A stretch of DNA of 64,000 nucleotides, from NCBI GenBank assembly GCA_947497145.1, contig CANMFQ010000009.1, positions 1 to 64,000 of the forward strand, in the 5' to 3' direction. Shown here piece by piece: positions 1-64,000 of this stretch. The notes under the pieces were generated by a model that ran no database searches, was not told the DNA's origin, and worked only from the letters and a program-made list of their open reading frames with translations. Position 1 is the stretch's first letter. Every line of letters begins with the position of its first letter. The stretch comes from an uncultured Flavobacteriaceae bacterium (lineage in GTDB: Bacteria; Bacteroidota; Bacteroidia; Flavobacteriales; Flavobacteriaceae). The translations under genes were made by a program, and so were the position numbers.

Positions 1-153
1 TGGGCTATCCCCCTGTAAAAGGTAGGTTCCATACGCGGTGCGCACCCGTGCGCCGGTCGTCATCAGTAGCAAGCTACCATGTTACCCCTCGACTTGCATG
101 TGTTAGGCCTGCCGCTAGCGTTCATCCTGAGCCAGGATCAAACTCTTCATCGT
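1..153 (-). rRNA. 16S ribosomal RNA, 5' end (partial)
   Basis: On the minus strand the sequence reads AGAGTTTGATCCTGGCTCAG from position 146 downward, the universal 16S 5' primer site, followed by a Bacteroidota-like first variable region. The mature 5' end is placed about 7 bases upstream, at about 153, by analogy with E. coli. The rest of the gene lies beyond the left edge of the window. The segment after ACGGGTG reads CGCACCGCG rather than the usual CGTAACGCG. Confidence 0.97.
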
Positions 154-381
154 TAATCTTTAAATATATTTAAGTTAAACAATTACTATGTTATCCCCAG
201 CTCCGTAATCTCGATTTAATTCTTAATAAAACAGAATTTCTTCTGCCTCATTATATGATTCTTTGTTAACAAAATAACTATCGTTATTTGTGCTGTCTCT
301 ACAATATGTCAATGAACTTTTTTATAAGAAACTACTACTTGTTTCTGCTTTTGTCTTAGCCGTTATTTCGCTAAGCGGGTG

Positions 382-412
382 CAAATATATAACTGTTTTT
401 TAAACTGACAAC
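382..412 (-). promoter_or_regulatory. rRNA operon promoter, proximal
   Basis: On the minus strand a GTTG (409-412) is followed after 19 bases by TATATTTG (382-389). This matches the Bacteroidota primary sigma consensus (TTTG, N19, TAnnTTTG). The following bases GCACCCGCT form a GC-rich discriminator. The site lies about 230 bases upstream of the mature 16S end. The 16 bases from the -7 box onward are identical to those of the tRNA-Lys promoter in this window. Confidence 0.8.
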
Positions 413-530
413 CTTTTTTTTGAAAAAATATTTTTTTTATTTTTTCGGCCATCTAAAACAATATAATCAAGGAACGTAATCTCTGCTGTTTTCCGTCATA
501 TCCATACATCGGTATGTGTCTAACGGGCTG

Positions 531-560
531 CAAATGTAACACCCTTTTTCAAATTACAAA
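531..560 (-). promoter_or_regulatory. rRNA operon promoter, distal
   Basis: On the minus strand TTTG (557-560), an 18-base spacer and TACATTTG (531-538) form a second Bacteroidota-type promoter about 150 bases upstream of the proximal one. It is followed by GCAGCCCG, again a GC-rich discriminator. Tandem promoters are common for rRNA operons, so the two probably act together. Confidence 0.65.
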
Positions 561-737
561 GCTATTTCTATACTTTTTTTCGCTTTTTTTTTAACCCCTT
601 TTTTAATCCCTTTACTTTTAGGTTTTTATACCATAACTATCCACGAAAAAAGGGGAATAAATTTAAAACATTTTAGCATACAATGCAAATATGATTTAAA
701 GCACGATTACTCTATTATTAATAAAATAAGTTAAACT

Positions 738-910
738 CGCTTTACGTATTAGAAATTCTACTACTTCTTAAAATCAATTGAAAATAAAACACTATGCTTC
801 GTTTTTTAATTTAACCATAACAATCTCGATAACTATAGGTTCGCTGAAATTAAGAAAGCACTTTATTTTATTGAACTGGTAAGTCTCATTACGAAGTCAT
901 CATACATAAT
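738..910 (+). repeat. Dispersed palindromic repeat, copy A (family R1)
   Basis: About 170 bases that align over their length with the reverse complement of 55862-56025. Shared blocks include CTTCTTAAAATCA, TTTTTTAATTTAACC, GAAATTAAGAAA, TTTATTTTATTG and CATTACGAAGT. The element is an imperfect long palindrome whose ends carry a CATTAGAA-like motif. It sits upstream of the rRNA promoters in otherwise gene-free sequence. It looks like a non-coding, MITE-like or structured repeat. Confidence 0.75.
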
Positions 911-1379
911 TAGGCTTAAAAAGCTATTGCCATTCACAACCCGAGCTTGGTAACAATAATTACTGACCTACCTAAACAAGTAAAAAGAACACTATATACA
1001 TCACTTTTCTATTTAAATGGTAGCACTTCAAATTCTGATAAACTGACATTCTTTACTAAAATGTATGATTTCTATACTTTTGAAGTAAATAGCATATTGC
1101 AGAAAACACATCAGCAATCAAAAAACTGAAGTATACCTATTTCTAAAGTATCAATGAAACAATAGTATTTTGAAGAAAGTATCCCTTTAGAAGCAACAAA
1201 CTTTTATTTGCTACTCATAATAAGAGTAGCGTTTAACCCACATCGATCATTACACACTGTACGAGCAATCATTTTTCACAAGACGCTAAAGCTTCTAAAA
1301 AACTAAACAGTTTTCTATACATATATCTGTTTATCTATTTATAGTAAGTAACACTTAATCCATAACCTGTACCTTATGG
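911..1379. other. Gene-free stretch between repeat A and the PAP2 gene
   Basis: About 470 bases with no convincing gene. The only open frame (947-1129, plus) starts at TTG, encodes 60 residues with no recognisable domain, and has no promoter-like motif in front. No terminator with a strong stem and T-run was seen at the end of the PAP2 gene. Confidence 0.5.
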
Positions 1380-1949
1380 TTATATAGAAAACCGAAGCAA
1401 TGCAAAAGTATACAGCCTTGCAAACAACCAACCAAAAAATGCCCCCACTCCTATTCCCGTAAGTACATCCAGTGGAAAATGCACACCTATATAGATACGG
1501 CTATAGGCTACCAAACAAGCCCACAATAACAACAAAGGCATAGCATATTTATATCCGTGCCTTAAAAGAAGACTAAAAAAAGTGGCAATTGCCATGCTAT
1601 TAGCTGCATGGGCAGAAAAATATCCGAACTTACCTCCGCAAGAATCTTTCACCAGTCGCATTAATGCGTTTACCTCAAGATCATAACAGGGTCGTAAACG
1701 TGCTACGCCATATTTAAAAAAATCTGCTAGCCCATTAACAACAACAATCATTAATAAAGCCGAAACGATAAGTACTCCTGTCTTTTTTAACCCAAACTGC
1801 TTATAAGCAAGATAAATCAACAGCGCATAGAGGGGTATTGAACTGAATTTGTTGGTAATAAACATCCAAAATCCATCCCATGTGGAACTTCCTAAAGTAT
1901 TTAGCATCAAAAAAAGCTCCTTATCGTATCTAAGAATTTCTTCAAGCAT
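1380..1949 (-). CDS. PAP2-family membrane phosphatase
   Basis: A 189-residue integral membrane protein of the type 2 phosphatidic acid phosphatase family. All three signature motifs are visible: KYGVARLRP (K79 to P87), SAH (112-114) with the catalytic His, and SRIYIGVHFPLD (150-161) with the second catalytic His and the Asp. About five hydrophobic segments surround them. The family dephosphorylates lipid phosphates or undecaprenyl pyrophosphate at the membrane; the substrate here cannot be told. It starts 5 bases after the stop of the upstream 75-residue gene, so the two are probably co-transcribed. Confidence 0.9.
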   Translation of the reverse strand: MLEEILRYDKELFLMLNTLGSSTWDGFWMFITNKFSSIPLYALLIYLAYKQFGLKKTGVLIVSALLMIVVVNGLADFFKYGVARLRPCYDLEVNALMRLVKDSCGGKFGYFSAHAANSMAIATFFSLLLRHGYKYAMPLLLLWACLVAYSRIYIGVHFPLDVLTGIGVGAFFGWLFARLYTFALLRFSI

Positions 1950-1954
1950 GTTCT

Positions 1955-2182
1955 CTAATCTTCGTATCTAGAAACTTCTCGATCATAAAAAGCCGTTGCC
2001 TGTTCAATAAGATTTTCGGCTTCCATGTCTAATTCTTTTTGATCTTCTGGCGTAAAATCTTCCAACCACTCTACCTCATCATTTTCAAGATTAATAATAA
2101 ACCTTGGATATTCAGTATGCACTATAAAGATAGCAGTAGGATAATCAGTATTATCACCAAGTAAAAATTTTGGGAATTCCAT
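1955..2182 (-). CDS. Conserved small acidic protein, function unknown
   Basis: A 75-residue soluble, strongly acidic protein with no signal peptide or membrane segment. It starts MEFPKFLLGD and ends in a predicted helix rich in Glu and Asp. I recognise no domain, but small proteins like this next to a PAP2 gene occur in flavobacteria. It lies 5 bases ahead of the PAP2 gene and 73 bases after the MATE gene on the same strand, so it is probably in the same operon. Confidence 0.75.
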   Translation of the reverse strand: MEFPKFLLGDNTDYPTAIFIVHTEYPRFIINLENDEVEWLEDFTPEDQKELDMEAENLIEQATAFYDREVSRYED

Positions 2183-2255
2183 TTCAATTAATTTTTAATA
2201 TTTCTTTAATTCATCCTTCACAAAAGGAGCTTACAAATGCTAGCAACTAGCTTTT

Positions 2256-3629
2256 CTATACATTCTTCGCAATCATTTTTTTTGTCAAATAATTAAATCG
2301 AATATACAACATAATAGCTGATGCACTAAGTCCCGTTAAAAGTCCTATCCAGATACCAGTACTTTTCAAATCTGTATGCAAACCTAGGTAAAAACTGGTG
2401 GGAAAACCAATCAACCAATACGCAATAAAAGTAATTACGGTAGGCACCTTTACGTCTTGTAGTCCTCGTAAAGCTCCTAAAACTACCACTTGAATGCCAT
2501 CTGAAATTTGAAAAAAAGCAGCAACTAGTAATAATTTTCCAGCTATGGCAATCACTTCGGTATTATCAGATAGGTTTATGGCATCGTCGATATCTAAATA
2601 CAAGGTAGGAAACCAATTTCTTCCCCATAAAAATAAGATTGCAAACACTATTTCTAACAAAAAGGTTAGCAAAAATATCGATTGCGCAATACGGCGTAGG
2701 TCTTTGTAATGTTTCAGTCCTTTTTGATTACCTACCCTAATCATCGCTGTCACCCCCAGCCCCATGCCAAACATAAAGGCCATACTACTTAAATTCAATG
2801 CAATTTGATTGGCGGCTTGTGCATTTTTACCCAAGACACCACTCAACCAAATAGCTGCTGTAAATACAGCTACTTCAAATAACATTTGCAAGGCAGAAGG
2901 AAATCCTAAACTAATAATTTTTTGAATAACCTTTTTTTCTAATTTTTTAAAGTTAAATCCGGTAACATAATCATGAAATTTCTTTTTCCGCTTTAACAAA
3001 AACCATATATAAATAACCATTAGCACCCTAGCTACAAGCGTACCTATTGCTGCACCTACAATACCCATTTTAGGAAAACCAAAAGAGCCAAAAATTAATA
3101 GGTAATTCAAAATTACGTTCACAATATTAGCAACTACGGTAGAATACATGGGGTATCTTGTCTGCGAAAGCCCTTCAGAAAATTGCTTAAACGCTTGAAA
3201 TATGATAAGAGGAACCAACGAAAACGCAACAAGGTCAAGATACGGCATGGCAAGTTTAACCACCTCTTCAGGCTGCTGCATTAAATGCATCAACGGTTTC
3301 GCACACAAGATTAGCCCAAACAAAGAAAGTCCTAAAACCGTACACAAGACCAACCCATGCTTTAATGCGCTTTTACCATCTGATTTATTACCCGCTCCAT
3401 CAGCCTCAGCCACTAAAGGCGTAATTGCTGTAGAAAAACCAATACCCAATGACATTGCAATAAATACAAAACTATTACCTAAGGAAACCGCTGCAAGCTC
3501 GGCCGTACCCAGCTGCCCTACCATAATATTGTCAGCCAACTGCACAAAAGTATGCCCTAGCATACCCATAATAACAGGTACTGATAGTTTGATGTTGTAT
3601 TCGAATTCTTTAAAGTATTGCTGTAACAA
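2256..3629 (-). CDS. MATE-family multidrug/Na+ efflux transporter
   Basis: A 457-residue protein with twelve hydrophobic segments in two homologous halves, the usual size for MATE exporters. Early motifs fit the family: PVIMGMLGHTFVQLADNIMVGQLG near residues 18-41 and, in the second half, the stretch around GFPSALQML. These proteins export cationic compounds in exchange for Na+ or H+; the substrate is unknown. It follows mazG by 60 bases on the same strand. Confidence 0.92.
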   Translation of the reverse strand: MLQQYFKEFEYNIKLSVPVIMGMLGHTFVQLADNIMVGQLGTAELAAVSLGNSFVFIAMSLGIGFSTAITPLVAEADGAGNKSDGKSALKHGLVLCTVLGLSLFGLILCAKPLMHLMQQPEEVVKLAMPYLDLVAFSLVPLIIFQAFKQFSEGLSQTRYPMYSTVVANIVNVILNYLLIFGSFGFPKMGIVGAAIGTLVARVLMVIYIWFLLKRKKKFHDYVTGFNFKKLEKKVIQKIISLGFPSALQMLFEVAVFTAAIWLSGVLGKNAQAANQIALNLSSMAFMFGMGLGVTAMIRVGNQKGLKHYKDLRRIAQSIFLLTFLLEIVFAILFLWGRNWFPTLYLDIDDAINLSDNTEVIAIAGKLLLVAAFFQISDGIQVVVLGALRGLQDVKVPTVITFIAYWLIGFPTSFYLGLHTDLKSTGIWIGLLTGLSASAIMLYIRFNYLTKKMIAKNV

Positions 3630-3689
3630 AAGGCTTTTGAATTATAATTTGTTAGGTATATTTTCTACGTTTGATACAATGTTCAGTCT

Positions 3690-4469
3690 TTAGCTATCAC
3701 TAGCTTTTGCTTCTTCCCAAAAGACATCCATTTCGGCAAGTGTCATTTCTGCAAGGGGTTTACTTAATTCTTTTGCCTTTGATTCTAAATATTGAAAACG
3801 TTTTATAAATTTTTTATTGGTTCGCTCTAGTGCATTTTCTGGATTTATATTTAAAAACCGCGCATAGTTCACCATTGAGAAAATGACATCACCAAATTCG
3901 GCTTCCATCCTTTCATTATCTTTCGCCTTTACTTCTTGCTGAAATTCTTCAAGTTCTTCTTGTACTTTTTCCCATACCTGTGCTGGTTTTTCCCAATCAA
4001 AACCGACTCCTGCCACCTTATCTTGAATACGATTTGCTTTCACTAAAGCAGGTAAGCCCTTAGGCACACCCTCAAGAACACTATTTTTACCCTCTTTGAG
4101 TTTAATATTTTCCCAATTTCTTTTTACATCCTCTTCATCATCAACCTCTACATCACCGTAAATATGTGGGTGGCGGTTTATCAGTTTTTCACAAATTTCA
4201 TTACACACATCTGCCATATCAAAAGTATCTGTTTCACTTCCAATTTTAGTATAAAAAACAATATGCAATAACACATCTCCAAGCTCCTTTTTTACCTCAT
4301 CAAGATCATTCTCCAAAATAGCATCACCTAATTCATAGGTTTCTTCAATCGTTAAATGCCGTAAAGTTTGCATGGTCTGCTTTTTATCCCACGGACATTG
4401 CGCTCTTAGCTCATCCATAATAGTTAAAAGACGGTCAAAGGCTTTTAGCTGTGCTGCTCTTGAATTCAT
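3690..4469 (-). CDS. mazG: Nucleoside triphosphate pyrophosphohydrolase MazG
   Basis: A 259-residue protein with two tandem MazG domains. The first holds CPWDKKQT and the metal-binding pattern around E42, E43, E46, E62 and D65 (IEETYELGD then KKELGD). The second, near residues 165-235, repeats this with EELEEF and EAEFGD. The enzyme hydrolyses NTPs to NMP and pyrophosphate and is linked to nucleotide pool cleaning and stress survival. It is the first gene of the minus-strand group running to the PAP2 gene. Confidence 0.95.
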   Translation of the reverse strand: MNSRAAQLKAFDRLLTIMDELRAQCPWDKKQTMQTLRHLTIEETYELGDAILENDLDEVKKELGDVLLHIVFYTKIGSETDTFDMADVCNEICEKLINRHPHIYGDVEVDDEEDVKRNWENIKLKEGKNSVLEGVPKGLPALVKANRIQDKVAGVGFDWEKPAQVWEKVQEELEEFQQEVKAKDNERMEAEFGDVIFSMVNYARFLNINPENALERTNKKFIKRFQYLESKAKELSKPLAEMTLAEMDVFWEEAKASDS

Positions 4470-4554
4470 TACATTAAAATTTTAGTAAAAGTACAAATCA
4501 CCTAGCTTTATTAAGATACAATCTTAATTGTATTTTTAATTATATTTAAACCTC

Positions 4555-4615
4555 CTTTACGCATTAAAAAATCGATTCGGTTATAAAATCATTTCAAAAT
4601 AAAAGGTTACACCGG
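4555..4615 (+). repeat. Partial left arm of repeat family R1 (copy B)
   Basis: The bases around TTTACGCATTAAAAAATC and TAAAATCATTTCAAAATAAAA match the left arm of the R1 palindrome (copy A at 738 and copy E at 56025 downward). The loop and right arm are not recognisable downstream. It is a truncated or decayed copy in the gap between mazG and the TolB-like pseudogene. Confidence 0.5.
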
Positions 4616-4720
4616 CTTTTTAACGATAAGCAAGCTGCCGTAACATGAGAACAACTAGAAAAATTAGTAGTACTAAAGGATTGACACCATGCATCAAAAA
4701 TTTCACATCTTATATATGTT

Positions 4721-5541
4721 ATGAACTATCTTTTCAGTTTTACATCTTGTTTTCTTTTGTTTCTAGGGCTAACACTATTTGCACAACCTTTACTTGGGCA
4801 GCAGCATACAAATACAACAATAGAAAGCACGCTTGAAACCCTATCTATACAAAGTTTAGAACGAAAAATAATCTACAAAAAAGCAGCGCATATTGAAGCG
4901 CCTAATTGGTCGCCAGATGGTAAGACTATTTTGTACAACAGCGGCTGATTATTATATAAGATAGCTGTAGACGGCGGCACACCCGTGTTAATCCCTACAG
5001 GTTCCCCAAAAAAATAACTGCTCTTGGCCCTTCATACTGGCATGGTTGGTCGCCTGACGGAAAAACATTAGCTTATTGTGCTGAAAGAAATGGTAATTAT
5101 GATCTGTATACCATACCCGTTGAAGGAGGAAAAGAAACTCGTTTAACAACAAGCGAGGGACTTGATGATGGGCCCGATTATTCTCCAGACGGGAAGTATA
5201 TCTATTTTAACTCTGAACGAACGGGCACCATGCAAATATGGCGAATGAAAGTTGACGGTAGTGAGCAAGAGCAAATTACTACTGATGAAAACAATGATTG
5301 GTTTGCCCACCCCTCACCCGATGGTAAATGGATTGTTTTTCTTACTTTCGATAACCAAGTACCTGCTGGCAAACACCCGGCAAACAAAAATGTTGCGTTA
5401 CGTTTGATGAATTTGAGTACAAAAAAAATTACCCGTTTGGCAACACTATTTGGCGGACAAGGCACTATAAATGTACCTTCATGGTCGCCAGACAGTACAC
5501 ATATTGCCTTTGTTAGTTACCAATTAAAACCGAAAAAATGA
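4721..5541 (+). pseudogene. TolB/DPP-like beta-propeller protein, disrupted
   Basis: The reading frame begins with a clear signal peptide ([16 protein letters not shown]..., cleaved near GQQ) and WSPDGK propeller repeats, but it is broken twice. A TGA at 4946-4948 follows YNSG. The second lesion is a frame change at a run of seven A at 5007-5013; with eight A the reading would continue as [10 protein letters not shown]. The last part (from about 5230) continues with [20 protein letters not shown] and [10 protein letters not shown] repeats to the stop. The family is secreted WD40-like propellers of about 290 residues. The homopolymer lesion could be a sequencing error, but the stop codon makes a real pseudogene more likely. 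Its end overlaps the next gene by ATGA. Confidence 0.75.
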
Positions 5542-6563
5542 ACCGAAAAAAAACACTTATTTATTTTCTCTTTTTTGTTACTATAGTACCTGCTATAGGG
5601 CAAAATTTGACTAAAAAAGCAAACATATTTTTAAATTCCCTTTCCAAGGAGTTACAAGCCAAAGCACGCTTTAGCCTTGAAAATGAAGAACGTTTTAATA
5701 TGAATTATGTACCTATACCCCGTAAAGGGCCTACTTTTCATGATTTTAATGCGGTGCAAAAGGCAGCTGCAATAGATTTATTGCGCTCATCACTTGGCAA
5801 CGAAGGCTATAGAAAAACGCAAGAAATCATGGCGCTAGAGAAAGTTTTACGCATTATTGAAAACGACGATAATGATACCATGCCCGATGGTAGACCACGG
5901 CGCGACCCACTCAATTACCATTTTTGCATTTTTGGTAATCCTTCCCCAGACACGCCTTGGGGTTGGCGGTTTGAAGGGCATCATATATCTTTAAACTTCA
6001 CTTCAACGGAAGGAAAAATAAGTGCCTCAACACCAACTTTTTTTGGCACTAACCCCGGTATAGTAACAACTACAGATCAAATTGGTAAAGAGGTATTAAA
6101 AGAAGAGGCACGCTTAGGGTTTCAACTTATTAATTCAATGGATGCAAAGCAGTTAAAAATTGCACTATTCTCAGAAGAAGCGCCAAGTGATGTGCAGTCT
6201 CGTAACCAACGAAAAGTAACAAATTTACAACCTTTAGGAATTTCTTATACTGCGCTAAATGAACATCAAAAACAGCTATTACACCAATTGCTAGACGTAT
6301 ATCTTGCCACTTTTGAGCCCGATTTTGAGACCCGTTTTCGTGCTAAAATTAAAAAAGAAGGATTTGAAAAACTAGCTTTCGCATGGGCAGGCAGTATGGA
6401 AGCCGGTGCTGGTCATTACTACAGAATTCAAAATCCTGTGGTGCTCATTGAATATGACAATACGCAAAACAACGCCAATCATGCGCATGCTGTTGTTCGA
6501 GATTTAACCAATGATTATGGCGAAGATGTATTAAAAAAGCACTACGAGCTACATCATCATTAA
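5538..6563 (+). CDS. Secreted DUF3500-family protein
   Basis: A 341-residue protein with an N-terminal signal peptide ([22 protein letters not shown]). It matches DUF3500 by its conserved segments [35 protein letters not shown] and, near the C-terminus, WAGSMEAG with HYYRIQ and [14 protein letters not shown]. The many conserved His and Trp suggest a catalytic or ligand-binding role, but no function is established. It overlaps the upstream propeller frame by 4 bases and is followed 26 bases later by a sugar isomerase-like gene, so it probably belongs to a small secreted-protein operon. Confidence 0.88.
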
Positions 6564-6589
6564 TAATAAACATGTAATTCACAAAAAAT

Positions 6590-7423
6590 ATGACTAATAG
6601 AAGAGACTTTTTACTTAAATCGGGCTTGTTTTCTGCGGGGGCTATGCTGTTGCCATCATGTGCTTTTGGTAAGGCCATGACACCAGAATATGGGGTGCAA
6701 CTATATTCTTTTAGAGATGAAATGGCCAAAGATGCATTGGGAACTTTAGAACAGATTGCCGCCATAGGCATAAAAAAAATAGAATCGGCACGAAGCGGAA
6801 AGGGACATTACTACGGCTTATCACCCAAAGCAATGAAAGACGCCTGTGAGGCATTAGGCATGAAACTTATTAGCGGCCATGTTGCCCTTAATAATAAATT
6901 TGAAAAAACGATGGAGGAAGCCGTAGCTTCTGGTCAAGAATATGTGATTTGCTCCTCTATGCCAACCAGCGGCCAAACGGTAGATAATTACAAAAAAGTA
7001 GCCGATCAATTCAACAAAGCAGGAGAAGCGTGTAAAAAATTAGGACTTAAATTTGGATACCACAATCATGAATATGAATTTGAATCGGAAAACGGGCAGA
7101 TTTTATATGATGTTCTTCTAGATAATACCCAAGCAGATTTAGTGCATATGGAATTAGATTTAGGATGGGTGATTATAGCGCAAAAAGACCCCTTAGATTA
7201 TTTTAAAAACTACCCTGGTCGCTTTCCTCTTTGGCATTTAAAAGATATGGATATGACCAAAAAAGAAAGTACCGAATTTGGCAAAGGCGGTTTAGACATC
7301 CCTACCATGATGGCACAGCAAAAAGCCTCTGGGGTGAAACATATTTTTATTGAGCAAGAAGAATATGCAAGCACTCCACTGGAAAGCATGAAACACAATA
7401 TGGCTTTTTTAAAAGGTTTATAA
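6590..7423 (+). CDS. Exported sugar phosphate isomerase/epimerase-like TIM barrel
   Basis: A 277-residue protein of the xylose isomerase-like TIM barrel (AP endonuclease 2) superfamily. It starts with a twin-arginine signal, RRDFLLKSG, then a hydrophobic stretch ending in LLPSCAFG, which could also serve as a lipobox. Barrel motifs include YGVQLYSFRDE, GYHNHEYEF (metal-site His and Glu) and HMELDLGW, HLKDMD and FIEQEEY near the end. These enzymes isomerise or epimerise sugars or inositol derivatives; the substrate is not known. It lies between DUF3500 and SMP-30 genes on one strand. Confidence 0.88.
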   Translation: MTNRRDFLLKSGLFSAGAMLLPSCAFGKAMTPEYGVQLYSFRDEMAKDALGTLEQIAAIGIKKIESARSGKGHYYGLSPKAMKDACEALGMKLISGHVALNNKFEKTMEEAVASGQEYVICSSMPTSGQTVDNYKKVADQFNKAGEACKKLGLKFGYHNHEYEFESENGQILYDVLLDNTQADLVHMELDLGWVIIAQKDPLDYFKNYPGRFPLWHLKDMDMTKKESTEFGKGGLDIPTMMAQQKASGVKHIFIEQEEYASTPLESMKHNMAFLKGL

Positions 7424-7452
7424 AAAACTATGCCAACACAAATAAAAAGAAA

Positions 7453-8361
7453 ATGAACAGATATCAATTTTTCAAAACTTTCTCCATGGCATTTGCGTGC
7501 ATGGCTACAACCATTTCATGCAAAGCGCAACAGACAGGTATTATTGCCGAAGGCGCAAAACTTACCCTTGTAGCTGATGACTATGAATTTACTGAAGGTC
7601 CCGCAGTAGATAAAGATGGGAATGTTTTTTTTACCGACCAACCCAATGACCGCATTGTAAAATGGAATGCTGCTGATAATTCGGTTACTGATTACATGAA
7701 ACCTTCAGGAAGATCCAACGGGCTTTATTTTGATCATGATGGTAATCTTTTGTCTTGTGCTGATGAAAAAAATGAATTGTGGCGTATTGATTCTAAAAAA
7801 AATGTCACCGTTCTTGTTGCTAATTTTGAAGGTAAGTTACTTGGCGGGCCTAATGACCTTTGGGTAGACCCTAAAGGTGGTATTTATTTCACTGATCCCT
7901 TTTACAAACGTCCTTGGTGGCAGCATACCGAAGCTGAAATTGAAGAACGACGTGTTTATTATCTTAACCCTAACACTAGTGAAGTACGTATTGTGGCTGA
8001 TACTTTTGTACAACCCAATGGTATTATAGGTTCTGCAGATGGAAAAACATTATATATTGCTGATATTGGTGATAAAAAAACATACGCTTTCACTATTACT
8101 AAGGATGGAAGCCTTACCAACAGAACCCTCTTTTGTGAACTAGGATCTGATGGCATGACCATTGATAATAAAGGGAATGTATATTTAACAGGTGATGGCG
8201 TTACTGTTTTTGACAAAACAGGCAAACAAATTAAACATATTGCTGTACCTGAAAAATGGACAGCTAATGTAACCCTTGGTGGGCCAGAACAGAATATCCT
8301 ATTTATTACCGCCATGGATTCGGTTTACACCTTGGCGATGACTATTCATGGCGTCCGCTAA
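7453..8361 (+). CDS. SMP-30/gluconolactonase-family secreted protein
   Basis: A 302-residue six-bladed propeller of the SMP-30/gluconolactonase/LRE family. The N-terminus is a signal peptide ending near SCKAQQ, possibly a lipoprotein signal with Cys in TISCKA. Family signs are FTEGPAVDKDGNVFFTD (the metal-site Glu), RSNGLYFD, GGPNDLWVDPKGGIYFTDP and QPNGIIGSADGKTLYIAD. It probably hydrolyses a sugar lactone in the periplasm. It follows the TIM barrel gene by 29 bases, which fits a joint role in oxidised-sugar breakdown. Confidence 0.9.
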   Translation: MNRYQFFKTFSMAFACMATTISCKAQQTGIIAEGAKLTLVADDYEFTEGPAVDKDGNVFFTDQPNDRIVKWNAADNSVTDYMKPSGRSNGLYFDHDGNLLSCADEKNELWRIDSKKNVTVLVANFEGKLLGGPNDLWVDPKGGIYFTDPFYKRPWWQHTEAEIEERRVYYLNPNTSEVRIVADTFVQPNGIIGSADGKTLYIADIGDKKTYAFTITKDGSLTNRTLFCELGSDGMTIDNKGNVYLTGDGVTVFDKTGKQIKHIAVPEKWTANVTLGGPEQNILFITAMDSVYTLAMTIHGVR

Positions 8362-8394
8362 TCCCGCTTTATGCATTAGAAATTGTTATATGGA

Positions 8395-8710
8395 GTGAAA
8401 CAAGAACCAAGAAACAGGACTAAAGAAACTTGTATTTTTCTGTTCTTTGATTATGGAGCGCGGCGTGTCTTGACTCTTGTTTCTTGTCCCTCTCTTTTCT
8501 TTTTGAATGTCCCTGATAATGGTTGACCGTTTTTAGTTATTAATTTCATTTTTAAAAACAGCACTATTTGGATTATTTCTCATAGGTATTGTTTTCTTGG
8601 TGAAACAAGAACCAAGAAACAGGACTAAAGAAACTTATATATCTCTGTTCTTTGATCATGGAGCGCAGCGTGTCTTGGCTCTTGTTTCTTAGCGCTCCTC
8701 TCTTTTGTCT
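8395..8710 (+). repeat. Hairpin-core-hairpin repeat (family R2), full copy
   Basis: Two near-identical modules (8395-8500 and 8600-8710), each beginning GTGAAACAAGAACCAAG and ending around CTCTTGTTTCTT, flank a core at 8505-8591. Inside each module the ends are inverted copies of one another (CAAGAAnCAAGAnnCA against its complement), so each could fold into a stem-loop. The core, with GGTTGACCGTTTTTAGTTAT and TTTCTCATAGGTAT, recurs at 58446-58522. It fills the gap between the SMP-30 and hexosaminidase genes, and no gene was found in it. Confidence 0.8.
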
Positions 8711-8732
8711 GGTTTCTAGTCAGTAGCTACTC

Positions 8733-10337
8733 CTATTTTATTTGTACTGGTTCTGGTATTTCATTAGGTTGCATGGGGTTGTAATAATAAATATGTTCTT
8801 TTTTGTACAGCTGTAGATGCATTTTTAGTCGGTTTTCAAAACCACTGTAATCATGTCTTTCTTGCGTCCAAGCAGATTCTGAAAGGGCAGCAATTCTTGG
8901 AAATAGCAAATAGTCTAAACGTGTTTCACTATCTACAGTTTCTGTCCATAAATTCCCTTGAACGCCTAAAATTTGCTTTCCATATTTTTTTTCGTCTGCA
9001 ACTGTATTGATATCAAAATTATATACCGCTTCAATAGGCGCATAAGCCCCCGCCCATTTACGTCCTGAAGTGTGTTTTTCATTCTGAACAAAATCAAAAT
9101 AATACGGTATTCTGGGGCAAATTACGGTAGCAAAGCCATTATCAAGTGCTTTTTTTAACTGATCAGGCTTATCATGGCGCCACCAGAAAATGATTGTTTT
9201 GTCTGTTGGCAACTTACTTTCTGCCATCTCATCCCAGGCAAGCACCTTTGCGTTTAGTTTAAAAACCGAATCTGCCATGCGCTCCATAAAATAATGTTCC
9301 AGTCCTTTTAAGCCATCTATCTTGTTTTCTTTTATAAAACCGGTGATTTTTTTATCTGTTTTCCACTTTGCATTACCAAAACTCACCTCATCACCACCAA
9401 GATGTAACATATTTGAAGGAAACATCACATTGGTTTCTCGCAAAACATCCGTCAAATACCCATAGGTTTCACTTTTGGCAGGGTTAAACGTAAACTCTGG
9501 GTATTTTTCACTACCACCGCCACTAAATTCTGGATATGCTTTATTGGCAGCCGTTGCATGCCCCGGCATATCAATTTCAGGAATCACTTTAATATTCAAT
9601 TTCGCCGCATAAGCAACAATCCTATTAATTTGCTTTTGGGTGTAGTACTGTGTCGACCCATAAGGATCAAAATGATCGCCAATACCCCCTACCAAGGCCA
9701 GCTTGGGATACTTTTTTATTTCTAAACGCCATCCCGTAGCATCTGTTAAATGCCAATGAAAAACATTTAATTTATAATAAGCCATCCAATCTAGGGTAGC
9801 TATTATTTTTTCTTCAGGAATAAAAAAACGCGATACATCAAACATCAATCCGCGCCATTTATAGTGTGGTGTGTCTTCTATATGCCAAGCTGCAATTTCT
9901 ACAGTTCCTTTTTTAGGTACTTGTTGCTGAATTAACTGTAGTAAACTCATGGTTCCATAAAGCACTCCAGCGACCGAAGTGGCCTTAATATGAATATTTT
10001 TTGGGCTGACTACCAACTCATACTCCTCCTCTAGCTTAGTCCCTGTCTTGACCAAATCAAGAAAAATGGTCTTCTCCTGTACATGTTTGGCTTGAGCAAA
10101 AGGCAACGCAATAAGTGTATGGCGGAGCAATTGCGTTCGAAAATACGAAGCTACATCAGCTAATTCTTCAGAAGATGTTGTAACCGTGGTATACTCGTTT
10201 AACAAAAACGAGCCTTCGCCCTCAACTGCCTTTAATGGTTTAGGAATAATAGGACTTTGCGCTTGCACAGTAGACAACAAAATAGTTGTACACAACACAA
10301 GCAACAATAGGGTTAATTTGTGGTTTTGGTATTTCAT
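8733..10337 (-). CDS. Beta-N-acetylhexosaminidase (GH20)
   Basis: A 534-residue secreted glycoside hydrolase family 20 enzyme. A signal peptide (to about residue 27, VQAQ) is followed by a GH20b-type alpha/beta domain (about 28-150) and the catalytic barrel beginning HYKWRGLMFDVSRFF. The catalytic pair is D316-E317 in HLGGDEVSF. Other family residues are HWHLTDATGWRLEI and PEIDMPGHATAA. It removes terminal GlcNAc or GalNAc from chitin oligomers or glycans. It stands alone, with a repeat on its 3' side and about 390 bases of gap on its 5' side. Confidence 0.95.
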   Translation of the reverse strand: MKYQNHKLTLLLLVLCTTILLSTVQAQSPIIPKPLKAVEGEGSFLLNEYTTVTTSSEELADVASYFRTQLLRHTLIALPFAQAKHVQEKTIFLDLVKTGTKLEEEYELVVSPKNIHIKATSVAGVLYGTMSLLQLIQQQVPKKGTVEIAAWHIEDTPHYKWRGLMFDVSRFFIPEEKIIATLDWMAYYKLNVFHWHLTDATGWRLEIKKYPKLALVGGIGDHFDPYGSTQYYTQKQINRIVAYAAKLNIKVIPEIDMPGHATAANKAYPEFSGGGSEKYPEFTFNPAKSETYGYLTDVLRETNVMFPSNMLHLGGDEVSFGNAKWKTDKKITGFIKENKIDGLKGLEHYFMERMADSVFKLNAKVLAWDEMAESKLPTDKTIIFWWRHDKPDQLKKALDNGFATVICPRIPYYFDFVQNEKHTSGRKWAGAYAPIEAVYNFDINTVADEKKYGKQILGVQGNLWTETVDSETRLDYLLFPRIAALSESAWTQERHDYSGFENRLKMHLQLYKKEHIYYYNPMQPNEIPEPVQIK

Positions 10338-10510
10338 AAGAATAAAAATTATGGGTGGTGTAGTGTGATTTTTTTTAACAGCTACTTATGGGACTAAGAT
10401 AGTAAAATGCTTTTTTTTAATTACGGAAGCCCCTTTTTAAAACCTTCAATACTTAAGGGGTAGGCTACCACCTGTTTCCAATTACTAGCTTGCTTACTCA
10501 TGCAAACATC

Positions 10511-10553
10511 TCTTACTCGCATGACTTACTGTTGACGGTACGAAGTTGCAAAC
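10511..10553 (+). repeat. 43-bp direct repeat, left copy (family R3)
   Basis: Begins TCTTACTCGCAT and ends CGAAGTTGCAAAC. It matches 12861-12903 at 40 of 43 positions in the same orientation. The two copies bracket the gene at 10726-12648. The remainder of the 10338-10725 gap holds a terminator (10643-10688) and no gene. Confidence 0.7.
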
Positions 10554-10635
10554 GAGCGCTAGATTAGTTTGTTTAGACAAGGTAATGAAATGAAGTATAT
10601 TTAACACTTTTACTCTAGCCCCCAAACCGGAGCGC

Positions 10636-10680
10636 AAAAAAAACAGGCATTTTTCTTTATAAAAAAAGAAAAATGCCTGT
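10636..10680 (-). terminator. Rho-independent terminator of the propeller gene
   Basis: A 16-base stem (10643-10658 with 10665-10680, ACAGGCATTTTTCTTT and its complement) and a 6-base loop. On the minus strand the stem is followed by a run of eight T (10635-10642 region). It lies about 45 bases past the stop of the minus-strand gene at 10726. Confidence 0.85.
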
Positions 10681-10725
10681 TGTATTAACCGCTACTTAAG
10701 AGCTAGTATTTTAAATAACTACCTT

Positions 10726-12648
10726 TTAATAAGAGAATATTTCTAAAACAGAACCATTGATATAAATTACTTTTTTATCAAAAGTGTCTATTTCATACTC
10801 GGGATTGTTGTTGCTAAACTGAAATTTGGCTATTTCAGTTCCGTTATCCTTATTAACAGCAATCATAACCTTTTTTGTGTCGCCTCCTTCATCAGTGAAG
10901 AAAAACAAAGTGTTTTTGGCATTTTTAGAGTGATTTTTTCTATCTAGCATTCCCGAACCTAGTACAGCAGACATACCTGTTGAGGCTCCTTGTAATTTTT
11001 TTGCATTGGCACCTGATGTAAAAAGCCCCCCTTGCGCAACTACATTACCACTACCATCTGTCATAGAATAAGTAGATCCGCCTATACCTGAAGCTATAGA
11101 TCCAGCTACCATCATTGATTTAAACAATCTTCTATTACCTGCTTCTGGGTAGTATTTTTGAAGTTTTGGTACACCATCGCTACCAATTATAGCAATTTCT
11201 CTTTCGCCTGATATTACAAAATCTCCGTTTGATCTTAATTCAAAATTATTAATTTCCTTTTCTTTTTTAATTTTCACTTTACTAAATTCATCAGGTCTTT
11301 CGGTGGCACTAATGCTAAATTTAAAAAGTTCTTCATCATTATAAATATAATAATTACCAGAGGGTTCGTCATAAAATGGTATTACGGGTCTTTTCTCATT
11401 AAACTTCAAATTCTTTTTCCATATCAATTTCCCAGTATTTCTATCTACTATGTTTGCATAGGTACTTGTTACAAAAACAATTTTACTATCGTACTCATCT
11501 AAGGCAAAAATAAGATCTTCTTTGTTATCAGATATCTCTGCCTTTTTTTTCCATTTCTTTTCACCATTTTCTAAAATAAAATGCATGTCTGTATCTTCAA
11601 TAAAAATATATCCGCCATCGGTTTTAATAACTCGTTTTGTTTGTCCCTTAGGTCCCTTTTTCCATTTTTTTTCAAAATCGGCATAATTATGAACATTAAA
11701 GCCATTGTAACTTGCCAATAAAAACTCATCACCCCAATCTTCAAAAAAGTTTGGTGTTTTAATTTTAACAGGTTCTTTCCAAAGATTAACTCCAGTTTTA
11801 GCATCTGCCACCATTAAATTAACTTTTAAACCCGTTAAACCTCCTAATCCTTTTGCTTTGGTTAATTGTATTAAATACTTACCATTATCATTTACAAAAA
11901 AATCATTAACACCATATTTTGAGGTATCTCTACCCCAAACTAATTTACCTGTAGCATGATCAAGTTTCATTAAATATCCAGTTAAATACAAATAAATATC
12001 ACCATTAGCATCTATCCTTGGCGACACTGTTTCGTAGGTTCCAAAATCAAACGTGTTAAATATTTTAATAAATTTACCCCCATCACTAAGTTCTGTCTTC
12101 CAAGTGAAATTTCTTTCTTTTAGACTAAACAAGCCCATAGCTACAGATTTTTCTTGTACAGTTCCTTCTTTGTTGGCGTATAGCGGCATAATCACGCTTT
12201 GGGTTTCTGGTATATAAAAATGACTAAAAACAAAAGCTTCGCTTTGTTTGGAACTCATTAAAACAGCTCCTTTTTTCACATCAATTATGGCGTATGAACT
12301 ACCACGCTGTACCTCAACAAACTCATTTATGATATCATTAATAGGTAATATTCCTTTGGATAACCCACTATTTAAAAGTGCTTTTGGGCTTGCCGAAGCC
12401 ATAACTTTACCAATTTTATCTAAAGTTCCTGTGAAAAAGATATCATCTAAATTTATAGTCCATAATGGGTTACTGTCATTGGTATTGACTCCATAAATGG
12501 TTTTACTACTAATAGCCACAGTAATACCAGTAGCTTGGTTTAAATGAATTTGATTGATTTTTTCTGACAAATCAATTTTTAAATCTGCACTTTTCTGCGC
12601 ATTTGCCCAAAATACAGACAACAATAGTAATACGGTAATTTTTCTCAT
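10726..12648 (-). CDS. Secreted PQQ-like beta-propeller protein
   Basis: The open frame reaches 12702, but the start at 12648 (MRKITVLLLLSVFWANAQK) gives a clean signal peptide, so I prefer it (640 residues). The body has repeated propeller-like strands such as GKLVWGRDTSKY, GVNLWKEPVKI and GKLIWKKNLKF (PQQ-type GxxxW repeats). This fold is used as a binding scaffold in BamB-like and dehydrogenase proteins. No quinoprotein catalytic residues were recognised, so a non-enzymatic envelope role is likely. A terminator follows. Direct repeats at 10511 and 12861 bracket the gene, which could mean it moved as a unit. Confidence 0.8.
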   Translation of the reverse strand: MRKITVLLLLSVFWANAQKSADLKIDLSEKINQIHLNQATGITVAISSKTIYGVNTNDSNPLWTINLDDIFFTGTLDKIGKVMASASPKALLNSGLSKGILPINDIINEFVEVQRGSSYAIIDVKKGAVLMSSKQSEAFVFSHFYIPETQSVIMPLYANKEGTVQEKSVAMGLFSLKERNFTWKTELSDGGKFIKIFNTFDFGTYETVSPRIDANGDIYLYLTGYLMKLDHATGKLVWGRDTSKYGVNDFFVNDNGKYLIQLTKAKGLGGLTGLKVNLMVADAKTGVNLWKEPVKIKTPNFFEDWGDEFLLASYNGFNVHNYADFEKKWKKGPKGQTKRVIKTDGGYIFIEDTDMHFILENGEKKWKKKAEISDNKEDLIFALDEYDSKIVFVTSTYANIVDRNTGKLIWKKNLKFNEKRPVIPFYDEPSGNYYIYNDEELFKFSISATERPDEFSKVKIKKEKEINNFELRSNGDFVISGEREIAIIGSDGVPKLQKYYPEAGNRRLFKSMMVAGSIASGIGGSTYSMTDGSGNVVAQGGLFTSGANAKKLQGASTGMSAVLGSGMLDRKNHSKNAKNTLFFFTDEGGDTKKVMIAVNKDNGTEIAKFQFSNNNPEYEIDTFDKKVIYINGSVLEIFSY

Positions 12649-12778
12649 TTGAAGATTTTTTAAAATATAAACATTAACGGATTTTAAACTTTTATATTGC
12701 AATAAAAGGCGTTACAATATAAAGGATGACAGACACCCTATATACTGACTATCAATTTCTTATATAGCCTACCTGCTC

Positions 12779-12799
12779 TGCGAAGTTTGCAACTTCGCA
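12779..12799. repeat. Perfect short inverted repeat
   Basis: TGCGAAGTT and AACTTCGCA flank a TGC centre, a perfect 9-base inverted repeat. It lies in the gap upstream of the propeller gene, and its arms share GAAGTTTGCAA-like sequence with the R3 repeat nearby. It could be an operator or a remnant of the repeat; nothing else in 12703-13073 looks like a gene. Confidence 0.5.
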
Positions 12800-12860
12800 G
12801 CCATACAGATTGGCTACAACATGAAAAATACAACAAATACTGCTATAGTTCTCTTTTATT

Positions 12861-12903
12861 TCTTACTCGCATAGCTTACTGTTGCCGGTACGAAGTTGCA
12901 AAC
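12861..12903 (+). repeat. 43-bp direct repeat, right copy (family R3)
   Basis: Matches 10511-10553 at 40 of 43 positions, in the same orientation, on the other side of the propeller gene. It lies about 210 bases upstream of that gene's chosen start and about 170 bases past the stop of the next minus-strand gene. Confidence 0.7.
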
Positions 12904-13073
12904 TTCTCATAGCATATGAACCAAACAAGCCTCAACTTTAAAAGGTGTTCTACTTGTGTAATCGCTGTCCCCCCAATTTTCAACTACTAGCCGCAACAAT
13001 CTAGGAGGAACGTATGGTAGACAGCTTAGTATGCAGCGCCTTAGTTTAAACCTTTAATTACCGTTCTATGGTA

Positions 13074-14339
13074 CTAGGTTTTCTGCTTCTTTTTCTGAGC
13101 AGCTGGAAATAAAACGTTATTCAAAATTAAACGATAGCCGGGTGATGTGGGGTGCAATTCTAATTCGGTTTTGGGGTCGCCTACCCTATGTTGATAATCT
13201 TCGGGGTCATGCCCTCCATAAAAGGTAAAAAAACCTTTCCCTTTTACCCCGTGAATATACCGTGCTTCGCCGTTCAATTTATTCTCTCCGAGAACCAAAA
13301 CCGTTGGTTTAATTTGACTACGCTCAAAGGCGGTTGTTTGCCCCATAAAACCTTTCACTAATGCGGTGTGATTTTGACAAAGCATGGTAGGTACCGGATC
13401 CCATTTTGCCGAAAAATCCATCAAGGTAAAATAATCAGATTTCTTGGGTACGTTGCCTCTTTTTGTAGTCATATCAATCGAAGAAAACTCATAACGACTT
13501 GGGTTTCTTTCCAAAATAAAATCTTTGAAAGCAAAGGTTTTTTTAAAATTCAATTTGCTTTGATAATTAGCATCAGAGGGGTCGCCATCAAACATGGGTT
13601 CGCAAATGTCTACCCCATCAGAGGCCGATAATGCGATATCAAAACTATCGGTAGCAGAACACATGGCAAACATAAAGCCTCCACCAATTACATACTTCCT
13701 AATTTTAAGGGCTACTGCTCTTTTTTCTTCAGAGACCTTTGCATACCCCAACTTATTAGCGAGTGCTTCGGCGTCTTTTTTCTGTTGAATATACCAAGGT
13801 GCTGCTCTATAGGCGGCGTAAAATTTTCCATATTGCCCTGTAAAATCTTCATGGTGTAAATGTAACCAATCATACAAAACCAATTTATCTTCCAACACCT
13901 CTTCGTCATACACGGTTTCATAGGGAATTTCGGCATAGGTTAACACCATAGTCACGGCATCATCCCAAGGTTGATTTCCTTTGGGGGAATACACCGCTAT
14001 TTTTGGTGCTTTTTCTAAAATAACCGCTTCTTGATTCATGGAAGGGCTACTGATTTCTGCCAATATATTTTGTGCTTTACTGTCTGATACGATTTCAAAA
14101 GAAACTCCCCTAATTTGACATTCTTTGCGAATACTTTCACCATCTGGCAGCAAAAAAGAACCGCCCCTATAATTCAATAACCAATGTACTTTTTGTTGTT
14201 TTGACAACACCCAATAGGTAATTCCGTAGGCTTTCAGATGGTTTTTTTGCCCTTCAGCATCCATAGGAATAAGGATAGAAGATGCCCATAGGGGAAAAGA
14301 AAATAGCATTGAAAAAATAAAAATTAGCTTGTTGCGCAT
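13074..14339 (-). CDS. Secreted protein of the Bacteroidota 'asparagine synthetase B' label, function unclear
   Basis: A 421-residue protein with a signal peptide (MRNKLIFIFSMLFSFPLWASS). As I recall, close relatives in Bacteroidota are often labelled asparagine synthetase B, but I see neither the N-terminal Cys nucleophile nor the ATP pyrophosphatase SGGxDS motif, so that name is probably wrong. The first part (ILIPMDAEGQKNHLKAYGITYW) and the central IAVYSPKGNQPWDDAV and GGGFMFAMCSATDSFD suggest a Rossmann or amidotransferase-like fold with a possible nucleophile in the MCSAT segment. The end HGVKGKGFFTFYGGHDPEDYQH is strongly conserved-looking. A TATCTTTG box lies upstream. Confidence 0.7.
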   Translation of the reverse strand: MRNKLIFIFSMLFSFPLWASSILIPMDAEGQKNHLKAYGITYWVLSKQQKVHWLLNYRGGSFLLPDGESIRKECQIRGVSFEIVSDSKAQNILAEISSPSMNQEAVILEKAPKIAVYSPKGNQPWDDAVTMVLTYAEIPYETVYDEEVLEDKLVLYDWLHLHHEDFTGQYGKFYAAYRAAPWYIQQKKDAEALANKLGYAKVSEEKRAVALKIRKYVIGGGFMFAMCSATDSFDIALSASDGVDICEPMFDGDPSDANYQSKLNFKKTFAFKDFILERNPSRYEFSSIDMTTKRGNVPKKSDYFTLMDFSAKWDPVPTMLCQNHTALVKGFMGQTTAFERSQIKPTVLVLGENKLNGEARYIHGVKGKGFFTFYGGHDPEDYQHRVGDPKTELELHPTSPGYRLILNNVLFPAAQKKKQKT

Positions 14340-14363
14340 AAAACCATTCTAGAAGTATCTATT

Positions 14364-14371
14364 CAAAGATA
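14364..14371 (-). promoter_or_regulatory. -7 box, TATCTTTG
   Basis: On the minus strand TATCTTTG fits the Bacteroidota TAnnTTTG box, 25 bases before the start at 14339. No good -33 TTTG is found at the expected spacing. Confidence 0.4.
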
Positions 14372-14518
14372 TAAAAAATAGAAGATACTAAATTTATTCC
14401 CAAGGTATACCCTATAATTTAACATCCCTGAAATCGACTTACGTTTTACAAAGTACCTAGCCTAGCAGTTTCAATTGGTAACAAAAGGTTTTTACCCACC
14501 CATTTCTTATCAATAAAT

Positions 14519-14552
14519 CAAGCATGCTACCAAGTGTTTGGCAAGCATGCTA
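14519..14552 (-). terminator. Hairpin downstream of dnaB, weak terminator
   Basis: AAGCATGCT and CCAA pair with TTGG and AGCATGCTT around a short loop. On the minus strand the hairpin is followed only by TTGATTTATTG, so the T-run is weak. It lies in the 14340-14686 gap, 135 bases past the dnaB stop. No gene was found in this gap. Confidence 0.4.
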
Positions 14553-14686
14553 TTTGATTACGATACCTTCTGTTCATTTTTAAGTATAATAAGCCGCACC
14601 CAAGGATATGACGTACACATCAGAAAAAATAATTTTCATTTCAAGGCAAACCTCAACGTATTAAACCCTATGTAATGATTCAATAA

Positions 14687-16231
14687 TTAAAAAGGAACAT
14701 CACTATCGTCATCAGGATTATGGTTCATTGCACTACCGAAGGCCTCGTTTGCATCTGGTAGGTTTTTTGTGATAAACGGATTATCCTCATTTTCATTCAT
14801 CTTTGATTGAAATTCAAAAGGTGAATCAAAATCATCGAGATTATCAAACTTACCAAGATTACCGATAAACTTAAGGCGAATATTTTCTAAACCACCATTC
14901 CGGTGTTTAGCCACAATAAATTCTGCCTGTCCTTGTGTTGGTGAGCGTTCTTCATCATCCCACTCATCAATCTTATAATATTCAGGTCTAAATATAAAAG
15001 ACACAATATCGGCATCTTGCTCAATAGCCCCAGATTCACGTAAATCTGATAGAATAGGTCGTTTACTTCCGCCACGGGTTTCTACCGCCCTTGATAACTG
15101 TGATAACGCTATTACCGGTATATTTAATTCTTTAGCTAGTGCCTTTAAGTTTCTCGAAATAGTAGAGATTTCTTGTTCACGATTACCCCCCTTTTGACTT
15201 CCTCCGGCTGTCATCAACTGCAAGTAATCAATGATTATAATTTTAATATCGTGTTGTGATGCCAAACGGCGTGCTTTTGCTCTTAAATCGAAAATAGAAA
15301 GTGAGGGCGTGTCATCAATAAATAAGGGTGCTTTTTCAAGGGCTTTTACTTTGACATTTAATTGCTCCCACTCGTGTTTTTCTAATTTACCGGTACGCAA
15401 TTTTTCAGAAGACAAACCTGTTTCAGAAGAAATTAAACGTGTAATCAGCTGTACGGAAGACATCTCACAAGAAAAGAATGCCACACCATGGCCACCATCA
15501 ACAGCGATATTTCTTGCCATAGATAAGGTTAAGGCTGTTTTACCCATACCTGGTCTTGCTGCTACAATAATCAAATCACTAGGCTGCCAACCCGAAGTTA
15601 GTTTATCTAACTTATCAAAGCCAGTGGCAATACCACTCATCCCCTCTTTATTGGCAATTTCTTCAATACGCTTCTTTGCTTGAATTACCAAATCTAACGC
15701 TGTTTCAGCCGATCGTTTTAAATTACCTTGGGTAACGTCATATAATTTTGATTCAGCTGTATCTAAAAGGTCAAATACATCTGCACCGTCATCATAGGCT
15801 TCTTCAATAATTTCGTTTGACAGTTTTATTAAACTACGTTGAATATACTTTTGAAGAATAATACGGGCATGAAACTCAATATGCGCCGAAGAGGCTACTT
15901 TTTGAGTAAGTTTTATAAGATAAAAATCACCTCCAATAGACTCTAACCGACCATCTTTCTTCAGTTGCGAAGAAACGGTTAATAAATCGACTGGTTCTGA
16001 AGTTTCGAACAATTTAAAAATAGCTTCATAAATATACCTGTGCGCATCTTTGTAAAAAACATCGGGGTGTAAGATATCTATTACTTCATCAACCCCTTTT
16101 TTATCAATCATCATTGCCCCCAACACAACTTCTTCTAAATCAACTGCTTGAGGTGGTATTTTTCCTCTCTCTAAATTGATTAGGGTAGATTTATCGATTT
16201 TATGACCACTAACGGGTTTGATTTTTTCCAT
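14687..16231 (-). CDS. dnaB: Replicative DNA helicase DnaB
   Basis: The hexameric helicase that unwinds DNA at the replication fork. The frame is open to 16342, but the start at 16231 (MEKIKPVSGHKIDKST) begins just before the conserved PPQAVDLEEVVLGAMM segment, giving 514 residues. The N-terminal DnaB domain is followed by the RecA-like domain with Walker A ARPGMGKTAL, Walker B IIIIDYLQLM and the LSQLSRAVE and DLRESGAIEQDADIV motifs. No intein is present. The acidic C-terminal tail ends DDDSDVPF. Confidence 0.97.
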   Translation of the reverse strand: MEKIKPVSGHKIDKSTLINLERGKIPPQAVDLEEVVLGAMMIDKKGVDEVIDILHPDVFYKDAHRYIYEAIFKLFETSEPVDLLTVSSQLKKDGRLESIGGDFYLIKLTQKVASSAHIEFHARIILQKYIQRSLIKLSNEIIEEAYDDGADVFDLLDTAESKLYDVTQGNLKRSAETALDLVIQAKKRIEEIANKEGMSGIATGFDKLDKLTSGWQPSDLIIVAARPGMGKTALTLSMARNIAVDGGHGVAFFSCEMSSVQLITRLISSETGLSSEKLRTGKLEKHEWEQLNVKVKALEKAPLFIDDTPSLSIFDLRAKARRLASQHDIKIIIIDYLQLMTAGGSQKGGNREQEISTISRNLKALAKELNIPVIALSQLSRAVETRGGSKRPILSDLRESGAIEQDADIVSFIFRPEYYKIDEWDDEERSPTQGQAEFIVAKHRNGGLENIRLKFIGNLGKFDNLDDFDSPFEFQSKMNENEDNPFITKNLPDANEAFGSAMNHNPDDDSDVPF

Positions 16232-16340
16232 GGAACGAAAGTATGTAATTAAGCTAAAGTTACAGCTAAAAAAGTGCATAACGATATTCACCGTTCTTAA
16301 ACAATCAGCTGTTAATAAGTTACAATTTTGTGTTGATAAC

Positions 16341-16376
16341 AAAAAAAATCTGGTGAATTAAATCGCCAGATTTTTT
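16341..16376 (-). terminator. Rho-independent terminator after accA
   Basis: AAAAAATCTGG and CCAGATTTTTT form the stem, with A- and T-runs on both sides so it works in either direction. It lies 23 bases past the accA stop and separates accA from dnaB. Confidence 0.85.
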
Positions 16377-16398
16377 AAGAATGTATTAAACGCTAGTA

Positions 16399-17352
16399 TT
16401 AGCCAGAAAAGACGCCCATACTTGCATATTTATCCATACGTTTATTGACTAATTCTTCTGGGGATAACTTTTCTAATTCTTTAAAATGGCTTGAAATTTT
16501 GTTTTTTACAATTTGAAAAGTTTTCTCACGATTGCTGTGGGCACCCCCTTCAGGTTCGCGTACTATTTCATCTATCAGCTTTAATTTTTTCATATCTGTC
16601 GAAGTCAACTTCAATGCTTCTGCTGCCAATTCTTTATACTCCCAACTTCGCCATAAGATAGAAGAACAAGACTCAGGTGAAATAACAGAGTACCATGTGT
16701 TTTCAAGCATTAAAACACGATCTCCAACACCAATACCTAAGGCACCCCCTGAGGCACCTTCGCCTATTATCATACAAATAATAGGTACTTTGAGACGTGT
16801 CATTTCAAGAATATTACGAGCAATAGCCTCTCCTTGCCCTCTTTCTTCTGCCTCAATACCTGGGTAAGCACCTGGTGTATCAATTAAACACACTACAGGA
16901 ATACCAAATTTTTCAGCAGACTTCATTAGTCGTAATGCTTTTCTGTATCCTTCTGGGTTTGCCATACCAAAATTACGATACTGGCGTGTTTTTGTATTAT
17001 ATCCTTTTTGTTGCCCAACAAACATGAATGTTTGATCGCCAATTTTTCCCAAACCACCAATCATCGCTTTGTCATCCTTTACATTTCTATCACCATGAAG
17101 TTCTAAAAATGTATCACCACAAATAGCATTGATATAATCTAATGTATACGGTCTGTTTGGATGCCTAGACAATTGAACACGTTGCCATGCGGTTAGATTT
17201 TTATAAATCTCTTTTCGCGTTTCAGACAACTTCTTTTCTATTTGCTTGCATGTTTCTGTAACATCAACATCGCTTTCTTCTCCAATAAGTACACACTTAT
17301 CAAGTTGCTCCTCTAGTTCTTTAATTGGGAGTTCAAAATCTAAATATTCCAT
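16399..17352 (-). CDS. accA: Acetyl-CoA carboxylase carboxyltransferase, alpha subunit
   Basis: A 317-residue protein, the normal length. It forms the carboxyltransferase with AccD and makes malonyl-CoA, the first step of fatty acid synthesis. Typical segments are [67 protein letters not shown] and [24 protein letters not shown] box lies 38 bases upstream, and a terminator follows, so it is probably transcribed on its own. Confidence 0.97.
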
Positions 17353-17389
17353 TCAACTGATTGGTTTAGGTATCGTTAATTTGACTTGG

Positions 17390-17397
17390 CAAATATA
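17390..17397 (-). promoter_or_regulatory. -7 box of the accA promoter
   Basis: TATATTTG on the minus strand, 38 bases before the accA start; a perfect TAnnTTTG match. The -33 element is not well conserved. Confidence 0.55.
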
Positions 17398-17413
17398 AAA
17401 TAATCCTTAGTCA

Positions 17414-18301
17414 CTACCTCATTTTTTTAAACTTACCCTTGTTTTTAATAATACCATTAGCAATTACGGTAGCTAAAATTATAATGGCACCCACATAAAA
17501 AAGGGGATTCATACGCTCATCAGCACCCAAAATAAAAAAGGCCAACAGTATACCATAAACAGGCTCAAGATTATTGGTTAACATCACCGTATAGGGACTT
17601 ATAAAGGCCATTACTTTTACAGAAGCAATAAATGCATAAGCGGTACAAAATGAAGCCAAAATAACTATATAATAAATATCTGACAGTGATAATTGAAAAA
17701 AATTAGCGGTAAAACTACCTGTAACAACTAAATATACAGATAAGAATAGTACACCGGCTATCAATTCATAAAAGGAAATTATTGATGGCCTAGCACTTTG
17801 TATTAGTTTTCCATTAATTAACGAAAAAATAGCTGCTAGTAAAGCCGAAACCAATGCCAAACCTATACCGAGTGCATATTGAGTTTCTACCTTAAAAATT
17901 ATAAACAGGCCAAAAATAACGATAAGGCCAAATACTATTTCATAGCCTATCATCTTTCTTTTATACCACAGTGGCTCAAGAATAGCTGTAAAAAAAGCTC
18001 CTGTAGACATGGTTGCTAAAGCTACCGAAACATTAGCGACCTTTATTGCCATAAAAAAAGTAACCCAATGCAGGGCAATAGCAACACCCGCGAGCGCCAA
18101 AATCATGAAAATTTTAAGTGGTACTTTTAAAGCATATTTTTTAATACCAACAAACAACAAAATTAACACCGAAGCAATCAACATACGGTACCATACTAGG
18201 GGTAAAGCATCAATAGTAATAAGCTTACCTAAAACTGCCGTAAAGCCCCATATAAAAACTATAAAATGAAGGTGAAGGTAATTTTTTAGTTTGGCACCCA
18301 T
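17414..18301 (-). CDS. DMT-superfamily transporter (EamA)
   Basis: A 295-residue protein with ten hydrophobic segments in two EamA repeats (about 8-140 and 150-285). The first repeat has FIWGFTAVLGKL and LVWYRMLIASVL, typical of the family. It is probably a metabolite or amino acid exporter; the substrate is unknown. It starts 24 bases after the LptF/G-type gene and is likely its operon partner. Confidence 0.9.
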   Translation of the reverse strand: MGAKLKNYLHLHFIVFIWGFTAVLGKLITIDALPLVWYRMLIASVLILLFVGIKKYALKVPLKIFMILALAGVAIALHWVTFFMAIKVANVSVALATMSTGAFFTAILEPLWYKRKMIGYEIVFGLIVIFGLFIIFKVETQYALGIGLALVSALLAAIFSLINGKLIQSARPSIISFYELIAGVLFLSVYLVVTGSFTANFFQLSLSDIYYIVILASFCTAYAFIASVKVMAFISPYTVMLTNNLEPVYGILLAFFILGADERMNPLFYVGAIIILATVIANGIIKNKGKFKKMR

Positions 18302-18325
18302 CTACTATATCTTGATTAACACCAC

Positions 18326-19405
18326 TTATCGTTTTGCCTTTTGCAACAAATACAAGGCTAGTATACCAAAAAACACATTTGGCACTAAAATAGCCGTTAA
18401 TGGATTAAGACCCGCCTGCTCTGCCAAGGTACTAAAAATACGATCGAAAAAGATAAACACAAAGGCTACCACAATACCAAAAGCAAGGTTTAACCCCATC
18501 CCTCCTCGCCGCTTTATAGAAGCAACTCCTACAGCAATAATCGTCAAAATAAAAACACTTATTGGCAATGCCCAACGCTTGTATTGTACCAACACATAGG
18601 TATTAATATTAGAGGCTCCTTTTTTGCGTTGATCTTCTATAAAACTGTTTAGCTCTATTAAATTTTTAGTTTCAGCCACATATGACACTGGGGTAAGATC
18701 ATTAATATTGAAAGCAAAGAGGGTATCTAAACGCCGTTTTGTTTCAACAATAGCGGTATCGCCAAGTATCTTTCTTTTGCGGTAAGAGGTTAACCGATAC
18801 AGACTATCCTTTTCAAGCCACCTGATACTGGTTGCTGATATTTTAAAATCCAAGATATTACCTTCCTTAAAACGCTCAAAAGTAAAATTAGAACCATTGT
18901 TTCGTGAGGGATCAAAACTACTCACATAAATAAAATCTCGTTCATTTAATTGATTGTAAATATTTTTGGTAATCTGTACTTTATTACCCTTCTTGAGATA
19001 CTTATATTTAAATTCATTAAACCCTTTACTGGCTTTCGGCACAATAAACATGCCCATAAAAAGCATAAAAATTGCTACTATTGAAGCACCTATCATATAT
19101 GGCCTTAAAAAGCGCCCAAAAGAAATTCCTGAGCTTAAAATAGCCACTATCTCCGTATTACTCGCCAATTTTGAGGTAAAGAAAATAACCGATAAAAAAA
19201 GGAATATGGGAAATAATAAATTACCTATGTAAATACTAAAATTACCCAAATAGATGAGCACTTCATTTAATGGCGCTTCATTATCTTGCATTTTGCCAAT
19301 CTGCTCTGCAAGATGTGCCATTATACCAATAGGAACAAATAACAGCAACATCACCGAGAAAGTGAGCAGATACCGCTTGAGTATGTACTTATCTAAGATA
19401 GTCAC
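18326..19405 (-). CDS. LptF/LptG-family permease (YjgP/YjgQ)
   Basis: A 359-residue permease with the family pattern: three membrane helices in the first 110 residues, a periplasmic beta-jellyroll domain (about 120-265) and three C-terminal helices. MTILDKYILKRYLLTF and the segment LVQYKRWALPISVFILTIIAV are characteristic. Members form the LptB2FG complex that extracts lipopolysaccharide from the inner membrane. It starts 2 bases after tgt, so the two are translated from one message. Confidence 0.92.
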   Translation of the reverse strand: MTILDKYILKRYLLTFSVMLLLFVPIGIMAHLAEQIGKMQDNEAPLNEVLIYLGNFSIYIGNLLFPIFLFLSVIFFTSKLASNTEIVAILSSGISFGRFLRPYMIGASIVAIFMLFMGMFIVPKASKGFNEFKYKYLKKGNKVQITKNIYNQLNERDFIYVSSFDPSRNNGSNFTFERFKEGNILDFKISATSIRWLEKDSLYRLTSYRKRKILGDTAIVETKRRLDTLFAFNINDLTPVSYVAETKNLIELNSFIEDQRKKGASNINTYVLVQYKRWALPISVFILTIIAVGVASIKRRGGMGLNLAFGIVVAFVFIFFDRIFSTLAEQAGLNPLTAILVPNVFFGILALYLLQKAKR

Positions 19406-19407
19406 TA

Positions 19408-20538
19408 TTAAAGACGTTTATCCATTTGCTTTACCATTCTATTTTTCCATTCTGTGAAATCACCAGCCAAAATATGTTTTCTGGCTTCACGCGTTAACCA
19501 AAGATAAAAACCTAGGTTGTGTATTGTTGCAATTTGCTTACCCAAATATTCATTGGCAGCAAAAAGATGCCTTAGGTAGGCTTTAGAGTATTCTCTATCA
19601 ACAAAAGTTGTCCCCATTTCATCTAAAGGAGAAAAATCATCTTCCCACTTTTTATTTTTGATATTTATGGTACCGTGTGCCGTAAACAACATACCGTTTC
19701 TAGCATTTCTTGTAGGCATTACACAGTCAAACATATCAATACCCAACGCGATATTTTCTAAAATATTAATTGGCGTACCCACACCCATCAAATACCGAGG
19801 CTTATCTTGGGGCAATACACCGCAAACTACTTCGGTCATCGCATACATTTCTTCAGCAGGCTCCCCAACTGACAATCCGCCAATAGCATTACCCTCGGCT
19901 CCGGCATTGGCAATGTACTCTGCTGATTGAATACGTAAATCTTTATAGGTAGAACCCTGTACTATAGGAAAAAAAGTTTGTTGATAATCATATACCAGTG
20001 GTGTCTTTTCCAAATGTGCAATACAGCGATCTAACCAACGATGCGTCATATGCATTGATCGTTTTGCATAGTTATAATCGCAAGGATAAGGAGTACATTC
20101 ATCAAAAGCCATAATGATATCGGCTCCAATCACCCGTTGTATCTCCATTACATTTTCAGGAGTAAAGGTGTGCATAGAACCATCAATATGCGATTTAAAC
20201 TTCACCCCTTCTTCCTTAATTTTTCTATTTGCAGAAAGCGAATACACTTGATAACCACCGCTATCGGTAAGAATATTACGATCCCATCCCATAAATTTAT
20301 GCAAGCCACCAGCTTGCCGTAAAATATCAATCTTAGGACGTAAAAACAGGTGGTACGTATTTCCTAAAATAATATCGGGGTTTATTTCTTCTTTAAGCTC
20401 TCGCTGGTGTACACCCTTGACAGAGGCAACGGTACCAACGGGCATAAAAATAGGCGTTTCTATAGTGCCATGATCTGTTTTCATGGTTGCCGCCCGCGCT
20501 TTGCTATTTAAATCTGTATGCTGTAAAGTAAATTTCAT
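19408..20538 (-). CDS. tgt: tRNA-guanine transglycosylase
   Basis: A 376-residue enzyme that exchanges G34 of tRNA Asp, Asn, His and Tyr for the queuosine precursor. D92 lies in TDSGGYQ and the nucleophile D271 in FDCVMPTRNARNG; FDECTPYP and IVQGS are also present. The three Cys zinc ligands of E. coli Tgt align with G309, T311 and D314 here, while the His ligand (H340) is kept. From memory, other flavobacterial Tgt proteins share this loss, so it is probably a lineage trait. It heads the operon with the LptF/G-type permease and DMT genes. Confidence 0.96.
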   Translation of the reverse strand: MKFTLQHTDLNSKARAATMKTDHGTIETPIFMPVGTVASVKGVHQRELKEEINPDIILGNTYHLFLRPKIDILRQAGGLHKFMGWDRNILTDSGGYQVYSLSANRKIKEEGVKFKSHIDGSMHTFTPENVMEIQRVIGADIIMAFDECTPYPCDYNYAKRSMHMTHRWLDRCIAHLEKTPLVYDYQQTFFPIVQGSTYKDLRIQSAEYIANAGAEGNAIGGLSVGEPAEEMYAMTEVVCGVLPQDKPRYLMGVGTPINILENIALGIDMFDCVMPTRNARNGMLFTAHGTINIKNKKWEDDFSPLDEMGTTFVDREYSKAYLRHLFAANEYLGKQIATIHNLGFYLWLTREARKHILAGDFTEWKNRMVKQMDKRL

Positions 20539-20554
20539 TTTCTAATAATAGTGA

Positions 20555-20562
20555 CAAATATA
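20555..20562 (-). promoter_or_regulatory. -7 box of the tgt promoter
   Basis: TATATTTG on the minus strand, 17 bases before the tgt start. This implies a very short leader. No clear -33 TTTG is seen at N19. Confidence 0.5.
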
Positions 20563-20835
20563 CCCCTTCCGATTTAAAACCCGAGTTTTTATAATCTTAA
20601 ACAAAACAAAAATATCGATGATTAAATTCTCATTACTCTTTTTGATGCGTAAAGAAACTCACCCCAATAACCATATGTACAATCAATTATCACTTACTTC
20701 ATTTTTAGATTACATCCAAAGTAGTTACGGTCATTGATAGCTAAATCTTGATTTGTACTAGCTTATTATCTGTACTTGCTACTGATAGAAACCCAATAAT
20801 TTCGAACGTGAAAGCGCCCAAAATACGATTGAACC

Positions 20836-21012
20836 CTCCTTATGCAATATAAAAATCTAGTATAGCTTAAAATCACTGCAAACTAAAACGAGTCGATGCG
20901 GTTTTTGATTTGATCAAAATAATCTAGATAGTTATTTAGGAGGCTAAAATTAAGAAAGCACATATTTATTCTATTTTTAAGTTTCATCATGAAGTTCTGT
21001 GGCATTCTATGG
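20836..21012 (+). repeat. Dispersed palindromic repeat, copy C (family R1)
   Basis: Shares GCTTAAAATCACTGCAAA, GCTAAAATTAAGAAAGCA and TCATnATGAAGTTCT with copies A and E in order and spacing, over about 170 bases. Its right end runs just past 20999, the earliest open-frame start of the transketolase gene, which argues for the later start at 21131. The rest of the 20539-20835 gap holds nothing recognisable beyond the tgt promoter. Confidence 0.7.
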
Positions 21013-21130
21013 GTTGAATTACAAATCATGTCAAATTCTTTTGCACCAGTTAATAAAATATAATAACTCCCGCTTGTATACCCAAAAGATTGCCATTACT
21101 TTTGAAAACCATAAACAGAACGTACAAAAA

Positions 21131-21976
21131 ATGGCTAAAATAGAAGAAATACAAGATATCGTTGTTCAAACGCGAAGAGATATTCTGCGCATGGTTCACA
21201 AGGTAAACTCAGGTCACCCTGGTGGCTCTTTGGGATGTACAGAATTTTTAGTAACCCTCTACAATGAGCTAATGGATCTTAATGATGGGTTTGATATGGA
21301 TGGAATTGGCGAAGATCTTTTCTTCTTATCAAACGGTCATATATCACCTGTTTTTTACAGTGTATTGGCTAGAAAGGGCTATTTTGATGTAGACGAATTA
21401 AACACATTTCGTTTGATTGATTCTCGTTTACAAGGGCATCCTACAACCCATGAGGGGCTTCCTGGTGTTCGAATAGCTTCAGGTTCATTAGGACAAGGAA
21501 TGTCTGTTGCTATAGGTGCTGCCCAAGCAAAAAAGCTGAACAACGATCCTAAATTAGTATACAGTCTTCATGGAGATGGTGAATTGCAAGAAGGTCAAAA
21601 CTGGGAAGCAATTATGTATGCTTCAGGTAAAAAAGTAGACAACCTTATTGCTACTATTGATTTAAACGGACAACAAATTGATGGCTCTACCGACACCGTA
21701 CTACCCATGGGCGACCTTAAAGCTAAATTTGAAGCTTTTGATTGGGAAGTTCTTGAAATTAAGGAAGGCAATGACGTACAAGCAATACTAAATGGCATGC
21801 AAGAAGCCAAAAACAAAACAGGCAAAGGAAAACCCGTTTGTGTATTGCTACATACTGTAATGGGTAATGGCGTAGATTTTATGATGCACACCCATGCATG
21901 GCACGGTAAAGCTCCTAGTGACGAACAGCTAGCAACCGCTTTAGAACAAAATGCTGAAACTTTAGGAGATTATTAA
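21131..21976 (+). CDS. Transketolase, N-terminal subunit
   Basis: The frame is open from 20999 (GTG), but ATG at 21131 (MAKIEEIQDIVVQTRRD) matches the family start and avoids the R1 repeat; this gives 281 residues. It is the thiamine diphosphate-binding half of a split transketolase: KVNSGHPGGSLGCTEFL, LSNGHISPVFYSVLA, GSLGQGMSVAIGAA and GDGELQEGQNWEA (the GDG...N motif). It works with the next gene in the non-oxidative pentose phosphate pathway. Confidence 0.93.
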   Translation: MAKIEEIQDIVVQTRRDILRMVHKVNSGHPGGSLGCTEFLVTLYNELMDLNDGFDMDGIGEDLFFLSNGHISPVFYSVLARKGYFDVDELNTFRLIDSRLQGHPTTHEGLPGVRIASGSLGQGMSVAIGAAQAKKLNNDPKLVYSLHGDGELQEGQNWEAIMYASGKKVDNLIATIDLNGQQIDGSTDTVLPMGDLKAKFEAFDWEVLEIKEGNDVQAILNGMQEAKNKTGKGKPVCVLLHTVMGNGVDFMMHTHAWHGKAPSDEQLATALEQNAETLGDY

Positions 21977-22166
21977 AATCATATCAATAACCGTAAAGAT
22001 TTGATAATCTTACTAGGTTTCGATAATGAGCATTAAAAAATAGAAATACAACAAATCAAACTCCTCCTTTGAGGGGTCGGTAACAAAGCATTGCAAACCA
22101 TTATAACAAGTCATAAAAAGCGCAAATGGTGTAACTAGAGCCGACCTAAAAACAATAACAATACAG

Positions 22167-23120
22167 ATGAAAAAATACGTAGATCAAGGCAAGAACGATA
22201 CAAGAAGTGGTTTTGGAGCGGGAATGACCGAACTAGGAAGAACAAACCCCAAAGTAGTAGCACTATGTGCCGATTTGATAGGGTCTTTAAAGATTCAACA
22301 ATTTATTGATGAAAATCCTGATCGTTTTTTTCAAATAGGTATTGCAGAAGCTAATATGATGGGGATTGCTGCCGGTCTTACTATTGGCGGAAAAATACCT
22401 TTTACAGGTACGTTTGCCAATTTTTCAACAGGTAGAGTTTATGATCAAATACGCCAATCAATTGCCTATTCGGGTAAAAATGTAAAAATATGTGCTTCAC
22501 ATGCTGGTATTACTTTAGGTGAAGATGGTGCTACACATCAAATTTTAGAAGATATAGGACTTATGAAAATGCTACCAGGCATGGTAGTGATTAACCCTTG
22601 TGATTACAACCAAACAAAGGCTGCTACCATTGCTATTGCTGATTACGAAGGACCTGTTTATTTGCGTTTTGGAAGACCTAAAGTAGCCAATTTTACACCC
22701 GTTGATCAAAAATTTGAAATTGGAAAAGCCGTTATGCTAAATGAAGGTACTGATGTAACTATTGTTGCCACTGGTCATTTGGTATGGGAGGCATTACAGG
22801 CTGCTGAAGCTTTAGAAACGCAAGGTGTTTCTGCTGAGGTAATCAACATTCACACAATAAAACCTTTGGATGACGAAGCAATACTAAAATCTGTTAAAAA
22901 AACAGGATGTATTGTAACTACTGAAGAACACAACTATTTAGGTGGATTAGGTGAGAGCATATCAGGCTTACTAGCTACACAGCACCCAACCCCTCAAGAA
23001 TTTGTAGCAACGCAAGATACTTTTGGCGAAAGCGGTACACCAGCGCAACTTATGGAGAAATATGGCCTTAACAATAAAGCTATAGAAAAAGCCGTTTTAA
23101 AAGTGTTGAAGAGAAAATGA
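22167..23120 (+). CDS. Transketolase, C-terminal subunit
   Basis: A 317-residue protein carrying the pyrimidine-binding and C-terminal domains of transketolase. Key segments are FFQIGIAEANMMGIAAGL (with the catalytic Glu), SHAGITLGEDGATHQILEDI and YLRFGRPKV, then TTEEHNYLGGLG in the last domain. It forms the active enzyme with the N-terminal subunit 190 bases upstream. The gap between them holds no gene and no clear terminator, so co-transcription is likely. Confidence 0.93.
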   Translation: MKKYVDQGKNDTRSGFGAGMTELGRTNPKVVALCADLIGSLKIQQFIDENPDRFFQIGIAEANMMGIAAGLTIGGKIPFTGTFANFSTGRVYDQIRQSIAYSGKNVKICASHAGITLGEDGATHQILEDIGLMKMLPGMVVINPCDYNQTKAATIAIADYEGPVYLRFGRPKVANFTPVDQKFEIGKAVMLNEGTDVTIVATGHLVWEALQAAEALETQGVSAEVINIHTIKPLDDEAILKSVKKTGCIVTTEEHNYLGGLGESISGLLATQHPTPQEFVATQDTFGESGTPAQLMEKYGLNNKAIEKAVLKVLKRK

Positions 23121-23177
23121 AAAACTGGTATCTTTTTTGATGCTACCTAAATTCAACACGCTCAAAAAGAACACATT

Positions 23178-23768
23178 ATGAAAAAAGCGCTTCTTCTAGC
23201 GGTTTTTGCTATGGCTAGCATTACCGCGTTTTCGCAAAAAGAATCAGGATTTGGTATTAAAGGAGGTCTAAACTACACGGGAAATGGCGATTATTTTAAA
23301 TCAATAAATGCCGCTGCCCAACAACCTGACCAAAACGTTGGGTATCATGTAGGTTTGTTTGGAAAAATAAATCTCAGTCCGTTTTACATTCGCCCAGAGC
23401 TTACGTATTCCCAAACAAAATCTACCTATGAAGATAGTGCGCTAAACCTAAGCAAGCTTGATTTGCCCATTTTAGTAGGACTAAAAATCATAGGGCCAGT
23501 TCATATTTTTGCTGGCCCGTCGTTTCAATACATTCTCAAATCAGAGTTTGAAGGTATCAACATTAATGATATAGAAAAAGACTTTACTTTGAACGCTCAT
23601 TTTGGTGCCGGAGTGCATTTAGGTAAGTTTGGCATTGATCTACGATATGAAAGAGGGCTTAATGAAAATGAGGCCAAATTCATCAATAGTAATATTACAA
23701 ATTTACCCGAAAGCAGGATAGATACCAGAAACAGTCAGTTGATTTTAAGTCTATCGCTTACTTTATAA
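23178..23768 (+). CDS. Outer-membrane beta-barrel protein
   Basis: A 196-residue protein with a signal peptide (MKKALLLAVFAMASITAFSQ) and the pattern of an eight-stranded barrel of the PorT/OmpA-like type: FGIKGGLNYTG, VGYHVGLFGKI, FYIRPELTYSQ, LDLPILVGLK and FGIDLRYERGL, ending in alternating hydrophobic residues (QLILSLSLTL). A structural or small-porin role is likely. It follows the transketolase C subunit by 57 bases. Confidence 0.85.
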   Translation: MKKALLLAVFAMASITAFSQKESGFGIKGGLNYTGNGDYFKSINAAAQQPDQNVGYHVGLFGKINLSPFYIRPELTYSQTKSTYEDSALNLSKLDLPILVGLKIIGPVHIFAGPSFQYILKSEFEGININDIEKDFTLNAHFGAGVHLGKFGIDLRYERGLNENEAKFINSNITNLPESRIDTRNSQLILSLSLTL

Positions 23769-23840
23769 AATGCACCTAACGAGTATATTTAGACCTGCCA
23801 ATTTTTAGAAGTACTAATAAACTCTCTTAAGGGAGTTTAA

Positions 23841-23984
23841 TTGCAATGCTATAGCCAAGAGCCTAACACCTCTAAACGTGCCTCTACATATTTTTTTAGA
23901 AGTGCACCTCGTACTCTTGATGAAGAATATCCATTAGATAATTCCATAGAAACTGTACAATTAAAAGTGGTTTTTATCAAATAA
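23841..23984 (+). pseudogene. Possible gene remnant, C-terminal fragment
   Basis: A 47-codon frame directly after an in-frame TAA, with no ATG. It would encode a tail ending VQLKVVFIK before TAA, with a polar stretch STYFFRSAPRTLDEEY. The composition looks protein-like, unlike the flanking AT-rich sequence, but no family is recognised. It may be the end of a decayed gene. Nothing else in 23769-24150 looks coding; a 9-base inverted repeat lies at 23820-23840. Confidence 0.25.
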
Positions 23985-24156
23985 CAATATATTCTGATCT
24001 CAAAACACCCGAAAAACAAATCATTACCCTACCTTTTTTAACCGACCGAACTACTATGCGACATCTTATAAAAAAACCTATTTAAATACACTTTAAAAAC
24101 GCATATCAACGTCTTAATACTTAAAGACCCTATTACGAAGTCGTATACGTATAAAA

Positions 24157-24196
24157 CAAAAAAAGCCTTGAAGCGACGCTTCAAGGCTTTTTTTTG
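24157..24196 (-). terminator. Bidirectional Rho-independent terminator
   Basis: AAAGCCTTGAAGCG and CGCTTCAAGGCTTT form a perfect stem with A-runs and T-runs on both sides. It lies 16 bases past the stop of the minus-strand FKBP gene and also faces the plus-strand barrel gene. Confidence 0.9.
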
Positions 24197-24211
24197 TGTA
24201 TTACAATATTA

Positions 24212-25174
24212 TTATTCACATGCATCCCTATCCAAGTGATCTGGAATACCATCACGATCACAATCAGGGAAAATCACCATTCCATTATCATCCTTTTGAA
24301 TCTCTCCATCAATTTTGATTTCATCAATTGTAAGAATACCATCTTCATCATCATCGGTATCATTATGATTTGGGCGAAATACGTTAAATGGCTCAAGCTC
24401 ACTATCTGTATTATCATTGTTTAAATTACCATCACCATCTAAATCTTCTTGAATAGATGGAATACCATCGCCATCAAAATCGGTATCCATTTCAAAAGAC
24501 AACAAATCAATTTTAAAAATTATTGGGGTATATGCTGGAATAGATCCTTGTGAGCTAGAAAAATAACCCAGTCCTGAAGGTATAAAAATAGCTCCAACAC
24601 CATAGTCCTCATAACTCACTGTACCATCGCCATTTTCCATAGGAGCTCCTCCTACGTTAAATTTCTCAACTCCATTAGCAAATCCTTTAACAACACCTCC
24701 CGACAAATAAAAATTCACTGGCACCCTAGAAGCATCAAATAGCGCTCCGTTAAACAACGAGCCTTCATAACTTACAGCTGCATTATCTCCAATTGTAGGA
24801 CTCTCTCCTACTCCTTCTCTTGCAACTAAATAATACAGTGTATGCTCTACTTCCTCGCCATCAGTTCTTCCAAAAGTTGAAGAAAACTCGGTGATTTTCT
24901 GGCTTTGCACTTGATTAATTAGCGCCGTTTTATTGGCATTATCACCAGCAATGGTATCAAATACAATTTTAAAGTCAAAATCTGCTGATGGGTTTTCAAA
25001 TTCCTCATAATTGTAAAAATGTGTGCTAAGATATTCACGAATTTCCGCATCATCTTCTACAGCAACTTCACTCAACAATCTTGGAGGTACAACATCTACA
25101 TCATCATCATCTTTTTTACATGACCATGTTATTAGTAGTAATAAAAAAAAGCCAACTATTCGATTCATTTTCAT
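24212..25174 (-). CDS. FKBP-type peptidyl-prolyl isomerase lipoprotein with acidic Ca-binding tail
   Basis: A 320-residue lipoprotein with a type II signal (LLLLITWSC, cysteine at about residue 19) followed by KKDDDD. The centre (about 130-225) is an FKBP domain with AAVSYEGSLFNGALFDAS and VVKGFANGVEKFNVGG, although several active-site aromatic residues are not obvious. The C-terminus has Asp-rich repeats (DFDGDGIPSIQEDLDGDG, DTDDDEDG, DCDRDGIPDHLDRD) of the thrombospondin type 3 kind, expected to bind calcium. It probably folds envelope proteins. A start at the second Met (25168) is equally possible. Confidence 0.88.
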   Translation of the reverse strand: MKMNRIVGFFLLLLITWSCKKDDDDVDVVPPRLLSEVAVEDDAEIREYLSTHFYNYEEFENPSADFDFKIVFDTIAGDNANKTALINQVQSQKITEFSSTFGRTDGEEVEHTLYYLVAREGVGESPTIGDNAAVSYEGSLFNGALFDASRVPVNFYLSGGVVKGFANGVEKFNVGGAPMENGDGTVSYEDYGVGAIFIPSGLGYFSSSQGSIPAYTPIIFKIDLLSFEMDTDFDGDGIPSIQEDLDGDGNLNNDNTDSELEPFNVFRPNHNDTDDDEDGILTIDEIKIDGEIQKDDNGMVIFPDCDRDGIPDHLDRDACE

Positions 25175-25252
25175 CTATTCGTTATTAAGGTCGGCAAGAT
25201 ACAATTTTCCCCTATTTTTGCTGAGAACCTTAACAAAGATTTTTAATTCAAT

Positions 25253-25645
25253 ATGCGCATCGACAAATTCTTGTGGGCTACTCGGTATTTTAAGACCCGA
25301 AATATTGGCACTACAGCCTGTAAAAAAGGGCACGTTAAAATTAATGGACAAGTTGTAAAACCATCTCGAGAGGTATATCCCACGGATAAAATTATAGTTC
25401 GTAAAAATCAAATAAACTACGAATTGATTGTTTTAGACATCCCTAAGAGTCGTGTTGGCGCCAAATTAGTAGCGCTATACTGCACAGATGTAACACCAAA
25501 AGATGCTTTTGAACACAATGAACTATTGCAATATTCTAAAGATTACTACAGAAAAAAAGGCATTGGAAGACCTACGAAAAAAGACAGAAGAGAAATAGAT
25601 GAGTATACGGCAATGCCTTCTGATAATTTTGAGGAAGAAGAATAA
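25253..25645 (+). CDS. S4-domain RNA-binding protein (Hsp15-like)
   Basis: A 130-residue basic protein with an S4 domain in its first 60 residues (MRIDKFLWATRYFKTR, KGHVKINGQVVKPSREV). The family includes Hsp15, which binds stalled 50S subunits carrying nascent tRNA. The C-terminal half, with RKKGIGRPTKKDRREID, is charged and typical of the Bacteroidota form. It is transcribed divergently from the FKBP gene, with 78 bases between. Confidence 0.9.
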   Translation: MRIDKFLWATRYFKTRNIGTTACKKGHVKINGQVVKPSREVYPTDKIIVRKNQINYELIVLDIPKSRVGAKLVALYCTDVTPKDAFEHNELLQYSKDYYRKKGIGRPTKKDRREIDEYTAMPSDNFEEEE

Positions 25646-25722
25646 AACACTTTTTTTTAGTATTTTTTTAAACACTACAGACAAAAATTCACTTCAAAAC
25701 AGTAGATAAATGAAGGTTTCTT

Positions 25723-25730
25723 TATCTTTG
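25723..25730 (+). promoter_or_regulatory. -7 box, TATCTTTG
   Basis: TATCTTTG fits TAnnTTTG, 23 bases before the phosphoribosyltransferase start. The -33 element is not evident. Confidence 0.4.
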
Positions 25731-25752
25731 AACATCAAATTAATAGCTAGCT

Positions 25753-26250
25753 ATGCAAAATAAAATTTTGTCTCACGAGCAAATACAACATAAAGTAAGA
25801 CGTATTGCCTATCAAATTTATGAGGCCAATGTAACTGAAACAGAAATCATTATAGCAGGTATTGATGGTGGCGGTCTAAATTTTGCAAAAAAAATACAAA
25901 AAGTATTGCAAAACATAACCGACGCTAATGTATTACTTTGTAAAGTCAGTATGAATAAGCATAATCCGCTAGAAAGTGGTGTAAAAACCTCTATTGAAGA
26001 AAAGGACTATACCAACAAGTCTATTGTTTTGGTTGATGACGTTTTGAATTCAGGCACTACCCTCATTTATGGTGTACTTCATTTCTTAAAAACTCCTGTG
26101 AAGCAATTAAAAACAGCTGTATTGGTCAACAGAAATCATAAAAAATACCCTGTAAAGGCTGATTATAAAGGTATTTCGCTGTCTACATCATTACAAGAAC
26201 ATATTGAGGTCGCATTTAAACCTAAAAATGATGCGGTCTATTTAACTTAG
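25753..26250 (+). CDS. Phosphoribosyltransferase-domain protein
   Basis: A 165-residue type I phosphoribosyltransferase. The PRPP-binding motif IVLVDDVLNSGTTL (about residues 95-108) and the early IIIAGIDGGGLNFAKKI are clear. The general form is close to PyrR or a hypoxanthine/uracil type, but base specificity cannot be read from the sequence. Its end overlaps the convergent shikimate kinase gene by 9 bases. Confidence 0.88.
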   Translation: MQNKILSHEQIQHKVRRIAYQIYEANVTETEIIIAGIDGGGLNFAKKIQKVLQNITDANVLLCKVSMNKHNPLESGVKTSIEEKDYTNKSIVLVDDVLNSGTTLIYGVLHFLKTPVKQLKTAVLVNRNHKKYPVKADYKGISLSTSLQEHIEVAFKPKNDAVYLT

Positions 26251-26757
26251 TAAGGCTTTAATTTCGTCTACTATCACATCAGGACTTTTTTCATCACATG
26301 CCACCTTATGATTTGCTTGAGAATAGTAAAAACTACGCTCAAACAAGTGCTTTCCAATAAATTCAAACAGTTCCTCATCAGGAGTATTTTTGATAAGTGG
26401 TCGCGCTTCTTTTTCTGTTGACAAACGTTTTGCTAAAGCCGGTATAGAAACTTTTAAATAAATAGCATTGGGCGTTGCTTCAGAAATTGCATGCATGTTA
26501 TTGGCATAACAAGGCGTACCACCACCAATAGCGAGCACAAAATTATCGTCAGTAGTCAAGATAGTCCGCAAGCTTTCTGCTTCCTTTTTTCGAAAATATA
26601 TCTCACCCTTTTCTGAAAATATATCATTTATGGCACTACCCTCATCTTTTACGATGTAGTCATCTAAATCTACAAACCTTACTTTCAACGCAGTAGCTAA
26701 TAATTTTCCAATTGTAGACTTACCACTTCCCATATACCCTAACAAAACAATTTTCAT
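26242..26757 (-). CDS. aroK: Shikimate kinase
   Basis: A 171-residue kinase that phosphorylates shikimate in aromatic amino acid synthesis. Walker A is GYMGSGKSTIGK (residues 7-18), with FVDLDDYI (shikimate-binding Asp), FRKKEAESL, IGGGTPCY and the lid RPLIKNT. The length is normal. It converges on the phosphoribosyltransferase gene with an overlapping stop region. Confidence 0.95.
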   Translation of the reverse strand: MKIVLLGYMGSGKSTIGKLLATALKVRFVDLDDYIVKDEGSAINDIFSEKGEIYFRKKEAESLRTILTTDDNFVLAIGGGTPCYANNMHAISEATPNAIYLKVSIPALAKRLSTEKEARPLIKNTPDEELFEFIGKHLFERSFYYSQANHKVACDEKSPDVIVDEIKALLS

Positions 26758-26828
26758 CCTTCTAATTTTTGTAAAATTGAGTCAAATATGATTGATTTCA
26801 AAAAAAAATAATTTTTTTTTAAAATCTC

Positions 26829-26859
26829 CTTGTGAAATAAATTAATGCTCTTATATTTG
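26829..26859 (+). promoter_or_regulatory. tRNA-Lys promoter
   Basis: CTTG (26829-26832), exactly 19 bases, then TATATTTG (26852-26859) and the discriminator CACCCGCTAAGGG. The stretch TATATTTGCACCCGCT is identical to the proximal rRNA promoter. The expected start is about 35 bases before the tRNA. Confidence 0.8.
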
Positions 26860-26894
26860 CACCCGCTAAGGGAAAAACTTAGTGTTGAAATAAT

Positions 26895-26970
26895 GACCTG
26901 GTAGCTCAGTTGGTAGAGCATCTCCCTTTTAAGGAGAGGGTCCTGGGTTCGAGCCCCAGCCCGGTCACCA
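26895..26970 (+). tRNA. tRNA-Lys (anticodon TTT)
   Basis: A 76-base gene with CCA encoded. The D arm is GCTC-AGTTGGTA-GAGC. The anticodon arm is TCTCC-CTTTTAA-GGAGA, giving anticodon TTT, and the T arm is CTGGG-TTCGAGC-CCCAG. The acceptor stem GACCTGG/CCCGGTC has one T-C mismatch at position 5. It has its own promoter and a terminator directly after. Confidence 0.97.
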
Positions 26971-26978
26971 GTTAAAAC

Positions 26979-27015
26979 AAAAACCTTGTTAATCAAAAGA
27001 TTAACAAGGTTTTTT
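26979..27015 (+). terminator. Terminator of the tRNA-Lys gene
   Basis: AAACCTTGTTAATC, loop AAAA, then GATTAACAAGGTTT and a T-run. It starts 10 bases after the tRNA CCA and also has A-runs suited to ending the minus-strand fabH transcript from the other side. Confidence 0.9.
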
Positions 27016-27051
27016 ACTTTTTAGCAATTTTTAAATTTACATGTATTCAAA

Positions 27052-28062
27052 TTACCAACGTATAATTACGCTCCCCCAAGTAAAACCACTACCAAAAGCA
27101 GCCAGTACTACAAGATTACCTTCTTTTACTTTTCCTGCTTCCCAAGCTTCTGTCAACGCTATAGGAATAGAAGCCGCCGTAGTATTACCATATTTCATGA
27201 TATTATTGTAAACCTGCTCATCTTTGAGTCCAAATTTTTTCTGAACAAACTGTGAAATTCTAAGGTTGGCCTGATGCGGTATTAACATATCAATGGCTGT
27301 AGCTTCTAAACTATTTGATTTTAACCCTTCAATAATTACCTCACTAAAGCGCACCACAGCATTTTTAAAAACAAACTGACCATTCATATAGGGGAAATAA
27401 GATTCGTCATTAGGGTCATTGTCATTAATAATATCAGTCACCCATCGTTTACCCATTCCTGGTGCTATTAACGATAACTCTTCTGCATGCTGACCTTCAG
27501 CATGTAAATGTGTTGATAGTATACCCTTAGTAGTATCTTCTTCTCTAGTTAAAACAGCAGCTCCAGCACCATCTCCAAAGATAACGGAAACACCTCTTCC
27601 TCGAGTTGTCATATCTAAACCTCTTGAATGCACTTCAGAGCCAATGACCAGCACATTCTTATACATACCTGTCTTTATATACTGATCAGCAACCGATATG
27701 GCGTAGATAAAACCCGAACATTGATTACGAACATCAAGTGCCCCTACTGTTTTAATACCTAACTCACGTTGCACCAAAACCCCAGGGCCTGGAAAATAAT
27801 AATCAGGGCTCAAGGTTGCGAAAACAATAAAATCAATAGCATCTTTATCAATACCTGCACGCTCAATGGCTATTTTTGCCGCATTCACCCCCATTGAAGT
27901 GGTGGTATCTCCACCCTCTTTTAACACATGACGCCTTTCTTTAATACCTGTTCGTTCTTGAATCCATTCATCGTTGGTATCCATTAACTTAGACAAGTCA
28001 TCATTGGTGACTACATTTTCGGGAACATAATATCCCAATCCGGATATTTTTGAATTATACAT
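27052..28062 (-). CDS. fabH: Beta-ketoacyl-ACP synthase III
   Basis: A 336-residue condensing enzyme that starts fatty acid synthesis from acyl-CoA and malonyl-ACP. The catalytic Cys is C115 (RNQCSGFIYA); the His lies in IPHQANLRI and the Asn in YGNTTAASIP. The N-terminus MYNSKISGLGYYVPENVVTN and DEWIQERTGIKERR are typical. It is a single gene, transcribed away from htpG. Several FabH paralogs usually occur in flavobacteria, and chain preference is unknown. Confidence 0.95.
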   Translation of the reverse strand: MYNSKISGLGYYVPENVVTNDDLSKLMDTNDEWIQERTGIKERRHVLKEGGDTTTSMGVNAAKIAIERAGIDKDAIDFIVFATLSPDYYFPGPGVLVQRELGIKTVGALDVRNQCSGFIYAISVADQYIKTGMYKNVLVIGSEVHSRGLDMTTRGRGVSVIFGDGAGAAVLTREEDTTKGILSTHLHAEGQHAEELSLIAPGMGKRWVTDIINDNDPNDESYFPYMNGQFVFKNAVVRFSEVIIEGLKSNSLEATAIDMLIPHQANLRISQFVQKKFGLKDEQVYNNIMKYGNTTAASIPIALTEAWEAGKVKEGNLVVLAAFGSGFTWGSVIIRW

Positions 28063-28313
28063 TATCTGGAGTTTTATTTATTTAAAGACCTATAGCAATT
28101 CAAGAAATGGCCTCATTTAATTAAGCAACTAAGGTAAAGAAAATAAAAGATACTATCTTCAAGTAAAACTCATCTTGACTTTTTTTTTGGAACCGAAGTT
28201 TATGGGTTTTGTGTTGTAATGATTATAGTATACAACAGAAAACCGATACTATTTCAAATATAACCGTATAGTTTTATCCCAAGTAGAGCTACAAGACAGG
28301 GCTACCACTTATT

Positions 28314-28352
28314 TTTTAAAAAAAACATGCTCCTATTTCTAAGAGCATGTTT
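28314..28352 (-). terminator. Orphan terminator-like hairpin upstream of fabH
   Basis: AAACATGCTC and GAGCATGTTT form a 10-base stem with a 10-base loop. On the minus strand it is followed by a long T-run, the form of an intrinsic terminator. No minus-strand gene is known between it and htpG, so it may end an unannotated transcript or shield fabH from upstream reading. Confidence 0.55.
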
Positions 28353-28413
28353 ACATAGAACCGAGTAGCTGTTTACAAAACACCAAACAGAGGATTTGTA
28401 GCATTTTAATAAA

Positions 28414-28550
28414 CGCGCTTTACTGACCATTAATTAAACTAGGTCATAAAATCACTTAAAACAAACTTTGCTATACCTTTAAAAGTAATCATAGGTATTG
28501 AGCTAAAATTAAGAAAACAATTTAATCCATTGTGTTTACAAGTCTCGATA
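28414..28550 (+). repeat. Dispersed palindromic repeat, copy D (family R1), diverged
   Basis: Carries GCGCTTTAC, CATAAAATCACTTAAAA and GAGCTAAAATTAAGAAAACA in the same order and spacing as copies A and C. The right arm is worn. It lies in the 770-base gap between the divergent fabH and htpG genes; the rest of that gap (28063-28313 and 28551-28831) shows no gene or strong promoter. Confidence 0.6.
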
Positions 28551-28831
28551 CAAAAACACATTCATAATCGAGATTTAAAAAACATTTTTCATAGCAATGA
28601 ATTTTCCCCTGCTGATCAAATATATAAAATGTTTAACTATTTTACAAAAATATTAAACAAAAATAAATTCGAACCCATTCATCCCAAACCAAAGCAATCA
28701 GTTCAAGCGTGTCAGTTTGTCACTTAGTTAGAGTATGGTATTTTTTTTGACTACCCATAAGTCATATAAATAAAATCAATTATAACACAAAGATGCTGTA
28801 GTTGCAGTATTGACTTTAAATATTTAAAATT

Positions 28832-30718
28832 ATGGCCGAAGGCAAAATAAATGTATCTGTTGAGAATATATTTCCGCTGATCAAGAAATTTTTATACAGT
28901 GACCATGAAATATTTCTACGCGAACTTGTATCAAATGCTACCGATGCAACGCTAAAATTAAAACACCTCACTACTATTGGGGAGGCTAAAGTAGATTATG
29001 GCAACCCAATAATTGAAATAAAAGTAGATAAAGAGGGTAAAAAAATACATATCATAGACCAAGGTATTGGTATGACCGAAGAAGAGGTTGAAAAATATAT
29101 CAACCAAGTTGCGTTTTCAGGTGCAGAAGAGTTTTTAAATAAATATGAAGATGGTGCTAAAGACTCGGGTATAATAGGACATTTTGGTCTTGGTTTTTAC
29201 TCGGCTTTTATGGTAGCTGACAAAGTAGAAATCATCACCAAAAGTTATACCGATGCACCAGCAGTACATTGGTCATGTGACGGCTCTCCTAATTTTACAC
29301 TAAAAAGTGCCGAAAAGGAAGATCGAGGTACAGAAATAATTCTTCACGTAGCAGATGATTCTACCGAATTTTTAGAAGAAAGTAGAATTACAGAACTATT
29401 AAACAAGTACAATAAATTTATGCCTATTCCAATTAAATTTGGAATGCGCACAGAGACACTGCCAAAACCAAAAGACGCCAAAGAAGATGACCCGGCGCCA
29501 ACAAAAGAGGTTGATAACATCATTAACAATCCAAATCCGGCATGGACAAAACAACCTGCTGATTTAAAAGAAGAAGACTACAAAGGTTTTTACCGAGAAC
29601 TGTACCCTATGCAGTTTGAAGAACCTCTTTTTCATATTCATTTAAACGTAGATTACCCGTTTAATCTTACAGGTATTTTATATTTTCCAAAACTAACCAA
29701 CGATCTTAATGTTCAAAAAGACCGTATTCAACTCTACCAAAATCAAGTATTCGTAACCGATAACGTAGAGGGTATTGTACCTGAATTTTTAACGATGCTA
29801 CGTGGGGTTATCGACTCACCTGACATTCCATTAAACGTTTCTCGTTCGTATTTACAAGCCGATGGTGCTGTAAAGAAAATATCTTCTTATATTACCAGAA
29901 AAGTTGCAGACAAATTAAACTCACTTTTCAAAAACAATCGTGAAGATTTTGAGGCTAAATGGAATGATATCAAAATAGTTATTGAATACGGAATGCTTTC
30001 AGAAGACAAATTCTTTGAAAAAGCTGACAAATTTGCATTATATCCAACCGTAGATGGCTTATACTACACCTTTGATGAATTACAAGAAAAAATTAAAGAC
30101 AATCAAACAGATAAGGATGACAAATTAGTTATTCTATACGCTTCAGACAAAGAAGCACAACATAGTTACATTGAAGCTGCTAAAACTAAAGGTTATGAAG
30201 TTCTTTTATTGGATTCGCCTATTGTTTCGCATTTAATGCAAAAATTGGAAACTTCTAAAGAAAAAATCTCTTTCGCTAGAGTTGATGCAGACCACCTAGA
30301 CAATCTTATCAAAAAAGAAGATACCCAAATCTCAAAATTGTCTGATGAAGAAAAAGAAAAATTAAAAGCTGATTTAGAAGCGACAATTTCAAACAAAAGC
30401 TATACAGTACAACTAGAAGCTATGGATAGCGATGCCTCTCCTTTTATCATTACAGAACCAGAATTTATGCGCCGTATGAAAGAGATGCAGCAAACTGGCG
30501 GCGGCGGTATGTTTGGAATGGGCAGCATGCCAGAAATGTATAATTTGGTTGTAAACACCAATCATGAATTGGTTAATGAAATATTGAACACAAAAACTGC
30601 TAAAAAGAAAGAGCGTTTAATTAATCAATCACTTGATTTAGCCAGACTTTCAAAAGGCCTATTAAAAGGTGAAGAATTAACAAACTTTATTAAGCGTAGT
30701 TATGAAATGGTAAAATAA
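28832..30718 (+). CDS. htpG: Molecular chaperone HtpG (Hsp90)
   Basis: A 628-residue Hsp90-family ATPase. The N-terminal GHKL domain has LRELVSNATDA (metal-binding Asn), IIDQGIGMT and GIIGHFGLGFYSAFMVAD. The middle domain has LTGILYFPKLTNDLNVQKDRIQLYQNQVFVTDN and the catalytic-loop Arg in NVSRSYLQAD. The C-terminal dimerisation domain is complete. It folds client proteins under stress. It has its own terminator and stands alone. Confidence 0.97.
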   Translation: MAEGKINVSVENIFPLIKKFLYSDHEIFLRELVSNATDATLKLKHLTTIGEAKVDYGNPIIEIKVDKEGKKIHIIDQGIGMTEEEVEKYINQVAFSGAEEFLNKYEDGAKDSGIIGHFGLGFYSAFMVADKVEIITKSYTDAPAVHWSCDGSPNFTLKSAEKEDRGTEIILHVADDSTEFLEESRITELLNKYNKFMPIPIKFGMRTETLPKPKDAKEDDPAPTKEVDNIINNPNPAWTKQPADLKEEDYKGFYRELYPMQFEEPLFHIHLNVDYPFNLTGILYFPKLTNDLNVQKDRIQLYQNQVFVTDNVEGIVPEFLTMLRGVIDSPDIPLNVSRSYLQADGAVKKISSYITRKVADKLNSLFKNNREDFEAKWNDIKIVIEYGMLSEDKFFEKADKFALYPTVDGLYYTFDELQEKIKDNQTDKDDKLVILYASDKEAQHSYIEAAKTKGYEVLLLDSPIVSHLMQKLETSKEKISFARVDADHLDNLIKKEDTQISKLSDEEKEKLKADLEATISNKSYTVQLEAMDSDASPFIITEPEFMRRMKEMQQTGGGGMFGMGSMPEMYNLVVNTNHELVNEILNTKTAKKKERLINQSLDLARLSKGLLKGEELTNFIKRSYEMVK

Positions 30719-30742
30719 TACGCCATTCTAATCAATTTTTTA

Positions 30743-30777
30743 AAAGGCTGTCTCACAATATTGAGATAGCCTTTTTT
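30743..30777 (+). terminator. htpG terminator
   Basis: AAAGGCTGTCTCA and TGAGATAGCCTTT pair (one G-T) around a short loop, followed by a T-run, 25 bases after the htpG stop. Confidence 0.9.
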
Positions 30778-31301
30778 ATTTCCATTTATATCACCTCCAT
30801 CATTTTTCTCCTCTTTATCTTTTTAAAAAGAATACTTTGGGTTTATTGAAATCTGAATAATATTAAAACCTACAAGCAAATACTACACACTTTGCTACGT
30901 TGGCAAAACACCTCAAAATCAACTAAATGTTAGCCTTACACACCCTTATCTGCATAAAAACAGAGCCTAAAACATAGCTGAACCTATTTAAAACTAACAG
31001 GTGTTGACTTCAAGCACAAAAGCTTATGAAATAAAAGAAAAAAAACAAATAATAACAAAACCACGATAAAACAAGCATTTCATGGTGTTTTACGAGTCAT
31101 TCCCTTCATTTTTAGGCTTTTCCTTGTTCATTATTAAAACTATGTATTTCATATATTATGAACAACAACATCATTTAGTAATTTACATATAAGTTAAAAA
31201 CCGAAGGATGGCTCTCTAAAATCATGAAGACGAGAAGCTGTAAAGTAACGTATTTCAACAATTAAAAGAGCGTCTCAACCAAAAACTTAATTCACACAAA
31301 A
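30778..31301. other. Gene-free stretch before the kinase region
   Basis: About 520 AT-rich bases with no open frame of interest, no tRNA and no clear promoter. No copy of the repeat families could be aligned here beyond short words. Confidence 0.5.
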
Positions 31302-31934
31302 TTGCACAAAATGATGGATATTCCTCAAAACAAATTTTCTTGCCCACCTTGGAAAAATTCGCCTGTTGAAATGTACACAGGTGACAATTTTTCAGAAGAT
31401 TTTTTAGTTGATATAGCAAACGACATCAGTCCTACGTCAAATGAAGATTTGTCGTTATTAGGACACGAAATTCTTTTAAAAAATCTAGTTTTTGAAAGAA
31501 TCATTTTACCCAACTTACGAAAAAAGCTAGATTGGAGCAAAATCAATATGGGCTTACTACCCAATGCTTTTAATGCTCTTAAAGAAGAAGCTATTAATCA
31601 AATAACAGTATCAGGAAGTCGTATTACCTTAAAACTTTTTGCTGATTTTGACGAACACAATACATCAAAAGTAAAAATAATATGCAACAATATTATTGAT
31701 GCACTTTTACTGCAAAATCTATTTCGAACTCCTACAAAAAAGGAATTAAACGATTTTGACAAAGAAGATTACTTAGTTTATGTTTCTTTAGATCCTAATT
31801 TTGTCGACAACACTGGAAAAACAGTTAACATAAATGTACAAACTAAAGAAATTGTTATTCGAAGCGGGCAATATTTAGAAACAATGGATTTGGGTATTTT
31901 CTTTGTTATTAATCAGCTCTTGTTTAATAAATAA
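31302..31934 (+). CDS. Hypothetical protein upstream of the kinase array
   Basis: A 210-residue soluble protein with no signal peptide or membrane segment and no domain that I recognise. It starts at one of three close Met (MHKMMDIPQ). Visible segments are SCPPWKNSPVEMYTGDNF and, in the second half, alternating strand-like blocks ending MDLGIFFVINQLLFNK. It reads in the same direction as the four kinases 240 bases downstream, but nothing ties it to them except position. Confidence 0.7.
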   Translation: MHKMMDIPQNKFSCPPWKNSPVEMYTGDNFSEDFLVDIANDISPTSNEDLSLLGHEILLKNLVFERIILPNLRKKLDWSKINMGLLPNAFNALKEEAINQITVSGSRITLKLFADFDEHNTSKVKIICNNIIDALLLQNLFRTPTKKELNDFDKEDYLVYVSLDPNFVDNTGKTVNINVQTKEIVIRSGQYLETMDLGIFFVINQLLFNK

Positions 31935-32177
31935 GCGATTATCTTCATCCTTACAAATTATTGATTTAAATATATTTCACCATAAAACATATAGTTTACT
32001 TTTATATTCACCCTAAAAAACGCCTTTAATAGCATCAAAAATTAACCAAAAAAATTAAGCATACTGCCCTAATGAAGATACAATTTATGAAATCGCGTAT
32101 CCTTGTCTCAACGTAGGTTTTATTTGCAACTATCAGAAGTCGAAAAATTTTAGTTTCATTTTTGCAGCATTTTATAC

Positions 32178-33911
32178 ATGAATTTTAAATTCAAAATACG
32201 AACTACAATTGCAATGCTACTCATTTGCTCTAGTATACAATCGCAAGAAATTCATACTAGAGCAGAGGTAGACACCCTTCTCGTACGTGCATACAATTAC
32301 ATTATGGCAGATAGTATATTGCAAGCTTTTAATACGATCAATAAAAGCTTAGAAATAGCTACCAAAAACAACTATCGAGAACAGGAAGCTTCTTGTTATA
32401 ACCATCTTTCTGGCTTGTATATAAGAATACAGCCCAATATGGAAACCTCGGTAAATTATCTTAAAAAATCATTGAGTATATATCAAGAACTCGGCTTAAA
32501 AGAACGTGTAGATGTTATGTATACCAATATGTTGTACATCTATTACAAGTTAAACAGACAAAAAAAGTTTGATAGTATTTCAAAAATAGTCACTAAACTT
32601 CAAACCGAAAATCAAATCAGTCTATTTTATCTCTCCGAGTATTTGGTTCTCAATGCGCATGATAACACCAAAAACTTTCAATTAATTGACTCAATAACAA
32701 GAGATAAAATTAAGTTAATAGAAACATACAAATTCACTACTACAGAAGAAAAAACTAACGAAAAGTATATCAAAAATAACATGCTTTACACGATGAAAAT
32801 ATATCGTGGCGTTGCATTAATTGCATTAAATAAAAACGCAGAAGAAGCAAACAAATTATTTAATGAAGTGTTGGCTATTGACCTTGAAAACCAGCTTTTT
32901 AACACTACGCGCTTTCAAAGAAAAATTATAGAACTCTATACGGCTAAGCAAAAGTACTTTTCAAATTTCAAGAAAAATAAAGATTCATTAATCAAATATT
33001 ACAAAAAGAAAGATTCGTTAAGGAGCATTATTTTGGCTGCAGAAGAAATTCTTAATCTAAAAAATTATAGATACGTTAGCAAAAACCTGAAGCAACAAGA
33101 GGAAATGAAATCGCTTCAATTGCTACATAAAAAAAATGATAAACTACGAAAATTGAGTAGTTTAACCATCATACTAATTTTTAATGCATTACTAATTTCA
33201 ACCTTTTTTGTTCTTTATTTTAGAAAAGCAAATAAACGAATAACCAAAAGCTTAAACGGAAAAAAGGAAATAGAGTTAAAATTAGGCAATATTCAAAAAG
33301 CAATCGCTTCTGATTTACATGATAATTTTGGCAATAGAATTTCTGGTATACTATCATCTTCAGAAATTGTAAAAGAACTCATTAATCAAAAACAAACCAA
33401 AACCACCTACTTTGTAAAATACCTAAACAACTTAAATCAAGGTGTAGGCAACCTACTCTTTGATTTAAAAGATCTTATTTGGTCATACGAAGTAAACAAT
33501 GATGCTGTGGTAAAGCTGTCAGATAGAATGCAACACTATGCTAATGAGTTTGCAAACAACTATGCCATTAAAATTTTATATAATCATACTATTTATAACG
33601 AGGCTGTTGTTTTACCACACCTATGGAATAGGCAAATATTATTAACCTACAAAGAAGCTATTAATAACGCATATAAACACGCACAAACTGATGTTATAGA
33701 AACCTATTTAAGCTTAAACGCTTCAAATATAATTGAAGTAAAAATAATAGATAATGGTATTGGTTTTTCGCAAGAAAACAAAAAGCTATCAGGAGTATCT
33801 AATATGAAGAAAAGAGCCGAATCGATTGGCTGTAAACTTCACATAAACACTATGAATGGTAAAGGAACAGAAATTATTCTCATTGGTAAAATACCTCCAA
33901 ACATAACCTAG
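32178..33911 (+). CDS. TPR sensor histidine kinase, array member 1 (intact)
   Basis: A 577-residue sensor kinase. A signal peptide (to about residue 22) leads into a periplasmic helical domain with TPR-like repeats (about 27-300), one membrane helix (about 327-348) and a cytoplasmic HisKA_3-like kinase. The phospho-acceptor is H381 in SDLHDNFGNR, followed by D382. The ATP domain has an intact N-box (E493, N497, K500, H501), DNGIGF (525-530), GVSNMKKRA and GKGTEI. The segment LFDLKDLIWSY is typical of LuxR-regulator partners. It is the first of four tandem paralogs and the only one, with the second, that has a full set of catalytic motifs. Confidence 0.9.
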   Translation: MNFKFKIRTTIAMLLICSSIQSQEIHTRAEVDTLLVRAYNYIMADSILQAFNTINKSLEIATKNNYREQEASCYNHLSGLYIRIQPNMETSVNYLKKSLSIYQELGLKERVDVMYTNMLYIYYKLNRQKKFDSISKIVTKLQTENQISLFYLSEYLVLNAHDNTKNFQLIDSITRDKIKLIETYKFTTTEEKTNEKYIKNNMLYTMKIYRGVALIALNKNAEEANKLFNEVLAIDLENQLFNTTRFQRKIIELYTAKQKYFSNFKKNKDSLIKYYKKKDSLRSIILAAEEILNLKNYRYVSKNLKQQEEMKSLQLLHKKNDKLRKLSSLTIILIFNALLISTFFVLYFRKANKRITKSLNGKKEIELKLGNIQKAIASDLHDNFGNRISGILSSSEIVKELINQKQTKTTYFVKYLNNLNQGVGNLLFDLKDLIWSYEVNNDAVVKLSDRMQHYANEFANNYAIKILYNHTIYNEAVVLPHLWNRQILLTYKEAINNAYKHAQTDVIETYLSLNASNIIEVKIIDNGIGFSQENKKLSGVSNMKKRAESIGCKLHINTMNGKGTEIILIGKIPPNIT

Positions 33912-34057
33912 CTTTTAAATGAACATGATAAAAAACAACTATTTGGAAAATGAACCAAATAAAACTACCATCAGTCTTTCATAAAAAAAGATCGTTACAT
34001 GATTTAATTAAGTATTTTACATAAACATAGATAATCCATTTTTTAAAAGATATCAAT

Positions 34058-35863
34058 TTGAATTTAGTTGTAAAAAATAACATGCTACATAAGACCAAAC
34101 ATTGTTTTTTGCGCTTACTTTCTGTTATATCTAAAACTATTAAGAGTAAAACATGCTTATTGGTTTTACTACTGCTATCATGTGTGAGCACAAGCGCTCA
34201 AAAAACTACTACCAGAGCTCAGGTAGACAGTATGCTAGCAGAGGCATACAACAATATATTAATTGACAGTCTAATACCTGCCCTTGGTTTAATAAACAAA
34301 AGCTTAAACATATCAATTAAAAACAACTATCGATTTCAAGAAGCGACCTGTTACAATCACTTTTCTGGTATATATGTCAACTTAGAGCCAGATATGGATA
34401 CCGCACTAAACTATCTAAAAAAATCATTACACATATACCAAGAATTAGATTTAGAATTTAGAGTTATCACAACCTACACCAATATGACCTATATTTATAA
34501 ATCTTTAAATAGGCAAAAAGAGTTTGACAGTTTGGCTAAAATAGCTGCTCGGATGATTAAAAAACGAAATTCGTTTCACACATTTTTCTTAGCAGAATCA
34601 ATTATCTTCAATGCTTATGACAATACCAAAAATTACAAAATTATTGACTCTGTCACCTTAAGCACCCTTGACAAACTAAAAACATTTCCTTTTAAATCAA
34701 ACAAATCAAGAGAACATAAAAAGGTTATTACAGGTTTAATGCAATGCTTGGTAAAAATGTATCGTGGTATGGCATTAATTGAATTAAACAAAGACTACGA
34801 AGAAGCAAATAGATTGTTTGACGAGGCACTTATTTCTAATAGCAGAAACAATTTTATTAAAACTACCCGCTATCGAAAAAAATTCATAAATCTATACATT
34901 TATAAGCTGAGATATTTTTCATCGTACAAAAAAAACAAAGACTCACTTATTAAATATCACAAAAAAAAAGATTCCCTACAAACCCTAATTCTAGATGCTG
35001 AAGAAATTACAAATGTAAAAAACTACAAATATGCGACCCAAAACATAAAGCAACTAGAACAAATGAAATCGCTTGAAACTTTACATAAAAAAAATGTAGC
35101 GTTGAGAAATTTGAGTAATGTTACTATCGTAATGGTTTTAGTCGCTCTCATGATTTCAACATTTTTTATTATTTATTACCGAAAAGCAAACAAACGAATT
35201 ACAAAAACCTTACATGATAAAAAAGAAATTGAATCTAAATTAAACAATATTCAAAAGGCAATAGCCTCAGACCTACACGATAATTTTGGCAACAGAATTT
35301 CTGGCATTTTATCTTCATCAGAAATTGTAAAAGAACTGATAAATCAAAAACAGACCAAAACCAAATACTTTATAAAATACCTTACTAATTTAGATCAAGG
35401 GGTGAGTAATTTACTATTCGATTTAAAAGATCTCATTTGGTCTTATGAGAAAAACAACGACGCTATTGTAAAACTCTCTGATAGAATGCAGCACCATGTA
35501 ATGGAGTTTTCTAACAATTACCATATTAACATTAGCTACCAAAGCACTATTCATAATAAAAATGTAGTACTACCCCACCTTTGGAACAGACAAATATTGC
35601 TCACTTTTAAAGAAGCCATTAACAATGCCTACAAACATGCAAATGCAGATGTTATAAACACTCATTTGAGCTTAAATAAATTCAATATTCTTGAAGTAAA
35701 AATCACAGACAATGGTGTTGGTTTTAAACCTGAAAACATAAAACTATCAGGTGTTTCTAATATGAAAAAAAGAGCTCAATCAATTGGTTGCGATCTACAT
35801 ATAAATACCGCTCCTGATAAAGGAACAGAAATAATACTCATTGGTAAAATAGTACATAACTAA
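34058..35863 (+). CDS. TPR sensor histidine kinase, array member 2 (intact)
   Basis: A 601-residue paralog with the same order: N-terminal signal or anchor (hydrophobic core about 31-47), TPR-like sensor, one membrane helix (about 353-373) and kinase. H407-D408 lie in SDLHDNFGNR, and the N-box EAINNAYKHA, DNGVGF, GVSNMKKRA and KGTEI are intact. The start is TTG at 34058; ATG at 34082 is possible, but the TTG region is conserved in member 3, which has no early ATG. The kinase core is nearly identical in protein to member 1 although the codons differ widely. Confidence 0.88.
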   Translation: MNLVVKNNMLHKTKHCFLRLLSVISKTIKSKTCLLVLLLLSCVSTSAQKTTTRAQVDSMLAEAYNNILIDSLIPALGLINKSLNISIKNNYRFQEATCYNHFSGIYVNLEPDMDTALNYLKKSLHIYQELDLEFRVITTYTNMTYIYKSLNRQKEFDSLAKIAARMIKKRNSFHTFFLAESIIFNAYDNTKNYKIIDSVTLSTLDKLKTFPFKSNKSREHKKVITGLMQCLVKMYRGMALIELNKDYEEANRLFDEALISNSRNNFIKTTRYRKKFINLYIYKLRYFSSYKKNKDSLIKYHKKKDSLQTLILDAEEITNVKNYKYATQNIKQLEQMKSLETLHKKNVALRNLSNVTIVMVLVALMISTFFIIYYRKANKRITKTLHDKKEIESKLNNIQKAIASDLHDNFGNRISGILSSSEIVKELINQKQTKTKYFIKYLTNLDQGVSNLLFDLKDLIWSYEKNNDAIVKLSDRMQHHVMEFSNNYHINISYQSTIHNKNVVLPHLWNRQILLTFKEAINNAYKHANADVINTHLSLNKFNILEVKITDNGVGFKPENIKLSGVSNMKKRAQSIGCDLHINTAPDKGTEIILIGKIVHN

Positions 35864-35994
35864 ATTATGCTTTTAACAATTACTAAAACTTTAGCGCAAA
35901 AAAATAGCAATAGAATCAGCTACCATCGATATAAACCAATTTTTATGAACCTTTAAACTTGTATTTACTTTAATAACCCCCATTATTAAACGCT

Positions 35995-37797
35995 TTGAAC
36001 ATAGTTTTAAAACATAGTATTCTGTATAGCGCGCGAAAACTTATCTTGTCGTTATTTGATAGTTTTTTCAGCCATCAAAACCACAAAATATGTCTCTATG
36101 TTTTAGTGCTACTAGCGAGCTCATTGGTACAATCGCAAAAAACTACTTCGAGTGTTACCGTTGACAGCATGCTTAAAAAGGCCTATAATAACATACTAAT
36201 TGATAGTATGATACCCGCCCTTGATTTATTAAAAAAAAGTCTGAAAATATCTATTGAAAATAACTACCGCCTTCAAGAAGCTAACTGTTACAATCACTTT
36301 TCTGGCATATATGTTCGCTTAGAACCCGACATGGATACTTCTATAAACTATCTTAAAAAATCATTGCGCATTTATCAAGAATTGGGTTTAGAAGATAGAG
36401 TAATTACCACATACTCAAATATGACCCATATTTATAAAAATTTAAATCGACAAAAAGAGTTTGATAGTGTGGCTAAAATAGCTGCCAAGATGATAGAAAA
36501 GCAAAATTCATTTCGTACATTTTTTCTTGCAGAATCAATTATTTTCAATGCCCACGACAATACCAAAGACTACAATACTATTGATTCTGTAACCCTAAGT
36601 GCACTAAACAAACTAAAAACATTTAAATTTAAAACTACCGAAGCAAAAAAACATAAAAAAGCCATTACTGGTATAATGCAGTGTTTGTTAAAAATGTATC
36701 GTGGAATATCTTTAATAGAATTAAAAAAAGAGTATGCTGAAGCAAATAGGCTCTTTGACGAGGTATTGGCTACAAATGCCAAAAATAATTTTATTAAAAC
36801 CACGCGTTATCGAAAAAAATTTATCGATGTATACGTTTATAAGCAACGCTATTTCTCAGCATACAAAAAAAACAAAGACTCACTTATCAAATATCTCAAA
36901 AGAAAAGACTCACTTCAAACAATCATTTTAGCTGCCGAAGAAATTGTAAACCTAAAAAACTACAAATATGCTACGCAAAATATAAAGCACGTAGAAAAAA
37001 TGAAATCTCTTAAAACTTTACAAAAGCAAAATGTAAAGTATAAATACCTCACTGATTTAACTGTAATATTGGTTGTACTTGCCCTTGTTATTGCCTCCTT
37101 TTTTATTCTATATTATAAAAAAGCAAATAAACGCATTACAAAAAGCTTACATGACAAAAGAGAAATTGAATCTAAACTACATAATATTCAAAAAGCAATA
37201 GCCTCAGATTTGCATAACAACTTTGGCAATAAAATTTCGGGTATTTTATCTTCATCTGAAATTGTGAAAGAACTCATTGATCAAAAACAAACTAAAACTA
37301 CCTATTTTTTAAAGTATCTTAACAATTTAGATCATGGGGTAAGTAATTTGCTATTCGATTTAAAAGATCTTATATGGTCTTATGAGAGTAACAATAATGC
37401 TATTGTAAAACTGTCACAACGAATGAACCAATATGTGAACGAGTTTGCCAACAATTACAATATTGTTGTTAATTTTGAAACCGCTATTTACGACAAAAGT
37501 GTTGCCCTACCCCATCTTTGGAATAGACAAATATTACTCACATTTAAAGAAGCAATAAACAATGCGTATAAACATTCAGAAGCTACTGTAATAGATACGT
37601 ATTTAAGCTTAAATGAATCAAATATTATTCAAGTAAAAATAATCGACAACGGTATTGGTTTCAAACAAGGCAACATCAAACTATCAGGAATTGCGAACAT
37701 GAAAAAAAGAGCCGAATCTATAGGTTGTGAGATAGACATCAAAACCGTAATTGGCAAGGAAACCAAAATAGTTTTAACAGGCATAATTCCAAAATAA
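35995..37797 (+). CDS. TPR sensor histidine kinase, array member 3 (altered catalytic residues)
   Basis: A 600-residue paralog closest to member 2. The acceptor H407 is kept, but the next residue, the catalytic acid in this family, is N408 (SDLHNNFGNK). The N-box and DNGIGF are intact, while the last G-box reads GKETKI instead of GKGTEI. The start is TTG, with no ATG before residue 59, and the upstream bases match those of member 2. It may bind ATP but have lower kinase or phosphatase activity, or may work as a partner in mixed dimers. Confidence 0.85.
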   Translation: MNIVLKHSILYSARKLILSLFDSFFSHQNHKICLYVLVLLASSLVQSQKTTSSVTVDSMLKKAYNNILIDSMIPALDLLKKSLKISIENNYRLQEANCYNHFSGIYVRLEPDMDTSINYLKKSLRIYQELGLEDRVITTYSNMTHIYKNLNRQKEFDSVAKIAAKMIEKQNSFRTFFLAESIIFNAHDNTKDYNTIDSVTLSALNKLKTFKFKTTEAKKHKKAITGIMQCLLKMYRGISLIELKKEYAEANRLFDEVLATNAKNNFIKTTRYRKKFIDVYVYKQRYFSAYKKNKDSLIKYLKRKDSLQTIILAAEEIVNLKNYKYATQNIKHVEKMKSLKTLQKQNVKYKYLTDLTVILVVLALVIASFFILYYKKANKRITKSLHDKREIESKLHNIQKAIASDLHNNFGNKISGILSSSEIVKELIDQKQTKTTYFLKYLNNLDHGVSNLLFDLKDLIWSYESNNNAIVKLSQRMNQYVNEFANNYNIVVNFETAIYDKSVALPHLWNRQILLTFKEAINNAYKHSEATVIDTYLSLNESNIIQVKIIDNGIGFKQGNIKLSGIANMKKRAESIGCEIDIKTVIGKETKIVLTGIIPK

Positions 37798-38184
37798 ACG
37801 ATACTATTTTAACCAAAAAATACGTATCAAAAATGCCCTTAAAAAAAGAAAAAACATAACCATAAGCCCTAAGTTAAACAATAAGAGATAACACTAATAA
37901 ATCAAAAAATGATACCTGTAAGCAATCAAAACCAATAAAATATTAGCCTATTATACTTACTATAATTTTGCTAATACAATAGTGTTGATTACCTTAATAG
38001 TACGTTATTTTTTTTAAACACTATCAAAAGTAGTTACCTATCGCTTTTTACATAGTAAAATAAATATCATTTCAACCATATAAATAAACACCAGCTACTG
38101 ACCAACATTAAAAAAAGTCTCAAAACAACCTATTATATTCAATAACCAGAATCATATTATAATCGTTTTCAGTATTTATTATTT
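37798..38184. other. Gap between kinase members 3 and 4
   Basis: 387 bases, very AT-rich and low in complexity, with no open frame, terminator or clear promoter. It is the longest spacer in the array (the others are 104-146 bases), so member 4 may have its own promoter here. Confidence 0.4.
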
Positions 38185-39909
38185 ATGCGTTTAAACGTCA
38201 AAATACTATTTTTAATTATCGCATTAATTACCTGCAATTGTATCTATTCGCAAGAAAGTTACACTAGGGGTCAAGTTGATAGTTTACTTATGGAGGTTTT
38301 TAAACATAGTAGAGTTGATGACATGTTACCTGCCTTAAAACTCCTTAACAAAAGTCTTGACATATCAATTAAAAATAACTACAAAGAACAAGAAGCCACT
38401 TGCTATATTCATTTTTCTAGCTTCTTTGCCAAGTTAGGTACCGAAATGGATACTGCTTTAGATTATCTAAAAAAAGCAAAAGCCATATATAACGAGTTAG
38501 GCTATGAAGAAAAGACCATTAATGTTGACATAAACATGGCATATATTTATCATAAGATGAACGAACAAAAAAAGTTTGACAGTATATGTAAAGTCACTGC
38601 TGATCTTATCAACAAAACAAAAACCTATCATACTTTTTACCTTACTGATATATTACTTTTTAATGCATTACAAACTACCAAAGACTATGCTAAAATAGAT
38701 TCTTTGACGAATGATTTTTTCAAAGAAATTAAAACATTCAAATTCAATAAAAAGCACGCGAAAACACACCAAAATAGTATTCGTAATAATCTTGCTCACC
38801 TCTTTAAAATATACCGAGGCATTGCTTTAATTGAGTTAAATCAAAATCCTGCAGAAGCTAATAAACTATTCAATGATGTATTAAAAGTAAATAAAAAAAA
38901 TAATATTTTCATCAATGCGAGCCGTCAAAGAGACCTACTAAGATTATACACTTACAAAAGAAAATATTTTACAACGCATAAAAAAAATAAAGATTCTGTC
39001 TTGCATTATTACAAAAAGGCTGACTCTATACTTGACATTATTTTAGATACTGAAGAAAACTTAAAGCTAAAAAATTACCAATATGTCACCTACAATATAT
39101 CACAAAAAGCAAAATTAAAATCACTAGCAGCTTTAAATGAAAAGAATAAAAATCTTAATCAACTTCAAATTTTAGTTATTATTTTAATAGCGACTGGTCT
39201 TATCATTTCAACCTTTTTCATTGTATATTTTAGAAAAGCAAATAAGCGCATTAAAAAAACTCTTAAAGCAAAAAAAGAAGCTGAATTGAAATTAAGTACC
39301 ATTCAACAAGCAATTGTTATTGATTTACACACCAATTTTGGTAAGAAGATACCACCAATTTTGTCATCAGCAGAAATTGTAGCAGAACTCATTGATCAAA
39401 AAAAAACCACTACTACTCAATTCTTAAAATACCTTACGAGTTTGAATGAAGGTGTTGGAAATTTACTGTTCGATTTAAAAGATCTTATTTGGTCATATAA
39501 AGCAGATAATGACTCTATCGGTAAACTTACCCAAAGAATGAATCAGTATGTTTTAGAATTTACTAAAAACCACAAAATCGAAATTATTCATCAAAATACT
39601 ATTGATAATAAAACTATTGTTTTACCGCATCTATGGAATAGGCAAATTTTGCTTATCTTCAAAGAAGCAATAAATACTGCTTATAAATTTGCAAAAGCAA
39701 ATAGTATAAAAACTTATCTTAAATTAGATGAATCAAATATTTTTGAATTAAAAATCATAGACAATGGTATTGGCTTTAAAGAAAATATTACCCGACTACC
39801 AGAAATTTCAAATTTAAAAGAAAGGGCTGCGTCGATAAATTGTAAATTACATGTCGGTTATTACGAAGAAGAAGGTAACCTGATAGTCTTAAAAGGCAAA
39901 ATAACATAA
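38185..39909 (+). CDS. TPR sensor histidine kinase homolog, array member 4 (likely pseudokinase)
   Basis: A 574-residue paralog with signal peptide, TPR-like sensor, one membrane helix (about 329-349) and a kinase-like region. H382 is kept, but the acid after it is T383 (IDLHTNFGKK). The N-box Asn is replaced by T498 (EAINTAYKFA), and the Lys-His pair is Lys-Phe. The GVSNMKKRA box reads PEISNLKERA, and the final G-box is lost (YEEEGNLIVL). DNGIGF and LFDLKDLIWSY remain. It probably cannot hydrolyse ATP normally but may still receive phosphate on H382 or sense signals for the others. The response regulator follows 104 bases later. Confidence 0.85.
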   Translation: MRLNVKILFLIIALITCNCIYSQESYTRGQVDSLLMEVFKHSRVDDMLPALKLLNKSLDISIKNNYKEQEATCYIHFSSFFAKLGTEMDTALDYLKKAKAIYNELGYEEKTINVDINMAYIYHKMNEQKKFDSICKVTADLINKTKTYHTFYLTDILLFNALQTTKDYAKIDSLTNDFFKEIKTFKFNKKHAKTHQNSIRNNLAHLFKIYRGIALIELNQNPAEANKLFNDVLKVNKKNNIFINASRQRDLLRLYTYKRKYFTTHKKNKDSVLHYYKKADSILDIILDTEENLKLKNYQYVTYNISQKAKLKSLAALNEKNKNLNQLQILVIILIATGLIISTFFIVYFRKANKRIKKTLKAKKEAELKLSTIQQAIVIDLHTNFGKKIPPILSSAEIVAELIDQKKTTTTQFLKYLTSLNEGVGNLLFDLKDLIWSYKADNDSIGKLTQRMNQYVLEFTKNHKIEIIHQNTIDNKTIVLPHLWNRQILLIFKEAINTAYKFAKANSIKTYLKLDESNIFELKIIDNGIGFKENITRLPEISNLKERAASINCKLHVGYYEEEGNLIVLKGKIT

Positions 39910-40013
39910 TAGTACCATAACCGTTTAAAGCACGTCTTTCCCCAAAATGATGCAAAAAACAAAAACTATGATCTAAATTTTTATATCATACCTTAAAATC
40001 AAATATATCAAAA

Positions 40014-40622
40014 ATGAAAGTAATTGTTATCGAAGATGATTTAATACTATGTGATTCTTACAAATACTATTTTAAGTCGTATCCAGATTATACTTTAGAG
40101 GGTATATACAATCACGTAGAAGATGCACTTGAAAATTATGAGAGTACTTTTCCTGACATTATTATCAGCGACATTTCATTTCCTAATATGAATGGTGTTG
40201 ATGGCATTAAATATTTTAAAGAAAAAGACCCCAATGTTAAAATCTTGCTTGTAAGTGTTCATGACGATTTACATTGGATTAAAAGTGCATTAAAAAACGC
40301 CGCTGACGGCTATTTAACCAAACCAGTTTTAAAACATGAACTGTACAATGCACTGAACATTATAAAATATGAAGGTGCCATTTTAAGCACAGATGTCACA
40401 AAAAAAGTCATCTCTTCTTTTCAAAAGAAATCGTTGCGAATTTTCACTGATAGAGAAAAAGACATCATTGAGCTACTTAGCCAGGGTGAAACCTATAAAA
40501 GTATTGCGACTAAACTATATATCACTTCGAGTACAGTAAATTTTCACATTCAAAATATTTACCTAAAACTAAATGTAAACTCAAAGTCTGAAGCGCTAAA
40601 AATAATTCAGGAATTAGACTAG
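40014..40622 (+). CDS. NarL/LuxR-family response regulator
   Basis: A 202-residue regulator. The receiver domain has the acidic pair E7-D8-D9, phospho-acceptor D53 (IIISDISFPNMNG), S81 and K103 (YLTKP). The C-terminal LuxR helix-turn-helix reads FTDREKDIIELLSQGETYKSIATKL then STVNFHIQNIYLKL. It is the only regulator next to the four HisKA_3-like kinases and the natural target for all of them. It most likely acts as a DNA-binding dimer after phosphorylation. Confidence 0.93.
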   Translation: MKVIVIEDDLILCDSYKYYFKSYPDYTLEGIYNHVEDALENYESTFPDIIISDISFPNMNGVDGIKYFKEKDPNVKILLVSVHDDLHWIKSALKNAADGYLTKPVLKHELYNALNIIKYEGAILSTDVTKKVISSFQKKSLRIFTDREKDIIELLSQGETYKSIATKLYITSSTVNFHIQNIYLKLNVNSKSEALKIIQELD

Positions 40623-40705
40623 CATCTATACGCTTCATTTTTGGTATTATTGTGTCAATGTCAATAAGCAAAATTGCAGACATTGACACAATATACCACA
40701 ATATC

Positions 40706-41539
40706 CTACCAATAAATTGGACCTTTACCTAGGTATTTCTCGGCAATAGGTTGATAGTAATCTAAAACATCTTCTAGATCGTAAATCTTTTGACTTTTTG
40801 TATACAAATCGTATGTATTAAAGTCTTTTATCAATTTTAAGTACTCTTCGTCTTTTTCATTTAGCAATTCTTTGTAACTACCCCCTGAGTGCCAAGGATA
40901 AAAAGAATGATACCTAATCATAACCATAGCTTCCTCTGGAAGAGTGTTTTCTTCATGATTACGCAACACCTGATATAAATATTCATCATGCCCCCAAGCA
41001 AGGTCTACATTATCAATACCACAACCTTGCTCATAAATTCCGGTTGAAGTACTGTATACTTCGTGCTTCATATCAGGGTTTAAAGCATTAAACTCAGGAT
41101 ACACGCAAGAATCAGGCAAAGCACAGCCTACAATAAAAACATCACCTACCATGCCCCATTGTTCTGCTTGGCTGGTGCCATCTTCATCACTACCCCAAAG
41201 AAACATTATTTTTCCGAGGTCGTGAATGAGCCCTGTTAATTGCATCCAATCTGGGCGACCATCAGCTCTAATAGCTTCTGCACTTTGTATTAAATGCTGC
41301 ACATTAGGCAAATTCAAATCAGGGTCGCTAACATCAATTAAATTATTTAAATGTCGCATCGCTTCCCATAAATCCATAGGCTTGTCAAACTTTAAATATT
41401 TTTTGTGCATATTTTGCACGTATTCCAAGGTTTGATTCTTACGCATTTTTCTATAATGCTCTTTGACAGCTACCGATACATCTGGAGCTTCATAATTTCT
41501 AAATTTTTTTTCTTCCATATTAACAGACTGATTAGGCAT
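40706..41539 (-). CDS. Inositol oxygenase (MIOX)
   Basis: A 277-residue di-iron enzyme that converts myo-inositol to glucuronate. All six metal ligands of the animal enzyme have counterparts: H82, H106, D107, H184, H211 and D244 (QHLIQSAEAI, GLIHDLGK, AWGHDEY, RYHSFYPWH, NTYDLY). A start at M8 (MEEKKFRNYEAPD) is also possible. It sits 66 bases after a sodium:solute symporter on the same strand, which may import its substrate. Confidence 0.93.
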   Translation of the reverse strand: MPNQSVNMEEKKFRNYEAPDVSVAVKEHYRKMRKNQTLEYVQNMHKKYLKFDKPMDLWEAMRHLNNLIDVSDPDLNLPNVQHLIQSAEAIRADGRPDWMQLTGLIHDLGKIMFLWGSDEDGTSQAEQWGMVGDVFIVGCALPDSCVYPEFNALNPDMKHEVYSTSTGIYEQGCGIDNVDLAWGHDEYLYQVLRNHEENTLPEEAMVMIRYHSFYPWHSGGSYKELLNEKDEEYLKLIKDFNTYDLYTKSQKIYDLEDVLDYYQPIAEKYLGKGPIYW

Positions 41540-41605
41540 ATATTATTTTTTTAAGGTTTTTTTCAACTATCTGTTTCACTTATACGCTATTGGCAGCAGT
41601 TATTT

Positions 41606-43204
41606 TTAAACATTACCGAGTACAAGATACAAAATCACCGTAATTAGTACTAAAGCTAAACTGAAAGGCTTAGCGTATTTCCAAGGTTGTAAGTCCAAAA
41701 CTTTCGCATCTTTCATTACAAACACCTCATCCTTGGGCAAAAAGTAAGAAGCAAGGTGCATAATAGCAATATTAAGTACAAACTCAATACCCCAAATATG
41801 AACAAAGTGCAAATTCACTTCGATAAGGTAGTACATAATTACATAAAAAAAGAGGCCAAAAATCAACCCAATTTTAGCCCCTGACGCCGATACTTTAGGG
41901 AAAAGAAAACCCGCAATAATGACACTAGCAATTGGAATAAAAAAGATACCATTAAGTTGTTGTAATAATTGATACAACCCTTCTGGAGCATTAGCAACAA
42001 AAGGAGCTATTGCAATAGCAAAAACTGCCAAAATAGCTGACGTCAATTTTCCAATACGCACCAATTTATGTTCTGATGCATCTTTTGAAATATATCGTTT
42101 AAAAATTCCTAAACTAAATACAGTTGCGGCACTATTCAACGCACTATTGAAGGTACTTAAAATAGCCCCCATCATTACCGCTACAAAAAAACCTGTTAGC
42201 CATAGTGGCAGCACTTTTTTTACCAAAAGTGGATAAACGCTATCTGGGTTATTGTATAAATCTTCTCCAAAATAATAAAAACCAATCAAGCCCGGAAGCA
42301 CTATAACTAAAGGAACAAGTATTTTTAAAAGCCCTGTAAAGAGTAATCCTTTTTGAGCTTCTTTCAAATTAACTGCCCCTAATACCCGTTGAATTATTGA
42401 TTGGTGCATGGTCCAAAAATAAATTTGATTAACCATCAATCCTGTAAATAAAACTTCAAAAGGAAGGATGGCGGTTCGCGCTCCCTCCCCTACGCCTGAT
42501 TCATGGCTAATTACATTAAATTTTTCTGGATTATTTTCAAAAACCTTGGTTAAACCCTCCCAAGCGTTACCATCACCAATACTCAATAAAGCCAGTATAG
42601 GCACTAAGAGTCCTGCTACAAGCAAGCCAAAACCGTTTATAGTATCGGTATAAGCTACCATTTTTAAGCCGCCAAAAATAGCATAAACAGCACCAATGCA
42701 ACCCACAATTAAAATCGTAATCCATATGCCTTGTGATTGACTTACATTGAGCAAACTCGATATCTCAAAAATGGCCTCTATATTTAGCGCTCCTGTATAT
42801 AAAACAATAGGTAGCAATGTGGCTACAAAAGAAATAATGAGCAACAAGGCTACTAAGGTTCTAGTAAGGCCATCAAAGCGTTTTTCTAAAAACTCCGGAA
42901 TGGTTGTCAACCCCATTTTTAAGTATTTTGGTGCAAAATACAATGCTGCAATCACCAATGCTAGTGCCGAGGTAACCTCCCAAGCCACTATGATTGCCCC
43001 ATTTCTATATGCCGACCCATTCATACCCACCAAATGCTCTGTAGAAATATTGGTTAATAAAAGCGAGCCTGCTATGATGATTCCGGTGAGCGACCTCCCT
43101 CCTAAAAAATACCCATCTTTGGTGTTTATAGAATCGCGACGAAGTTTCCAGGTTGAATAAAAAGCTACAAATCCTGTAAAGAGTAAAAAAGTTATCAATG
43201 CCAT
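41606..43204 (-). CDS. Sodium:solute symporter (SSS/SLC5 family)
   Basis: A 532-residue transporter with about 13-14 membrane helices. The family signature region ISTEHLVGMNGSAYRNG, YTDTINGFGLLVAGLL and the AVMMGAILSTFNSALNSAATVFSLGIF stretch are clear. SLC5 members bring in sugars, inositol or vitamins with Na+. Placement directly upstream of inositol oxygenase points to inositol or a related polyol as the cargo, which is an inference from context. Confidence 0.92.
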   Translation of the reverse strand: MALITFLLFTGFVAFYSTWKLRRDSINTKDGYFLGGRSLTGIIIAGSLLLTNISTEHLVGMNGSAYRNGAIIVAWEVTSALALVIAALYFAPKYLKMGLTTIPEFLEKRFDGLTRTLVALLLIISFVATLLPIVLYTGALNIEAIFEISSLLNVSQSQGIWITILIVGCIGAVYAIFGGLKMVAYTDTINGFGLLVAGLLVPILALLSIGDGNAWEGLTKVFENNPEKFNVISHESGVGEGARTAILPFEVLFTGLMVNQIYFWTMHQSIIQRVLGAVNLKEAQKGLLFTGLLKILVPLVIVLPGLIGFYYFGEDLYNNPDSVYPLLVKKVLPLWLTGFFVAVMMGAILSTFNSALNSAATVFSLGIFKRYISKDASEHKLVRIGKLTSAILAVFAIAIAPFVANAPEGLYQLLQQLNGIFFIPIASVIIAGFLFPKVSASGAKIGLIFGLFFYVIMYYLIEVNLHFVHIWGIEFVLNIAIMHLASYFLPKDEVFVMKDAKVLDLQPWKYAKPFSLALVLITVILYLVLGNV

Positions 43205-43468
43205 ATGCCTAAATTAGGGAAATTTTGTTAACATATACAGCATTTTTTGTAGCGTGTAACACAGCTTGGTAAAACCCTACAAAAACATGAGAATATTCAT
43301 AAGAAAGAGTGCGTTATACACGTAAATAGTCCCTTTTCAATAGAATAGCACTGGCTTATAGGAATCTCTTTTATCTTCTAAATTTATCGATAGGAGGTTT
43401 CAAATAAAATTTGGGCTATGACTAAATTTCCGAATATACATAAACCTCATGTAAACCATAACTTAACA

Positions 43469-43861
43469 CTACGCTACCTTTTGAAACTGCTGTTTGAGTA
43501 AGAAAATTTGAATCCATACAAATATACCTACCCCTAAAAAAGCATACGTAAATGTGCTTGAAAAGGCAAAGACAGGTAGTTCAGGAAGCACCAGTATTTT
43601 ATCAACTAACTGTGCTATTGCTGTTGTTTCGTGATTTAAATTTCCAAAAATTGCTAAGGCAAAAACACTCATAATAACAGCAGTAATAGCTACCCATTGG
43701 CGTGTAGAAAAAATAGGCGTATAACTGTATGCCGTATTTTTATGTTGCTCAGCTTCAATTTTTGAGATTATTGAGTCGGTAAAATTAATAGGTGGCTTTT
43801 CTAAACCAAGCTCACGGGTTGACTTTCTAATAAAACTGTCTAATTCTTTATTTTCGTCCAT
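43469..43861 (-). CDS. Putative membrane anti-sigma factor
   Basis: A 130-residue protein. The N-terminal cytoplasmic part (about 1-52) is helical and charged, followed by two hydrophobic segments (about 52-70 and 98-122). No zinc anti-sigma motif is seen. Its start overlaps the end of the sigma factor gene by 14 bases, the usual arrangement for a translationally coupled sigma/anti-sigma pair. The role is inferred from position and layout. Confidence 0.7.
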   Translation of the reverse strand: MDENKELDSFIRKSTRELGLEKPPINFTDSIISKIEAEQHKNTAYSYTPIFSTRQWVAITAVIMSVFALAIFGNLNHETTAIAQLVDKILVLPELPVFAFSSTFTYAFLGVGIFVWIQIFLLKQQFQKVA

Positions 43862-44432
43862 AATTATCCAGAATTTCCGATTCTAATTTATTTTTTAATA
43901 ACACCGCCAAACGTTTGCGACTTCTAAAAAGGCGTACTTTAACCGTATTTGGCGTAATATTCATAATTTCAGCAATTTCTTTTAACGATAATTCTTCAAA
44001 ATAATGAAGTGTTATCACCACAGCATCATCTTCAGGCAAAGCATCAATAGCATCTTTTATGGTTTGTTTCCGTTCGTTAACCTCTAAATAATCTAACTTA
44101 TATGCTATATCAGGTAAATTATAATGGTCATTTACATCTATAGCACTGGTATTCAGGGTTCGTTTTTGCTTCTTTATATAGTCTAAACTACGGTGATATG
44201 CAATCTTATATAACCAAGTAGAAAATTTAGCATCTCCTTTAAAGGTACTCAAAACACGGTACACTTTAAAAAAAACATCTTGTGCAACCTCTTCCGCCTC
44301 TTCCCTATTTCTCACCATTTTCATTGCTAGTGTAAAAACCATATGCTTATACCTATCAACAATAATAGCAAAAGCTTTGGTATCTCCTTTTAATGCAGCC
44401 TTAATATAATATGCGTCTTCTGGTTGGTTCAT
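43848..44432 (-). CDS. ECF-type RNA polymerase sigma factor
   Basis: A 194-residue sigma-70 family protein with only regions 2 and 4. Region 2 reads IVDRYKHMVFTLAMKMVRNREEAEEVAQDVFFKVYR and STWLYKIAYHRSLDYIKK; region 4 is LPEDDAVVITLHYFEELSLKEIAEIM and NTVKVRLFRSRKRL. It activates a set of stress or envelope genes, not identified here. It overlaps the putative anti-sigma gene and is divergent from the DUF6249 gene, a likely target. Confidence 0.93.
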   Translation of the reverse strand: MNQPEDAYYIKAALKGDTKAFAIIVDRYKHMVFTLAMKMVRNREEAEEVAQDVFFKVYRVLSTFKGDAKFSTWLYKIAYHRSLDYIKKQKRTLNTSAIDVNDHYNLPDIAYKLDYLEVNERKQTIKDAIDALPEDDAVVITLHYFEELSLKEIAEIMNITPNTVKVRLFRSRKRLAVLLKNKLESEILDNYGRK

Positions 44433-44567
44433 TTGGTGAGTATGACGCTTAAGTTAGCGCTATGGTTACACTTTTTTTACTAAAAATCTAAAAAACAGTG
44501 TAACCTCCGTTATAAAACCATCGTCATACGGGCAAACAAGTTTATTAATCAATTAAAAAACAATCAC

Positions 44568-44921
44568 ATGCCAGCAGATATCTTAGTACCCATCAGCTTT
44601 TTTTTATGCATATTCGCAATCGTTTACCTCTATTTTACCACCCGAAACAAAGAGCGCTTAGCCCTTATAGAAAAGGGTGCTGATGCCAATATCTTTGTTC
44701 GAAAAAGACAGGCAGGAGCAGCCTCAATTTGGAAAATATTTCTCTTAAACCTTGCACTACTTTTAATAGGAATTGGGCTAGCCATTTTTATTGCTGCTAT
44801 AATGACCAATACGTTTAATGTGGATGCAGACATTGCTTTTCCAGGCAGTATCTTTTTAATGGCTGGCATAGCACTCTTAGTAGGGTTCTTTGTCACAAAA
44901 AAGAATATTGAAAAAGAATAA
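44568..44921 (+). CDS. DUF6249-like membrane protein
   Basis: A 117-residue protein with three hydrophobic segments (about 5-23, 54-82 and 90-109) and the sequence NKERLALIEKGADANIF, which I associate with DUF6249. Such genes often sit beside ECF sigma genes in Bacteroidota, as here (135 bases from the divergent sigma gene). The function is unknown. Confidence 0.75.
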   Translation: MPADILVPISFFLCIFAIVYLYFTTRNKERLALIEKGADANIFVRKRQAGAASIWKIFLLNLALLLIGIGLAIFIAAIMTNTFNVDADIAFPGSIFLMAGIALLVGFFVTKKNIEKE

Positions 44922-44947
44922 TTCTACTGTAAAAGTGATACAAAACA

Positions 44948-44984
44948 AGAAACCATTCCTTTCAAGCGAATGGTTTTTCTGTTT
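44948..44984 (+). terminator. Terminator after the DUF6249 gene
   Basis: AAACCATTC and GAATGGTTT form a 9-base stem around CTTTCAAGC, followed by a T-rich run, 28 bases past the stop. Confidence 0.8.
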
Positions 44985-45082
44985 TTAAAACCGTCACAAT
45001 TGGAAAAAACAAATACCATCAACAAAAACAAACTTCAAATTTCAATATCTTTAATCCGCATTATACGTAAAAATTCTATTTC

Positions 45083-45715
45083 ATGAAGGTAATCTCCACC
45101 AATATAGGCACGCCAAAAAGTTTTATTCGCAATGGTAAAGAAGAGCTTACGGGTATTTTTAAACAACCTATTTTAGAACCGTTGTTTTTAGAAACCCAAC
45201 AGGTAACAAACGATACCGTGATTGACCGTGTACATCACGCAGGTATCAATAAAGCTTGTTATTTATTTGCCTCTAATAATTACCCCTATTGGAAAAATTT
45301 ATATCCTAACCTAGATTGGAATTGGGGTATGTTTGGTGAAAATTTAACCATTGAAAATTTAGACGAATATAGCATGCGTATTGGCGACATTTATAAAATT
45401 GGAAATGCCTTAGTACAAGTATCTCAACCAAGAGAGCCATGCTTTAAATTAGGGGTTAGGTTTGATAACCAAGCTGTATTAAAACAATTTATAGACCATA
45501 ATCGTCCAGGCACCTATGTACGTGTTTTAGAACCTGGATCAGTAAAAACAGGCGACGCAGTAGTTTTGGTTGCACAATCAAAAAACACCCTTACCGTACA
45601 ACAATTTTACGCGCTGTTATATGCCAAAGAAAAACCGAAAAACATTTTAGATTTATTTATGAGCAATACCTCAGTACCGCAATACAAAAAAGATAAGTAC
45701 CTAAAATATATGTAA
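45083..45715 (+). CDS. MOSC-domain protein
   Basis: A 210-residue protein of the MOSC family (molybdenum cofactor sulfurase C-terminal domain, YiiM-like). The catalytic Cys lies in VSQPREPCFKLGVRF, and the early motifs GIFKQPILEP and DRVHHAGINKACYLFASNNYPYW are typical. Members act in reduction of N-hydroxylated compounds or sulfur transfer with the molybdenum cofactor. It is a single gene. Confidence 0.9.
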   Translation: MKVISTNIGTPKSFIRNGKEELTGIFKQPILEPLFLETQQVTNDTVIDRVHHAGINKACYLFASNNYPYWKNLYPNLDWNWGMFGENLTIENLDEYSMRIGDIYKIGNALVQVSQPREPCFKLGVRFDNQAVLKQFIDHNRPGTYVRVLEPGSVKTGDAVVLVAQSKNTLTVQQFYALLYAKEKPKNILDLFMSNTSVPQYKKDKYLKYM

Positions 45716-45881
45716 AGACTTGTTTTACAGCATTTTTTGTACAATATAGCAACTTTAGGTGTTGACTTTCATGAAATACATAGCAGCATGTAGCCCCTAT
45801 TTTTTTTAGTCTCCTAGCCATGGAATAGCCCGTATACTGCGATAAAACCTAAACTTAAAAAAAGGTATAACAAGTTTTTCG

Positions 45882-45889
45882 TAAATTTG
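45882..45889 (+). promoter_or_regulatory. -7 box, TAAATTTG
   Basis: TAAATTTG fits TAnnTTTG and lies about 90 bases before the DUF3050 start, leaving a leader that contains the palindrome at 45914-45945. Confidence 0.45.
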
Positions 45890-45913
45890 GCGACTAATAA
45901 ATCCATATACAGT

Positions 45914-45945
45914 GGCATGAATTTAATTGTAATTAAATTCATGCC
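45914..45945 (+). promoter_or_regulatory. Perfect palindrome in the DUF3050 leader
   Basis: GGCATGAATTTAATT, then GT, then its exact complement: a 15-base inverted repeat with a 2-base centre. It lies between a likely -7 box (45882) and the start at 45981. It has no T-run after it, so an operator site or a leader RNA hairpin is more likely than a terminator. Confidence 0.6.
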
Positions 45946-45980
45946 TTTGTGGTATAATACGGACTTGAAAAAGAAACTAC

Positions 45981-46757
45981 ATGAATAAGATAGCCTACAT
46001 TGAGAGTGAGATTTCTGACTTAAGACATCAATTAAAAAATCATACGCTATATAAAAATCTTAAGGACATTAATGACATAAAGATTTTTATGGAAAATCAC
46101 GTGTTTGCAGTATGGGATTTTATGTCGCTTTTAAAGTATCTTCAAATAAATCTCACAAACGTTCAAACCCCTTGGACTCCTGCAAAAAATGCCACATTAG
46201 CACGGTTTATTAATGAGATAGTACATGGTGAAGAAAGTGACGTTAACGAACTAGGCGAACCAAAAAGTCATTTTGAAATGTATTTAGATGCCATGCAGCA
46301 AGTAAATGGAAACACCCATGAAATTAATGCCTTTATTACGCATATAGCATCAGGTCATTCGGTTGCCGCATCTTTAGATAAAATTAGTGTAGACCATAGG
46401 GTTGCCGATTTTGTGAGATTTTCATTTTCAATTATCTCAACAAATAAACCGCACCTTGTTGCCGCTGCATTTACATTCGGACGCGAAGATGTAATTCCAG
46501 ATATGTTTATAGAAATTCTTAAAAACTCAGACGCAGACAACAAATTATACAACAAAATAAACTACTATTTAGAACGCCATATTGAGCTTGATGGTGATGA
46601 ACACGGCCCATTATCGCTGAAAATGATTTCAGAATTGTGCCAAGATGACCAACAAAAATGGAACGAAACATTAACGGTAGCCAAGCAAGCATTAGAAAAA
46701 CGCATAGCCCTTTGGGACGCCATAACAGCTTTAATACAGCAAAAAAAGGCTGCATAA
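45981..46757 (+). CDS. DUF3050-family protein
   Basis: A 258-residue soluble, mostly helical protein. Family features are [16 protein letters not shown] near residue 38, [34 protein letters not shown] and [18 protein letters not shown]. The conserved His and Glu and helical pattern resemble heme oxygenase-like folds. No reaction is known. It has its own likely promoter and a leader palindrome. Confidence 0.85.
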
Positions 46758-47077
46758 GCTACAAATGTTATCAAATTATACGCTTTCTAAGACCAGTTAC
46801 ACACAAGGTTAAACCCACATCATACAATAGGAAACAATCACTTCTAAATCAAACGCGCTATTTTAATGTTCTCGTGACTCACTATAAAGTGCTATTGCAT
46901 AAAGCGAATAAAATGAACAAATACAAAGTAGAAGCAGTGTTATTGTTGACACCTAATTGCCTCAATTTGTAGCTTATTCACTTCATATACAACGCTTAAA
47001 ACACCGAATATCAGTAGTAATTTTATTACTTTTATCTTGTTTTAAGCATTTAAAAATCAAGTACACCTGAGCATCAT
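46758..47077. other. Gap between DUF3050 and DoxX genes
   Basis: 320 bases with no convincing gene, repeat or terminator. Open frames here are short and overlap the end of DUF3050 in other frames. Confidence 0.4.
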
Positions 47078-47449
47078 ATGTCTGAAAAATCGAAAAAAAT
47101 TATGTATTGGAGTTTAACTGCGGTAATAGCCTTTGTGTTTATAGGCAGTGCAATGAGTAAGATTTTTTCTAACGAAGCCGCTTTGCAAATGACTACTAAT
47201 TTTGGTTTTAATCCTAAAATGCATGCTTTTTTTGGTATCGTAGAACTAGTGAGTGTAATTCTTTTTATCATCCCAAGAACTGGTATTTTAGGAACATTTT
47301 TATTAGTCGCCTACACAGGAGGTGCAATAGCTATATATTTAGAATATAGCGAATCAATTGTTGTACCTTGCCTTGTTCAAATACTTATATGGATAGTAGC
47401 CATATATCGCTTCCCTGAATTGAGAAGTAGAATTATGAGTAATAAATAG
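47078..47449 (+). CDS. DoxX-family membrane protein
   Basis: A 123-residue protein with four hydrophobic helices (about 10-26, 43-61, 66-86 and 96-110), the DoxX layout. Segments IGSAMSKIF and HAFFGIVELVSVILFIIPRTGILGTF fit the family. DoxX-like proteins are membrane parts of oxidoreductases; this one's role is unknown. It is followed 10 bases later by the pirin gene. Confidence 0.85.
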   Translation: MSEKSKKIMYWSLTAVIAFVFIGSAMSKIFSNEAALQMTTNFGFNPKMHAFFGIVELVSVILFIIPRTGILGTFLLVAYTGGAIAIYLEYSESIVVPCLVQILIWIVAIYRFPELRSRIMSNK

Positions 47450-47459
47450 AAAACCAAGG

Positions 47460-48197
47460 ATGTTACAAAAAATCAACGCCAGTGCATTATTAGGGCACGG
47501 ACCCATAAAAGTATTTTATCCGGGCATGGCCATGGGCGATAAAGAAGATTCAGGTTTAGCCAGTATTGGCAGAATAGACCATGCTGTTTTTGAAGGAAAT
47601 AACGTAATAGCCATGCATCCACATGTAAATGATGAGATTTTGACCTACCTACGAAGCGGTCATGTGGAACATATAGATAGCGAAGGCTACAAAAAAGACC
47701 TCAACAATACAAGGTTGATGTTGATGAATGCTGGGCGTGCATTCTCTCACGAAGAAAAAATCATTGATAAAGGCGAACCCTTAGAAGGACTACAGCTATT
47801 TATTCGTCCTAAAACTAAAGACCTGAAACCAGCGGTTACCTTTTTAGATTTACAAAACACCTTTAGTCTAAACCAGTGGCGATTAATTGCTTCTCCCGAA
47901 GAAAAAACAACGCTCCAGTTTAGTAGTCAGACCTATATTTATGATGTGAGAGCTGATACTGATACTACGTTACAATTACCAAAATTACCTAACGAAAACC
48001 TCACCTGCTTGCTGTATGTTTTTAATGGTGCTGCAACAGTAAATGATGACATTTCACTATTAAAAAAAGATAGTGTACTTATAAAAAATGAAGCTGTTCA
48101 TATAAAAACAAATGAAACCACTGACTTGGTACTGTTTGTTACCAATGAAGATGCCGAATATTTTGACGGGGGTATGTTTAGTGGAAATAAGTTGTGA
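47460..48197 (+). CDS. Pirin-family protein
   Basis: A 245-residue bicupin. The N-terminal cupin carries the metal site MHPHVNDEILTYLRSGHVEHIDS and later FSHEEK, matching the His-x-His and Glu/His pattern of pirins. Some bacterial pirins are quercetinases or redox-linked regulators. It is likely co-transcribed with the DoxX gene 10 bases upstream. Confidence 0.9.
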   Translation: MLQKINASALLGHGPIKVFYPGMAMGDKEDSGLASIGRIDHAVFEGNNVIAMHPHVNDEILTYLRSGHVEHIDSEGYKKDLNNTRLMLMNAGRAFSHEEKIIDKGEPLEGLQLFIRPKTKDLKPAVTFLDLQNTFSLNQWRLIASPEEKTTLQFSSQTYIYDVRADTDTTLQLPKLPNENLTCLLYVFNGAATVNDDISLLKKDSVLIKNEAVHIKTNETTDLVLFVTNEDAEYFDGGMFSGNKL

Positions 48198-48279
48198 GCC
48201 ATTTGTGCCCTTTTCTTATACTGGTTTTTAGTGTTTATAGCTTTTAGTTGAACGCCCTATAAAGGCAACCCATAGTGCA

Positions 48280-48357
48280 GGCAAAGCAGCAGGCGCAATC
48301 AACAGGGCCATCATGTTGGGTTGTGTTGAGCATACGAAGGGGTAGTTGTTAGCAAAT
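48280..48357 (-). repeat. Cassette-end repeat after gene 1, with 12-base arm
   Basis: On the minus strand, just past the stop of the 48363 gene, ATTTGCTAACAA is followed by a 71-base block that matches 49599-49669 at 58 positions (shared AACATnATGGCCCTGTTGA and GCTGCTTTGCC). The 12-base arm is the exact reverse complement of the arm before the same gene (49422-49433). The flank ends before the pirin gene. Confidence 0.75.
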
Positions 48358-48362
48358 GTTAT

Positions 48363-49406
48363 TTATTCAATTATTTCAATGCTATACTTATACTTCCTGA
48401 TGTCTTTCTTATTCTTTTTAAAATCCGTCATTTTCTCTTTTTCAAGAAGTCCATCTTTGTTGTATTCATAAATCATTTCAGATGTTTTTTGTAAGTTCGA
48501 TGTAATTGGAACTATTAGATTGCCATTGTATTCTGTCTCGTAAACCGAAACTTTAATCAAGTAATCGTCTTGGTCATATTCGTAATGACGAATGTTTAAA
48601 AACCCTCTTCTTTCCGAATATTCTGTCTTTGTGTTCTTATCTTGATTTTTTGAATTAGCAAACCGATAAACCGAAGTTACTTCTCCATTTCTGAAATTCT
48701 TTATTTCCGTTGTTTCAGAGTTTTGTTCGAAAGTGCTATTTATTTCTCTTTTGGTTTCATCATTACTAGTCCCAACAACTTTCTTAAAAGTTTCATCTCC
48801 ATTTGAGTTGTATAGAAAAGAAGTCACAATCGTGTCACGATAAATTTTACTGTACTCTTTTTTCTCGATTGGTTTGTTTTGAGAGTTAAGTATTTCTGTA
48901 TAAACTTTTATTTTAGGTGATGAAATGATTTTTTCAACTTCTTTCGAACTCTTTAATTGCTTAAAATTTTTGAACTTTGAAATGTAAGCATAGGCATTAG
49001 TATTCTTCTTGAAATCTTTTGATTCTGGATATTCTTGAGTAGATAATGTTTTCGTTACTGGATTTTGTTCATATTCATAAGTGTAAATTGACAAGCCTGC
49101 ATTTGAATTAAAATCATATCGTTTTACAATTCTACCATCTTTGTCATATTCATTTGCGTAAATAAATCTATGAGGTTCTTTCCATTTGAAAAAAGGTGGA
49201 ATTTCGGTTTCTCGGTAGTCAAATATGATTTTGTTTTCAGTGTTGAATTCAAGAATTTTCTTTAATTGTCTCTTTTCAGTTTGGATAATTCGGTAAGCTG
49301 ATTTGGGCGGTTCTTTTAGTTTAAATTCAATGCGGTTGAAAGCAAACTGTCCGAAAGAACTCGAACAGATTAGTAAGATTAATATGGTAAGAAAATATTG
49401 TTTCAA
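48363..49406 (-). CDS. Hypothetical secreted protein in cassette-like unit 1
   Basis: The open frame begins at a TTG (49451) inside the flanking repeat, but TTG at 49406 (read as MKQYFLTILILLICSSSFGQ) gives a proper signal peptide, so I place the start there (347 residues). No ATG is available near this point. The rest has imperfect beta-strand repeats such as YEYDKDGRIVKRYDFN, YEYEQN, FLYNSNGDETF and YEYNKDGLLEKEK, like YD-type or MORN-like repeats. The function is unknown. Conserved repeats flank it on both sides. Confidence 0.7.
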   Translation of the reverse strand: MKQYFLTILILLICSSSFGQFAFNRIEFKLKEPPKSAYRIIQTEKRQLKKILEFNTENKIIFDYRETEIPPFFKWKEPHRFIYANEYDKDGRIVKRYDFNSNAGLSIYTYEYEQNPVTKTLSTQEYPESKDFKKNTNAYAYISKFKNFKQLKSSKEVEKIISSPKIKVYTEILNSQNKPIEKKEYSKIYRDTIVTSFLYNSNGDETFKKVVGTSNDETKREINSTFEQNSETTEIKNFRNGEVTSVYRFANSKNQDKNTKTEYSERRGFLNIRHYEYDQDDYLIKVSVYETEYNGNLIVPITSNLQKTSEMIYEYNKDGLLEKEKMTDFKKNKKDIRKYKYSIEIIE

Positions 49407-49421
49407 ATTATCATTTTTAAT

Positions 49422-49680
49422 ATTTGCTAACAATTGTATAGCCGTATTCAAGTACGTATATTTCTTTTTTAGTAGAACTAATCTAAGGTTTTTATACCAC
49501 TTTTAGCCAAGAGAAATACTTGATTGCTAGCTAAACTAGATTTATCCATTTGCAAATCAATGTAAAATGTATCGCAATGGCATAGCAATCTCTTGAGTGG
49601 CAAAGCAGCTAGTTCAGTCAACAGGGCCATTATGTTGAGTTGTGCCGAGCATATGAAGGCTTGGTTGTTGTAGGTAGGCT
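49422..49680 (-). repeat. Composite repeat between the two cassette-like genes
   Basis: On the minus strand this runs from the arm after gene 2 (49665-49680) through the 3' block (49599-49669), then an unconserved middle, to the 5' block (49429-49503) and the arm before gene 1 (49422-49433). The 5' block matches 50244-50318 at 61 of 75 positions, with AAAAAAGAAATATACGTACT identical. Arms on the two sides share only the AACAA/TTGTT core, as in sites that join two different cassettes. Confidence 0.75.
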
Positions 49681-49686
49681 TTTTAT

Positions 49687-50205
49687 TTAGATTTCACCTC
49701 TGTGTTTTTCAGCATATTTTCGATATAGTTTCCTCATAGAACCATCTGGATAATTTGAAAATTCTCTATCAAGCTTACTCATTTCTTTTTCTGAATTTTC
49801 ATTAGAACTTTCAAAAAAACAACTTCCATCTTTAGGTAATAATTCAATTGCCTTTTTTATGATTTCAGATGATTTAGTTGCTCCAATCTCATTTAAAGAT
49901 TTTATTACGCGTTCTTTTTGTTCAGGAAACCATTCTTGTAAAAAGCTTAAAATACTATCAGCTTGTCCAGCATTTTCCAAATGCATACACAGAAATAAAT
50001 TCAGTTCAACAGGGTTTAAAGAGTCACGATTTTTGTCAAATCTATTCACAAGAATTTGATGTAATGCAACAGAAAAATCAGAGTCATCATCTAATGAATA
50101 TAGACTTTTTAAATCCTCATTTTCTACAATTTCGCCTCTCTGTTCTAATTCATTTTGGACCTCGTTTGACATCCAAGAAAGTCTGTTAAAAGAATCTTTT
50201 TCCAT
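49687..50205 (-). CDS. DMP19/DUF4375-like protein in cassette-like unit 2
   Basis: A 172-residue soluble acidic protein. The segment LHQILVNRFDKNRDSLNPVELNLFLCMHLENAGQADSIL, then LNEIGATKSSEIIKKAIELLP and LDREFSNYPDGSMRKLYRKYAEKH, follows the DUF4375 (DMP19) pattern. The function of this family is not established. Start ATG at 50205 lies 28 bases inside the flanking arm. Confidence 0.75.
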   Translation of the reverse strand: MEKDSFNRLSWMSNEVQNELEQRGEIVENEDLKSLYSLDDDSDFSVALHQILVNRFDKNRDSLNPVELNLFLCMHLENAGQADSILSFLQEWFPEQKERVIKSLNEIGATKSSEIIKKAIELLPKDGSCFFESSNENSEKEMSKLDREFSNYPDGSMRKLYRKYAEKHRGEI

Positions 50206-50232
50206 ATTTATAATTCGAAATTTTGTTTTTAC

Positions 50233-50318
50233 GGCTTACCTACAACAATTACACATCCGTACACAAGTACGTATATTTCTTTTTTACGATTACTAAACTA
50301 AGGCTTTTCTACTACTTT
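50233..50318 (-). repeat. Cassette-end repeat before gene 2, with 16-base arm
   Basis: On the minus strand a 75-base block (50244-50318) leads into TTGTTGTAGGTAAGCC (50233-50248). That arm is complementary to the arm after the same gene (49665-49680) at 14 of 16 positions, and differs from the arms of gene 1 after the shared TTGTT. No further gene lies between here and the AraC gene at 50512; the gap of 306 bases is otherwise empty. Confidence 0.75.
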
Positions 50319-50511
50319 CAACGTATTTACAGCTACCAATATCATTGAAGTTCAGTTACTTTAGCAAAAAGCCGTACACTAGCGTAATCATCGTTGTTAA
50401 AAAAATAACTCGTATGGGCAAGGCAATTGGTAACCAAAAAAATCAACATATTACGAAGTAGTATTCAACTGGATAACGTTGAACAACTACATGGAATTAA
50501 ACATTTTTAGC

Positions 50512-51615
50512 TTACTGGTTTTCTGCCTTCTTATATTGTATGGGCGTTATTCCTATTTGCTTTTTAAAAAGTGTGTTAAACGTACTTTTAGAGCCAAAAC
50601 CACCTTCGTAAGCCACTCCTTCCATACTTAAATGTTGTTTTTTGGGGTTTTTAAGAAGCGCTTTGCAATGCGCTAATCTAAACATATTGATGTAAGCATA
50701 AAAATTTACATTATGATGTGTATTGATTACAAATGATAGAATGTGTGTTCGCGTATTTAACTTTTCGGCTAAAAGTGCGAGTGAAAGATTTTTATTTAAA
50801 AATGGTTTTTCTTCTATCATTAATTTATCAAGCTTATTGGCGATTTCAAGTGCAAGATTTTCATCAATAAGTGCTTCTTTTTTAAGATCACTTTTGGAGA
50901 ACGATTCATCTTCTTCTGGTAGCTGCTGTGTTGGTATTACATCAAATATTTCTCTTTGCTGAACAATATGGAAACCACAATAAAACAAAATAATGAATAA
51001 CACCCCGTTGGAAAAAGATACAGCGTAATTTTCTTCTGAACTCATTTCAAAAACTAAATAAATTATAAGCAATAAAGGAAAAACAAGCAGTAAACGATAC
51101 AACCAATCTAGGGTAACTCCTTGCTTATTAGCGTGAAGTTTTAAAACAGTTTTTCTATGACGCAAAAGCATTTTTATCACAATACAGAATGTGGTTACAA
51201 AACATATAATGAAGGCTATTATAAAAACAACATCTAACATTTCGTAGCTGTTTTCTAAAAATGTCAGCGTGGTTTCGGTACTATTTAAAAGCATCAAAAC
51301 CATAGTCACCACTATAAAAGGTACAAACACTACATAATGTTTTTTTATGAAATGTTTAGGTGCATTTACAAAGTGATAAACTGAGAGGTAAAGAAATGCA
51401 GGAATAAGAAACTTGATACTTTCATTGACAACATCTACAACAAACCATTCTTCAAAAAAATATTCACCAAGTAAGGAAAGTGTAATCATTACTGATACGA
51501 CACCAAAAAGAATGGCCAAATAACGATTCGCACTTTTGTTAATGCTATAGCTTAATGAGAAGGTTACAAATGAAAGCATTAAGACTGCTCCAATTTGAGT
51601 AAAATAAAATTCCAT
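50512..51615 (-). CDS. AraC-family regulator with seven-helix membrane domain
   Basis: A 367-residue protein. The N-terminal 215 residues hold about seven hydrophobic segments, a membrane sensor domain. The C-terminal part (about 265-365) is an AraC DNA-binding domain with NLSLALLAEKLNTRTHILSFVIN and GVAYEGGFGSKSTFNTLFKKQIGITPIQYK. This architecture is common in Bacteroidota. The signal and target genes are unknown; the DoxX-like gene is divergent from it. Confidence 0.9.
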   Translation of the reverse strand: MEFYFTQIGAVLMLSFVTFSLSYSINKSANRYLAILFGVVSVMITLSLLGEYFFEEWFVVDVVNESIKFLIPAFLYLSVYHFVNAPKHFIKKHYVVFVPFIVVTMVLMLLNSTETTLTFLENSYEMLDVVFIIAFIICFVTTFCIVIKMLLRHRKTVLKLHANKQGVTLDWLYRLLLVFPLLLIIYLVFEMSSEENYAVSFSNGVLFIILFYCGFHIVQQREIFDVIPTQQLPEEDESFSKSDLKKEALIDENLALEIANKLDKLMIEEKPFLNKNLSLALLAEKLNTRTHILSFVINTHHNVNFYAYINMFRLAHCKALLKNPKKQHLSMEGVAYEGGFGSKSTFNTLFKKQIGITPIQYKKAENQ

Positions 51616-51740
51616 ATTATTTTGAACTTATCTACTTTTAAAAAAGTATTCAATGTAGTCTTTTTTTTATTGTTTTTGAATTTTTGTTTCATTACGGTTT
51701 TTTCAAAATGAAGGTCAACAAAGTAATTGCGTATTCTATT

Positions 51741-51755
51741 TTTGAGGTAATTTTA
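51741..51755 (+). promoter_or_regulatory. TTTGAGGTAATTTT motif before the DoxX-like gene
   Basis: This 14-base word recurs exactly at 53010-53023 in front of the AraC gene at 53064. It ends in a weak -7 box (TAATTTTA). It may be a promoter or regulator-binding site shared by the two genes. Confidence 0.35.
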
Positions 51756-51843
51756 AAAACAAACAGGTTTTTTAATGCATGATGAGAGTGTAACAACTAC
51801 CTTCATCATCTATATTAAACTGATTAAATACAAAACAACAGTT

Positions 51844-52200
51844 ATGCAATACCCGTGGCATCTTTACCTTATGGCCGGCATGTACATTTTTGCAGGCATC
51901 ATGCATTTTATAAAACCCAAAGCTTATCTGCGTATTATGCCTCGTTATTTACCCAGCCCCAAAGCACTGGTATTTTGTAGTGGTGTTATTGAAATACTTT
52001 TGGGTATTGGCTTGTGTTTTTCAGAAACCAAAAACCTAGCTATTTATGGCATTATAACAATGCTTGCCATTTTTTTAGTAGTTCATTTTTATATGCTCTC
52101 AGGCGAAAAAGAAGGCGCTGGCATACCAAAATGGATATTGATACTGCGCATACCGCTGCAATTTTTGCTCATGTGGTGGGCTTATTACTACCATTCCTGA
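51844..52200 (+). CDS. DoxX-like membrane protein
   Basis: The frame is open from 51775, but ATG at 51844 (MQYPWHLYLMAGMYIFAG) begins a four-helix DoxX-like protein of 118 residues, with GIMHFIKPKAYLRIMPRYLP and FCSGVIEILLGIGL. Its C-terminus runs WKILILRIPLQF-like to WAYYYHS. The function is unknown. It is divergent from the membrane AraC regulator. Confidence 0.85.
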   Translation: MQYPWHLYLMAGMYIFAGIMHFIKPKAYLRIMPRYLPSPKALVFCSGVIEILLGIGLCFSETKNLAIYGIITMLAIFLVVHFYMLSGEKEGAGIPKWILILRIPLQFLLMWWAYYYHS

Positions 52201-52203
52201 GGA

Positions 52204-52240
52204 CAAAAAAAAATCCCGTAAGCACATAGACTCACGGGAT
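52204..52240 (-). terminator. Terminator between the DoxX-like and hypothetical genes
   Basis: ATCCCGT and ACGGGAT, extended by GAG/GC pairs, form the stem. On the minus strand a run of nine T follows. It ends the minus-strand gene at 52261 and lies next to the DoxX-like stop. Confidence 0.85.
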
Positions 52241-52260
52241 CCAAACTCAACTCATACCAA

Positions 52261-52845
52261 CTATTTTACAACTACATTTTTATAGTAGGTACCTGTACCA
52301 TTGCTCACTACAATAGTGTAACTCCCCTTGTAGATAGTGTCAAAACTAAAAACCTTTTCAACAACTATTTCATTTGTTATAGTTTCTTTAAAAAGAACAT
52401 GGTCATTACTACCAATCACTTTAAATTGTACTGGAGTTTTATCAAGATTCAATAAATTAACAAACAATTTTTTGTCTGTATTTTTAAAGACTGGCTTTGC
52501 AACTTCTTTAAATTCGTCAATAGTAACCGCATCATCGTTTAAATCTATGGTGTAAATAACTTTTTTAAGTGCATTTTCAACTTTCAAGAAAAAACGTCCG
52601 TTTTCAAGCTGACTTAAATCAAAACGTTTTGAATAGGTTAGCTGATTTGAAATATGCTCTGTAAAAAACTCGTTCCCAACTTCATCAGAGAGAATAATAG
52701 TAGCATCTTTCATAGGCGTTTTCATGGTAAAAGTTACTTTTTTACCAGAGTTTGAGGTAAGATTCAAGGTAGGTGTTGATGCTTTACTGATAGCTGCAAC
52801 AAACATTAAGGCAATCACTGTTGTTAATTTCATTACTTTTTTCAT
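52261..52845 (-). CDS. Hypothetical secreted beta-rich protein
   Basis: A 194-residue protein with a signal peptide (MKKVMKLTTVIALMFVAAISKAS). The rest is predicted to be mostly strands, with two similar halves (PTLNLTSNSGKKVTFTMKTP... and KLFVNLLNLDKTPVQFKVIG...), like a pair of Ig-type or DUF3244-like domains. No enzyme motif is seen. A terminator follows directly. Confidence 0.75.
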   Translation of the reverse strand: MKKVMKLTTVIALMFVAAISKASTPTLNLTSNSGKKVTFTMKTPMKDATIILSDEVGNEFFTEHISNQLTYSKRFDLSQLENGRFFLKVENALKKVIYTIDLNDDAVTIDEFKEVAKPVFKNTDKKLFVNLLNLDKTPVQFKVIGSNDHVLFKETITNEIVVEKVFSFDTIYKGSYTIVVSNGTGTYYKNVVVK

Positions 52846-53016
52846 CGCTTTTGTTTTTACATCTGACTTAGGGCAGACTGGTTAGTAAATTAATGCACCA
52901 CAAAGGTAGTAGGCTTACACCTCAGCGACTACGCCCCTTTTTTCATATTTATGTGTTATTTTAACAGCATATATATTAAGAAATAGTTAACAAGGTAATT
53001 TAAAACATATTTGAGG

Positions 53017-53024
53017 TAATTTTG
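53017..53024 (+). promoter_or_regulatory. -7 box of the AraC gene, TAATTTTG
   Basis: TAATTTTG fits TAnnTTTG, 40 bases before the chosen start at 53064. It forms the end of the 14-base motif shared with 51741. Confidence 0.45.
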
Positions 53025-53063
53025 CAATGTTTTGTTCGTTGTATCAAAAATGATTTTACGAGT

Positions 53064-53948
53064 ATGAAGAATAAATTAATAAAACAGAAACCTGCCTTTG
53101 AAGTTATTGAACCTAGCTTTGGTCAGTCTTATCTGTATCAAAAATTTGACGCTTCAACCAATAACAAAAATGCTGTTTGGCACTACCACCCCGAAATTGA
53201 ATTGGTTTATGTGAATGGTGGTTCAGGAAAACGACAAATTGGTAGCCATGTTTCTTATTATTCAAATGGCGATTTAATCTTAGTAGGTAGTAATCTTCCC
53301 CATTGTGGCTTTACTGATAAGTTGACCAATAACGAAAGTGAAACCGTAATACATATGAAGCATGATTTTTTGGGTAATGATTTTTTCAATATTCCTGAAA
53401 TGAAAAAAATTCAATCACTTCTTGAAATATCAAAAGGAGGTATTGCTTTCTACGGAAAAACAAAGCGTAAAATTGGCGAAAAAATAGAAGTACTGGAATA
53501 TCAATCAGATTTTCATCGCCTACTTTCCATCTTAAATATTTTAAATGAGCTTGCCAATTCTAAAGAATTTAAAGTATTAAACGCTGAGGGCTTTGCCATG
53601 GAAACAGAAGTAAAAGATAATGACCGTATCAATATCGTGTTCAACTATGTAAAAAGTAATTTTAAGGAAGAAATAACGCTAGATGAAATTGCCGATTTGG
53701 TGAGTATGACAGTACCTTCATTTTGTAGGTATTTCAAAAAAATAACAAACAAAACCTTTACCAAATTTGTAAATGAATATCGGTTAGTGCACGCATCAAA
53801 ACTATTGGCTGAACAGCCTATGAGCATCACCGATGTTTGTTTTGCTAGCGGATTTAATAATTTTTCGCATTTCAACAAATCATTCAAAGCGTTTACGGGG
53901 CAAAATCCGTCACAGTATCGCAATCAACTGAAAAATGTACTTACCTAA
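53064..53948 (+). CDS. AraC-family regulator with cupin sensor
   Basis: The frame is open from 53022, but ATG at 53064 (MKNKLIKQKPAFEVIEP) is downstream of the likely promoter; this gives 294 residues. An N-terminal cupin (WHYHPEIELVYVNGGSGKRQIG, LVGSNLPHCGF) senses a ligand. The C-terminal AraC domain has EITLDEIADLVSMTVPSFCRYFKKITNKTF and ITDVCFASGFNNFSHFNKSFKAFTGQNPSQYR. Its stop and the alkB start overlap by one base (TAATG), so it may control or share transcription with alkB. Confidence 0.9.
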   Translation: MKNKLIKQKPAFEVIEPSFGQSYLYQKFDASTNNKNAVWHYHPEIELVYVNGGSGKRQIGSHVSYYSNGDLILVGSNLPHCGFTDKLTNNESETVIHMKHDFLGNDFFNIPEMKKIQSLLEISKGGIAFYGKTKRKIGEKIEVLEYQSDFHRLLSILNILNELANSKEFKVLNAEGFAMETEVKDNDRINIVFNYVKSNFKEEITLDEIADLVSMTVPSFCRYFKKITNKTFTKFVNEYRLVHASKLLAEQPMSITDVCFASGFNNFSHFNKSFKAFTGQNPSQYRNQLKNVLT

Positions 53949-54547
53949 TGAAACAACTCTTTCCTGAGAAACAATCGCTACAACTTCCGGATAGCGACCT
54001 AATCTACTTCCCAAATTTTTTAAAATTTGATGTGGCCAACACCTATTTTAACACCTTTAAAACAACAACACCTTGGCAGCAAGATAATATCAAAGTATTT
54101 GGTAAAGTCTACCCCCAGCCCCGACTTACTGCCCTATACGGAAATAATGGAAAGCCCTACACCTACTCAAATATCACCATGCAGCCACATCCGTTTACCA
54201 AAGCACTTTTGGCCATTAAACAAAAAATAGAAAAAGAAACCACCGCCCATTTTACCAGCTGCTTAATGAATTATTATAGAGATGGTAACGACAGTAATGG
54301 CTGGCATGCCGACAATGAAAAAGAATTGGGTGAAAATCCCATTATTGCATCGATCACCTTGGGGCAAGAGCGTTTTTTTCACCTCAAACATCGTAAAAAC
54401 AAAGCCATGACCTACAAACTACTGCTAGCGCACGGCAGCTTATTACTGATGCAGGGCGAAACCCAACACCATTGGTTACATCAAATACCAAAAACTAAAA
54501 AACCCATTGGAGAACGTATTAACCTTACTTTTAGAGTCATTATCTAA
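53948..54547 (+). CDS. alkB: AlkB-like 2-oxoglutarate/Fe(II) dioxygenase
   Basis: A 199-residue enzyme that removes alkyl groups from damaged DNA bases. Iron ligands are H120 and D122 in GWHADNEKELG and probably H178 in HQIPK. The 2-oxoglutarate Arg lies in GERINLTFR. ASITLGQERFFHL is typical. It is coupled to the AraC gene by a one-base overlap, reminiscent of the ada-alkB pairing, although this regulator has no Ada methyltransferase domain. Confidence 0.9.
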   Translation: MKQLFPEKQSLQLPDSDLIYFPNFLKFDVANTYFNTFKTTTPWQQDNIKVFGKVYPQPRLTALYGNNGKPYTYSNITMQPHPFTKALLAIKQKIEKETTAHFTSCLMNYYRDGNDSNGWHADNEKELGENPIIASITLGQERFFHLKHRKNKAMTYKLLLAHGSLLLMQGETQHHWLHQIPKTKKPIGERINLTFRVII

Positions 54548-54740
54548 ACCTAAAAAATATATGACTACTACTGTGCCCCATTTTTGTCTTTCTTTTCCCC
54601 TTTACTATCGTTAAAAAATCAATCTGTAGGTACAACTATACAAATTTCTTTGTGACTAGGTAAACAATAAACTTCGTGAAATTTTCGCATTTAAATATGG
54701 AAGGAGTAAGACAATTGGCAGTGACGACACTGGTAGAAAT

Positions 54741-54774
54741 AAAAAATCGATTCTTGGTGAAGAATCGATTTTTT
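54741..54774. terminator. Bidirectional terminator between convergent alkB and nuclease genes
   Basis: AAAAAATCGATTCTT and its exact complement form a 15-base stem around GGTG, with A- and T-runs at both ends. It lies about 195 bases past alkB and 170 bases past the nuclease gene. No gene was found in the rest of 54548-54941. Confidence 0.8.
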
Positions 54775-54941
54775 AATACCCTATTGCAGTGCTAGTTACT
54801 GTCTTTAACATTGGGGGCACAATGCTAATTTCCTCGCTTCTAACGCTAACAAAATAACTTCAAATCATATGCCAAGGTATATAAATTCGTTAAAGAAATA
54901 TTTTCTTAGATAAAAGGTTATTATCGTATCAGTCAAATTGA

Positions 54942-55724
54942 CTATTTAAACACTTCATTAAGCACTTTGGCTAAGCGCAACCCTCCTTTTTGCAGTTGTT
55001 TTTCTACTGTACTCCACCAAACATAGCTGTACCGATACCGCAAATTTTCGCCCACTTCAACCGAAGTATACAGTTTGGCTGCCAAATCTTGTGACTCTTC
55101 AACCCAATCATACACCGTACCCTGCTGTATTGCTTTTTTTTGTTTTTTAGATAAACGTGGTAGGTTGGCGGCAAGTTCGGTATAACTCATATTGTAAGCG
55201 TCAATCATATGAGAATCCCATACGCGATGAAGATTACTCCCCTTACCAAACCACTGTACTTGTATGTCATTACCTCCCTTGTCTTCCTTTCGTCCTACAT
55301 GCATAGGCTGGTGTAAATCACCCACCAAATGCACCAAAAATTTTAAATAAAAAACCTTGTCTGCCCTACTTGACTTTTCATCCTTTAATATCGCCACACA
55401 ATGTTGAATACCCATGACTACATCACCGTATTCGCTAGGCTCAACATCAGTATATTTTTTGTCTAACGGAAAATTCACATAATGCCAAGCGCTAAATTTC
55501 TTATATGCCGCATCTGCTTTAATATCATCACCAAAAGTAGATACCAAGGCCAAACTTTGCCCGTTCAGTAATTTATCAATACCCCTTTTAGCCTTTCTGG
55601 TAAGGTGTTGTTGCGCAACTTCACCTGTAGTACGATGTCCCGTTTTTGACCAAAACATATCATTAGCAAAACTGCATTGCAACATAAAAAAGATGGCTAG
55701 TATTGTTATTGTTTTCATTTTCAT
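54942..55724 (-). CDS. S1/P1-family nuclease
   Basis: A 260-residue secreted zinc-dependent nuclease. The signal peptide (to about residue 20) is followed by FWSKTGHRTTGEVAQQHL, the Trp and His of the N-terminal zinc site. Other metal ligands lie in FLVHLVGDLHQPMHVGRKEDKGGNDIQV and SNLHRVWDSHMID. The family cuts single-stranded DNA and RNA and removes 3' phosphates. It is a single gene. Confidence 0.92.
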   Translation of the reverse strand: MKMKTITILAIFFMLQCSFANDMFWSKTGHRTTGEVAQQHLTRKAKRGIDKLLNGQSLALVSTFGDDIKADAAYKKFSAWHYVNFPLDKKYTDVEPSEYGDVVMGIQHCVAILKDEKSSRADKVFYLKFLVHLVGDLHQPMHVGRKEDKGGNDIQVQWFGKGSNLHRVWDSHMIDAYNMSYTELAANLPRLSKKQKKAIQQGTVYDWVEESQDLAAKLYTSVEVGENLRYRYSYVWWSTVEKQLQKGGLRLAKVLNEVFK

Positions 55725-55861
55725 CAGGTATCTCTATTTTTTAAGGCAGCAGTATTTTCAAAAAAAATCCTAATCTGAAAATAAACCGTAACTATGGGTC
55801 AAAAGTAGAAAATGAACTTTAATCTATTGTTAACAGCATGGCAATTTTATTTTTAAAACCC

Positions 55862-56025
55862 CATTTATGCATTAGAACTTCGTAATGAGGGGTAAAATCG
55901 CAATAAAATAAAATGTTTTCTTAATTTCGGCATAGCTGCGCTACGGTTAAATTAAAAAACGTAGCACAGCATTTTATTTTGCAGTGATTTTAAGAAGCAA
56001 TAGATTTTCTAATGAATAAAACGGG
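55862..56025 (-). repeat. Dispersed palindromic repeat, copy E (family R1), best preserved
   Basis: The clearest copy. The ends carry TTTATGCATTAGAA (55864-55877) and its inverted counterpart TTCTAATGAATAAAA (56008-56022). Inside, TAAAATCGCAATAAAATAAAATG faces a near-complementary arm at about 55968-55992, and TGCGCTACGG faces CGTAGCACAGCA around a T/A-rich loop. The whole can fold into one long hairpin. It fills most of the 333-base gap upstream of the PBP1A gene. Confidence 0.8.
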
Positions 56026-56057
56026 TTAAAATCAGATATTGCGCCTGTAAATGATAA

Positions 56058-58319
56058 ATGGCAATGGCTAAAAAGAAAAGAACGAAAAAAACGAAACGTA
56101 AAAAATTCGTAGTATGGGGTATTTGTATACCTATAGTTGGGGTGATACTATTTGTTTTTAGTGTTTATGCAGGTGCTTGGGGTAAATTACCTACTAAAGA
56201 AGCCCTAGCAGATTTTCAGTATCAAAGAGCATCCGAAGTGTATACTGCCGACAGTGTGCTTATTGGTAAATACTATTTATATGACCGTCAACCTATTGCC
56301 TATAAAGCATTCCCAAAACACTTAGTAGATGCTTTAGTCGCCATTGAAGATGAGCGTTTTTATGAACATTCTGGCATAGACTATTTTAGCTTGTTACGGG
56401 TAGCTATTAAAACAATACTTATGCAAGACCAATCTGCTGGTGGTGGTAGTACACTAAGCCAACAGTTGGCCAAAAATTTATATCCGCGTAGTGAAAGAAA
56501 GCAAACGCATATTATTGTTGACAAGGTGAAAGAAATGCTTATTGCAAAACGTTTAGAAGGTATTTTTTCTAAGGATGAAATACTCGCACATTACCTCAAC
56601 ACCGTATCGTTTGGTGATAATACCTTTGGTATAGAAAGTGCCTCATTAAAGTTTTTTAATAAAAAAACAAGCGAATTAAAAATAGAAGAGGCAGCTGTTT
56701 TAATAGGGATGCTAAAGGCTACCTATGGCTATAACCCTAGAGTGTTTCCTGACAAAAGTTTATTGCGAAGAAATTTAGTGATTCAGGCAATGGCTAACAA
56801 TGGTTTTTTAACTAACACAGCACATGATAGTTTATCACAATTACCATTACAACTCAACTATAAAAAATTTGACTACAATACAGGTATTGCGCAGTATTTT
56901 AGAGAAGAAGTACGAAAACAACTCATCAAATGGGTGGCTGCCGAAAAAGAAAAAGGCAACACATACAACATATACACATCGGGGCTCAAAATTTACACTA
57001 CGCTCAATTATAAGATGCAGGTACTGGCAGAAAAAGCAATGAAAAAACACATGGCTTCACTTCAAAAAAGCTTTGAAAAGAGCTATGGTAAAAATGCCCC
57101 TTGGATAGCAAATAAAAACATCATTAAAAAGGCAGTTCATAAAACAGCGCAATACAAAAAGCTTATTAAAATGGGGCTTACCGAAGCCCAAGCGTGGGAT
57201 TCACTACAGCAGAAACGCAACATGATTTTTCCTGAGTGGAGTGGCGAAAAAACTGTTGTTGCCAGTACTATTGATAGCGTGAAACACTATATGAAATTTC
57301 TAAATACAGGGTCGTTAGCGATTGACCCAAAAACTGGCGCAGTACAAACATGGATTGGTGGTATTGATTTTAAACATTTTAAATTTGACCATGTAGCGCA
57401 AAGTCGCCGCCAAGTAGGCTCTACTTTTAAACCCTTTGTGTATACTGCAGCCCTAGAAATGGGAATACCGCCTTGCGCTTATTTTTCGGCTAGAGAGGTG
57501 GAATATGAGAATTTAAAAGGATGGTCGCCTAGTAATTCGGGCAATAAAGATGAAGCCTACCTCAACTATTCTATGGAAGAAGCACTGAGCAAATCAGTAA
57601 ATACCGTTGCTGTTAAAGTACTTGAAGCTACTGGTATTGATAACGTATTAGCGCAGGCACAAAAAATGGGTATATTCTCTACACTGCCCAAGCAACCCTC
57701 CTTAGCATTGGGAACAGGTGAAATTTACCTCAATGAGTTGGCAGGTGCCTATGCCAGTTATGTAAATAATGGCAAGGCTGTTTTTCCATATCTCGTAGCG
57801 AATATTACCAATCAAAAAGATTCCGTTTTGGCCAATTTCAAGCCAAAAAGAGCTAGAGAAAGTGCCTTTTCAAAGCAAACAGGAGAACTAATGATTGAAA
57901 TGATGAAATCTACCATCAATACAGGTACGGCATCACGCATTAGAACTACGTATAAACTGAATAATGATATAGCAGGTAAAACAGGTACCACCCAAAATAA
58001 TAAAGATGCTTGGTTTGTGGCACTAACGCCCAAATTAGTACACATCACCTGGGTAGGACTAGACAACCATGAAATAGGCTTCAAAAGTACCCGCCTTGGT
58101 CAAGGTGCAAATGCTGCATTGCCCATATTTGCTTTGTGGATGCAACAACTGAATAAAGACAACAATTTTGACGCAATTACAAGGGCTAAGTTTAAAAAAC
58201 CAAATGTGTATGTGCGAGACCAGCTCAATTGTGACCCCATAAAAAAAGATGGCTTTTTTAAGCGATTGTTCACCAACCCCGACAAAAAGAAATCTAAAAA
58301 ATTTAAGAAGAAAAAATAG
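56058..58319 (+). CDS. Penicillin-binding protein 1A (bifunctional)
   Basis: A 753-residue peptidoglycan synthase. A basic N-terminus and membrane helix (about 17-39) precede the GT51 glycosyltransferase with catalytic E97 (AIEDERFYEH) and GGGSTLSQQLAKNL. The transpeptidase has S455 in GSTFKPF, the SVN motif (513-515) and KTGTT near residue 642. A Lys-rich tail ends the protein. It polymerises and cross-links cell-wall strands. Either of two close Met can be the start. An R2 repeat follows immediately. Confidence 0.95.
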   Translation: MAMAKKKRTKKTKRKKFVVWGICIPIVGVILFVFSVYAGAWGKLPTKEALADFQYQRASEVYTADSVLIGKYYLYDRQPIAYKAFPKHLVDALVAIEDERFYEHSGIDYFSLLRVAIKTILMQDQSAGGGSTLSQQLAKNLYPRSERKQTHIIVDKVKEMLIAKRLEGIFSKDEILAHYLNTVSFGDNTFGIESASLKFFNKKTSELKIEEAAVLIGMLKATYGYNPRVFPDKSLLRRNLVIQAMANNGFLTNTAHDSLSQLPLQLNYKKFDYNTGIAQYFREEVRKQLIKWVAAEKEKGNTYNIYTSGLKIYTTLNYKMQVLAEKAMKKHMASLQKSFEKSYGKNAPWIANKNIIKKAVHKTAQYKKLIKMGLTEAQAWDSLQQKRNMIFPEWSGEKTVVASTIDSVKHYMKFLNTGSLAIDPKTGAVQTWIGGIDFKHFKFDHVAQSRRQVGSTFKPFVYTAALEMGIPPCAYFSAREVEYENLKGWSPSNSGNKDEAYLNYSMEEALSKSVNTVAVKVLEATGIDNVLAQAQKMGIFSTLPKQPSLALGTGEIYLNELAGAYASYVNNGKAVFPYLVANITNQKDSVLANFKPKRARESAFSKQTGELMIEMMKSTINTGTASRIRTTYKLNNDIAGKTGTTQNNKDAWFVALTPKLVHITWVGLDNHEIGFKSTRLGQGANAALPIFALWMQQLNKDNNFDAITRAKFKKPNVYVRDQLNCDPIKKDGFFKRLFTNPDKKKSKKFKKKK

Positions 58320-58332
58320 TAGGCTGCTAGAA

Positions 58333-58672
58333 CAGAGACCGCTGCGCTACAAGAATCAAGAAACAAGACCGCTGAGCTACAAGAATCGAGAGCAAAGAAA
58401 TAGTCCTGTTTCTTGATTCTTGATTCCTCTGTTCCCTTTCTCTGTGAATGTCCCTGACATATGGTTGACCGTTTTTAGTTATTAATCTCACTGATAATAA
58501 TTGGCTTGTTTCTCATAGGTATAAAGACCACTGCACTTGTAAGAAAAGAATCAAGAAAAAAGACCGCTGAACTGCAAGAATCAAAAGCAAAGACAATAGT
58601 CCTGTTTCTTGGTTCTTGATTCCTCTGTTCCCTTTCTCTGCTCTCTACTCTCTGCTCCCTTTTTCTCTTTTC
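58333..58672 (+). repeat. Hairpin-core-hairpin repeat (family R2), second copy
   Basis: Two modules (about 58333-58440 and 58540-58672), each with AAGAATCAAGAAACAAGAC-like and GTCCTGTTTCTTGnTTCTTG ends that are inverted to each other, flank a core (58446-58522). The core shares GAATGTCCCTGA, GGTTGACCGTTTTTAGTTAT and TTTCTCATAGGTAT with 8505-8591. The two modules within a copy are more alike than the modules of different copies. It sits between the PBP1A and SPFH genes. Confidence 0.8.
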
Positions 58673-58748
58673 TATAATTTGAATTGTACCGTGAGCCCAT
58701 CTATCCTTCTCATTTATATATCAAATTAGGAATATTAAATTATTTTGA

Positions 58749-58756
58749 TATATTTG
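58749..58756 (+). promoter_or_regulatory. -7 box of the SPFH gene, TATATTTG
   Basis: TATATTTG lies 36 bases before the SPFH start. It is followed by two GATATCATTT-like words (58758 and about 58770) that could be a regulator site. No -33 TTTG was found at N19. Confidence 0.5.
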
Positions 58757-58791
58757 TGATATCATTTTAATATCATTTATAATAATTTATC

Positions 58792-59652
58792 ATGAAAAAC
58801 GAAAAAGACATCTCAGCAATTGATGGCTATGTAGCAGCCATACTTATTCCTATCATTGCAATAGGAAGTTTTGCCCTTTTTGTGGAAACTCAAGTAATAC
58901 TTTTTCTTTTTACCCTAATCATTGCAGTTGTATCTGCTCGTGGTTTGATATTGGTTAACCCAAACAGTTCGAGAGTATTTTTACTTTTTGGTAAATACAT
59001 GGGCTCTATTAAAAAGAATGGTTTATTTTGGACTAACCCACTCTATAGCAATAGAACCATCTCATTAAGAGCAAGCAACTTTGATAGTGAACGTCTTAAA
59101 GTAAATGATAAACTGGGCAATCCTATAATGATAAGCACAATCTTGGTCTGGCGTGCAACAGACACTTACAAAGCCGCTTTTGAGGTTGACGATTATCAAA
59201 ATTTTGTTCGTGTACAAACCGATGCTGCCGTGAGAAAACTGGCTAGTCTATATCCTTATGACAATTTTGCTGATGAAGGCCTTGATGAAGATATCACGTT
59301 ACGTTCTAGCATAAACGAAGTTAGTGAAGCCTTAGAAAAAGAAATACAAGAGCGTTTATCAATGGCGGGTATTGAAGTTCTTGAAGCACGAATTGGTTAT
59401 TTGGCCTACGCACAAGAAATTGCAAGTGCCATGCTTAAACGCCAACAAGCAACAGCAATTGTTGCTGCTCGTCATAAAATAGTGGAAGGTGCCGTAAGTA
59501 TGGTAGAAATGGCACTCGAAGAACTGAATAAAAAAGAAGTTGTTGTGTTAGATGAAGAACGAAAAGCCGCAATGGTAAGTAATTTAATGGTTGTGCTTTG
59601 TTCAGACAAAGATGCATCACCGATAGTAAATACTGGTACCCTAAATCATTAA
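58792..59652 (+). CDS. SPFH-domain membrane protein
   Basis: A 286-residue protein with two N-terminal hydrophobic segments (about 12-32 and 33-52), then an SPFH/prohibitin domain: LVNPNSSRVFLLFGKYMGSIKKNGLFWTNP, ISTILVWRATDTYKAAFEVDDYQNFV and a helical stretch with RLSMAGIEVLEARIGYLAYAQEIASAMLKRQQA. Members form membrane microdomains and scaffold proteases or transporters. A 54-residue Arc-like gene follows 85 bases later, a pairing I recall from other Bacteroidota. Confidence 0.92.
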   Translation: MKNEKDISAIDGYVAAILIPIIAIGSFALFVETQVILFLFTLIIAVVSARGLILVNPNSSRVFLLFGKYMGSIKKNGLFWTNPLYSNRTISLRASNFDSERLKVNDKLGNPIMISTILVWRATDTYKAAFEVDDYQNFVRVQTDAAVRKLASLYPYDNFADEGLDEDITLRSSINEVSEALEKEIQERLSMAGIEVLEARIGYLAYAQEIASAMLKRQQATAIVAARHKIVEGAVSMVEMALEELNKKEVVVLDEERKAAMVSNLMVVLCSDKDASPIVNTGTLNH

Positions 59653-59737
59653 AATAATAAAATAAAGATATCTTTGAATCCGAATTAAAACACCTATATT
59701 TTTTAGCTGAAAAGCTCCAAAAAAGTAGTACAAAGAA

Positions 59738-59902
59738 ATGGCTAAAAAGAAAGCTTTTGCGTTACGAATAAATGAAGACATGCTCAAAGCAATTGAGAAA
59801 TGGGCTGCTGACGAGTTTCGTAGTACCAATGGCCAAATAGAATGGATGCTGATGAAAAGCCTAAAGGAAAACAAACGCGAGCCTAAAAAAAAGATAGAAT
59901 AG
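59738..59902 (+). CDS. Small Arc-like ribbon-helix-helix protein
   Basis: A 54-residue protein starting MAKKKAFALRINEDMLKAIE and continuing KWAADEFRSTNGQIEWMLMKSL. The strand-helix-helix order and the RINEDML and STNGQIEWML segments match Arc/MetJ-type DNA-binding proteins. It follows the SPFH gene on the same strand with 85 bases between, so it may regulate that operon or act beside the membrane protein. An R2 repeat module begins right after its stop. Confidence 0.8.
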   Translation: MAKKKAFALRINEDMLKAIEKWAADEFRSTNGQIEWMLMKSLKENKREPKKKIE

Positions 59903-60030
59903 TGCGCTGAAAGAAACAAGACCACTTCGCTGAAAGAATCAAGAAACAAGACCGCTGAGCTGAAAGAATCAAAAGCAAAGACATAGTCCTGTTTCTTGGT
60001 TCTTGATTCCTCTGTTCCCTTTCTCTTTTC
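59903..60030 (+). repeat. Single hairpin module of repeat family R2
   Basis: One module only: GAATCAAGAAACAAGACCGC, a short loop region, then GTCCTGTTTCTTGGTTCTTGA and CCTCTGTTCCCTTTCTC. The left part is extended by a second partial copy (GAAAGAAACAAGACCACTTCG). The conserved core is absent. It lies between the Arc-like and DUF5916 genes. Confidence 0.75.
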
Positions 60031-60133
60031 TTACAAGCCCCGTACCTTAACCCTTACTCCCGTACACGCCTTATTTTAAGCTAGTTTTAAAACAGTAAAT
60101 ACTATCTATTAAGCAAATTAAAATATAAACTTG

Positions 60134-60141
60134 TAAATTTG
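60134..60141 (+). promoter_or_regulatory. -7 box of the DUF5916 gene, TAAATTTG
   Basis: TAAATTTG fits TAnnTTTG and lies 20 bases before the start at 60161. No clear -33 element is seen. Confidence 0.45.
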
Positions 60142-60160
60142 GCTAGCTAATTCCAATCTA

Positions 60161-62365
60161 ATGACTAGACCTTTTTGTGCTTTTGTGTTTTTTTTTCATA
60201 CCCTATTTTTTTTCTGTCAAACCGAAAAAAAATCTTTTGTAACAAAACATATTACAGAAACCCCTGTAATAGACGGCATTTTAGATGAATCTTTTTGGAA
60301 AACTGCAGATGGCCCACATGATTTTCAGCAATTTTTTCCGTCTGATTCTATCCTAGCAGAACAGCCTACTGATATAAAAATGGTCGTTAGCGATACGCAT
60401 TTATATATTGGCATCACCGTAAAATCTGTAGGCGACCAATGGATTACCCCTTCTTTAAAAAGAGATTTTAGAGCAAGTACTGGCGATAGTATGAGTCTCG
60501 TTTTTGATACTTTTAATGATGGCACCAATGCCTTTTTGTTTGGTATCAACCCGTATGGTGTGCGCCGAGAGGTATTAATTTCTGGTGGTGGCCAAGATTT
60601 AAGAGGTTTTAATGATTCATGGGATGTAAAATGGAAAGGGGAATCTAAAATTTATGGTGATTATTATACTGCCGAAATGGCCATTCCGCTTACGTCATTC
60701 AAATTTAGAGAAGGGGAAACCAAATGGCGATTTCAATGCTACCGATTTGACCTACAAACCAATGAGCGCAGTGTATGGCATAAAGTACCGCAAGGTCAGT
60801 TTTTGGTAAACCTTGCCTTTATGGGTGATATGCATTTTGAAAAGCCCTTAGGCAAATCTAGAACTCCCTTGGCACTTATTCCCTATATCAATACCATTTC
60901 AGAAAAAGACTTTGTAACAGACAAAAGTGATACCAATTTAAAATTTGGAGGGGATGCCAAAGTAGCTATAGGGAATGGTATGAATTTGGATGTGACCATA
61001 AATCCAGATTTTTCAAACGTAGAAGTAGATGACATCATTACAAACCTCACACGTTTTGAAGTTGGCTTACCCGAAAAACGACAATTCTTCATAGACAACA
61101 GCGACCTTTTTGGAAGTTTTGGCGGTTCTCGCGACGCCAATCCTTTCTTTTCTCGTCGTATAGGCATTGCCAACGATACTGCTGGCAATTCCATTGAGAA
61201 TAGAATTTTAGGCGGTATTAGGCTCAGCGGAAAACTCAACGAAGATTGGCGCCTTGGGGTTTTAAGTATTCAGACTGATGAAGATTTGGAGAATGAAATA
61301 GCCTCAAACAATAACACCATGCTTGCACTTCAAAAAAAGGTGTTTGCTCGCTCTAACGTAAGTATGTTTTTCATCAACCGACAGTCGTTTAAAGACTATG
61401 ATTTTATTAGCAGAGAAGAAGAATACAACCGTGTTTTGGGCATGGACTACAACCTAGCCTCAAAAGATAGTAAATGGTCGGGCAAGTTTTATGCTCACAA
61501 ATCTTTTCAACCCGATGATAATGACGGAAACTATTCACTTGGCACTTTTCTAAGCCGCACCACAAAGTACTTGAATATGTTTACCGATTTAATCTATATT
61601 GATGAAGATTTTTCGTCAGATTTAGGATTTATCAGACGCACCGATGTCATAAAATCGGCTACATCTATAGAAAAAGTATTTTGGCCCAAAAGTGAGGTCA
61701 TCAACAACTTTAATTTGAGTCTTTTTCCAATAATTACTTGGCGCCCCAGTTTAGATTATAAAAAAACCGACCATGACATCATACTAACCAGTGAAATCGG
61801 TTTTCAAAACCAATCTGAAGTCAGTTTTGGTTTTACCAACAGCTATACCTTTCTCACTGCTGAAGATGAATTTGACCCAACCGACACAGAAGGAGCGTTA
61901 ACACTACCCAACAACAAGGGTTACCATTTTAACAGTGTAAATGTGTCGTATAGAACCAACAGCGCCAGTATGCTCTCAGGAATGGGAAAATCAACAATTG
62001 GTCGATTTTTTAATGGTGATATATTTTCTGTAGAAGGTAAGCTCACCCTGAGATTACAACCAAGAGCACAACTATCACTGGCATTAAACTACAACAAAAT
62101 CTCCTTACCTGACCCTTACCCTAGTGCAGATTTATGGCTCATCAGCCCCAAGGTTGATATCACCTTTAGCAAATCACTATTCTGGTCTACACTAGTTCAA
62201 TACAGCAATCAAGGAGATAATTTAGGGATAAACTCAAGACTACAATGGCGATTTGCACCACTTTCTGATTTATTTATCGTGTATAATGACAACTATTTTG
62301 TAAATCAATTTTCACCTCGTTACCGCTCTATAAATTTAAAATTCACCTATTGGCTTAATATCTAG
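60161..62365 (+). CDS. DUF5916-family outer-membrane protein with CBM9-like domain
   Basis: A 734-residue secreted protein. After the signal peptide, residues about 25-215 form a CBM9-like domain (TPVIDGILDESFWKTADG, DTHLYIGITVKS, FLFGINPYGVRRE). The rest is DUF5916, with FGGDAKVAIGNGMNLDVTINPDFSNVEVDD, PEKRQFFIDNSDLFG and FFSRRIG, then repeated strand pairs like a beta barrel and a terminal YWLNI. The function is unknown; the family is widespread in Bacteroidota envelopes. Confidence 0.9.
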   Translation: MTRPFCAFVFFFHTLFFFCQTEKKSFVTKHITETPVIDGILDESFWKTADGPHDFQQFFPSDSILAEQPTDIKMVVSDTHLYIGITVKSVGDQWITPSLKRDFRASTGDSMSLVFDTFNDGTNAFLFGINPYGVRREVLISGGGQDLRGFNDSWDVKWKGESKIYGDYYTAEMAIPLTSFKFREGETKWRFQCYRFDLQTNERSVWHKVPQGQFLVNLAFMGDMHFEKPLGKSRTPLALIPYINTISEKDFVTDKSDTNLKFGGDAKVAIGNGMNLDVTINPDFSNVEVDDIITNLTRFEVGLPEKRQFFIDNSDLFGSFGGSRDANPFFSRRIGIANDTAGNSIENRILGGIRLSGKLNEDWRLGVLSIQTDEDLENEIASNNNTMLALQKKVFARSNVSMFFINRQSFKDYDFISREEEYNRVLGMDYNLASKDSKWSGKFYAHKSFQPDDNDGNYSLGTFLSRTTKYLNMFTDLIYIDEDFSSDLGFIRRTDVIKSATSIEKVFWPKSEVINNFNLSLFPIITWRPSLDYKKTDHDIILTSEIGFQNQSEVSFGFTNSYTFLTAEDEFDPTDTEGALTLPNNKGYHFNSVNVSYRTNSASMLSGMGKSTIGRFFNGDIFSVEGKLTLRLQPRAQLSLALNYNKISLPDPYPSADLWLISPKVDITFSKSLFWSTLVQYSNQGDNLGINSRLQWRFAPLSDLFIVYNDNYFVNQFSPRYRSINLKFTYWLNI

Positions 62366-62548
62366 TTTTAACACACCTCATGTATTAAAACTTTTTTCAT
62401 AGTCTTTAAATACGACAATAGCGTCAATACAACTTACATTCAAAACTATGCTACAACATATACTTTTAAAAGCAGTAAAAATGCCTTAGCTTCGTACACT
62501 TCAACAAATAACGGCACCTATTGAATGATGGTAGCCAATTAGTAAACT

Positions 62549-63118
62549 ATGACAAAACTAGGGTTACAAAGCACATTGAAATCGTACTTCCCCCAACTAA
62601 ATGAAGATTCGCTACATCTTTTCGCTCAAGATGCATCAATTTTAAATGTCGCCAAGGGAACCAAACTGATTACCGAAAAAAAAAGGCACCATTATTTTTA
62701 TTTGATTGTAGAAGGCAGTGCTAAGGCGTATTATTTTAAAGATTCTAAAGAAATTTGTTCTTGGTTTGCGTTCGAAAATGAAATACTATCAAGTATGAAA
62801 ACATTTAATGAAGAACCTTCCAACGAAACAATCGTACTTATGGAAGATTCCAAATTGATTCAATTTAACACAAAAGCAATCAAAGCGCTAGCTGCTACAA
62901 ATATTGATGTTAGCCAACTAATTATTGATTTGATTACTGAACATGCCGTATTTCTTGAATACAGGCTATATCAATTGCAGTTCATGTCAAGTGAAGAACG
63001 TTATGAAGCGTTGATTAAAACTACTCCTGAAGTATTACAAAAAGTATCGCTTACTGATATTGCCTCTTTCTTAGGGATAAGTCGTGAGACTTTGAGCAGA
63101 ATTAGAGCAAAAAAGTAA
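62549..63118 (+). CDS. Crp/Fnr-family transcriptional regulator
   Basis: A 189-residue regulator with an N-terminal cyclic nucleotide-binding fold (KGTKLITEKKRHHYFYLIVEGSAKAYYF, ENEILSSMKTF) and a short C-terminal helix-turn-helix (SLTDIASFLGISRETLSRIRAKK). There are no Cys clusters, so it is not an Fnr iron-sulfur sensor. It lies 182 bases upstream of an amine oxidase gene that it may control. Confidence 0.9.
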   Translation: MTKLGLQSTLKSYFPQLNEDSLHLFAQDASILNVAKGTKLITEKKRHHYFYLIVEGSAKAYYFKDSKEICSWFAFENEILSSMKTFNEEPSNETIVLMEDSKLIQFNTKAIKALAATNIDVSQLIIDLITEHAVFLEYRLYQLQFMSSEERYEALIKTTPEVLQKVSLTDIASFLGISRETLSRIRAKK

Positions 63119-63232
63119 GTCCTGTCTAGTCAGAAAAACTCAAAAAGTAAATTTGTTTCTTTTTGTTCTTTTTCCATCAAAAATAATTCAAATTGTAAAA
63201 ATTCGTCTATTCGCAAGCAGACACCAATTATG

Positions 63233-63244
63233 TGACATTTGTCA
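63233..63244. promoter_or_regulatory. Inverted TGACA repeat upstream of the amine oxidase gene
   Basis: TGACA and TGTCA face each other across TT, preceded by TG (giving TGTGA). It resembles half of a Crp-type site and lies between the Crp/Fnr gene and the oxidase gene. A TAATTTTG box (63268-63275) follows before the start at 63300. Confidence 0.35.
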
Positions 63245-63299
63245 AATCATTCTTACCACACATCATGTAATTTTGCCTTTAAATTTAATAGCAACATTT

Positions 63300-64000
63300 A
63301 TGAAAATACACAAATCAATACTACTTCTTGTTCTTTTTTTAATAACCCTCAATTTATCAAGTTGTTTAAAATGGGCAGCACGTGCAAAAGATAGTATTCC
63401 GCAGCAAACCGCCTTAGATAAGACCTATGACTATGACGGAAAAGTAATTATAATCGGAGCAGGAGCATCGGGTTTAGCAGCTGCTAAAATCTTACAAAAA
63501 AACAATGTAGATTATGTTGTTTTAGAAGCAACAGATAACTACGGTGGAAGATTAAAGAAAAATACAACGCTGGCCGATTTTCCTATTGATATAGGTGCCG
63601 AATGGATACATAGCCATCCATTAGTTTTAAACAAAATAAAAGGTAAAAAAGGAAACGAAATAGACGAAGACCTTATACCCTACCATATAGAAAAAGCTTA
63701 CAACTGGAACGGTGAAGAATTAAAAGAGGTTGCTAAATCGGAATTGGATTTTGCATACAATTTCATGCCAGAATCCAAATTCAAAAATTCTACATGGTAT
63801 GATTTTGTTGATGAGCATCTTGCTACAGATGTAAAAAATAACATTCAATACAATGCCGTCGTTACCAAAATAGATTATTCAGGAGATGAAGTTGTAGTAG
63901 CGTTAAAAAATGGGCAGCAGTACAAAGCTGATAAGGTATTGGTTACCGTTCCTATTGGAGTTTTAAAATCAGATGCAATTACTTTTGTTCCTGCCTTACC
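63300..64000 (+). CDS. FAD-dependent amine oxidase-like lipoprotein (partial)
   Basis: The gene runs off the right edge after 233 complete codons. It starts MKIHKSILLLVLFLITLNLSS with Cys next, a lipoprotein signal. Then comes the FAD-binding motif VIIIGAGASGLAAAKIL, VVLEATDNYGGRL and DFPIDIGAEWIH, the pattern of flavin monoamine or polyamine oxidases. The expected full length is about 430-460 residues. It probably oxidises amines at the envelope; the substrate is unknown. It may be controlled by the Crp/Fnr gene upstream. Confidence 0.88.
   Translation, partial: MKIHKSILLLVLFLITLNLSSCLKWAARAKDSIPQQTALDKTYDYDGKVIIIGAGASGLAAAKILQKNNVDYVVLEATDNYGGRLKKNTTLADFPIDIGAEWIHSHPLVLNKIKGKKGNEIDEDLIPYHIEKAYNWNGEELKEVAKSELDFAYNFMPESKFKNSTWYDFVDEHLATDVKNNIQYNAVVTKIDYSGDEVVVALKNGQQYKADKVLVTVPIGVLKSDAITFVPAL

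Follow-up and report, generated by a model that had tools for sequence, protein, structure and literature searches.

A tandem array of four paralogous sensor kinases, including a predicted pseudokinase, beside one response regulator in an uncultured Flavobacteriaceae bacterium

Few natural bacterial histidine pseudokinases have, to our knowledge, been studied so far. In group A Streptococcus, two sensor kinases, FasB and FasC, are encoded with a single regulator, FasA, and the kinases form a heterodimer by two-hybrid assay (PMC12675982). In Corynebacterium glutamicum, the paralogous kinases ChrS and HrrS heterodimerise and a CA-dead form promotes output via the partner kinase; truncated ChrS gave no significant two-hybrid signal (PMC9491836). 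In DivL/CckA and RetS/GacS, as described, one kinase is controlled through direct contact with another that is inactive or modulating (PMC12189002, PMC9491836). Within the Flavobacteriaceae, 13 loci (L076-L088) have two TPR kinases upstream of one REC-GerE regulator of the LuxR type, all on one strand.

The locus considered here comes from an uncultured Flavobacteriaceae bacterium (GCA_947497145.1, contig CANMFQ010000009.1, positions 1 to 64,000 of the forward strand; the window, below, is this whole stretch of 64,000 nucleotides). Four tandem TPR-sensor HisKA_3-type kinases, followed by one REC-GerE regulator, occupy 32178-40622 on the + strand, and the coordinates, gene order, and strand given in the earlier note are all correct. 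For DivL/CckA and RetS/GacS we know of no tandem multi-copy array. The arrangement is like that of L076-L088, where, unlike here, the kinases are two in number, intact in 13/13 loci, and of another type (HDNIG[AS]Q). By its description, the Fas system is also similar in that several kinases are encoded with one regulator; FasB and FasC are two kinases with six putative TM domains each, as against four kinases with one TM each in the window (PMC12675982). The ChrS pseudokinase came from a frameshift in laboratory evolution and involves two separate two-component systems, unlike the window array (PMC9491836).

HK1 (32178..33911, +) has a TPR-like sensor, one TM, DHp (HDNFGN), and CA, and HK2 (34058..35863, +) has the same architecture; both keep all catalytic motifs. 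HK3 (35995..37797, +) and HK4 (38185..39909, +) follow, and the regulator is at 40014..40622 (+). The starts of HK2 and HK3 are TTG as mechanically called. An architecture shared by all four kinases had been proposed, and a hydropathy scan does find one hydrophobic segment ahead of the kinase in each gene; the signal peptides were assigned by eye, the scan placing the N-terminus above threshold only in HK4. In the long gap between HK3 and HK4, a TAnnTTTG match at 37963..37970 (+) is possibly a separate promoter for HK4 and the regulator, a weak match since there are 56 such on the same strand of the window. Matches of the sigma-70 type number 56 in the window versus 59 in shuffles, which is no excess.

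The acceptor His is kept in all four kinases as His381 (codon 33318..33320, +), His407 (35276..35278, +), His407, and His382, and is followed by D, D, N, and T in genes 1 to 4 (His407 and Asn408 of HK3 at 37213..37218, +; His382 and Thr383 of HK4 at 39328..39333, +). Loss of the N-box Asn is confined to gene 4, where EAINNAYKH has become EAINTAYKF (Thr498, 39676..39678, +), and the last G-box is GKGT and DKGT in genes 1 and 2, GKET in gene 3, and EEGN in gene 4. All of these states had been read correctly before. Overlooked were the loss in HK4 of the lid Gly (LSG to LPE), of the N-box His, and of the Asn at the HisKA_3 phosphatase position (H+5, N to K), as well as a Pro-Pro in DHp helix 1. 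All four kinases retain a complete D-box (DNG[IV]GF), and HK3 keeps its N-box. As the last G-box Gly is also absent from 7 of 115 other kinases scored, the change in gene 3 is not by itself diagnostic.

By their motifs, an acceptor His followed by an acid, plus HATPase_c, HK1 and HK2 are HisKA_3-type sensor histidine kinases, with Pfam HisKA_3 scores of 16.9 and 18.4 bits that lie under the 24-bit cut-off and HATPase_c scores just under the cut-off in HK1 (25) and over it in HK2 (29.3). HK3 and HK4 fall outside this class, having N or T at His+1 and no HisKA_3 match at E<=1; they are descendants of HisKA_3-type kinases. HK4 has the residues of a histidine pseudokinase (Thr for Asn in the N-box, Glu for Gly in the lid, Thr at H+1) and is predicted to be one. 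Its model keeps the kinase fold, with best PDB hits to DesK and to the CA of VraS (TMt 0.81), a fold that may be inherited from the 25 sequences, mostly with intact motifs, on which the model was built.

Such losses are rare in related kinases. When three members of the window kinase clade are removed from the 115, His, acid, and N-box Asn are kept in 112/112, a set partly retrieved with an HD-containing pattern and in which a few loci are counted twice. A second survey took 40 loci chosen by the regulator only and yielded 37 complete modules, each with the three residues kept, as well as three fragments; kinases so degenerate that the profile does not reach them would be overlooked. One or more of the three is lost in 4/7 complete kinases of the window clade, versus 0/112 (Fisher 4e-6) and 0/37 (Fisher 2.6e-4), these being post hoc tests on non-independent kinases.

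The acid after the His had been taken in the earlier note as catalytic in HisKA_3 kinases, which does not fit the sources cited here: these link it, as part of DxxxQ, with the phosphatase of NarX and, for DesK, with regulator contact (PMC3510030, PMC5231405), the requirement for autokinase being reported for HisKA kinases (CrdS and others). Gene 3 may therefore have lost phosphatase rather than, or besides, kinase function. Indeed HK3 might be an active kinase that tolerates the His+1 change and has lost only its phosphatase, a one-way phospho-donor that leaves HK4 as the sole pseudokinase. This would agree with the place of the acid in a phosphatase motif and with the kept N-box and D-box; we consider it rather unlikely, given the need for the acid in HisKA autokinases and its conservation in all 112 and 37 other kinases scored. 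A donor role of this kind for HK3 is compatible with the best explanation for HK4.

Comparison among the window paralogs gives dN/dS of 0.10-0.24 at dS 1.06-2.78, with all four frames open. The dN of the HK4 branch relative to that of HK1 is 5.8 times in DHp (0.168/0.029), 2.2 times in CA (0.236/0.108), and 1.5 times in the sensor (0.250/0.168), and because the ratio is larger in DHp and CA than in the sensor, it is the catalytic module of HK4 that has changed most. Faster evolution of DHp and CA in HK4 also fits relaxed selection. HK1-3 are 86-90% identical to one another in DHp but only 53-76% in the sensor, so that nothing would insulate their dimer and docking faces from one another; HK4 is 67-70% identical to them in DHp. 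The description of the losses as stepwise along the gene order is not borne out, as HK2 and HK3 are sisters in the sensor tree and the order in the kinase domains is poorly supported.

The reading that we hold to be somewhat probable is that this is a working two-component system of four sensor subunits and one regulator, with pseudokinase partners in mixed dimers. HK1 and HK2 would be ordinary kinases: each would sense through its TPR-like domain in the periplasm, cross the membrane with a single helix, and use DHp and CA to phosphorylate its His, from which the phosphate would go to Asp53 of the regulator. With a broken ATP site, HK4 could carry phosphate on His382 and might also receive it there; HK3 would have kept the ATP site and altered the His box. 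Given such similar DHp faces, HK3 and HK4 most likely pair with HK1 or HK2 in mixed dimers, where they would add their own sensor input and bias the output between kinase and phosphatase. We infer these activities of the array proteins, and the mixed dimers themselves, from residues and identities. The many sensors beside one regulator, and genes 3 and 4 as degenerate yet retained kinases, stand as first proposed, and mixed dimers remain as the likely mode, which DHp identity and a pair of kinases in Olleya support.

In an Olleya MAG, a regulator of the window type lies beside two kinases with complementary defects: OllA has His replaced by Glu and keeps its CA motifs, while OllB keeps the His box and has lost the CA motifs; if this pair works at all, it has to do so as a heterodimer. 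Pfam support for this split is weak, with HATPase_c in OllA at E 0.055 and HisKA_3 in OllB at E 0.0058, both below the cut-off; the intact Polaribacter kinase likewise lacks a match to HisKA_3 at E<=0.1. A frameshift origin of the odd Olleya kinases (L160) was rejected: both frames reach the end, and the register of the alignment holds through the CA-dead part of OllB, in whose model strands and helices follow one another as in the CA domain of HK4 (mean pLDDT 79.9). Kinases of the window, Olleya, and Polaribacter form one clade (100/100), as do their regulators (100/100). The tree, in which the window kinases group together at 99/99, favours separate origins for the pseudokinases of the window and of Olleya; monophyly of HK3, HK4, OllA, and OllB is rejected (p-AU 0.029), that of HK4 and OllB is not (p-AU 0.09).

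A rival account, in our judgement unlikely, is that HK3 and HK4 arose by tandem duplication and are now decaying, with drift behind their losses and only HK1 and HK2 of importance. HK4 is indeed the fastest-evolving in DHp and CA, and decay is seen in related kinases: the regulator-based survey includes a split kinase (L401) and a fragment (L382), and G078 has a kinase fragment that is truncated and damaged in its CA motifs. In addition, no same-strand kinase is found near 60 relatives of the regulator within the stretches examined. Against decay, the four long frames are open at high synonymous divergence, where 5.7% of single changes in HK4 would make a stop; conservation extends to the acceptor His, D-box, and sensor, and to the stretches LPHLWNRQILL and NLLFDLKDLIWSY; and the Olleya losses are complementary, not random. 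That HK4 is instead a homodimeric decoy, binding or buffering the regulator in competition with HK1 and HK2, is improbable: its DHp surface is largely kept and its kinase and phosphatase residues are gone, as a decoy would have it, but nothing other than a heterodimer makes sense of the Olleya pair, and a decoy has no need to keep the His.

No orthologous array was found in 13 other genomes of the genus, some incomplete, in a first contig scan with patterns drawn from the TPR region, in 39 genomes, its own included, or in 396 family and 395 order genomes, where about three candidates were scored per genome and the genome sets overlap between searches. The family as a whole reads as one prone to kinase splitting and loss.

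The regulator is of the REC-GerE (LuxR/NarL) type, with D8, D9, D53, Ser, and Lys of the receiver intact and a GerE domain. It is not a pseudo-receiver, as the phospho-Asp is present (Asp53, 40170..40172, +). This position is Glu in 58/60 regulators of the sister clade (58/61 of the other regulators listed), which adjoin PD40 and/or PorP/SprF genes in 59/60, with a conserved promoter palindrome ACCTATGAAnnnTTCATAAGT in 58/60 PD40 loci. Aspartate-less (pseudo-)receivers are a recognised class, reviewed in PMC12632262, which the 58 Glu-type relatives fit and from which the complete receiver of the window differs. Judged from alignments and trees, the window regulator is the phosphorylatable, kinase-coupled sister of a family-wide clade seen without kinases; the split between them has support of 98.9/100, and the AU test does not reject a placement of the window regulator within the Glu clade (p 0.099). 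We infer that both use the same DNA targets. When six genomes with a regulator of this group were searched for the array kinases, only G078 (Asp-type) gave a match stronger than E 6.5e-10, a fragment at E 8.3e-19. A search of the window for a PD40-type operator found none (best score 4.5, versus a mean maximum of 9.4 in simple shuffles), and three stretches upstream of PorP homologs in the same genome (L406-L408) contained no site either. A separate operator match of 16.8 in L097 lies inside a SufS-like coding sequence and was taken as chance.

These loci may tentatively be seen, at a little short of an even chance, as one family at several stages of disassembly: an intact pair in Polaribacter, complementary halves in Olleya that would have to act as an obligate heterodimer, a four-kinase array with putative pseudokinases in the window, and kinase loss with Asp to Glu in 58/60 relatives. 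Pseudokinase partnership may then be a step before kinase loss. At the window locus the same kinase is present in intact, half-altered, and apparently CA-dead copies next to one regulator, and Olleya supplies a pair with complementary defects. With both, it can be tested directly whether kinase duplicates start by dividing into donor and acceptor halves, and whether this comes before the kinase is lost and the regulator goes from Asp to Glu. The Glu-type regulators, by PorP/SprF and PD40 genes with the palindrome, are a lead on the control of surface and type IX-linked genes in the Flavobacteriaceae.

The array consists of the four tandem sensor kinases HK1, HK2, HK3, and HK4 (577, 601, 600, and 574 aa) and, as its fifth gene, a REC-GerE regulator (202 aa), all on the + strand. 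It lies downstream of a gene that we read as htpG-like and of a short PEP carboxykinase-like ORF, and the opposite-strand genes are convergent with it. The short ORF (210 aa, 31302-31934, + strand, just upstream of the array) has a match to ATP-type PEP carboxykinase that is confined to the enzyme's N-terminal part (Pfam E 2.3e-14, 52-191 of 465), and is perhaps a truncated duplicate or remnant. Each kinase starts with what appears to be a signal peptide, followed by a sensor of TPR-like helices (a below-cut-off match to Pfam TPR_12), one hydrophobic segment, and then the DHp and CA parts, which carry the acceptor His and the ATP domain. The predicted structure of HK4 (mean pLDDT 84.8, pTM 0.52) shows several successive helices, a single very long one, and a CA domain, and its top PDB matches are DesK structures and the VraS CA domain (target TM-score 0.81). 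Identity to HK1 is 63% for HK2, 61% for HK3, and 53% for HK4.

The earlier note had described four paralogous kinases with a stepwise loss of catalytic residues, and re-reading of the sequences bears out both the residues and their position numbers. The boxes are named here as is usual for kinase motifs. HK1 and HK2 have HDNFGN, EAINNAYKH, DNG[IV]GF, LSG, and [GD]KGT. HK3 has HNNFGN and a last box of GKET, with the remaining motifs intact. In HK4 there is HTNFGK followed by Pro-Pro, EAINTAYKF, LPE, and EEGN, with DNGIGF intact. At E<=1, Pfam detects HisKA_3 in HK1 and HK2 only, in both below cut-off. HATPase_c is detected in each of the four kinases but passes the cut-off in HK2 alone.

Between the paralogs, all-gene pS is 0.57-0.73, dS 1.06-2.78, and dN/dS 0.10-0.24, so the copies are old and every frame has been kept. 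The dN branches of HK1 and HK4 are 0.168 against 0.250 for the sensor, 0.108 against 0.236 for CA, and 0.029 against 0.168 for DHp; compared with HK1, HK4 has therefore changed most in its catalytic module. Among HK1-3, DHp identity is 86–90% and sensor identity 53–76%, the values to HK4 being 67–70% and 46–47%. The sensor tree places HK2 and HK3 together (99.9/96), and the kinase-domain tree has no resolved order.

Outside the window, 115 HisKA_3-like kinases (loci L075-L090 and L095-L172) were scored: the acid after His is present in all of them, His and the N-box Asn in 114 each, and the last Gly in 108. In this set, L095-L172 were fetched with two patterns, one containing HD, and some loci are the same genome twice (e.g. 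L089/L100, L090/L129, L075/L121). The one kinase that lacks the His and the one that lacks the N-box Asn make up the kinase pair of locus L160. Because of the HD pattern and the duplicates, a second survey was made of 40 regulator-centred loci, one per genome, hand-picked regardless of their kinases. Among the 40 kinase ORF matches, 37 contain the whole kinase module, and none of these lacks the His, the acid, the N-box Asn, or the D-box Asp. The rest comprise a kinase fragment (L382:3704-4303) and one kinase that is broken into two ORFs (L401:6568-7581), in each case next to an intact regulator; simple decay of such kinases thus also occurs. Many family genomes have a tandem TPR-kinase pair with one regulator, and both kinases are intact in 13/13 such loci examined (L076-L088).

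The array itself was not found in the 13 other genomes of the genus searched, some of them incomplete, and in 396 family genomes the best kinase matches reach about 30% identity. The window's own genome has two kinases (L071:3875-6100, L072:4215-6419) with the array's TPR-like sensor at 21–25% identity, which we read as hybrids of this sensor with HisKA, HATPase, and receiver domains.

The regulator has matches at E<=1e-30 in 78 of 396 family genomes, its own included; in a set of 395 genomes of the order, no match at E<=1e-40 comes from outside the family. An upper group at 44–60% identity is followed by a step to 41% and below. Of this group, 61 regulators other than the window's were examined, including five from the genus; 58 have Glu as phospho-acceptor and three have Asp (L198, L331, L303). 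In 59/61 loci the regulator has PorP/SprF and/or PD40 genes upstream, the exceptions being L195 (840 bases covered) and L198 (1168 bases covered); the PorP-regulator gap is ~440-1030 bp where both are seen (loci L189-L342). Pfam confirms PorP_SprF in 4/4 proteins examined; SPOR passes the cut-off in three of them and narrowly misses it in the fourth. PD40 is confirmed in 2/2. No same-strand kinase was found near the 61 regulators within the stretches examined (up to 7 kb), though kinases may lie elsewhere in those genomes; L190 has one weak match (18 bits) on the opposite strand. A Glu-type regulator beside PorP/PD40 is present in 5/13 other genus genomes, and the best own-genome match to the genus PorP is 42% identical, against 57–64% in seven others.

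With 18 kinase-adjacent regulators as outgroup, the window regulator forms the sister lineage of the other 60, L198 not among them (97.6/100, and 98.9/100 after adding two taxa), but the AU test does not reject a place for it within the Glu types (p 0.099). The PorP-linked regulators L331:1749-2390 and L303:5839-6483 keep the phospho-Asp, with Asn as first acid; L331 is basal in the clade (92.5/95 for all others in it) and is a possible intermediate. Mean identity of the window regulator to the 60 is 64% in GerE and 44% in REC (42% and 33% to the outgroup), which suggests that DNA targets may be shared.

Of the 58 loci with >150 bases upstream of PD40, 45 carry the 8-mer CCTATGAA or its reverse complement in that stretch, where shuffles give 0.8. 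Several sites are near-palindromic and have a CTTTG- or TTTG-like element after them, and the near-palindrome ACCTATGAAnnnTTCATAAGT is conserved at PD40 promoters in loci L189-L342. A matrix with the consensus AAAACCTATGAATTtTTanTAAGtA, built on 37 sites taken from 36 loci, gives a site over the 13-bit threshold near the mechanical PD40 start in 58/60 loci, 22 of them outside the building set, the other two being L276 (57 bases upstream) and L302 (1 base upstream). This palindrome, absent from the window, is a candidate operator of the Glu-type regulator.

Some regulators related to that of the window keep the phospho-Asp. In an uncultured Polaribacter (L097) such a regulator is divergent from a single TPR kinase that retains every motif. 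In an Olleya MAG (L160) it is convergent with two tandem kinases, OllA and OllB, which overlap by 23 bases if OllB starts at its mechanical TTG. The acceptor His of OllA is replaced by Glu, with KEIINNFEKH, DLGKGF, NGL, and KGTS kept; OllB has ASDLHDNFGNR, as in HK1, and is without N-box, D-box, and Gly motifs. Pfam finds HATPase_c in OllA only and HisKA_3 in OllB only, each weakly, but this is minor support since HisKA_3 is likewise missed in the intact Polaribacter kinase. In a third genome (L198) the regulator adjoins a transposase fragment (Pfam) at a contig start. Close to the end of another contig, the same genome has a 161-aa C-terminal kinase piece whose D-box and Gly motifs are damaged; an ORF next to it seems transposase-like. 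The array kinases have no more than weak matches in five further genomes with a regulator of this group (best E 6.5e-10).

In the kinase tree, the sequences from the window, Olleya, and Polaribacter group together as a clade (100/100), and the regulator tree matches it with a clade of their regulators (100/100); L160 and L198 are sister regulators (97.8/100), with L097 less surely placed (63.9/97). As read from ORF starts, suf-like iron-sulfur genes are near both the Polaribacter (L097:2195-17412) and Olleya (L160:12875-15475) systems, which hints at an old common position. The kinase clade includes seven complete members, and four of these have lost His, acid, or N-box Asn, compared with 0/112 other kinases (Fisher 4e-6, post hoc) and 0/37 in the regulator-based survey (Fisher 2.6e-4, post hoc).

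The literature searched, with most subscription papers outside its scope and with PMC9491836, PMC12675982, PMC5231405, PMC3510030, PMC12189002, and PMC12632262 among its sources, describes pseudokinases and kinase heterodimers but contains no account of this array, an Olleya-type pair, or a PorP-linked Glu-type regulator. The acid after His is described as part of the phosphatase motif in HisKA_3 (NarX, DesK) and as serving the autokinase in HisKA (PMC3510030, PMC5231405). For HK3, the loss of this acid would fit an effect on either activity.

Judging from the residues, the Olleya regulator would be phosphorylated only by way of the OllA CA domain acting on the OllB His. The same logic is proposed for FasB/FasC, where the His of FasC is reported to be required and its HATPase domain to be dispensable under plasmid overexpression (PMC12675982). 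HK4 is like OllB in that the His is kept and the CA domain is predicted to be dead, and in the window the working CA domains would come from HK1 and HK2.
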